A stretch of 32,077 nucleotides of DNA. Source: Polyangiaceae bacterium (lineage in GTDB: Bacteria > Myxococcota_A > Polyangia > Polyangiales > Polyangiaceae). This document shows positions 1-32,077 of the stretch, piece by piece. Below the pieces are notes generated by a model. It had not been told where the DNA came from and made no database searches. It saw only the letters and a program-made list of their open reading frames with translations. Both the position numbers and the translations under genes were made by a program. Positions within the stretch are counted from its first letter, which is position 1. Each line of letters starts with the position of its first letter. Location of the stretch: assembly GCA_023150915.1 (NCBI GenBank), contig JAKLKA010000081.1, positions 1 through 32,077 on the forward strand, in the 5' to 3' direction.

Positions 1-442
1 CTGCCGCGGGCGCGGGCGCAGGCGCGGGCGCTGCCGCGGGCGCGGGCCGCGCGGCGGCTGCCGGCGGCGCTTCCGCCAGCCGCCGAACCAACGCGCTGGT
101 CTTGTCGAGCAGCTGCTGGGTGTCGAACGGCTTGTCCATGAACTCGTCGGCGCCCACCGACGTGCCCCGGGCCTTGTCGTAGGGCTGCTGCTTGCTCGAC
201 AAGATCAGCACGCCGACGCTCGGCGCCTCGCGCTTGATCTGTTGGCACAGCTCGTAACCGCCGCCGGCGGCCCCGAGGTTCGCGTCGATCAGCGCCAAGG
301 TCGGCTTCTCGGAGCGCAGCTTCTCGAGCGCCTGTTGGGCACTGTCCGCAAGAAGTACCTTGTACGTATCGCCCGAGAAGGTGATCTCGAGCACCTTGCG
401 CATCGTCTTGCTGTCGTCGATAGCCAGCAGCGTCGTGGTCAA
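1..442 (-). CDS. response regulator, receiver domain, partial at window edge
   Basis: The gene runs off the left edge, so only the first 147 codons are visible. They form a CheY-like receiver: acidic pair D9-D10, phospho-acceptor D53 in LIDANLG, Ser pair at 82-83 and the conserved K104 in MDKPF. It should be phosphorylated by a histidine kinase that is not in the window. After residue about 120 comes an Ala-Pro low-complexity tail (positions 1-60), either a linker to an output domain beyond the edge or a disordered C-terminus. The start is TTG at 440-442, chosen because a strong GGGAGGA lies 5 nt upstream and the receiver fold begins immediately after it. A TTGACA-type promoter precedes it. 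The output function is unknown. Confidence 0.85.
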   Translation of the reverse strand, partial: MTTTLLAIDDSKTMRKVLEITFSGDTYKVLLADSAQQALEKLRSEKPTLALIDANLGAAGGGYELCQQIKREAPSVGVLILSSKQQPYDKARGTSVGADEFMDKPFDTQQLLDKTSALVRRLAEAPPAAAARPAPAAAPAPAPAPAA

Positions 443-447
443 AGGCG

Positions 448-454
448 TCCTCCC
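448..454 (-). promoter_or_regulatory. ribosome binding site deciding a TTG start
   Basis: GGGAGGA on the minus strand lies 5 nt before TTG at 440-442. It is the only good Shine-Dalgarno sequence near the receiver N-terminus and fixes the start of the response regulator. Confidence 0.7.
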
Positions 455-482
455 GCGGACGAGGATTCGGAGTTGTCGCGGG

Positions 483-512
483 ATCAAACCGCACCGGCCG
501 GAAAAGTGTCAA
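483..512 (-). promoter_or_regulatory. predicted sigma-70-type promoter of the response regulator
   Basis: Minus strand TTGACA (507-512, perfect -35) is followed by 18 nt and TTTGAT (483-488, four of six matches to TATAAT). It would give a leader of roughly 30 nt before the TTG start at 442. Prediction from sequence only. Confidence 0.5.
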
Positions 513-622
513 GGATTTCGCTGCCCGAGGGGCACGACACTTAGCGAAGCGCGGGGGATTTGCCGGGTTTTCCCCCGGTGGCGCAATTGACGGTCGGGCC
601 TCCGTGGAGAATCTTCCTGCCG

Positions 623-1711
623 TTGTCCCAGCCGCTCGCCAAGCGCGCCCGCTCGATCCTCTATTCGGTGGTCACCGAGTTCATCGCCACCGGCGAGCCC
701 GTGGGCAGCCGGACCCTGGTCAAGAAGTACGGCTTCGACCTGTCGGCAGCCACCATCCGGAACGTGCTGGCCGATCTCGAGGACGCCGGCTATCTGGCGC
801 AGCCCCACACCTCGGCGGGCCGGGTGCCGACCGAGAAGGCCTTCCGGCTGTTCATCGACGCGCTGATGCGCGTGCGCCAGCTTTCCGAGGACGAGGCGCA
901 CCGGATCGAAGAGCTGCTGAGCGATCCCCACGCGGGCCCGGACCTTCTGCGCCAGACCGGCCGGTTGCTCTCGGATCTGACCGGCGCGGCGGCCATCTTG
1001 GTTCGGCCACGCATCGAGACACGCACCGTGCTCAAGGTGCGCTTCATCCCAACGCGCCCCACGGAGCTCTTGAGCGTGATCGTGTTCTCGGATGGGAGCG
1101 TCGAGAACCGCTTCATCAGCCTCGAGTCGCCGATTGCCGAGTCGGATCTGACCCGTCTTCACAACGCGCTGGAAGAGGGTCTGGGCGGGCGCAGCCTGGT
1201 CGAAGTGCGCGATCACTTCGCGCGGGCGCTTTCGGACAGCCGAGACGAGCTGGCCTCGCTCAGGCAGCTGGGCCTCTCGCTGGTCAACTCGGCCATCGAG
1301 GGCGTCGGGCGCGCGGTAGACATCGTGATCGAAGGGCAGGCGCGCTTGCTCGAACGGCCGGGGTTCGCCAATACCGAAGAGCTGCGCGGCATGATGCGCG
1401 TGCTCGAAGATCGCGAGCGGCTGGTGATGCTGCTCGACCGCGCGCTGAGCTCGGCGCGGGTGCAGGTGTTCTTGGGTGAAGAGACCAGCCAGGCCGTGGG
1501 GATCCCGATGAGCCTGGTGGCGGCGCCCATCGTGGAAGACGGCCGACCCGGCGGCGCCGTGGGGGTGATCGGCCCGACCCGCATGGACTACGCGAGCGTG
1601 GTGCCGCTGGTGGGTGCCACCGCCGATGCTGTCAGCGCGGCGCTGTCGCGTGGCCGCGAGGCCGCCGTCAGCGGCGATGGTGACGAGCCCGGCAAGAACC
1701 GCGACGACTGA
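623..1711 (+). CDS. hrcA: heat-inducible transcription repressor HrcA
   Basis: HrcA represses class I heat-shock genes by binding CIRCE operators, with activity tuned by GroEL. The N-terminal winged helix is clear (ATGEPVGSRTL, then SAATIRNVLADLE and LAQPHTSAGRVPTEKAFR), followed by the GAF-like HrcA domain ending in VGVIGPTRMDY and a short hydrophilic tail. Length is about 362 residues, normal for the family. The frame is open from TTG 560. I prefer TTG 623 because homologues begin just before RARSILYSVV and a GGAGA lies at 606-610; CTG 617, TTG 587, GTG 578 and TTG 560 are alternatives. No dnaK, grpE, dnaJ or groE gene is present here, and I find no CIRCE sequence upstream. The next gene starts about 21 nt downstream, suggesting cotranscription. 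Confidence 0.93.
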   Translation: MSQPLAKRARSILYSVVTEFIATGEPVGSRTLVKKYGFDLSAATIRNVLADLEDAGYLAQPHTSAGRVPTEKAFRLFIDALMRVRQLSEDEAHRIEELLSDPHAGPDLLRQTGRLLSDLTGAAAILVRPRIETRTVLKVRFIPTRPTELLSVIVFSDGSVENRFISLESPIAESDLTRLHNALEEGLGGRSLVEVRDHFARALSDSRDELASLRQLGLSLVNSAIEGVGRAVDIVIEGQARLLERPGFANTEELRGMMRVLEDRERLVMLLDRALSSARVQVFLGEETSQAVGIPMSLVAAPIVEDGRPGGAVGVIGPTRMDYASVVPLVGATADAVSAALSRGREAAVSGDGDEPGKNRDD

Positions 1712-1732
1712 ACCGTGATAGGCTCGCCAGCG

Positions 1733-3088
1733 ATGACCGCGCCTCCGAGTTTGCCGGGCACTCAGCAAGCCGACAGCCCAGCGGATCGCGCGCTGGCACT
1801 CTCGCTGGCCGACGAGCTGGACGCCGCACTGCGCTGGGCTGCCGCGCTGGTGAAGAGCGAGCCGGCTGGGCCGCTGGGGCTGATGATCACGGCCCGCCTT
1901 TTGTCGGCCGCGGGCCGGCGCGAGGTGGGGGTCGAGGGGCTCGAGCTGGCGGTGCTGCGGGCCGTCGACATCGGCAACTTGCCGCTGGCGCTGGCGGCGT
2001 GTTGCGACCTGGCCACGCTCGGGCACGACCCGGCGAAGCACCGGGACGCCATCGCCAAGACCTTCTGCAAGAGCTCGTCGCGCCTTCTGGCCAAGGGCGC
2101 TTCGCCGCCCGAGCTGCCGCGCTCGGCCGAGGCGTTCCAGCCGTTGCCGGCGGCGCTGTCGGGCAAGGCGCTGGTCGGCAAGGCGCAAGAGCTGGTGCAC
2201 GAGGCCAAGAAGCTCTGCGAGAAAGAGCTGGCCGAGCACCCGAACCGCCCGAAGGTGGCACCCCAGCCGCTGTTCAGCGCGCTCGACCAGGGCGCGCTGC
2301 GCGCCATGCTCGACGTGTTCGAGGTGAAGACCGTCGCCGCCGGTGCGGTGATCATCGAAGAGGGCACACCGGGCGCCGAGGCGTACATCCTGGCTCGCGG
2401 CGAGCTAGAGGTGCGCCGCAAGACGGAAGACACCGACGCCCTGCTCTTGGCGCGCCTGGGCAGCGGCGCGCTGTTCGGCGAGATGGCGCTGCTCTCGCGC
2501 GCCCCCCGCGCGGCCAGCGTGGTGGCGGCCCGGCCCAGCATCGTCTTGATGGCGCGCAAAGACGCCCTGGACGTCATCGCCGACGAGCAGCCCGCGGTGG
2601 GTCAGGTCTTCGCCGATCACTGTCGCCGCCGCATGGTCGAGAACCTGGTGCGAACCAGCAGCATCTTGAGCGCGGTGAAGCCCAACGAGCGGCCGGCGCT
2701 GGTCGAGCGCTTCGTCACCCGGACCTATGAAGATGGCGAGGTCTTGATCACCCAGGGGCACGCCTCGGAGGGCTTGCACCTGATCGCCTCGGGCGAGGTG
2801 GCCGTGATGCACAACGACGGCGAAGACACCACGCTGCTCGCCAAGCTGGGCGTGGGCGAGGTCGTGGGCGAGGTTGCGCTGGTGCTGCGGCGCCCATCGA
2901 CCGCCAACGTGATCGCCGCCTGCCCCACCGTCACCCTGCACCTGCCCCGGGACCGCTTCTTGGAGCTGATCAAAGAGCACCCGGCGATCCTGGGCGAGCT
3001 GTACGAGCTGGCCGTGAAGCGCGACGAAGAAACCAGCAGCATCGTGGCGCAAGAGGCCACCGAAGCCGACGATTTCGTGCTGCTTTGA
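1733..3088 (+). CDS. protein with two cyclic-nucleotide-binding domains
   Basis: About 451 residues. The first ~175 are Ala/Leu-rich helix without a recognised domain. Then come two cNMP-binding beta-barrels, roughly 180-295 and 314-430. The first has a near-canonical phosphate-binding cassette (FGEMALLSRAPRAASV, residues 248 on, with the phosphate-contacting R259). In the second (VGEVALVLRRPSTANV) the Arg is replaced by S389, so it may not bind cAMP or cGMP. There is no DNA-binding or catalytic domain, so it may act as a regulatory subunit or scaffold. ATG 1733 is preferred over in-frame GTG 1715. It sits between hrcA and the lipid A block on the same strand. The biological role is unknown. 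Confidence 0.85.
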   Translation: MTAPPSLPGTQQADSPADRALALSLADELDAALRWAAALVKSEPAGPLGLMITARLLSAAGRREVGVEGLELAVLRAVDIGNLPLALAACCDLATLGHDPAKHRDAIAKTFCKSSSRLLAKGASPPELPRSAEAFQPLPAALSGKALVGKAQELVHEAKKLCEKELAEHPNRPKVAPQPLFSALDQGALRAMLDVFEVKTVAAGAVIIEEGTPGAEAYILARGELEVRRKTEDTDALLLARLGSGALFGEMALLSRAPRAASVVAARPSIVLMARKDALDVIADEQPAVGQVFADHCRRRMVENLVRTSSILSAVKPNERPALVERFVTRTYEDGEVLITQGHASEGLHLIASGEVAVMHNDGEDTTLLAKLGVGEVVGEVALVLRRPSTANVIAACPTVTLHLPRDRFLELIKEHPAILGELYELAVKRDEETSSIVAQEATEADDFVLL

Positions 3089-3144
3089 GCGGCCCGGCGC
3101 CGCCGCCGGGCGCCGGTGTCTTGACCCGCGCTCGGCCGTCTCGT

Positions 3145-3786
3145 ATGCCCCTCGGCATGTTTCGTCTTTCGACTCGGTTTGCCCTGAGCCTCTCGCTGTT
3201 CGTGGCCGCCCTGGGCGTGGCGGGCACCGCCAGCGCGCAGAGCAAGATCGCGGTGGTCGACACCCAGCGCGCGATCATGGAGACCGAGGACGGCCTGCGG
3301 GCTCAAGCGACGCTGAAGAAGCTGTTCGACAAGCGCCAGCACGAGCTCGACAAGAAGCAGACCGATCTGCAGAAGGAACGCGAAGACATCGAGAAGCAGC
3401 AGAACGTGCTGAGCAAGGCGGCGCTGCAGAAGCGCGTCGAGAAGTGGCAGCGCGAGATGATGCAGCTGCAGACGGTCTTCGTGGAGTACAACAAAGAGCT
3501 GCAGAAGAAGCAGAACGAGCTGACGCAGCCCATCTTTCAGAAGACCATGGGCCTGATCCGGCGCATGGCGTCGAACGACGGCTACGACCTGGTGGTCGAC
3601 AAGCAGGCGGTGCCCTACGTTCGCAGCGACCTGGACGTGACCGATCGCGTGATTCAGCAGTACAACCAGGGCGGCGGCGCGGACACCAAGGGCGACAAGG
3701 CCGACAAGGGCGGCGCCAAGGGCCCGGCGGCACCAGCGCCGGCACCGGCACCCGCCCCAGCGCCTGCGCCTGCGCCCAAGCAGTGA
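3145..3786 (+). CDS. skp: Skp/OmpH family periplasmic chaperone
   Basis: Skp holds unfolded outer-membrane proteins in the periplasm for delivery to the BAM complex. The 213-residue product has a Sec signal peptide (hydrophobic run ending in TASA, predicted cleavage near residue 31), the family's start of mature protein (KIAVVDTQRAI), then a long charged coiled coil (about 60-140), and a C-terminal head (GYDLVVDKQAVPYV). It ends with a Lys/Asp/Gly stretch and an Ala-Pro repeat tail that E. coli Skp lacks. ATG 3145 or 3157 are both plausible starts; neither has a strong Shine-Dalgarno. Its stop overlaps the lpxD start. In many Gram-negatives skp follows bamA; here the upstream gene is the cNMP-binding protein instead. 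Confidence 0.9.
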   Translation: MPLGMFRLSTRFALSLSLFVAALGVAGTASAQSKIAVVDTQRAIMETEDGLRAQATLKKLFDKRQHELDKKQTDLQKEREDIEKQQNVLSKAALQKRVEKWQREMMQLQTVFVEYNKELQKKQNELTQPIFQKTMGLIRRMASNDGYDLVVDKQAVPYVRSDLDVTDRVIQQYNQGGGADTKGDKADKGGAKGPAAPAPAPAPAPAPAPAPKQ

Positions 3787-4685
3787 GCTCGGGCGTACCG
3801 CTCCGGCGCGCGCGCCTCGGCGAGCTCTGCCAGCAATTCGGCGGCACGCTCGACCCGGCCCTGGCCGATCGCACGATCGAGCGCGCAGTCTCGCCGGCGC
3901 AGGCAACCCACGGCTCGGATCTGGTCTTGCTGGCGGCGTCGCGCTTCGTCGCGGCCGCGAGCGCGTCGAACGCGGTGCTGCTCTGCAAGCCCGAGCTGGG
4001 GGGCCGGGTCGAGGCCGGGCGACGCTGGCTGCACCCGCACGCCGAGTGGGTGCTGGCCGAGCTGCTCGACCAGGCCCCGCCGCCCGAGTCGGGCGCGGGG
4101 GTGGCGCCCTCGGCGCAGATCTCGCCGGGCGCCGTGGTGCTCCCGGGCGCGAGCATCGGCGAAGGCTCGAGCGTGGGACCGAACGCGGTGATCTACGGGG
4201 GCAGCGTGATCGGCACCCGTGTCTCGGTGGGCGCGGGCGCGGTGATCGGCCGCCCCGGCTTCGGCTGGGTCACGGGGCCGGACGGGCGCCTGCGTCGCAT
4301 GCCGCAGCGGGGCGGCGTGCGGGTCGACGACGAGGTCGAGATTGGCGCGCTGTGCACCGTGGATGCCGGCACCCTCGACCCGACACGCATCGGCGCGGGC
4401 ACCAAGCTGGACGCGCACGTCCACGTCGGCCACAACGTCCAGATCGGGCGGCGCTGCCTGGTTGCGGCGCAGTCGGGCTTCGCCGGCTCGGTGGTGATCG
4501 AGGACGACGTCTGGATCGGCGGGCAGGTCGGCGTGAAGGACCACGTACGGATCGGCGCCGGCGCAAGGCTCGCCGCCAAGAGCGGCGTGATCGGCGACGT
4601 GCCCGCCGGAGCCACGGTCGCGGGTTTCCCGGCGGTGCCGCGGCTGCGCTGGCTTCGAGCGATGGCCCGGCTGCTTTCCGGCTGA
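3783..4685 (+). CDS. lpxD: UDP-3-O-(3-hydroxyacyl)glucosamine N-acyltransferase LpxD
   Basis: LpxD adds the second (N-linked) hydroxyacyl chain in lipid A synthesis in the cytoplasm. About 300 residues: a short N-terminal uridine-binding-like region (1-100), then a left-handed beta-helix of hexapeptide repeats (from about 105) containing GRPGFGW and the active-site His in HVGHNVQIG (H217), and a helical C-terminus. The start is GTG 3783, overlapping the skp stop by 4 nt (GTGA); no other start fits the N-terminus. It is about 40 residues shorter than typical LpxD, the difference lying in the N-terminal domain. It is followed by fabZ and lpxA, the usual lipid A gene order. Confidence 0.92.
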   Translation: MSSGVPLRRARLGELCQQFGGTLDPALADRTIERAVSPAQATHGSDLVLLAASRFVAAASASNAVLLCKPELGGRVEAGRRWLHPHAEWVLAELLDQAPPPESGAGVAPSAQISPGAVVLPGASIGEGSSVGPNAVIYGGSVIGTRVSVGAGAVIGRPGFGWVTGPDGRLRRMPQRGGVRVDDEVEIGALCTVDAGTLDPTRIGAGTKLDAHVHVGHNVQIGRRCLVAAQSGFAGSVVIEDDVWIGGQVGVKDHVRIGAGARLAAKSGVIGDVPAGATVAGFPAVPRLRWLRAMARLLSG

Positions 4686-4714
4686 GGGCTCCCGTGGCAG
4701 GCTGGCGCTGGCCG

Positions 4715-5173
4715 ATGAGCAAGCGCCCCACGACCCTCGACATCCAGAAGATCCTCGAGATCCTCCCGCACCGCTACCCCTTCGTGCTGGTCGATCGCGT
4801 CACGGATCTCGTGCCGAGCAAGCGCATCCGTGGGCACAAGAACGTCAGCTACAACGAGCCCTGGGTCAGCGGGCACTTTCCCGGGCGGCCGATCATGCCC
4901 GGCGTGTTGATCATCGAAGCGCTGGCGCAGATCGGCGGCATCTTGGCCTACGCTTCCGAGCCCTTCGATTCGAGCAGCAGCCTGATGTACTTCCTGGGCA
5001 TCGACAAGGCGAAGTTCCGCCACACGGTCACCCCCGGCGACCGGCTCGATCTGGAGGTCGAGGTGATGCAGCACCGCACCAACGTGTGGAAGCTGCGCGG
5101 CGAGGCCACTGTGGACGGCACGCTCTGCGCCCAGGGCGAGCTCTTGGCGTCGATCGTCGATCGGTCGGGTTAG
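4715..5173 (+). CDS. fabZ: 3-hydroxyacyl-[acyl-carrier-protein] dehydratase FabZ
   Basis: FabZ dehydrates 3-hydroxyacyl-ACP in fatty acid elongation and competes with LpxA/LpxD for the same hydroxyacyl-ACP pool. 152 residues with the hot-dog fold signatures: LPHRYPFVLVDRV, then GHFPGRPIMPG with catalytic H54, and IIEALAQ with catalytic E68. ATG 4715 matches homologue N-termini; in-frame GTG 4694, which has a GAGGG a few nt upstream, is a real alternative adding seven residues. Lies between lpxD (29 nt upstream) and lpxA (4 nt downstream), as in many proteobacteria. Confidence 0.95.
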   Translation: MSKRPTTLDIQKILEILPHRYPFVLVDRVTDLVPSKRIRGHKNVSYNEPWVSGHFPGRPIMPGVLIIEALAQIGGILAYASEPFDSSSSLMYFLGIDKAKFRHTVTPGDRLDLEVEVMQHRTNVWKLRGEATVDGTLCAQGELLASIVDRSG

Positions 5174-5177
5174 GGTC

Positions 5178-5954
5178 GTGCCTGCCGTTCACCCTTCTGC
5201 CGTGGTCGAGCCGGGTGCAGAGCTGGCGGCCGACGTGAGCATTGGCCCCTTCTGCCACGTGGCCGCCGGAGTGCGCATCGACCAGGGCACGACCCTCTTG
5301 GCAATGGTCAGCGTGCTGGGCCCGGGCACGCGCATCGGCAAGAACAACCGTGTGTTTCCCGGGGCGGTGCTCGGCGCGCCCCCACAAGACAAGTCCTTTC
5401 GCGGCGAGCCTTCGAGCCTTCAAATCGGTGACGACAACGAAATCCGCGAGCAGGTGACCATGCACCGCGGAACGCTCAAGGGTGGCGGGGTCACGCGGGT
5501 CGGTTCTCGCGGCCTGTACATGGTCGGTGCTCACGTCGCCCACGACTGCACGCTGGGGGACGACGTGGTGCTCACCAACCTGGCGACTCTGGGCGGCCAC
5601 GTGGTGGTGGCAGACCACGTGGTGTGTGGCGGGCAGGTCGCGGTTCAACCCTTCGTCACGCTCGGTCGCGGCTGCTTTCTGGCAGGGGGCGCCAAGGTGG
5701 AGCACGACGTGCCACCCTTCGTGATTGCCGCCGGCGACCGCGCACGGGTGCGAGCGCTCAATCGCGTCGGCCTCGAGCGGATGGGGGTCCCCGAGCCGTC
5801 GCGCGAGGCGCTGAAGCGGGCGTTCCGGATCCTCTGGCACAAGGGCCGCCCGCTCGCCGACGGGGTTCGCCTGGTGCAGGCAGAGCTCGGCGCCGACCCG
5901 TACGTGGCGGAGCTGGTCGGCGCGCTGACGCGCTCACGAGCGAGCAGGGATTAG
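5178..5954 (+). CDS. lpxA: acyl-ACP--UDP-N-acetylglucosamine O-acyltransferase LpxA
   Basis: LpxA catalyses the first step of lipid A synthesis, moving a 3-hydroxyacyl chain from ACP to the 3-OH of UDP-GlcNAc. 258 residues: the N-terminal left-handed beta-helix starts at once (VHPSAVVEPGA, VSIGPFCHV), the active-site region GAHVAHDCTLG carries H119 and the catalytic H122 (equivalent to E. coli H125), and the C-terminal helical domain begins near NRVGLERMG. GTG 5178 is preceded by a TAGGG at short spacing. It is the last plus-strand gene of the block; lpxB, often next, is not here. Confidence 0.96.
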   Translation: MPAVHPSAVVEPGAELAADVSIGPFCHVAAGVRIDQGTTLLAMVSVLGPGTRIGKNNRVFPGAVLGAPPQDKSFRGEPSSLQIGDDNEIREQVTMHRGTLKGGGVTRVGSRGLYMVGAHVAHDCTLGDDVVLTNLATLGGHVVVADHVVCGGQVAVQPFVTLGRGCFLAGGAKVEHDVPPFVIAAGDRARVRALNRVGLERMGVPEPSREALKRAFRILWHKGRPLADGVRLVQAELGADPYVAELVGALTRSRASRD

Positions 5955-5955
5955 C

Positions 5956-6012
5956 CGCCAAGCGCCAAGAAGAACGCCAAGGTCGCCACGAAGAGCTCCA
6001 GCGCGCTTGGCG
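5956..6012. terminator. possible bidirectional hairpin between convergent genes
   Basis: CGCCAAGCGC (5956-5965) and GCGCTTGGCG (6003-6012) are perfect 10-nt inverted repeats with a 37-nt loop, in the gap between the lpxA stop and the end of the convergent TPR gene. There is no T-run and the loop is long, so terminator function is only suggested by position. Confidence 0.3.
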
Positions 6013-6055
6013 TCTGGGCGGTTGAGAATGCCAGGCGACTTGCAGCGGGCGAGCG

Positions 6056-8803
6056 CTAGCCCTTCGACTCGAACAGATCGTCGAACACGCGGTCGAAGTC
6101 CTCTTCTTCGTTCACCGCGCGCGTGCCCGATGCCGGCCTGGCGCCGGGCTGCAGGGCCGCGATCCGGTCCGAGACGCCGCGATACTTGGCGTCTTTACGG
6201 GCGACCTTCTCGAAGTAGTAGAGCGCGTCCTTGGTCGAGCCCTTCATCTCGTAGACGTTGCCCAGGTCGTAATACAGCGCCATCTCTTGATCGACGGTCT
6301 TCTGTGCGGCTTCCAGCCCGCGAATGTACGCCTTGGCGGCCAGATCGAGCTCGCCGCGCTCCAGGCGGATCATCCCGATCATCGCGTAACACATGCACTC
6401 GCGAGTCGGGTCCCGCGCCGCCAACCCGAACTCGTTCATGGCGTCGGGCAAGAGGCCCATTTCTTTGTACGCCACGCCCAGATCGTAATGCGTCGAGCTG
6501 TCGTGCTCGCTGACCTGCGCTCGGATGCCCGCCTTGAACTTCTCGAAGACCTGCTCGACGTCTTGATCGGAGATCGAGCTCGGGGCGGCGGGCGCGGGCG
6601 GGTCGAGGCTGTCGAGCGCCCCGAGCGAGGCGGCGATGTCGAACGAGCGGTCTTCGGGCTCTTCGCGCACCGCAACCGTGGCCGCCAGCGCCGAACGATC
6701 GATGGTCACGCTCTCGCGCGAGGCCGCAATGATGTGCTCGATCTCGCCCAGGCGCTCCACCAACAGCGGATGCGCCGGCGCCCGCGTCAGCTGATCGACG
6801 ACGATCGCCTTCGCGTCGTCGTAGAGCCCGCGGGTCGCGAAGAAGTCGGCCTCTTCCAGGGCTTCTTCGATGGCCTCGACGTTCACCACCCCGCCGTCGC
6901 CCACGGTGGTGGGGTGCGCTTCGTCGAAGCCCTGCGCCGAGTCCTCGTACTCGGGCTCGGCGTCGATGTATTCGCCTTGGTCCTCGGCGTACGCCGACGA
7001 CTGTGCAACGTCGTCGAGCAACGCGTCGTCTTCCGACCCGAGCGGGAAGCTGGGCAACGGACCGGCAGCCGCGGCCGGGTCGCTCGAGACGGCGAACGGG
7101 TCGTCCATCTGGAACGCGCCGCCGCTCTCGGGCATGGGCACCGGGCTGGCCATCGCGCTCGACGCGCTGACCTCTTCCAGGTCGTACGAGGGCAGCGGAC
7201 CACGCGCGCGGTATTCGTCCCAGCTGGGCCCGGACGGATAGGCCACGTCGACCCCGCCCTGCTCCAGGTAGTCGGGCGCGACTGCCTCGGTGGCAGAATC
7301 GGCGCTCCACGCCTGGGCTGCCGAGCCGCCCTGGATCTGCGCCAGCATCTCCAGCGCCACCGGGTGCTGCGGCTCGGCGTCGAGCACGTCGTACAGCAGC
7401 ATCTCGGCGCGCTCCAGATCGCTGCGCTCCAGGTAGATGGCGGCCAGCGTCACCGACTCGCCGATGGCGGCGTCGCGATCGCCCGACTCGAGCAACAGCT
7501 CGCGTAGCTTCTCGCGGGCGTCCAGGCTGCCCGGGCTGACTTCGAGGGCGATCTGCAGCGTCTCGAGGGCCTTGCTGTAGAGCCGCAGCTTCCGGAACGC
7601 CTCGGCGTCGACGACCGCCTTCTTGGCGTGCGCCTCGACGTCGAAGTCGTCGTCCCCGGCATAGCCGTCCGAGACCACGTGCGCGTGCCCCACCACCACG
7701 TCGGGTGCGCTGGCCTGGAACGGACGCACCTCGGGGCGGCTCGGACGGTTCAGTGCAAAGGGCGCCGGCGGCTCTTCGGGCTCGACCTCTTCGACCTCGG
7801 GCTCTTCATCGACGATCTCGACGTCGTCGTCGGCGACGTGGACCGCAGACGGCTCTTTGGCTTCGGCCGGCGGCATCGACGGCGCAAGCGAGTGCAGGGC
7901 GCGCACGCCCTCGTCACCCGGCGCAACCTGCTCCAGGTGCGCGACCAGCTGCTCGAAAAGATCTTGCCGCCCAGCCTCGCGGGCGATCCGCGCCATCTCC
8001 TTGTAGACTTCGATGGCCTTGTCGGCCTGCCCGATCACGGTGAAGGCCTGGGCCAAGAGGCCCAGGGTGTCGAGGTCGCGGGGATCGACCTGGAACGCGA
8101 TCTGCAACTTGGCCAGGGCTTGAAGCCCGTCTTCGCGTCGACCCTTCTGCAGGTAGAGCTGCGCCGCCATCCGGGCGTATTGCGGGTCGGCCTTGAAGTG
8201 GAGAATGCGCTCGATGACCTTCAGCGCATCTTCGCGGCGCTCGAGCTTGAGCAGCAGCTCGGCCGCGGTCCAGAACGCCTGAATGGCCTCGTCCAGATCC
8301 TGGACGCGACAGCACGCCTCGGCAAGCCGCAGGTACGGCAGCGGGTTGGTCGAATCGAGCGCGACCATCTTCTGGAACACCTCGATGGCGTCCCGATCCA
8401 GATTGTTGCGCTGGTAGCGAGCCGCCACCTCGTCCCAAGCCGCCAGCGCGTCGCTGGTCAGGCCGAGCTGCGCGTAGATTTCCGCGAGCTTCGGCACGAT
8501 GTACGCGTAGCGCTCGGTGAGCGCCGGCGCGTGCTTGCGGATCACCTCGCGGATCTGCTTGTAGACGGCGATCGCCTTGAGCGCGAACCCCTGCTCGGCG
8601 TAGAACTGCCCCACGCGGTCGTAGGTCGCGATGGCCTGGTCGTAGGCCTGAATGCGGGTTTGAAGGTCCCCGACCTTCAAGAGCGTCCGCATGTCCTTCG
8701 GATCGAGCTGGACGACCTTCAGATAGTCCTCGACGGCTCGGTCGTACCGCTTCTTGTCGACCCACTTCTGGGCGCTCTGAAGTAGTTTCTCGCGATCCGA
8801 CAC
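6056..8803 (-). CDS. large tetratricopeptide-repeat protein
   Basis: About 915 residues, soluble, without signal peptide or membrane segment. TPR helices fill the N-terminal third (start SDREKLLQSAQKWVDKK; repeated patterns such as DYLKVVQLDPKD and AIATYDRVGQFYAEQG), a second TPR block lies around 400-480, and a third at about 690-890. They are joined by acidic, Pro/Ser/Glu-rich linkers (about 330-400 and 520-670). It probably scaffolds protein complexes; no specific partner can be named. GTG 8803 is chosen because the TPR region begins directly after it and a TTGACG/TACGAT promoter lies about 50 nt upstream; the frame is open further up to 9025, but that extension has no family-like sequence. 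Divergent from tldD, convergent with lpxA. Confidence 0.85.
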   Translation of the reverse strand: MSDREKLLQSAQKWVDKKRYDRAVEDYLKVVQLDPKDMRTLLKVGDLQTRIQAYDQAIATYDRVGQFYAEQGFALKAIAVYKQIREVIRKHAPALTERYAYIVPKLAEIYAQLGLTSDALAAWDEVAARYQRNNLDRDAIEVFQKMVALDSTNPLPYLRLAEACCRVQDLDEAIQAFWTAAELLLKLERREDALKVIERILHFKADPQYARMAAQLYLQKGRREDGLQALAKLQIAFQVDPRDLDTLGLLAQAFTVIGQADKAIEVYKEMARIAREAGRQDLFEQLVAHLEQVAPGDEGVRALHSLAPSMPPAEAKEPSAVHVADDDVEIVDEEPEVEEVEPEEPPAPFALNRPSRPEVRPFQASAPDVVVGHAHVVSDGYAGDDDFDVEAHAKKAVVDAEAFRKLRLYSKALETLQIALEVSPGSLDAREKLRELLLESGDRDAAIGESVTLAAIYLERSDLERAEMLLYDVLDAEPQHPVALEMLAQIQGGSAAQAWSADSATEAVAPDYLEQGGVDVAYPSGPSWDEYRARGPLPSYDLEEVSASSAMASPVPMPESGGAFQMDDPFAVSSDPAAAAGPLPSFPLGSEDDALLDDVAQSSAYAEDQGEYIDAEPEYEDSAQGFDEAHPTTVGDGGVVNVEAIEEALEEADFFATRGLYDDAKAIVVDQLTRAPAHPLLVERLGEIEHIIAASRESVTIDRSALAATVAVREEPEDRSFDIAASLGALDSLDPPAPAAPSSISDQDVEQVFEKFKAGIRAQVSEHDSSTHYDLGVAYKEMGLLPDAMNEFGLAARDPTRECMCYAMIGMIRLERGELDLAAKAYIRGLEAAQKTVDQEMALYYDLGNVYEMKGSTKDALYYFEKVARKDAKYRGVSDRIAALQPGARPASGTRAVNEEEDFDRVFDDLFESKG

Positions 8804-8860
8804 TTGGAGCTTTCGCCCGGAGCCGCGGGCGTGGCTCGGGCCGGGGATGGGAAGCGCCAA

Positions 8861-8890
8861 ATCGTACGCGATGGCAGCCCTCAGCGTCAA
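8861..8890 (-). promoter_or_regulatory. predicted promoter of the TPR protein gene
   Basis: Minus strand TTGACG (8885-8890), 18-nt spacer, TACGAT (8861-8866): five of six and four of six consensus matches. The start would be about 50 nt before GTG 8803. The -35 is one arm of a small palindrome (8885-8897). Confidence 0.5.
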
Positions 8891-8994
8891 ATTGACGTGG
8901 GATTTCGGGCGAGTCGACCGCAAGTTGGGGGGCGGACACGAGCTTTCGCCCGGCGGTTGCGGCTCGGAGCGAGTGGCTTCATCGTCTCGCCCCC

Positions 8995-10420
<1,426 letters not shown>

Positions 10421-10440
<20 letters not shown>

Positions 10441-11227
10441 CTCGATCGGCGGGCGCTCCCGCGCCTTCGTGGGGGTGATCGGCCATGGTCCGCTGCTCGA
10501 GCGCGAGGACGGCGCCGCGTCCACGCTTCGGCAGCTGGGCGCCACGGTGCGCACGCTGGACCTGTGGGACGACCCGTTGAACCTGATCGAGGACGACGAC
10601 GACGAGCGTGGGGTCCGGTCGCGCGCGCTGGTGTTCGAGGCGCTGGATCGCCCCGACCTTGCGGTGGTCGCCCTGCGGGCGGTGCGCAAAGAGAGCTTTT
10701 TCGACGGAGTCGGAGCGCTGGTGGCGCTGACCGTGGGCCAGCTCGCCCGGGTCGAGCCCTCGAGCGGCTTCGACGACTTCGTGCTGCACCCCTACGTGCC
10801 CGAAGAGCTGTATGCCCGCATCCGCGCCATCGAGTGGCGGCAGAGCGAGTTCTCGACCGACGAACGCCTGAAGGTGGGCGCGCTGATCGTGGACAAAGCC
10901 GCCCACAGCGTGAGCGTGGGCGGCCGGGACGTGCCGCTGACCGCCAAAGAGTTCGCGCTGCTCGCGTATCTGTGCGAGCGCCGGGGCCGCGTGCTCACGC
11001 GCGAACACCTCTTGGCTCGGGTCTGGGGCAACCGCTACGAAGGCGGGGCGCGCACGGTCGACATCCACGTGCGACGGTTACGGGCCAAGCTGGGCGACGC
11101 GCTGCCGCTCGAGACGTTGCGCGGGTCGGGCTACAAGCTTCGCACTCCCGAGGGGGCCGAGCCGCTGCGCGGCACCTCCGAACCGCCCCCCACCCCCGAA
11201 CCCCCCGACGTGACGGAGGACGAATGA
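10421..11227 (+). CDS. OmpR/PhoB-type DNA-binding regulator with degenerate receiver
   Basis: 268 residues. The C-terminal half (about 140-240) is a clear OmpR-type winged helix: VPLTAKEFALLAYLCERRG, LTREHLLARVWG, RTVDIHVRRLRAKLG, GSGYKL. The N-terminal half looks like a receiver by length and spacing but lacks the key residues: no acidic pair after strand 1, AVVALRA where the phospho-Asp would be, and HP instead of KP near VLHPYVPEEL. It likely binds DNA without phosphorylation. GTG 10421 (overlapping tldD) or GTG 10469 (directly at the receiver start) are possible starts. The stop overlaps the pdxA ATG (ATGA). The tail is Pro/Glu-rich. No histidine kinase is adjacent. Confidence 0.85.
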
Positions 11228-12201
11228 TCGTCGTGAGCACGGGTTGCCCCGCTGGTGTCGGACCCGAGGTCTCGGTGGCCGCCGCCGCACGCCTGGGTCG
11301 GCCCTGCGTGCTCGTTGGCGATCGCGAGACGCTGCTCTTGGCGGCGCGCCGCGTGGGCGTCGCTGCGCAGCGGCTGGTGCCTTTCACCGAGCGCGCGAAG
11401 ATGGGCGACGTCCACGTTCTGCACGTGGGGCCCGCGCTCGGCGCCGCCGATCGCGCGCGGGCCACGGCCCGGGCCGGCCGGGCGCAGCTGGCGTACATCG
11501 ACGTGGGCTACGGGCTGGTGCGCTCGGGCGTCGGCACGGCGCTGGTGACGGGCCCGGTCAGCAAGGAAGCCGTTGCCCGCTCTGGCGCGCCCGGCGCCCG
11601 GGGGTTCACCGGCCACACCGAGCACCTTGCCGCGCTCGACGGCGCGAAGCACCCCGTGATGTGCTTCGCCGCGCCTGGTCTGGTCACCAGCCTGGTGACC
11701 ACGCACCTGCCGTTGGCTCGCGTTCCGAGGGCGATCACTCGCCCGGCCGTCAGCCACGCGATCGTCGCGCTCTTCCAGCTCTTGACCGCGCTGTCGCGCC
11801 GCGTGCCGCGGATCGCGGTCTGCTCGCTGAACCCTCACGCCGGCGAGGGCGAGCTCTTGGGGACGGAAGAGCGCACCGCCATCGTGCCCGGCATGCGCGC
11901 GGCGAGCCGCGCCCTGGGGTCGAAGGTTCGACTGGTCGGCCCGATCGGCGCCGAGACGGCTTATCGCAAGGCCCGCGCCGGCGAGCTCGACGGCGTGGTG
12001 GCGATGTACCACGACCAGGCCACCATCCCGCTCAAGCTGGTGGCCTTCGGCAGCGCAGTGAACGTGACGCTGGGTCTCGGGATCACGCGCACCAGCGTGG
12101 ACCACGGGACCGGTTACGACATTGCCTGGCGGGGCCAAGCCGACCCTTCCGGCATGCTGGCGGCGATGAAGCTGGCGCTGCGGCTCTCACGACGACGCTG
12201 A
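11224..12201 (+). CDS. pdxA: 4-hydroxythreonine-4-phosphate dehydrogenase PdxA
   Basis: PdxA oxidises 4-phosphohydroxy-L-threonine, which decarboxylates to 3-amino-2-oxopropyl phosphate, in DXP-dependent pyridoxal phosphate synthesis. 325 residues. It begins VVSTGCPAGVGPEV, the family start, and has all three metal-binding histidines: H131 (FTGHTEH), H205 (LNPHAGEGELLG) and H263 (MYHDQATIPLK), plus the final TSVDHGTGYDIA. ATG 11224 overlaps the preceding regulator stop and has GGAGG at 11215-11219. The overlap suggests the regulator and pdxA are cotranslated; whether the regulator controls B6 synthesis is only inference. Confidence 0.96.
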   Translation: MIVVSTGCPAGVGPEVSVAAAARLGRPCVLVGDRETLLLAARRVGVAAQRLVPFTERAKMGDVHVLHVGPALGAADRARATARAGRAQLAYIDVGYGLVRSGVGTALVTGPVSKEAVARSGAPGARGFTGHTEHLAALDGAKHPVMCFAAPGLVTSLVTTHLPLARVPRAITRPAVSHAIVALFQLLTALSRRVPRIAVCSLNPHAGEGELLGTEERTAIVPGMRAASRALGSKVRLVGPIGAETAYRKARAGELDGVVAMYHDQATIPLKLVAFGSAVNVTLGLGITRTSVDHGTGYDIAWRGQADPSGMLAAMKLALRLSRRR

Positions 12202-12214
12202 GGCGGTGTCCGCC
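12202..12214 (+). terminator. short hairpin after pdxA
   Basis: GGCGG-TGT-CCGCC immediately after the pdxA stop forms a 5-bp stem with a 3-nt loop. There is no T-run after it, so it may only attenuate transcription into the methylase gene. Confidence 0.25.
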
Positions 12215-12255
12215 ACGCTTTCCATGCGCCCGGGCCTTCGCTAGAGTCGACGGCG

Positions 12256-13956
12256 GTGGCCTTGACGCTGAAAGAGCTGCGCAGGCTCGCGGCGCTGTGC
12301 GTCGCCGAGCACGGCGAGCCTGCCGAAGCCGGCGTGCTGCGTGTCGCCGCAGAGGCGCTGGCCCGCGCGCGGGGCCTCGACGCCGACGCGCTGCGGCTCA
12401 TGGCGGCACCGACCACGCGGAAGGCGGGGCCGGGCACGGCGGCGCTGGCCGAGCACTTCGCGGGCGAGTCGGTGGTGGCGCTGGGCCAGCTGTACGAGGT
12501 GCTGCTCGACGCGGGTGGCCGCAAGCGAAGCGGAAGCTACTTCACCCCGCAGCCCATCGCCGCGCGGGTGACCGAGGCAGCCCTGGCAGCCGGGGCCCAT
12601 GCAGCCCCACGGGTGTGCGACCCGGCGGTGGGGGGCGGCGTGTTCTTGCTCGAGACGGCCCGGCAGATCGCTGAGCGCACGTCACTGCCGAAACGACAGG
12701 TGCTCGAGCTGCTGCACGGCGTGGATCTCAGCCCGCTGGCCGTGGCAGTGACCGAAGCCGTGCTCTGGCTGTGGTGTGAAGATCCCAGCCTGGACCCGCG
12801 CTCGCTCGCACCGCGGCTGGTCGCCGGGAACGCGCTCGCACGCGGCTGGGAGCGAGCGCTGGGCGACTTCGATCTGGTGATCGGCAACCCGCCGTGGGTC
12901 GCGTACGCGGGCCGTGCGGCACAGCCCCTGGCGCCCGAGGCGCGACGCGAGCTGGCCCGATCGTTCCGATCGTTCCGCGGCTACCCCACGCTGCACGGTC
13001 TGTTCGTGGAGCGTGCCGCCGAGCTCTGTCCGCACGGGGTGATCGCGCTGCTCGTGCCGAGCCCGCTGGCCGATCTCGAAGGCTATCGTCCGGTGCGACG
13101 CGCCCTGGGCACGACCCACGCGCCCTGCGAGCCGCTGCTCGAGCTGGGGCAAGACGCCTTCGAGGGCGTGACCCAGCCCTGCTTTGCGCTGATCGCAAAG
13201 CCCGGCAGCGGCGCAGAGGACGGACGGCCGTTCCGGCTGATCGAGCGGCAGCGCGCTGCCTCGGAGGCCGCTCTGCTGTCGGCCCCCGACGTGCTCGGAC
13301 GGATCGCGGGTTTGCCCAGCTTGCCCCGAGAGCTGTTCGGCGAGCTCGGCTTCCAGAGCGCCGGCGACGTGGCCAAGACGCTGTTCCTTCGGGCCGAGGC
13401 GCCCGATGCTCGGCACACGCTGCCGCTCTTGGAAGGCAAGCGCGTCGGCGAGTTCCGCGTCGGGCCGCCGGCGCTCTTTCTCGACCCCGATCGCGAGGCG
13501 CTGGCCCGGGCGGGGTGCCGGCTGCGCCCGGCCGAGCACTATCGGCGCGCGCGCTTCGTGGTGCGCCAGACCGCCAAGTACCCCATCGCCGCGCTCCACA
13601 CCGGTCTGCCGTTCCGGAACACCCTGCTCGCGGGCTTCGAGCACCCCGAGATTTCACCCGAAGTGGCGGTTGCGCTGCTCAACAGCTCGCTCTACCGCGC
13701 GCTCCACCTGGCCCTGCGTCGAGACGCTCGCCAGGCAGCCTTCCCCCAGGTGAAGGTCTCGCACCTGCGCGCGTTGCCCCGCCCGCCGGCGGCACCGCGA
13801 GCGCTGGCCGCCCTCGCCGCGCTCACCCGGCACGCGACCGACCGCGGCCTCGACCCGCACACGCGCGCCGAGCTGGACGCGCAGGTCTTCGAGTTGTTCG
13901 GCTTGTCCGCCTCGGAGCGCGCGGCGGTGGCCGCGTTCGTGCTAGCCAGGGGGTGA
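12256..13956 (+). CDS. N6-adenine DNA methyltransferase-like protein (Eco57I/type IIG-like)
   Basis: 566 residues. Motif X-like region SGSYFTPQPIAARV, AdoMet-binding motif I DPAVGGGVF (from D122), a following HGVDLSPLAVAVTEAVLW, and the catalytic motif IV NPPW (N211-W214) place it with class gamma N6-adenine methylases. The C-terminal half resembles a target-recognition region (PALFLDPDRE, RFVVRQTAKYPIAAL, VSHLRALPRPP). I see no nuclease motif or helicase, and no restriction gene lies beside it. It could be a solitary epigenetic methylase or the modification half of a lost system. GTG 12256 start; TTG 12262 possible. The amidohydrolase gene starts 4 nt after its stop. Confidence 0.82.
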   Translation: MALTLKELRRLAALCVAEHGEPAEAGVLRVAAEALARARGLDADALRLMAAPTTRKAGPGTAALAEHFAGESVVALGQLYEVLLDAGGRKRSGSYFTPQPIAARVTEAALAAGAHAAPRVCDPAVGGGVFLLETARQIAERTSLPKRQVLELLHGVDLSPLAVAVTEAVLWLWCEDPSLDPRSLAPRLVAGNALARGWERALGDFDLVIGNPPWVAYAGRAAQPLAPEARRELARSFRSFRGYPTLHGLFVERAAELCPHGVIALLVPSPLADLEGYRPVRRALGTTHAPCEPLLELGQDAFEGVTQPCFALIAKPGSGAEDGRPFRLIERQRAASEAALLSAPDVLGRIAGLPSLPRELFGELGFQSAGDVAKTLFLRAEAPDARHTLPLLEGKRVGEFRVGPPALFLDPDREALARAGCRLRPAEHYRRARFVVRQTAKYPIAALHTGLPFRNTLLAGFEHPEISPEVAVALLNSSLYRALHLALRRDARQAAFPQVKVSHLRALPRPPAAPRALAALAALTRHATDRGLDPHTRAELDAQVFELFGLSASERAAVAAFVLARG

Positions 13957-13960
13957 GCCC

Positions 13961-14782
13961 ATGCCCACCGCACCGGTCGTCGACGCCTGGATCCAGCACC
14001 CGAACCCCGGCTTCCTGGCGCACCCGATGTTCGCGTCGCTGCGCCGCTGGATGGGCGCGGGGGAGCTGCCCGACGCGTTTCCCATCGAGCTGACCGTGGG
14101 CGCGCTCGAGGCAGCGGGGGTCGGGCACGCTTTGCTCTCGGCGTGGCACGGGCCCAGCGGTGCGCTGATCTCGAACGACGAGGTCGCTGCCGCCGTGCGC
14201 GCGCACCCGAAGCTGCTCTCGGGGGTGGCCTCGGTCGATTTGCACCGACCCATGGACGGCGTGCGCGAGCTGAGGCGCGCGGTGAAGCAGCTGGGCATGA
14301 AGGCGCTGCGGATGCTGCCCTGGCTGTGGAACGCGCCACCCAACGACCGGCGCTATTACCCGCTCTACGCCGAGTGCATCGAGCTGGGGATCCCGTTCTG
14401 TCTGCAGGTCGGGCACACGGGGCCGCTGGCGCCTTCCGAGCCGGGCCGGCCCATTCCGTATCTGGACGAGGTCGCGCTCGACTTCCCGGAGCTGGTGATC
14501 GTCGGCGGTCACATCGGTTACCCGTGGCAAGGCGAGATGATCGCGCTCGCCACCAAGTACGAGAACGTCTACATCGACACCAGCGCGTACAAGCCGAAGC
14601 GTTTCCCCGCCGAGCTGGTGACGTTCATGCGCGGCCACGGCAAGAAGAAGGTCCTGTTCGGCTCGAACTATCCGATGATCCTGCCGGGGGACTGCCTGGC
14701 GCAGCTGGGCGCGCTGGGGCTCGAGGCCGAAGCGCAGAGCGCGTTCTTGCACGACAACGCGGCGCGCGTGTTTCGGCTTTGA
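13961..14782 (+). CDS. amidohydrolase-fold (amidohydrolase_2/ACMSD-like) protein with altered metal site
   Basis: 273 residues, a TIM-barrel of the amidohydrolase_2 type. The strand-1 motif, normally DxHxH, reads DAWIQH (D8, W10, Q12, H13). The later histidines are kept: H152 in QVGHTGPL and H184 in GGHIGYPW. The strand-8 Asp is replaced by N236 (LFGSNYP). So three of the expected ligand or catalytic positions differ; it may be inactive, use fewer metals or be a divergent decarboxylase/hydrolase. ATG 13961 has AGGGGG upstream and lies 4 nt after the methylase stop, so the two are probably cotranscribed. Substrate unknown. Confidence 0.85.
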   Translation: MPTAPVVDAWIQHPNPGFLAHPMFASLRRWMGAGELPDAFPIELTVGALEAAGVGHALLSAWHGPSGALISNDEVAAAVRAHPKLLSGVASVDLHRPMDGVRELRRAVKQLGMKALRMLPWLWNAPPNDRRYYPLYAECIELGIPFCLQVGHTGPLAPSEPGRPIPYLDEVALDFPELVIVGGHIGYPWQGEMIALATKYENVYIDTSAYKPKRFPAELVTFMRGHGKKKVLFGSNYPMILPGDCLAQLGALGLEAEAQSAFLHDNAARVFRL

Positions 14783-14812
14783 GCCGGATCGCGCAGCGAG
14801 CCCGGCCGAAGC

Positions 14813-15277
14813 ATGGTACCTTCACGGGCCATCGCCTCCTGGGATCGCAGACTCTGCTGGCTGGCGCTGGGCGCAGCCCTTGTCGCCGCGCCGCCGGCGT
14901 GCGCCGGGCAGGACGAAGAGCTGGTGATCCCCGTCGCACCGAACTGCGACGCGGCCAGCTGTACCACGCTCGGGGGCAGCGGCGGGGGCAGCGGCGCTGG
15001 CGGGAGCGACGCCGGCGGTGACGCCGGGCCGACGTGCTCGGTCCCGAGCAGCACTGCCGTCGCGTTCTCGGTCGAGAGCACGTCCGACTCGGTGACGTTC
15101 AGCTTGTTCTGGGTGGACTACGCGTGCAAAGAGGTCGGACAAGCCACGATCGCGCCGAAGACCACGCACACCGGCAAGAGCGCCACCGGGTGGATGTGGC
15201 GAGTGCGAGCGCCGGGCGGCGCGCTGGTGAAAGAGTTCGTGACCGGGCCGGGGCCGAACACGGTGACGGTGCCATGA
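14813..15277 (+). CDS. secreted lipoprotein with VHL-beta-like domain
   Basis: 154 residues. N-terminal export signal (LCWLALGAALVAAPPAC) with a weak lipobox at Cys about 29. Then comes a Gly/Ser/Asp low-complexity linker (about 54-74) typical of myxobacterial surface proteins. The C-terminal ~70 residues fit the von Hippel-Lindau beta-domain pattern: SVTFSLFWVDYACKE, QATIAPKTTHT and WMWRVR correspond to the strand-Trp, the 'TL.PG' turn and the final Trp-Arg strand of that family. The match is my reading of the pattern, not a search. It is the first gene of three that overlap each other by their start and stop codons. Ligand unknown. Confidence 0.72.
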   Translation: MVPSRAIASWDRRLCWLALGAALVAAPPACAGQDEELVIPVAPNCDAASCTTLGGSGGGSGAGGSDAGGDAGPTCSVPSSTAVAFSVESTSDSVTFSLFWVDYACKEVGQATIAPKTTHTGKSATGWMWRVRAPGGALVKEFVTGPGPNTVTVP

Positions 15278-15633
15278 GGCAGGTGCTCGCCGCCACCCTG
15301 GCCGCCGCCATCGTCGCGTGCAGCGGCATCGAGGCGCTGCCCGAAGACCAACCGTGCCGAGACGTGGGGATCAGCATCGCGCAGCGCACCATGGACTGCA
15401 CCAGCGACGAGAAGCTGGCGCGCGAACGCGCAGATGCCTTCGACGAACGTTACTCGTGCATCGACGTCGACGTGGCCAAGGACGACGTCGGAAACCTGTA
15501 CCACTGCTCGTCCATGGTCGGCGGCATGACCTGTGGCGAGGTCGAGAAGGCCGGGGACGATCTGGATCAGTGGCTGACGGTTTCGCCGGCGTGCGGCCTG
15601 GTGATCCGCCGCGCGGACGGGAGCCCGCTGTGA
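15274..15633 (+). CDS. small cysteine-rich lipoprotein
   Basis: 119 residues. The signal peptide ends in a good lipobox IVAC-S (lipid Cys16). The mature part has six further cysteines, an even number compatible with three disulfides, which suits a periplasmic or outer-surface location. No known domain is recognised. ATG 15274 overlaps the stop of the VHL-beta-like gene (ATGA), and its own stop overlaps the next start (GTGA), so the three genes are almost certainly translated from one mRNA. Confidence 0.75.
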   Translation: MRQVLAATLAAAIVACSGIEALPEDQPCRDVGISIAQRTMDCTSDEKLARERADAFDERYSCIDVDVAKDDVGNLYHCSSMVGGMTCGEVEKAGDDLDQWLTVSPACGLVIRRADGSPL

Positions 15634-16886
15634 TCCGCGCGCGGTGGGCGCTTCTGGCCCTTTTGTGGGGCGGCGTGGCTCAGGCCGGCGGCACCGAGAA
15701 ATGCGTGTACAGCCGGGTGATTGCCAACACTTCGGGCTACCGCAACGCACGCGTGGCGGTCGACCATGCCTCGGACTTCGGAATGCCGCTCTTGCTCGAC
15801 CGGCGCGTGATGCCCTTCATGGTGGCGCCGAAGAAGGGCAAGTTCGCCATCGTCGGGGTCGGCGACACCAAGTGGGTCACCGACGTCGCACACCTGCCGG
15901 TGCTCGAGATCGACATCCCCGAGAACTGCCCCGACGAATATCGCTACACGCTGCGCGACTGGGACATGGGGATCTACAACGTCGGCGCGGGCCTGCAGTA
16001 CCAGTGGCTGGGCGCCTTTCTCGCGATCTCGCTGTACAACGGCGGCACCATGGGCAACGCCACCCGGCGCGCGTTCGTGAACGTGGCGTACCCCTATTTC
16101 GTCGGCGAGTTCCAGAACGTGTACGGCCAGTTCGCGCGTTACGAACAGCGCAACCCGCGGCAGTCGGTGGTCTCCGACTACACCCTGGGCGTGGCCGCCC
16201 AAGGCGGGCCCGTCGCGGTGCGGGTGGGGTACTCGGGCTTCGGCGGGCTGATCACCAACCTGGCGGTCCCCGACGCACACGTCAGCGGCACGGCGGTGTT
16301 CGGCGACGAGCTGCGGGCGCTGACCTATCTCCGGCTGGGTGCCGACATGGTGCCGACGCCGGCAGGCCACACCAACGCTTACGTGCGCCGCATGGGCTGG
16401 CGCATCCCTCCGCGCTACGACGTGAACACCGGCGACCCCATCGAGGACCGCCCGCATCGCGTCGGCTTCTGGACCGCTCACGCCGAACAGAAGGACGTCT
16501 TCGAGCTGGTCGACGTGTCGGCGGCGGCCGTGCTGGCCCCCGGGACGGCGCTGCACGAGGCGCGCGCCATGATCCACAGCTACGACTTCAACACCGCCGA
16601 CCCGCGTGCGCGCCACCAGCGTTCGGGGCGCTCGGGGGGGAAGGCCGCGCCGCGCTTTGCGCTGGGCGGTGGTGTGGCCGGGATGCCCGACCGGCCCTAC
16701 TACGGTGAGAAATCAGCGATTGTGCCTTCGTTCCGCGCCGACGTCGGGGTTCAAAGCGGTGAAGCCAACCACGGCCGGATGGCCTTCGACCTCACCCTTC
16801 GGTATGCCGAGCCCGAGACCCTCGCGCTCTTCCCGATGGCGCACTACCCGTGGGAGACGGGCTTGGTGTTCACCGGCGAGCTGTGA
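15630..16886 (+). CDS. exported protein, possible outer-membrane beta-barrel
   Basis: 418 residues. Signal peptide ALLALLWGGVAQAGG with cleavage after AQA. The mature part has many alternating Tyr/Phe/Gly stretches (YNVGAGLQYQWLGAFLAIS, VAVRVGYSGFGGLI, RADVGVQSGEANH, MAFDLTLRYAEPE) that suit a beta-barrel, although it does not end in the usual aromatic residue but in TGEL. No family is recognised. GTG 15630 overlaps the upstream stop (GTGA). Its stop is only 7 nt from the stop of the convergent propeller lipoprotein. The two preceding lipoproteins could be its partners; this is inferred from gene overlap only. Confidence 0.75.
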   Translation: MIRARWALLALLWGGVAQAGGTEKCVYSRVIANTSGYRNARVAVDHASDFGMPLLLDRRVMPFMVAPKKGKFAIVGVGDTKWVTDVAHLPVLEIDIPENCPDEYRYTLRDWDMGIYNVGAGLQYQWLGAFLAISLYNGGTMGNATRRAFVNVAYPYFVGEFQNVYGQFARYEQRNPRQSVVSDYTLGVAAQGGPVAVRVGYSGFGGLITNLAVPDAHVSGTAVFGDELRALTYLRLGADMVPTPAGHTNAYVRRMGWRIPPRYDVNTGDPIEDRPHRVGFWTAHAEQKDVFELVDVSAAAVLAPGTALHEARAMIHSYDFNTADPRARHQRSGRSGGKAAPRFALGGGVAGMPDRPYYGEKSAIVPSFRADVGVQSGEANHGRMAFDLTLRYAEPETLALFPMAHYPWETGLVFTGEL

Positions 16887-16893
16887 CACACGT

Positions 16894-18183
16894 TCAAGGG
16901 CAGATGCTGTCGCGCAGCGGGGGACGCGTCCGCAGGTATTCGACGAAGTCCACGTTGGGGATCACCACGTTCAGGACGTGCATGCGGGCGCCGTCGGCGT
17001 GCCGCGTCAACGCCAGGCCCTCGGCTTCCGACTTGGGCGTGCCCAGGGTGAAGCGCTTCATCACCATGCCGGTGTCGAGATCGATCGCGTAGACCGACTT
17101 CTGCTCGTCGTCGCTGGAGGCATAAAGCAGCCCCCCGAACACCTTGGCACCCTGGATGCGTCCGATGGCAGGGGTGAGCGGGATGGTCTGGACGAAGGCC
17201 AGGTCGTCCAGATCGTAGACGTTGAGGTGATCGGTCGGGTCCCACTCGGCGGTGTAGAGGCGCCGGCGTGGCCCATCCACCGCCACCCACGGCACGCCGT
17301 CGGGCTGGCGCTCTTTCGGCAAGAGTCGGTTGTCGCCCGTCGGCTCCAGCGTCTTCGCGTCGTAGGTGACGATGTACGGGTGCTGAAAGGCCGGCGCGTC
17401 TTCGATCGGCGCGTACAAGAGACCGTCGTGCACGTCGATGTCGCCGATGTGCTTGCCGCCGTCGTCGCGCACTTCTTTGGGAACCGGCTGCGCGTTGGCG
17501 ACCAGCTCTTCGAACGCCGCGCCCGACCGGAGCAAGTGGTTCGCCGACGAGAAGATCCACGCGTCGCCGTCGCTGGCGACGCCTTGCCCGTGATACACCG
17601 AGTCCGGAAACTGAAACGTCCGGCCTTCTTGCGGGGTCCACTCTTCGTCGTCGACTTGCAGGACGAATCGCTCGAGGGCGACGTCAGCCGCCACCAGCGT
17701 GGCCCCCGGGCTGATGGCTTCGACGGCCTGTGCCAGCTGGCCCTCGTCGAGCCCAGCGACCGCGACGGGCTGCCCGGCGACGGGCAGCTCGGGCACTGCG
17801 AGGCCGTTGTCCGGGTCGGCGTCGACGTCGAGGCTTTGCAGCGCTTGCAGCACGCGCCTGAGCGGCGCCCCGACGGCACAGCCGCTGCCGTTGGCCAGTT
17901 GAAAGGGGCTCACCCAAGCCGCCCCCGGCGTCGGCTCGAGCTCGAGGGCGCCGACCGAAAAGCGCACGCTGTCACCGCTGCGGTATCGGAACGTGCCGGC
18001 GGCGTCGGTGTAGCCCTCGTGGTCGCCGGCACGGTAGTGGACGCCCTGAATGGCGCCCGGCAGCGGCCCGGTGCCACCGACCAACGCGCCCGCACGCTCG
18101 GAATCGTCGGGGGACGACGAGCACCCCGCAAGCGCGAGCGCGGCGGAGAGCACCGCTCCGTGGCGCCGTCGGGCGAGTTCCAT
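16894..18183 (-). CDS. lipoprotein with beta-propeller-like domain
   Basis: 429 residues. Lipoprotein signal with a canonical lipobox LAGC-SSS (Cys21). Residues about 45-95 carry a small beta module (YTDAAGTFRYRSGDSVRFS) seen near the N-terminus of many bacterial surface lipoproteins. The rest has repeated blade-like segments (GVASDGDAWIFSS, IGDIDVHDGLLYAP, VPWVAVDGPRRRLYTAEW, IQGAKVFGGLLYASSDD, KSVYAIDLDTG), suggesting a six- or seven-bladed propeller, possibly a phytase- or esterase-like or binding protein. Catalytic residues cannot be assigned. Start ATG 18183. Convergent with the barrel-like gene. Confidence 0.78.
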   Translation of the reverse strand: MELARRRHGAVLSAALALAGCSSSPDDSERAGALVGGTGPLPGAIQGVHYRAGDHEGYTDAAGTFRYRSGDSVRFSVGALELEPTPGAAWVSPFQLANGSGCAVGAPLRRVLQALQSLDVDADPDNGLAVPELPVAGQPVAVAGLDEGQLAQAVEAISPGATLVAADVALERFVLQVDDEEWTPQEGRTFQFPDSVYHGQGVASDGDAWIFSSANHLLRSGAAFEELVANAQPVPKEVRDDGGKHIGDIDVHDGLLYAPIEDAPAFQHPYIVTYDAKTLEPTGDNRLLPKERQPDGVPWVAVDGPRRRLYTAEWDPTDHLNVYDLDDLAFVQTIPLTPAIGRIQGAKVFGGLLYASSDDEQKSVYAIDLDTGMVMKRFTLGTPKSEAEGLALTRHADGARMHVLNVVIPNVDFVEYLRTRPPLRDSICP

Positions 18184-18238
18184 GCCGGTCCGTCAGTCTA
18201 TCACGCGGCAGGCGCGTCCCCCCGTGGGGGCCCTCGAC

Positions 18239-18259
18239 CAACACCGCCGTGCAGTGTTG
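18239..18259 (-). terminator. possible terminator after tRNA-Ala
   Basis: CAACAC (18239-18244) and GTGTTG (18254-18259) form a 6-bp hairpin with a 9-nt loop just 3' of tRNA-Ala on the minus strand. No T-run follows, so support is weak. Confidence 0.3.
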
Positions 18260-18267
18260 CGAGTCGG

Positions 18268-18344
<77 letters not shown>

Positions 18345-18464
18345 GGGAAGGGACGCGGGGTATTACATGGGTCGCGGACAAATGCGAGCGCTTTTGTCGG
18401 CGACACGCGAGCCCGCGGCCACCCGTTTTGGAACCTTGCCCGCCGACCGGCGGGCTCAGCTGCC

Positions 18465-18791
18465 TCAACCGCCTTTGCGTGGCGCCTCGCCGCCGGGAGC
18501 GGCGGGCGCAGGCGCAGGCGCAGGCTCGGGCGCGGGTGGCGGGGCGGCCTTGGCCTTCGCCTCTTCGGCGGCGGCTTGCGCGGCCCGCTGCAGCTCTTCC
18601 GTCGACTTGCCCGGCGGCTGAGTGGCCACGAAGAAGATGGCGGCGCTCAAGAACAACACGCCGCCCAAGAGGGGCATCCACCCGGGCGTTCGCGGCTCGT
18701 CCGCGGACAGCTCGTCGGGTTCTTCCGTGGGGTGCGAGACGACGACGCCGGAGGTCTCGTCGGGGGGGTGAGACGCCATGGCGCCTTCCAT
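18465..18791 (-). CDS. small single-pass membrane protein with Ala-Pro tail
   Basis: 108 residues. An acidic hydrophilic N-terminus (about 1-37) is followed by one transmembrane helix (about 39-58, GGVLFLSAAIFFVAT), an amphipathic Ala/Glu/Lys helix (EELQRAAQAAAEEAKAK) and a Pro-Ala-Pro low-complexity C-terminus. No family is recognised. ATG 18791 is chosen over ATG 18779 because AGGAAGG lies 6 nt upstream of it. It starts 72 nt from the divergent PhnD-like gene. Confidence 0.7.
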   Translation of the reverse strand: MEGAMASHPPDETSGVVVSHPTEEPDELSADEPRTPGWMPLLGGVLFLSAAIFFVATQPPGKSTEELQRAAQAAAEEAKAKAAPPPAPEPAPAPAPAAPGGEAPRKGG

Positions 18792-18797
18792 AGCACA

Positions 18798-18804
18798 CCT
18801 TCCT
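18798..18804 (-). promoter_or_regulatory. ribosome binding site for the small membrane protein
   Basis: AGGAAGG on the minus strand, 6 nt before ATG 18791, favours this start over the internal ATG at 18779. Confidence 0.6.
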
Positions 18805-18863
18805 GCGGGGGCAGCCCGGTGGGGTGACTTCCGGCAGAAGCGGGGGCATACCGGCGGGGCACC

Positions 18864-19655
18864 TTGCCCGAGCTGACCTTCGCCGCAGTTTCCGCCGAGC
18901 CGGCCACCGCCGAGGCGCTGGCGCTTTTCTGCGAGAAGCTCGGCCAGGCCACGGGCATGGCGTTCCGCGGCCAGGTGCTCGAGTCGTATGCCGAGCTGCG
19001 GGCAGGCGCCCTTTCGGGGGCCCTGGACCTGATCTGGGCGCCGCCGCTCATCGCCATCGACCTGGAGGACGCCGCAGCCGCCGAGAGCGCGGTGGTCGTC
19101 CATCGGTCGACGCGGGCCGGGTACCACGGCGCGCTGTTCGTCCGCGCCGACTCGCGCTTCGCCAAGGTCGAGGCGCTGTCGCAGGCGCGCGCAGCCTGGG
19201 TCTCCAAGGACAGTGCCTCGGGCTATTTCGTCCCCCGCTGGCACCTGCGGTCGATGGGGCTCAGGCTGGAAGACTGCTTCGCAAGCGAGACGATCTTGGG
19301 CTCGCACGAGGCCGTCACCCGGGCCGTGCTCGAGGGAAGCGCGGACGTCGGCGCGACCCACGTGGGGCTCGACGCCGTGACCGGCAAGCTGGCGGCCGCC
19401 TCCTGGCTGTCGATGGGGTATCCCGCGAGCTCGGTGCGCGTGCTCTTGCTCCTGGGTCCGATCCCGGGCGACGTGATCGCCATCGGCCATCACGTCGAGG
19501 GCACGGTGCGACGGCGCGTGGTCGCTGCGCTGGTGACCATGAGCGAAGAGGCCACCCGCCGCAGCCTGTTCGAGGCCAGCCAGTTCGACCCGGTGCCCGA
19601 CGGGCACCTGGAGCTGCTTCGCCGGCTTTCGCGCTTCCGAGAGACCCGCGCCTGA
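18864..19655 (+). CDS. PhnD-like phosphate/phosphonate substrate-binding domain protein
   Basis: 263 residues. It resembles the periplasmic-binding fold of phosphonate ABC transporters (PhnD type): an N-terminal AVSAEPATAEALALFCEKL, ELRAGALSGALDLIWAPPL, then KDSASGYFVPRWHLRSMG and VLEGSADVGATHVG, corresponding to the two lobes. No signal peptide precedes it and no ABC permease or ATPase is nearby, so it probably acts in the cytoplasm as a ligand sensor rather than in transport. TTG 18864, with GGGG just upstream, is the only start before the fold. It precedes the Ser/Thr kinase gene by 137 nt containing a separate promoter. Confidence 0.75.
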   Translation: MPELTFAAVSAEPATAEALALFCEKLGQATGMAFRGQVLESYAELRAGALSGALDLIWAPPLIAIDLEDAAAAESAVVVHRSTRAGYHGALFVRADSRFAKVEALSQARAAWVSKDSASGYFVPRWHLRSMGLRLEDCFASETILGSHEAVTRAVLEGSADVGATHVGLDAVTGKLAAASWLSMGYPASSVRVLLLLGPIPGDVIAIGHHVEGTVRRRVVAALVTMSEEATRRSLFEASQFDPVPDGHLELLRRLSRFRETRA

Positions 19656-19708
19656 GCGTTTGGGGACCCGACTTGCGTTTTGCGCAAATTCAGCGAAGAT
19701 CCTCGTTC

Positions 19709-19738
19709 TTGACCCCCGCTCCCGCGGGCGCCTAGGCT
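19709..19738 (+). promoter_or_regulatory. predicted promoter of the Ser/Thr kinase gene
   Basis: TTGACC (19709-19714), 18-nt GC-rich spacer, TAGGCT (19733-19738). Its form matches the TTGAC/TAxxxT pairs found elsewhere in this window. The leader to ATG 19793 would be about 48 nt. Confidence 0.45.
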
Positions 19739-19792
19739 GCCGTTCGCGCTCGGACCCTGCGCGTCTTTTCTGCTTCGACGCCGCTCATCGCG

Positions 19793-21217
19793 ATGGCCGC
19801 ACAGCAACAACGGTACAGAGTCCTCGAGAAGATCGCTTCCGGCGGCATGGCGGAGGTGTTCCGCGCAGAGAGCGCGGGCCTCGAGGGCTTCAAGAAGACC
19901 GTCGCCATCAAGCGCGTCCTTCCGCACCTGTCCGAGAAGAAGCAGTTCATCGGCATGTTCTTGGACGAGGCGCGCCTCTCGGCGCACCTCTCGCACTCGA
20001 ACTGCGTGCAGGTCTTCGACATCGGCGTCGGCGACAACACCTACTTCATCGTGATGGAGTTCGTGGATGGCGCGGACCTGAAGGCCATCATCGATCAGTC
20101 TCGCCGGGGTGGGCAGCCGTTCCCTCTGGAGCTGGCGGCCCTGATCTGTCTGCGGATTTGCGAAGGCCTGTCATACGCCCACGAGGCCACCGACGGTCGC
20201 GGCCACACGTTGGGCATCGTGCACCGCGACATGTCGCCGCCCAACGTGCTCATCACCCGCCACGGCGAGGTGAAGATCGTGGACTTTGGCCTCGCCAAGG
20301 CAAACAGCCAGCTCGAGAAGAGCGAGCCGGGCATCATCAAGGGCAAGTTCAGCTACCTCTCGCCCGAGGCCGCCCTGGGCCAGCCGATCGACGCGCGGAC
20401 CGACATCTTCGCGGTGGGCATCATCTTGTGGGAGATGCTGGCGGGGCGCCGGTTGTTCCTGGGCGACAGCGACCTGGACACCGTGCGCCAGGTGCAGGCG
20501 GCGCGCATCCCGTCGATCCGCGACTTTCACCCCCACGCCACGGCCGAGCTCGACCGAGTGCTGGCCAAGGCGCTGGCCCGCGATCCGGTGCAGCGCTACC
20601 AGACGGCGCGCGACCTGGGCCGGGATCTGAACACGCTGCTGTTCCACGCCGGTCACCCGGTCAGCTCGTTCGACATTGCGGCGCTGGTCGAGCCCATCGT
20701 CCGCGGCCGCGAGGACTCGAAGCGCCGCGAGAAGGCGGACAAGCGCTCGATCATAGGCTCGCTGATCGAAGAGGCGCTGTTCGAGTTCACCTCGCTGCAG
20801 GGCGGCGAGAGCGGCGATCGGTCCAGCGCCGAGCTGGGCGCCGCGCCGCTCAACATCGGCTCGTTCGACGAACCCCAAGACTGGGGCAGCCAGATCGGGG
20901 TGGGGCCGGCGTCGGCGCCCGCGGCGGGGTCGTCGCCCGTTTCGTTCGAGCTGGGCAACCTCGCCGCGCTCGAAGACGACACGCTCTCGGGCCGAACCCG
21001 GTCCCCTTCGGCCGCCCCACCCTCGGCGGTGGTGATGGCGTCGCCGCCCAGCGCGCACCTGCCCTCGGTGCCGCCCGCACTGGCGCCGCCGGCCAAGCAA
21101 GGTGGGAAGGGCGGCCTGATCGCCTTCTTCCTGGTGCTGGTGCTGATTGGCGGCGTGGTCGGCGCGTACTTCGCCGGCGTGCTGCCGCCCAGCATCACCG
21201 GTCTCTTGAAGCGCTAG
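19793..21217 (+). CDS. membrane-anchored eukaryotic-type Ser/Thr protein kinase
   Basis: 474 residues. Kinase domain at about 8-275: Gly loop IASGGMAEVF, ATP-binding K40 (VAIKRVL), catalytic loop HRDMSPPNV (D146), DFG at D164, and SYLSPEAALG in the activation/APE region. A low-complexity acidic/Ser/Pro linker (about 320-435) leads to a single transmembrane helix (about 441-463, GLIAFFLVLVLIGGVVGAYF) and a very short C-terminal end outside the membrane, so there is no obvious extracellular sensor domain. Substrate unknown. ATG 19793. It is convergent with infC, with a hairpin between them. Confidence 0.95.
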   Translation: MAAQQQRYRVLEKIASGGMAEVFRAESAGLEGFKKTVAIKRVLPHLSEKKQFIGMFLDEARLSAHLSHSNCVQVFDIGVGDNTYFIVMEFVDGADLKAIIDQSRRGGQPFPLELAALICLRICEGLSYAHEATDGRGHTLGIVHRDMSPPNVLITRHGEVKIVDFGLAKANSQLEKSEPGIIKGKFSYLSPEAALGQPIDARTDIFAVGIILWEMLAGRRLFLGDSDLDTVRQVQAARIPSIRDFHPHATAELDRVLAKALARDPVQRYQTARDLGRDLNTLLFHAGHPVSSFDIAALVEPIVRGREDSKRREKADKRSIIGSLIEEALFEFTSLQGGESGDRSSAELGAAPLNIGSFDEPQDWGSQIGVGPASAPAAGSSPVSFELGNLAALEDDTLSGRTRSPSAAPPSAVVMASPPSAHLPSVPPALAPPAKQGGKGGLIAFFLVLVLIGGVVGAYFAGVLPPSITGLLKR

Positions 21218-21229
21218 CGCGCTCGGGCT

Positions 21230-21260
21230 CCGGCGTGGGTGCCGCAGCGCACCCAGCCGG
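21230..21260. terminator. bidirectional hairpin between the kinase gene and infC
   Basis: CCGGC-(G bulge)-TGGGTGC (21230-21242) pairs with GCACCCAGCCGG (21249-21260) around a 6-nt loop: 12 bp with one bulge, in the 71-nt gap between convergent genes. There is no clear T-run on either side. Confidence 0.5.
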
Positions 21261-21288
21261 AACGGAAACCGCGCTCGAGCCCGGAACC

Positions 21289-22019
<731 letters not shown>

Positions 22020-22023
<4 letters not shown>

Positions 22024-24065
22024 GTGCTGATGTTCGGTCCCTGTTCTCGCGGCGACGCCGCGTGAGCCTGTTGAAGTCGAGGTGGGCTGGCTTCGCGGAG
22101 CACGCGCTCGGCGAACTCGCCGACCGACATGCTGCCCAGCTCGCCCGCGTCGCGCGAGCGCGGAGCCACCGTCTGGGCGGCGGCTTCGTCGTCGCCCAGC
22201 ACGACCATGTAAGGGTGGCGCATCATGCGCGCGTTCCGGATCTTGGCGCCCAGCTTGTCGGCGCCGGCATCGACCAGCACCCTGAGCCCGCGGGCCCGAA
22301 GCTGGGCCGCCACGCTCGCGGCGTAGTCAGCCTGCCGCTCGCTCACGGTCAGCAAGATGACTTGCTCGGGCGCCAGCCACACGGGGAACTTGCCGGCGCA
22401 GTGCTCGAGATACACGCCGTAGAAGCGCTCGAGCGAGCCCAGGATGGCCCGGTGGAGCATCACCGGGCGGTGCGCCGCGCCGTCGGAGCCGATGTATTCC
22501 AGGCCGAACCGCTCGGGCAGCGCGTAGTCCACCTGGATGGTGCCCAGCTGCCAGCTGCGGCCGATGGCGTCGGTGACGTGGAACTCGAGCTTCGGACCGT
22601 AGAAGGCGCCCTCACCCTCGAGCTTCTCGAAGGGCAGCCGGGCCTCGAGCAAGACCTGCTCGAGCGCCGCCTCGGCGCGGTCCCACATCTCGTCGGTGCC
22701 CACGCGCTTCTCGGGTCGAAGCGCCAGCTTGATCGCCACCTTGTCGAAGGCGAACGCGTTGTACACCTCGAACAGCAGGCGGTTGAACGCGCTGATCTCG
22801 GCCACCATTTGCTCGGGCGTGCAGAAGATGTGCGCGTCGTCCTGACAGAAGGTGCGAACGCGCGCCAGGCCGTGCACCACGCCGCCGCGCTCGTAGCGGT
22901 GCAGCCGCCCGAAATCGGCCACGCGCCACGGCAGCTCGCGATAGCTGCGCCGCCGCTGCCCGAAGATCAGGCAGTGGCTCGGGCAGTTCATCGGCTTGAG
23001 CCCGGTGCGGATCGAGCTCTCGACCCACGACTCGAACCACTCTTTCTGGCCCTTGGCCTGCATCGCGGCCAGCGCCTCGGGATTGCCCGCCACGATGTCC
23101 TGATAGGCGTCGCGCGTGACGCTCAGGAACATGTTGTCCTGATAGTTCTCCCAGTGGCCGCTGGTCTCGAACAGCTTCTTGTCGAAGACCTGCGGCGTGA
23201 TCACCTCGTCGTAGCCGTAGTCCACGTACAGCTCGCGCACGTACTGGATCAGCCGGTGATACACGCTGGCGCCGCGCGGCAAGAAGAACGGCATGGCCGG
23301 CGCGTATTCGTGGAACATGGTCAGCTCGAGCTCTTTGCCGAGCTTTCGATGGTCGCGCGCCTTGGCCTCTTCCAGTTGCTTCAGATAGGCGTCCAGCTCG
23401 GCTTGCGAGGGGAACGCCGTGCCGTAGATCCGCTGCAACATCGGGTTCCGCTCGTCACCACGCCAGTAGGCACCGGCGACGGTGGTGAGCTTCACCGCGC
23501 CCAGGTGGCCGGCGTGCGGCACGTGCGGACCGGCGCAGACGTCGAGCCAGGTGCCCTCTTTCCGGCCCGGGCTGCCGTGGCGATACACGCTGATGCGCTC
23601 ACCGCGCGCCGCAATGCTGTCGATGATCTCGCACTTGTACTTCTCGCCCATGCCGTCGAAGAGCGCGCGCACCTGCTCGTGCGTCATCTCTTCGCGGGTG
23701 AAGGGCTTCTTGCCAGAGATGATTTTTCTCATCTCTTTCTCGATGCGCTCGAGATCTTTGTCGGTGAACGGCCCGTCGGGGCGGTCGAAGTCGTAATAGA
23801 AGCCGCTGTCCACCGAGGGGCCGATGGTCACCTGCGTGCCGGGGAACAGCCGCTGCACGGCGTCGGCCATGACGTGCGCCGCCGAGTGACGAATGACCGA
23901 GAGCGCGCGCGGGTCGGAAGCGCGCAGCGGCTCGAACGCCGCGCCCTCGGCCACCGGCGTGTGCAGGTCGACGATCGCGCCTTCGATCAAGACGGCGACG
24001 ATGTCGTCTGCGAGCTGCCCGCGGGCCTCCAAGAGCTCGCGCGGCGTGCGTTGCACGTCCGCCAT
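22020..24065 (-). CDS. thrS: threonyl-tRNA synthetase
   Basis: Charges tRNA-Thr and edits mischarged Ser. 681 residues. The TGS domain (1-55) is shortened: it lacks the first beta-hairpin present in E. coli. The editing (SAD) domain has H60 and H64 (IRHSAAH) and the CAGPHVPHAG motif. The class II core has MNCPSHC (zinc Cys), RYERGG (motif 2) and HRAILGSLERF (motif 3). The anticodon-binding domain follows (EQVILLTVSERQ to VVLGDDEA), with a tail of about 40 residues. ATG 24065. The stop overlaps the infC start, and tRNA-Val lies 36 nt upstream, so tRNA-Val, thrS and infC are probably one transcript. I see no T-box or operator-like leader. Confidence 0.97.
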
Positions 24066-24101
24066 CAGCTCAAACGGTCCTGGTCAACATGAAGAAAGTC
24101 G

Positions 24102-24173
<72 letters not shown>

Positions 24174-24207
24174 GGAAGGTGAAACCCTCAGAAACCAAGG
24201 GGGAAAC

Positions 24208-24236
24208 CAACTACCCTCCAGGTCCCTCAGTGTCAA
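24208..24236 (-). promoter_or_regulatory. predicted promoter for tRNA-Val-thrS-infC
   Basis: Minus strand TTGACA (24231-24236, perfect -35), 17-nt spacer, TAGTTG (24208-24213). Transcription would start near 24200, about 27 nt before the tRNA 5' end. It is the best -35 with optimal spacing found in the window. Confidence 0.6.
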
Positions 24237-24296
24237 GGCACGGAACGCGCCCCCCGCGCGGAGCCTGCACCCCCGTTTAGGTGCCCGGGCGCGTCC

Positions 24297-24325
24297 TTGC
24301 GGACCCCCCACAAACTGGGTATGAG
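24297..24325 (+). promoter_or_regulatory. possible promoter for yajC-secD-secF
   Basis: TTGCGG (24297-24302), 17-nt spacer, TATGAG (24320-24325). Consensus match is moderate. It lies 135 nt before the yajC start, divergent from the tRNA-Val promoter. I see nothing else in 24326-24447. Confidence 0.35.
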
Positions 24326-24447
24326 CCGGCGGCTTCGGCGCATGGTGAGCTTCGCCGCTCCGCCGGGGAGGCGTCTCGCGCTCGACGTGGGGTCGCCCGA
24401 GAAGCCTCTCGCGGCTCGCCGCGCACACGGACTCTACACCGCGCTCC

Positions 24448-24453
24448 AGGAGA
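24448..24453 (+). promoter_or_regulatory. ribosome binding site deciding the yajC TTG start
   Basis: AGGAGA, 7 nt before TTG 24461. The open frame extends further upstream (to 24281), but this site and the family length point to the TTG. Confidence 0.65.
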
Positions 24454-24460
24454 CATCAGG

Positions 24461-24877
24461 TTGACTTCTTTCTTCCAGGCAGTCCCCCCCGCCCCGGGTC
24501 GCCCCGAGGCGCCCGGCGCACCCGCACCCGCGCCGGCCCAGCCCGCCACCGGTCAGACGCAAGCGCCGCCGCCCGGCGGTGGCGAACCTCCGGGTGGCGG
24601 CATGTCGATGCTGTTCCCGATCCTGCTGATGGCGCCGCTCTTGTTCATCATGTTCTGGAGCTCGCGGAAGCAGCAGAAGAAGGCGGCAGCGGCGATTGCG
24701 GAGTTGAAAAAGGGTGACCGCGTGCTTACGCAGTCGGGCCTGGTCGGAAAGCTGGTCGAAGTGGGCGGGCGCTACGCCAAGGTCGAGCTGGCTCCGGGCG
24801 TGAAGGTCGAGCTGCTCAAATCGGGCCTTCTGGGCAAAGACACCGGCGAAGAACAGCCGGCCGCGAAGAAAGACTGA
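24461..24877 (+). CDS. yajC: Sec translocon accessory subunit YajC
   Basis: YajC binds SecDF and supports Sec-dependent export. 138 residues: an unusually long Pro/Ala/Gly-rich N-terminus (about 8-45), one transmembrane helix (MLFPILLMAPLLFIMFW, about 50-65), the basic RKQQKK after it, and the YajC domain (ELKKGDRVLTQSGLVGKLVEV). TTG 24461 has AGGAGA upstream. secD starts 3 nt after its stop, the standard yajC-secD-secF order. Confidence 0.93.
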   Translation: MTSFFQAVPPAPGRPEAPGAPAPAPAQPATGQTQAPPPGGGEPPGGGMSMLFPILLMAPLLFIMFWSSRKQQKKAAAAIAELKKGDRVLTQSGLVGKLVEVGGRYAKVELAPGVKVELLKSGLLGKDTGEEQPAAKKD

Positions 24878-24880
24878 CTC

Positions 24881-26989
24881 GTGCTCGCACAGATCAACCC
24901 CCTCACCTTCGTCTACGGCGCCTTCGCGGCGATGTTCCTGGCCCTGGGCTGGGTCAAGCGTGCGCACCGCGTCTCGCTCTGGCTGGCGGCCGGGCTGGCG
25001 GCCTCTGGCGCCGCTTCGGCCTACTTCCACGCGTTCTGGCCGATGGTGATGTTCGGCATCTTGGCGCTGTGGAGCGGCTTCGTGGCCGTCGAGTGGATCG
25101 ACGTGCCCTGGCGCTTGCGAGCCGGCCTGGTGTTCACCCTGGTGACCACCGGGTTCTTCGTGCTGTGGCCCTCGCTCGAGCGGCTTTCGGGCGGGAAGTT
25201 GCCTTGCCCCAGCTATGTGGAGCAGCACAACAAGTTCCGGCTGGTGGCCGGCCTGGATCTGCGCGGCGGCCTGCGCCTGGTCTACACCGTGGACGTGGAC
25301 GAGGCCGTCAAGGACAAGCGCGACCGCTATTACGAGCAGATGCGGGCCGAGCTGGCCAAGGTCTACGGCCTGCACACCGGGGACGAGCTGCCGAGCGAAG
25401 AGGCGCTGGTCAAGCTGCGCGACAAGGTCGCCATCGAGGCGCCGCGCAAACCGGCCAACGAGATCCGCTTCGACGTGAAGGACGACCCGAGCAAGATCGA
25501 CGAGCGCTTCTTGGAGCGGTTCCGCGCCGACCTCACCTACACCCAGAGCCCGGACAAGAAGAAGTGGGTGTTCCGGGTGCGCGAGATCGCCGAGAGCGGC
25601 ATTCGCGACCGCGCCGTGGCTCAGGCCAAGGACATCATCTTGCGCCGCGTCGACGACCTGGGCTTGCGTGAAGCCAGCGTCTCGACCCGTAACGAGGACA
25701 TCATCGTCGAGGTCCCGGGCGAAGACGAAGCCAGCTTCGCCACCATCCGTGACATCATCAGCCAGACCGCACGCCTCGAGTTCAAGCTGCTCGACGACGA
25801 GACGGACTACCTGGGCGAGGTGGCCAAGGCGGCCACCAAAGAGAGCCTGCCCGAGGGTCTCGAGTTCGCCCGCGAGGTGGCTCCGGTCGGTCTGGACGAG
25901 AACGGCGACCAGAAGAACAAGCAGATCACCTACGCCTATCTGAAGAAGAAGCCGGAAGAGAAGATCAAGGACGCGCTCACGCGCTTCAAGGAGTGGGCGG
26001 CGACGCTGACCCCCCCGCAAGACCGCGAGCTCGGCTTCGAGGTCGTGTACGAGACCAACCCCGAGACGCTCAAGCAGAGCGAGGCGGGCTGGCGCACGTA
26101 CCTGCTCAAGTCCCGCGCCGAGATCACCGGCGCCCAGGTCACCGAGGCGCAGGCCCAGCCCGACCAGCAGGGCGGCCGCAGCGTGGGCGGCTGGCACGTG
26201 GCCCTGACCTTCACCGAGTCGGGCGGCAAGGCCTTCGAGCGCATCACCGGCGCCAACGTGAAGAAGCGCTTCGCCATCATGCTCGATGGCCGGGTCGAGA
26301 GCACCCCGGTGATCTTGAACCGCATCGCCGGCGGGCACGCGCAGATCACCATGGGCGCGCAGGACCCGGACATTCAGCTGCGCGACGCCCGCAAGCTGGA
26401 GCTGGTGCTGCGCTCGGGCGCGCTGCCCGCACCCATCTCACCCTCGAACGAGCAGCGCATTGGTCCCTCGCTGGGCAAAGAGGCCATCGGGCTCGCGGTG
26501 CGTGGCTCGGGCATCGGCGCCGGGCTGGTGCTGCTGTTCATGTTCATCTACTACAAGCGCGGCGGCCTGATCGCCGACGTCGCGGTGGCGTTCAACGTCT
26601 TCTTGCAGCTGGCCACGCTGGCCACCTTCGGAGCCTCGATGACCTTGCCCGGCATCGCCGGCATCGCGCTGACGGTCGGCATGGGCGTGGACGCCAACGT
26701 GCTGATCAACGAGCGCATACGCGAAGAGCAGCGCGCGGGGAAGAGCGCGCGGGCAGCGATAGAAATTGGCTTCAACCGTGCGCTCTCGGCCATCGTGGAC
26801 GGCAACTTGACCACTCTCATCTCGGGCATCGTCCTGGCGCAGTACGGGTCCGGGCCGATCAAGGGCTTCGCGGTCACGCTGACGGTCGGCGTGCTGATCA
26901 ACTTGTTCACAGCGGTGGTCGTGAGCCGCGTGTTCTTCGAGCTCTGGGCGCGCGGCTTCGGGCGCAAGACCCACTTGGACATCGGGTGA
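24881..26989 (+). CDS. secD: protein translocase subunit SecD, N-terminally extended
   Basis: SecD works with SecF and the proton motive force to pull proteins through SecYEG on the periplasmic side. 702 residues. The family motif GLDLRGG is at 124-130, about 80 residues further in than in E. coli, because three extra hydrophobic segments (about 8-24, 31-50, 53-72) precede the usual TM1 (about 79-97). The large periplasmic P1 domain (130-520, including FTESGGKAFERIT) and the C-terminal five TM helices follow (LPGIAGIALTVGMGVDANV, RALSAIVDGNLTTLI). The gene starts with GTG 24881. secF begins 4 nt after the stop. Confidence 0.97.
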   Translation: MLAQINPLTFVYGAFAAMFLALGWVKRAHRVSLWLAAGLAASGAASAYFHAFWPMVMFGILALWSGFVAVEWIDVPWRLRAGLVFTLVTTGFFVLWPSLERLSGGKLPCPSYVEQHNKFRLVAGLDLRGGLRLVYTVDVDEAVKDKRDRYYEQMRAELAKVYGLHTGDELPSEEALVKLRDKVAIEAPRKPANEIRFDVKDDPSKIDERFLERFRADLTYTQSPDKKKWVFRVREIAESGIRDRAVAQAKDIILRRVDDLGLREASVSTRNEDIIVEVPGEDEASFATIRDIISQTARLEFKLLDDETDYLGEVAKAATKESLPEGLEFAREVAPVGLDENGDQKNKQITYAYLKKKPEEKIKDALTRFKEWAATLTPPQDRELGFEVVYETNPETLKQSEAGWRTYLLKSRAEITGAQVTEAQAQPDQQGGRSVGGWHVALTFTESGGKAFERITGANVKKRFAIMLDGRVESTPVILNRIAGGHAQITMGAQDPDIQLRDARKLELVLRSGALPAPISPSNEQRIGPSLGKEAIGLAVRGSGIGAGLVLLFMFIYYKRGGLIADVAVAFNVFLQLATLATFGASMTLPGIAGIALTVGMGVDANVLINERIREEQRAGKSARAAIEIGFNRALSAIVDGNLTTLISGIVLAQYGSGPIKGFAVTLTVGVLINLFTAVVVSRVFFELWARGFGRKTHLDIG

Positions 26990-26993
26990 CGCC

Positions 26994-28220
26994 ATGAATC
27001 TGATTCCGCTAGGCCGTCTGTACGACTTCATGGGCGCGCGCCGCCTGTTCATGGCCATCTCGCTCGCCGCCTTCTTCGCGGCGCTGGTGGGCCTGTTTGC
27101 GCCGGGGCTGGGCCTCAAGCTCGGCACCGACTTCAAGGGCGGCACCGAGGTCGAGGTCGCGTTCACCGGCAAGGTGTCTTCGACCGAGGTCGAGAACGCC
27201 GTGAAGGCCTCGGGCTTCTCCCATCCGGACGTGATCCGGGTCGACGACGCGAACAACGCCAGCCACTACATCGTCCGCGTCCAAGAGGTGAGCACGATCT
27301 CGCCCGAGAAGCAGGCCGAGGTCGAGAAGAGCCTGTGCGTGGGCGAGGGGCAGCCCGCCGACTGCACGCCGAACCGCACCGCCACCGAGGTGAAGTTCAG
27401 CCCCGGCGGCGACAAGATCACGGTGCGCTTCCGCGACGCGCCCGACATGGCGTTCATCAAAGAGCGGATCGCCGGCGTGGGCGGGCTGATGCTCCGGCCC
27501 GGCGCCAACAACCCCTCTTTGCAGAGCGAGCGCGACAACAAGGTCGAGATTCAGCTGATGAGCAAGGGCGACCAGCTGATGGCCGGCCTGCGCGACAAGC
27601 TGGGCGCCGACAAGGTGCCGGCCGAGCCGCTGCGCTCGGAGTGGATCGGGCCGAAAGCCGGTGCTCAGCTCCGCGACGCCGCGCTGAAGGCGGTCTTGAT
27701 CTCGATCGTGTTCATCATGGCGTACATCGCCTTCCGCTTCGACCTGCGCTTCGCCCCGGGCGCCGTCTTCGCGCTGGTCCACGACGCGGTCACCGTGCTG
27801 GGCTTCTTGGTGCTGGTGCGGCGCGAGGTGAACCTGACCACGGTCGCCGCCATCTTGACCATCGTCGGCTACTCGATCAACGACACGGTGATCGTCTACG
27901 ACCGCGTGCGCGAGAATCTGGGTCGGCTCAGAGGCAGAACCTTCCGGAGCCTGGTGAACCTGAGCGTATCGGAGATGTTGAACCGCACGTTGCTGGCCAG
28001 CGGCACGACCATCGTCAGCTTGACGGGTCTGTTCGTGTTCGGCACAGGCACCCTCAAGGACTTCGCGCTCACGCTGATCGTGGGCATCACGCTCGGCACG
28101 TACTCGTCGATCTACGTGGCGTTGCCCTTCACCGACTGGCTGGACCACACGTTCTTCGCCAAGGTCGGCAAGGGGAAGAAGATCGGCCAGACGCGCAAGG
28201 CCGAGGCGCCCGCCGTCTGA
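26994..28220 (+). CDS. secF: protein translocase subunit SecF
   Basis: Partner of SecD. 408 residues, compared with about 320 in E. coli; the extra length is in the periplasmic domain between TM1 and TM2 (about 60-220). Features: TM1 (MAISLAAFFAALVGLF), the family motif GTDFKGGTEVEV, then five C-terminal helices with FALVHDAVTVLGFL, TVAAILTIVGYSINDTVIVY and RTLLASGTTIVSL. Start ATG 26994. Its stop is followed 2 nt later by the phosphatase-like gene, which suggests a four-gene operon. Confidence 0.97.
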   Translation: MNLIPLGRLYDFMGARRLFMAISLAAFFAALVGLFAPGLGLKLGTDFKGGTEVEVAFTGKVSSTEVENAVKASGFSHPDVIRVDDANNASHYIVRVQEVSTISPEKQAEVEKSLCVGEGQPADCTPNRTATEVKFSPGGDKITVRFRDAPDMAFIKERIAGVGGLMLRPGANNPSLQSERDNKVEIQLMSKGDQLMAGLRDKLGADKVPAEPLRSEWIGPKAGAQLRDAALKAVLISIVFIMAYIAFRFDLRFAPGAVFALVHDAVTVLGFLVLVRREVNLTTVAAILTIVGYSINDTVIVYDRVRENLGRLRGRTFRSLVNLSVSEMLNRTLLASGTTIVSLTGLFVFGTGTLKDFALTLIVGITLGTYSSIYVALPFTDWLDHTFFAKVGKGKKIGQTRKAEAPAV

Positions 28221-28222
28221 GC

Positions 28223-28840
28223 ATGCTCGGGCGCCCGCTGCTTTCGCTGGCGCTGTGCGCGGGCGTGGCCTGCAGCGCGCCGCCCGAGCCGGCCGCGCCG
28301 GCGCGCTCGTCGCCCACGGCCCAGCCTGCCGGGCGACCGGTGAGCTGGGCCCAGCGCCTCGAGCGACCCGGGCTGCCCAACCTGCACCGCGTGAGCCCGG
28401 TCTACTACCGCGGCGCCCAACCCACCGCCGAGGGCATGGCCGAGCTCCACCGGCTGGGCGTTCGCACCGTGGTCAACTTGCGCGCCGTGCACTCTGACCG
28501 CGACGAGATCGGCGCGCTGCCCCTGGCCTACGAGCACATCAGCGCCAAGGCCTGGCACGGCGAGGACGAAGACGTGATTCGCTTCCTGAAGATCGTCACC
28601 GACCCCGCCCGACAGCCGGTGTTCGTCCACTGCCAGCACGGCGCAGACCGCACCGGAACGATGACCGCCATGTACCGAATCGTCGTTCAGGGGTGGAGCA
28701 AACACGAGGCCATCCGGGAGATGACCCAGGGCGATTTCGGGTTTCACTCGATCTGGAAGAACCTGATCGAATACGTCGAGCAGGTCGACGTGGAGAAGAT
28801 CCGGAAGGCAGCCGGGTTAGCGAAGCCGGCGGGGCGGTAG
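28223..28840 (+). CDS. lipoprotein with dual-specificity/tyrosine phosphatase domain
   Basis: 205 residues. The N-terminus looks like a lipoprotein signal (LLSLALCAGVAC, Cys17), though the -3 Gly is not ideal. A Pro/Ala linker is followed by a compact PTP-like fold: the substrate-recognition entry VYYRGAQPT, LHRLGVRTVVNLR, and the signature loop HCQHGADRTG with nucleophile C137 and R143 (C-x5-R). Such proteins dephosphorylate Tyr/Ser/Thr or phosphoinositide-like substrates; here the predicted location is the periplasm or the outer leaflet. ATG 28223 starts 2 nt after secF, so it is probably cotranscribed with the Sec genes. The substrate is unknown. Confidence 0.85.
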   Translation: MLGRPLLSLALCAGVACSAPPEPAAPARSSPTAQPAGRPVSWAQRLERPGLPNLHRVSPVYYRGAQPTAEGMAELHRLGVRTVVNLRAVHSDRDEIGALPLAYEHISAKAWHGEDEDVIRFLKIVTDPARQPVFVHCQHGADRTGTMTAMYRIVVQGWSKHEAIREMTQGDFGFHSIWKNLIEYVEQVDVEKIRKAAGLAKPAGR

Positions 28841-29067
28841 GTTGACATTCGGCAGCAGGCCGCACGGAGGGCGGTCACTTGCGTACGCGGTTCCTCCGGC
28901 TCGAGGCGCTTCGCGGTCCGGAGAAGGCCATCGTCGCCCGGGCGGGCACCAGCCGCGAGACCGCGCGTTTCCGAGGCCAATCACGTCGGCTTCGGCCAGT
29001 GTTCGCTCCGTCGGCACAAGACGATGACGCGACGTGATGTCGGTGGAACGCGCACCGCTCGATCACG
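28841..29067. other. intergenic region without a convincing gene
   Basis: The short open frames here (such as 28842-29027) have no Shine-Dalgarno and no family-like sequence. A CTCCGG/CCGGAG inverted repeat (28894-28899 and 28918-28923) could be part of a terminator for the upstream Sec operon, but there is no T-run. Confidence 0.4.
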
Positions 29068-29097
29068 TTGACGTTACCGAGGGCCACGCCGTAATGT
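29068..29097 (+). promoter_or_regulatory. predicted promoter of the protease-RCC1 gene
   Basis: TTGACG (29068-29073, five of six), 18-nt spacer, TAATGT (29092-29097). The predicted leader is about 20 nt and contains the strong Shine-Dalgarno GGGGAGG (29110-29116). Confidence 0.4.
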
Positions 29098-29109
29098 GGA
29101 TCCACCTTC

Positions 29110-29116
29110 GGGGAGG
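29110..29116 (+). promoter_or_regulatory. ribosome binding site fixing the start at the repeat tract
   Basis: GGGGAGG, 7 nt before ATG 29124. The later in-frame GTG at 29163 has no such site. This places the 7-bp repeat inside the coding sequence. Confidence 0.75.
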
Positions 29117-29123
29117 TCGGCTC

Positions 29124-32077
29124 ATGCGCACGCAGCACGCAGCACGCAGCACGCAGCATCTCGTGGGGTTGTTCTTCTGCGCGCTTGGGGTCGTGCAGTT
29201 CGCTTGCTCGGATAGTCGCGGTTCCGTGGACCGCGCAGGCGAACCCGTCATCTTCGGGACCGACGATCGGAAGAACCCGATCGATCCCGCGGTGACCCCG
29301 GCAGCGCGGGCCTGGGCGGACGCCGTCGGCGTGATGGCCGGTCCGCCTGGCAGTGTGGCCTCGGGAAAATTCCCAACGGACGCGCTGTGCCTCAAGACTT
29401 CGTCTCCTGATGTCTGCTACCTGAACACGGCCCTTGCGATTAAGGGCCCGGTGTTCATTGCCACCGTGCCACCCCAAACAGGCTACGGCTTGTGCCCGGA
29501 CGAGAAGTTCGCAGAGGAAACGGTGCTCCGCGCGGATAGTTGCACCGTGTTCCGGTTGCCTCAGACCTCCGGGGGAGAGGAGCTCTTCCTCACCGCCGGT
29601 CACTGCCTCAAGGCAACGGGGGCCGCCGGGTCGGAGAAGGGCCGCGAGTGCAAGGACGTCGAGTTCGCCTTTGGATACCAGGTCCGGTCGTTCGGGACGG
29701 AGCATCCGACCGCGGGTCTCCCGTTCGCTCTGCGCCGCAAATGGGACGTCTACAAGTGCAAAGAGGTCGTCTCTCGCGCGCACCCCCTGTCAAACAGCAG
29801 CGGCGACGACTCCGACTTCACGCTCTTCAAGGCCGATCGCGTCGTGCGGGGCCGGCACCTGCTGGATGTGCGCCGCACCAACACGCTGGCGGCCGACCAA
29901 CCGACCACCGTTGCCGGCCACGGAGCGGGCTTCCCGCTGAAGATCACGCCCACCGGCGCAGTCAAGTTCGTGGACGCGTCGGCGAACACCTTCGCCTTCT
30001 CTAGCGACGCCCTTGAAGGGGACAGCGGCGCTCCGGTGATCGATGTCAACTCGGGTCTCGTGACGGGGATTCTGGGCACGGTCCCACAGGAGAACTTCTA
30101 CGTGGACACGGCCGCAAACTGCGCTCGAGTCGCACCGAAGCCGCCATGCAGCGACTCGGCGGGTTGCCCCACAACGGGCTTTGCCACCGCAACGGACATC
30201 ATGGAAATCGGGAACGTGCCGAACCTGCCGGGGACCCCGACGGTATTCGCCGACCTGGACGGTGATGGAGTGCCGGACAAGATCACCTTCGTCGTCAGCT
30301 TCCTGGTATGGGCACTCGACATCAAGTTTTCGTCTGTTGGAAAGACTTGCACGGGATGTCCGATCGCGACGCCCATTCCGGCGTTCGTGCCCCTCGGCCA
30401 GGTCGCCGCCGCGGCATACGTCGGTGACTTCAACGGCGACGGAGCGCACGACATCATCGTCCAACTGCCGGGCTACGCGACGGTCTACCTCGAGGGAGTG
30501 AACCTCACCAAGCTGACCAATCCGCTGGCGGTCTCGCAGGCCTTCTTCGGGATGGACCAGTACGTCGGGACCTTGGTCGGCGACTTCAACTCCGACGGCC
30601 TAGACGACGTTCGTGCGTTCAGCTCGTCGGGCACGCACGCCGACGTGCTCATGGGAACTCCGTCTGCCGACCCGGGGCAGAGTGCCGCCTTCTCCGGAGG
30701 GCTTGCGCCGAGCATCGAAATCCCTGCCGAGTGTGGCAACGACGTCGCCTACATCGTCCCTGGCAACTACAGCTCGATGTTCCCGTCTTTGACGGCGTAC
30801 ACGTCCACGCGCGGGGTCGCCGTCGTTCCCGGTAGCGTCGTTGGCCTCTCGGACCCGACGCTGCTGGTCATCGACTGCCCTGGCGCGACGAAGAAAAACC
30901 AGCTCAAGCTGCTCGATCCGCTCACCGGGCAAGTTCGCAAGACCCTCACCATGACGGGGACGTCCGAATGGCGAGCGCTTGCCTATCGGGCATCGAAGCA
31001 GGATCTGATCGGTCTAAGGAGCCCCAACGATCCGAAAGGGAGCTACGACGTGGTCCGGATAGGGCTTTCGTCGTCCAACTCGCCGACCACCTCGGTCCTG
31101 GCCACGCGCCCCCAAAGCGGGATTGCCACCGGCATCGCATGGGACGACGTCAGCGGCGAGCTCGGCGTGCTCGTGACGAACAGCTGCTTTTCCCCAGGCT
31201 ATCCCTGCAGCGACGATCGCATCGACTACTTCGGCGAGAGCACGCCGGGAGCCTGGTCCTTCAAGTACCTGAGCAATCTCTTTCAGAATGCGTGCTCGGA
31301 AAACTACTCGAAGCCTTCGACGGTCGAACCGTCGGGCTTGATCATGAGCGGGGCCGACGAGTTGGTCGCCTGTAACCGCCGCGGCTTTGGCATCGGCTAC
31401 CGCGACGCTCGATCGAAGCTCGTCTTGAACGAAGTCCCGAGCGTCCCGGTGACGCCGTGGCATACCGCACTGCACCTCCACGACGTCGAGTGTGACCCGA
31501 AGACCTATGCTTCCGTCTTCCAGACGGTCGTGTGGGGTGTATCGCGCAGCGGGCGAGTTCTCCGTGCCTTGCCGGTGACCTCGTCGGACTGCGGGTTCGG
31601 GGGCCAGCCACCGGCAACGGCGAAGTGCGTCGTGAGCGAGAGCGGGGTGTCTCGAGTCGCAGCCGGCGGTTCGAGCACGCTGTTCGTTTCGGACGACGGA
31701 ACTGTGCGTGGCGCCGGCGACAACACACACGGACAGCTCGCCCTGCCGGCAGGGGCGAACGTCGCGGCGGCCACGCCGGTCCCAGCGTATTTCGGGGCGT
31801 CCGACGTGGCTGTTGGGGCCGGTCATTCTCTCGCGCTCTTCGGCGACGGCGTCGTGAAGGCTGCCGGTCACAACTCCACCGGTCAGCTCGGGCGCGACGA
31901 CGTGACCGCGACGGCTGTTCCCGCCCCGGTTGCGGGACTCCCGCCAGTGAGCGCCGTCGCCGCAGGAGATGACTTCTCCCTCGCTCTCGGCGTGGATGGC
32001 AGCGTGTGGGCGTGGGGTGCCAACGACGACGGGCAGTTGGGCGACGGAACGCGGTCCTCGCGCTTCACGCCGGTCAG
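29124..32077 (+). CDS. exported trypsin-like protease with FG-GAP/VCBS and RCC1 repeats, partial
   Basis: Open frame of at least 984 codons with no stop, running off the right edge. N-terminus: basic region plus hydrophobic stretch LVGLFFCALGVVQFAC, either a Sec or a lipoprotein signal (Cys near residue 28, weak lipobox). Residues about 135-330 are a chymotrypsin/trypsin-fold serine protease with the triad visible: H160 (LTAGHC), D231 (DSDFTLFK) and S301 (GDSGAPV). Three FG-GAP/VCBS calcium-type motifs follow: DLDGDGVPD (about 377), GDFNGDGAHD (about 435), GDFNSDGLDD (about 487). From about 842 there are three RCC1 repeats (VAAGGSSTLFV, VAVGAGHSLAL, WGANDDGQLGDGT). Secreted or surface proteolysis is inferred. 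Codon use is less GC-rich than in its neighbours. Confidence 0.9.
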   Translation, partial: MRTQHAARSTQHLVGLFFCALGVVQFACSDSRGSVDRAGEPVIFGTDDRKNPIDPAVTPAARAWADAVGVMAGPPGSVASGKFPTDALCLKTSSPDVCYLNTALAIKGPVFIATVPPQTGYGLCPDEKFAEETVLRADSCTVFRLPQTSGGEELFLTAGHCLKATGAAGSEKGRECKDVEFAFGYQVRSFGTEHPTAGLPFALRRKWDVYKCKEVVSRAHPLSNSSGDDSDFTLFKADRVVRGRHLLDVRRTNTLAADQPTTVAGHGAGFPLKITPTGAVKFVDASANTFAFSSDALEGDSGAPVIDVNSGLVTGILGTVPQENFYVDTAANCARVAPKPPCSDSAGCPTTGFATATDIMEIGNVPNLPGTPTVFADLDGDGVPDKITFVVSFLVWALDIKFSSVGKTCTGCPIATPIPAFVPLGQVAAAAYVGDFNGDGAHDIIVQLPGYATVYLEGVNLTKLTNPLAVSQAFFGMDQYVGTLVGDFNSDGLDDVRAFSSSGTHADVLMGTPSADPGQSAAFSGGLAPSIEIPAECGNDVAYIVPGNYSSMFPSLTAYTSTRGVAVVPGSVVGLSDPTLLVIDCPGATKKNQLKLLDPLTGQVRKTLTMTGTSEWRALAYRASKQDLIGLRSPNDPKGSYDVVRIGLSSSNSPTTSVLATRPQSGIATGIAWDDVSGELGVLVTNSCFSPGYPCSDDRIDYFGESTPGAWSFKYLSNLFQNACSENYSKPSTVEPSGLIMSGADELVACNRRGFGIGYRDARSKLVLNEVPSVPVTPWHTALHLHDVECDPKTYASVFQTVVWGVSRSGRVLRALPVTSSDCGFGGQPPATAKCVVSESGVSRVAAGGSSTLFVSDDGTVRGAGDNTHGQLALPAGANVAAATPVPAYFGASDVAVGAGHSLALFGDGVVKAAGHNSTGQLGRDDVTATAVPAPVAGLPPVSAVAAGDDFSLALGVDGSVWAWGANDDGQLGDGTRSSRFTPV
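29130..29157 (+). repeat. four perfect tandem copies of the heptamer ACGCAGC
   Basis: Copies at 29130-29136, 29137-29143, 29144-29150 and 29151-29157, beginning two codons after the ATG. Seven is not a multiple of three, so gain or loss of one unit shifts the reading frame of the secreted protease. Confidence 0.95.

Follow-up and report, generated by a model that had tools for sequence, protein, structure and literature searches.

The stretch of DNA analysed here (the window, 32,077 nucleotides from a Polyangiaceae bacterium) carries an array of four perfect ACGCAGC units just behind a start codon, and this array is very probably a slipped-strand frame switch for the gene that follows; the slippage, its rate, the switching within a culture, the secretion and the benefit to the population are inferred. 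When all repeat units are counted, about thirty start-linked repeats are present in related myxobacteria. We interpret these arrays as phase-variation switches that act by a shift of frame, in the manner of NeuO and Opa, again with the switching within a culture as an inference. The elements of the window locus are as follows.

29068..29097, plus strand: candidate sigma-70-type promoter (TTGACG at 29068-29073, 18-base spacer, TAATGT at 29092-29097), recognised by eye and from the consensus only.
29110..29116, plus strand: Shine-Dalgarno sequence GGGGAGG, 7 bases 5' of the ATG.
29124..29129, plus strand: start codon ATG (29124-29126) and lead codon CGC (29127-29129).
29130..29157, plus strand: the putative switch, four perfect ACGCAGC units (from the sequence, Tandem Repeats Finder and a shuffle test).
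29157..29207, plus strand: hydrophobic, lipoprotein-like core of a signal peptide, whose last residue is Cys28 (HLVGLFFCALGVVQFAC), assigned by eye on the translation and without a predictor.
29213..29215, plus strand: TAG, the first stop of one shifted frame (open to 29212).
29293..29295, plus strand: TGA, the first stop of the other shifted frame (open to 29292).

The preliminary description had claimed four perfect units inside a coding sequence, with a Shine-Dalgarno sequence and an ATG upstream and with an early end of both alternative frames, and all of this is borne out by the positions above. Its frame logic, that one unit more or less abolishes the protein and three restore it, proved correct when the three frames were read. 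The locus thus has two sequence features of a tandem-repeat phase-variable locus, namely, a unit not divisible by three at the start of the coding sequence and early stops after a change of one unit. Tandem Repeats Finder reports 4.4 copies with 100% match at 29128-29158, the reading frame of the array is free of stops from 29028 to the window end, and the ATG frame is ON. ACGCAGC encodes TQHAARS, rotated, in all frames and a stop in none. There are further in-frame starts 5' of the array (ATG 29094, ATG 29037, GTG 29043 and GTG 29034), and a protein begun at any of these would be switched in the same way.

The proposed mechanism is as follows. The promoter, the Shine-Dalgarno sequence and the ATG would lie directly 5' of the array, with the remainder of the signal peptide and then the protein 3' of it, and the heptamer would code for the positively charged beginning of the signal peptide, whichever frame is read. 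One 7-base unit more or less would then shift the frame and leave only a short peptide (OFF), while three units, or the reverse change, would bring the protein back (ON).

A chance origin of the array was ruled out: the tripled ACGCAGC had two matches in the window and none in 100 dinucleotide-preserving shuffles (at most 3 mismatches), and a scan of the whole genome with 3 mismatches added only the edges of its nine arrays and one place on contig C223. The window array is the shortest of these nine, which have 4 to 16 copies. Four copies is at the low end for slippage.

The preliminary description had also called the product a secreted protease, and the sequence supports this, with the domain above the Pfam cut-off and the signal peptide judged by eye; protease activity and secretion are inferred. 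The relevant features are given below.

29577..30071, plus strand: trypsin-like peptidase domain (Pfam Trypsin_2, E 3.8e-07, domain scanned alone).
29601-29603, 29814-29816 and 30024-30026, plus strand: candidate triad His (TAGHC), Asp (DSDFTLF) and Ser (GDSGAPV), assigned by us.
30426..30611, plus strand: weak FG-GAP-like repeat region (Pfam 22.6 bits versus a cut-off of 26.9).
31530..32072, plus strand: RCC1 repeats (Pfam); the gene continues beyond the window end.

The isolated domain scored 31.4 bits against the Trypsin_2 cut-off of 27.6, and the whole 984-residue window protein gave no trypsin family at E 0.01. The three motifs of the candidate triad are kept in the orthologue of another species of the genus (G001), which has 1776 codons from its ATG. 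A single-sequence fold prediction of the protease domain reached a mean pLDDT of only 32.8, and a two-row profile of the domain found no match among PDB sequences at E 0.1.

We counted ACGCAGC arrays of at least 3 units in the window's own genome (G000), in two other species of its genus (G001 and G002) and in two further genomes of the family (G022 and G053), and found 9, 9, 4, 2 and 1 respectively, that is, 25 loci with 4 to 32 copies. In all of them, on the strand reading ACGCAGC, an ATG with a Shine-Dalgarno-like motif has its A 3 to 26 bases from the beginning of the array, and a signal-peptide-like stretch follows the array (by eye). The best promoter-like site, as chosen by a script that gives TTGAC a bonus, starts with TTGAC at 16 loci and without it at the other nine; at the window locus, which is among the 16, the script also picked TTGACG 29068-29073 but paired it with a -10 box lying two bases upstream of the one given above. 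The 25 loci are not independent, as some have common 5' ends and some are paralogues. In addition, the copies on C8 and C9 are related, the one on C9 having about 612 bases more, and we treated both as fragments. Pfam searches on 22 of the 25 genes returned trypsin-like, subtilase, RCC1, kelch or TSP3 matches or nothing, and 9 of these 22, across the five genomes, are peptidases. NCBIfam searches on ten of the proteins gave at most weak matches, none close to the curated cut-off.

As a control, we ran the same detector on arrays of at least 4 ACGCAGC units from a public scan, 117 among the matches listed. It passed 10 of these 117, four of which were Polyangiaceae loci already counted. Therefore, an ATG with a Shine-Dalgarno-like motif precedes the array in 25/25 family loci versus 6/113 controls among the matches listed (Fisher p 4e-22, without correction for shared ancestry). 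Since ACGCAGC arrays occur in many other bacteria and 6 of the 113 among the matches listed are start-linked, we ruled out that the placement is a property of the heptamer itself.

The same kind of site also carries other units. A trypsin-like gene has ACGCAGC in G000 (C137) and in G002 (C93), both OFF, and its homologue in G053 (C23), 37% identical in protein sequence, has 15 copies of GAACGGC at the same place, behind an ATG and a Shine-Dalgarno sequence and also OFF. Three starts in G053 carry a third heptamer, CGACGCA. Furthermore, in G001 a (GCAC)6 array (contig C3, about 1127090) lies behind the GTG of a 1123-codon lipoprotein-like frame, OFF, which matches residues 507-832 of the window protein (numbered from base 29160) with 33% identity. 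This tetramer came from a sampling of all perfect arrays with units of 2 to 12 bases, a length of 24 bases or more and 3 or more copies, where the numbers of triplet-type and other arrays were 15 and 3 in 800 kb of G001, 1 and 0 in 200 kb of G021, 4 and 0 in 200 kb of G015, 6 and 1 in 311 kb of G000, and 7 and 1 in 373 kb of G053. All three non-triplet arrays in the G001 sample are at such starts. Nevertheless, the G001 and G000 stretches had been picked to include known arrays, two and one respectively, and therefore the tetramer is the only unprompted find. With laxer limits the G001 sample gave two more short non-triplet arrays, neither near a start. The G053 sample also contains a (GGGGC)5 array, for which we have no data on proximity to a start.

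We tentatively suggest, without holding it probable, that promoter, ribosome site, ATG and repeat together form a spreading switch cassette. Recombination inside the common heptamer tract would join one 5' end to unrelated genes of secreted proteins, so that secreted proteases would be both flipped and re-wired, and selection would maintain a frame-shifting repeat of some kind at the signal peptide despite replacement of the unit.

Regarding the frame states, the ATG is in frame with the long gene (ON) at 5 loci, one unit short at 9 and one unit over at 11, that is, out of frame in 20 of the 25 and in both directions. A copy number that is random modulo 3 could give such a distribution (p 0.33 in a chi-square test against equal thirds). 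Homologous copies differ in copy number and frame state, although the comparison covers species and paralogues only: a paralogue of the window gene (C199) has 9 copies and is OFF, a G001 gene 87% identical to the window gene has 5 copies with a different lead and is ON, and C5 and C68, with 7 and 6 copies, are both OFF in different frames. Three of the five ON loci are clean; of the other two, C9 is a short fragment (186 codons, counted from the ATG), and G002 C152 has a second frame change near residue 107.

Copy number might instead act as a rheostat: by setting how long the charged front of the signal peptide is, or by tuning translation initiation, it would control the amount exported and not merely on and off. 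With its 26 copies, one ON locus in G001 has about 60 residues ahead of the hydrophobic core, and NeuO activity is higher with a longer repeat region, according to earlier work as cited in PMC13001214 (a source available to us in part). Yet a pure rheostat should move in in-frame steps, and the units have 7 or 4 bases and leave most loci out of frame. We therefore consider it unlikely, while less so than the explanations that follow.

It is also conceivable that OFF genes are expressed anyway, by ribosomal frameshifting through the array or from a downstream start, the repeats being merely tolerated. The conservation of the OFF genes would agree with this, and so would the presence, at 20 of the 25 loci, of a long-frame ATG, GTG or TTG among the 45 bases that follow the array (at C177, an ATG 13 bases past it). 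However, the other 5 loci lack such a start, in 15 of the 20 OFF loci no ATG, GTG or TTG precedes the array in the long frame, and a downstream start would cost the signal peptide its charged residues. We regard this explanation as very improbable.

OFF genes stay open, and in two full-length orthologue pairs that are OFF in both species they are under purifying selection, with pN/pS of 0.24 (786 codons) and 0.48 (1146 codons); the seven orthologue pairs tried ranged from 0.13 to 0.48. These values count against neutral expansion, in which the TQHAARS repeat is tolerated in signal peptides, the arrays grow by drift and the frame-broken genes decay. The random-like frame states and the other lesions in C9 and G002 C152 would suit such a history, but the different heptamer at the same position in an orthologue and the placement of the non-triplet arrays of the G001 sample (from a stretch picked for two of the three) would not, and we give it slightly less credit still. 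Finally, of the five genomes with arrays, four are drafts in 30 to 295 contigs, three of these putatively assembled from metagenomes. Copy numbers may be wrong there, and are least in doubt in G001. G000 has 295 contigs, and three of those with an array end 229 to 287 bases beyond it. An assembly artefact is nevertheless scarcely credible, because G001, with 5 contigs, has the same pattern (7 of 9 OFF) and miscounting cannot create arrays or their placement.

The frame switch that we favour has known counterparts, here compared from sources that were available in part. In NeuO of Escherichia coli K1 the heptanucleotide AAGACTC lies in the 5' coding region and the gene is ON at copy numbers that keep the frame; repeats range from 3 to 53, and 65.6% of 64 genomes are OFF (PMC13001214). 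AAGACTC, like ACGCAGC, is stop-free in every frame, but NeuO is a single prophage enzyme gene (a phage-borne capsule O-acetyltransferase), whereas the myxobacterial arrays are on many genes per genome and form the front of an apparent signal peptide. The CTCTT repeat is common to several opa genes of Neisseria. This coding repeat, in the leader-peptide region, switches Opa expression by frame (PMC3960869). Our loci share with Opa that one coding repeat recurs at several leaders of one genome (9 loci in G000 and 9 in G001, leader peptide by eye); they differ in having several protein families, a heptamer and other units in relatives, instead of one family and a pentamer, and no Opa family appeared in the Pfam results on the 22 genes scanned. 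In Haemophilus influenzae repeat sets mediate phase variation of surface structures, but this is a human pathogen with mainly tetranucleotides in strain Rd (PMC2651432). Heptamer arrays, G-rich and over-represented in intergenic regions, abound in Xanthomonas and Nostoc, where the accessible part of the source does not describe them as start-codon switches (PMC4692102).

That such switching is not a known theme for myxobacteria, as had been stated beforehand, holds in part: our literature searches, on partly accessible texts, returned no paper on tandem-repeat switching in myxobacteria, but Myxococcus xanthus is known for colony phase variation between two colony types, with no repeat mechanism given in the part available (PMC3986340). 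Within the searchable literature, then, repeat-based frame switches are new for myxobacteria. A 2025 review, available in part, describes phase-variation work as centred on pathogens, with gaps remaining for ocean and soil, and that part contains no word starting with "myxo" (PMC11868660).

In a myxobacterial lineage known from environmental genomes, many switches, random and independent of one another, appear to control secreted proteases and lipoprotein-like genes, putatively nine ACGCAGC switches on secreted or lipoprotein-like genes in G000 alone. With many switches per genome, one clone would therefore contain cells with differing sets of secreted proteins. If this is true, a genetically uniform population would release a mixed enzyme set, with most such genes silent in each genome (20 of 25 here), and bet-hedging with shared enzymes in social bacteria becomes directly testable through repeat counts. 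Annotation would also be misled, since most of the silent long frames lack a usable start and would be called late or as pseudogenes.

Regarding the spread of the units, for which only ACGCAGC, CGACGCA and GAACGGC were counted genome-wide, 5 of the 183 genomes from the order contain four units of ACGCAGC, and these 5 all belong to the family; CGACGCA and GAACGGC occur in one of 108 family genomes each. A CGACGCA array is also present in another family of the order (G177), where it has no ATG with a Shine-Dalgarno sequence and a GTG lies 36 bases upstream, inside a 401-codon frame. Among the controls, L153 (record Planctomycetota MAG-20), whose protein matched nothing in Pfam at E 0.1, has the same design in front of an 844-codon frame, and it is OFF.

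The array of the window stands directly behind a start codon, as the preliminary description had claimed:

29110-29116, forward strand, Shine-Dalgarno motif GGGGAGG (from the sequence)
29124, forward strand, start codon ATG, followed by a CGC codon
29130-29157, forward strand, four perfect ACGCAGC units (from the sequence and tandem repeat detection)

In the array frame, 984 codons are open from the ATG to the window end, and the early stops claimed for both alternative frames were found at 29213 and 29293. The tripled ACGCAGC unit had 0 matches in 100 shuffles of the window sequence. In all frames the repeat is translated as rotated TQHAARS (its complement would give AACCVLR), which is free of stops and carries one arginine per seven residues, so it would be an acceptable charged front of a signal peptide whatever the frame. 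We infer that only the sequence downstream would be switched, the repeat itself serving as the charged front in every frame. The hydrophobic stretch that follows ends in Cys28 and, judged by eye, resembles a lipoprotein signal. Elsewhere in the window, about 17.7 TCG triplets (21302-21354, 88% match) form a repeat whose length changes preserve the frame, and just upstream of the array gene lies a small gene (28214-28837), preceded by a gene of SecD/SecF type. The product of this small gene has, judged by eye, a signal like that of a lipoprotein, and Pfam (PTP-NADK, Y_phosphatase2) places in it a phosphatase domain of the dual-specificity or tyrosine kind.

The protease identity that had been proposed for this protein is supported, since the part coded by 29226-30234, scanned alone, exceeds the Pfam cut-off for Trypsin_2. 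When the whole window protein is scanned, the Pfam result is dominated by RCC1 repeats, without any trypsin family at E 0.01. The motifs TAGHC, DSDFTLF and GDSGAPV supply a plausible candidate catalytic triad, and single-sequence fold prediction of the domain gave no usable model. The orthologue in G001, another species of the genus, has 1776 codons counted from its ATG and is 87% identical over 972 residues past the array.

Regarding the distribution of the repeat, a pattern search found nine arrays of 4 to 16 copies in the own genome (G000). Arrays of 3 units occur in 4 of the 39 genomes searched as relatives, own included: the three species of the genus account for three of these, and the fourth is G022, from the same family. 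Arrays of 4 units occur in 5 of 108 family genomes and 5 of 183 order genomes, the fifth being G053, also of the family. This makes 25 loci: nine in G000, nine in G001, four in G002 (a third species of the genus), two in G022 and one in G053. The array on G002 contig C93 is split into 6 and 3 units and was counted as one locus; its second part, taken alone, fails the start-codon detector described below. The census is limited to specific repeat units, and of the five assemblies with arrays four are drafts, in 30 to 295 contigs.

All 25 loci pass a detector that asks for an ATG no more than 40 bases ahead of the array and a Shine-Dalgarno-like motif, from a permissive list that accepts GGGG and AGGA. 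As a control, 10 of 117 arrays of at least four units pass among the matches listed in a public genome scan, or 6 of 113 among these matches when the four Polyangiaceae loci already counted are left out; the control arrays are not phylogenetically independent. TTGAC opens the best promoter-like site at 16 of the 25 loci. A weak -10 box follows after 15 to 18 bases, and the site ends 23 to 44 bases ahead of the ATG; the scoring gave preference to TTGAC and had no shuffled control.

The Pfam scan covered 22 of the 25 genes (L063, L064 and L068 were left out; only the second piece of L219 was scanned), and nine reached a peptidase-family cut-off. Eight are trypsin-like (the window gene, L065, L066, L209, L210, L216, L218 and L222, the last by 0.1 bit) and one is a subtilase (L211). 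L217 gave a matrixin hint below the cut-off. The remaining scanned genes match RCC1, kelch or TSP3 (kelch and TSP3 in several cases with scores below the cut-off), or nothing known.

When the longest frame following each array is taken to be the gene, the ATG is in frame with it (ON) at 5 loci; 9 loci are a unit short and 11 have one unit too many. These counts are compatible with equal thirds (p 0.33). The ON loci are the window, C9 of the own genome, two on G001 C3 (1341280, and 2209067 with 26 copies) and G002 C152. Two are not clean cases: C9 is a 186-codon fragment, and G002 C152 (L219) has a second frame change near residue 107, which is either a real lesion or an assembly error. L219 is a homologue of a 1194-codon trypsin-like gene. 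The loci on C8 (L062) and C9 (L063) are two related copies, apparently pieces of a gene of protease type; C9 has about 612 extra bases after residue 119 and terminates at 172 codons beyond the array. C5, C68 and C199 run into a contig end 229 to 287 bases beyond the array; their frame was called from whichever frame stays open longest and from the signal peptide in it, for C199 also from 92% identity to the window protein.

The OFF genes do not look like decaying ones. C177 and G002 C189, both OFF, give a pN/pS of 0.24 over 786 codons (dN 0.12, dS 0.73), and C137 and G002 C93, both OFF, give 0.48 over 1146 codons. The window and its G001 orthologue, both ON, give 0.22 over 970 codons, and the values of four further pairs, of 76 to 118 codons, range from 0.13 to 0.32. 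Judging by these ratios, genes that are apparently silent in both sampled genomes are retained, and OFF would not mean dead. This retention fits expression in part of the population, for which we have no expression data, reads or strains.

The same design was found with other units. Homologues of the C137 protein were sought in five genomes, and its relative in G053 shares 37% identity along most of the protein. In this orthologue of the trypsin-like C137 gene (L342, C23), 15 GAACGGC copies (about 100824-100928) immediately follow ATGGCGAGG, which has a Shine-Dalgarno; the gene is OFF, with 1167 codons in another frame. G053 also carries CGACGCA arrays at three gene starts: C72 is OFF (576 codons), C75 is ON (1027 codons, transglutaminase-like) and on C71 the contig end is too near for a call. 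In G001, (GCAC)6 on C3 (about 1127090-1127113; L269:7090-7113) stands behind the GTG of a 1123-codon lipoprotein-like frame, OFF, with a 33% match to window-protein residues 507-832 (numbered from base 29160); we read it as a putative switch with a different unit length. With these five the design totals 30 loci, and we take the replacement of the unit as the strongest sign, although inferred, of selection on the switching property itself. Against a general rule for CGACGCA counts an array of seven such units in another family of the order (G177 C373:11599-11647), which has no ATG with a Shine-Dalgarno before it.

Some 5' ends are shared between unlike genes. C137 and C8 are 89% alike in the 139 bases upstream, up to the array, and blastn finds no match downstream of it; for G001 C1 3303463 and C3 915180 the resemblance is 84% over 128 bases, again without a match past the array; and G053 C71 and C75 are identical in 64 of 64 bases (the whole stretch on the contig) and differ behind. 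Therefore a 5' end with its repeat can precede different genes. The pattern suggests that exchange within the repeat joins 5' ends to different genes, although a duplication with subsequent replacement could also account for it.

The NeuO heptamer lies in the 5' coding region, as do the heptamer arrays here, with 3 to 53 copies and OFF in 65.6% of 64 genomes (PMC13001214), and the CTCTT repeat of the Opa genes, in the leader peptide, is likewise parallel to our arrays (PMC3960869). A review on phase variation anticipates that gaps concerning bacteria of ocean and soil will be closed, and a search in it for 'myxo' gave no hit (PMC11868660). Literature searches on phase variation and repeats in myxobacteria brought up nothing on such switches among the papers listed, within a coverage that mostly excludes subscription journals. 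Therefore this kind of switch is already known, while the lineage, the protease repertoire, the mix of units and the possible spread of cassettes are new as far as these searches go.

ACGCAGC arrays also occur on many contigs each in the Gemmatimonadaceae P6-2, Chloroflexi LacPavin and Thermomicrobiales ACE_NR_CHLO10 records (among L094-L208); among the matches listed, one array passes the detector, L171 of LacPavin. Finally, in a record called Planctomycetota MAG-20 (L153, JAEUHP010000117.1), seven ACGCAGC units stand behind ATGAAACGC with a Shine-Dalgarno, before an 844-codon frame that is OFF; this is either the switch design outside myxobacteria or a misplaced contig.
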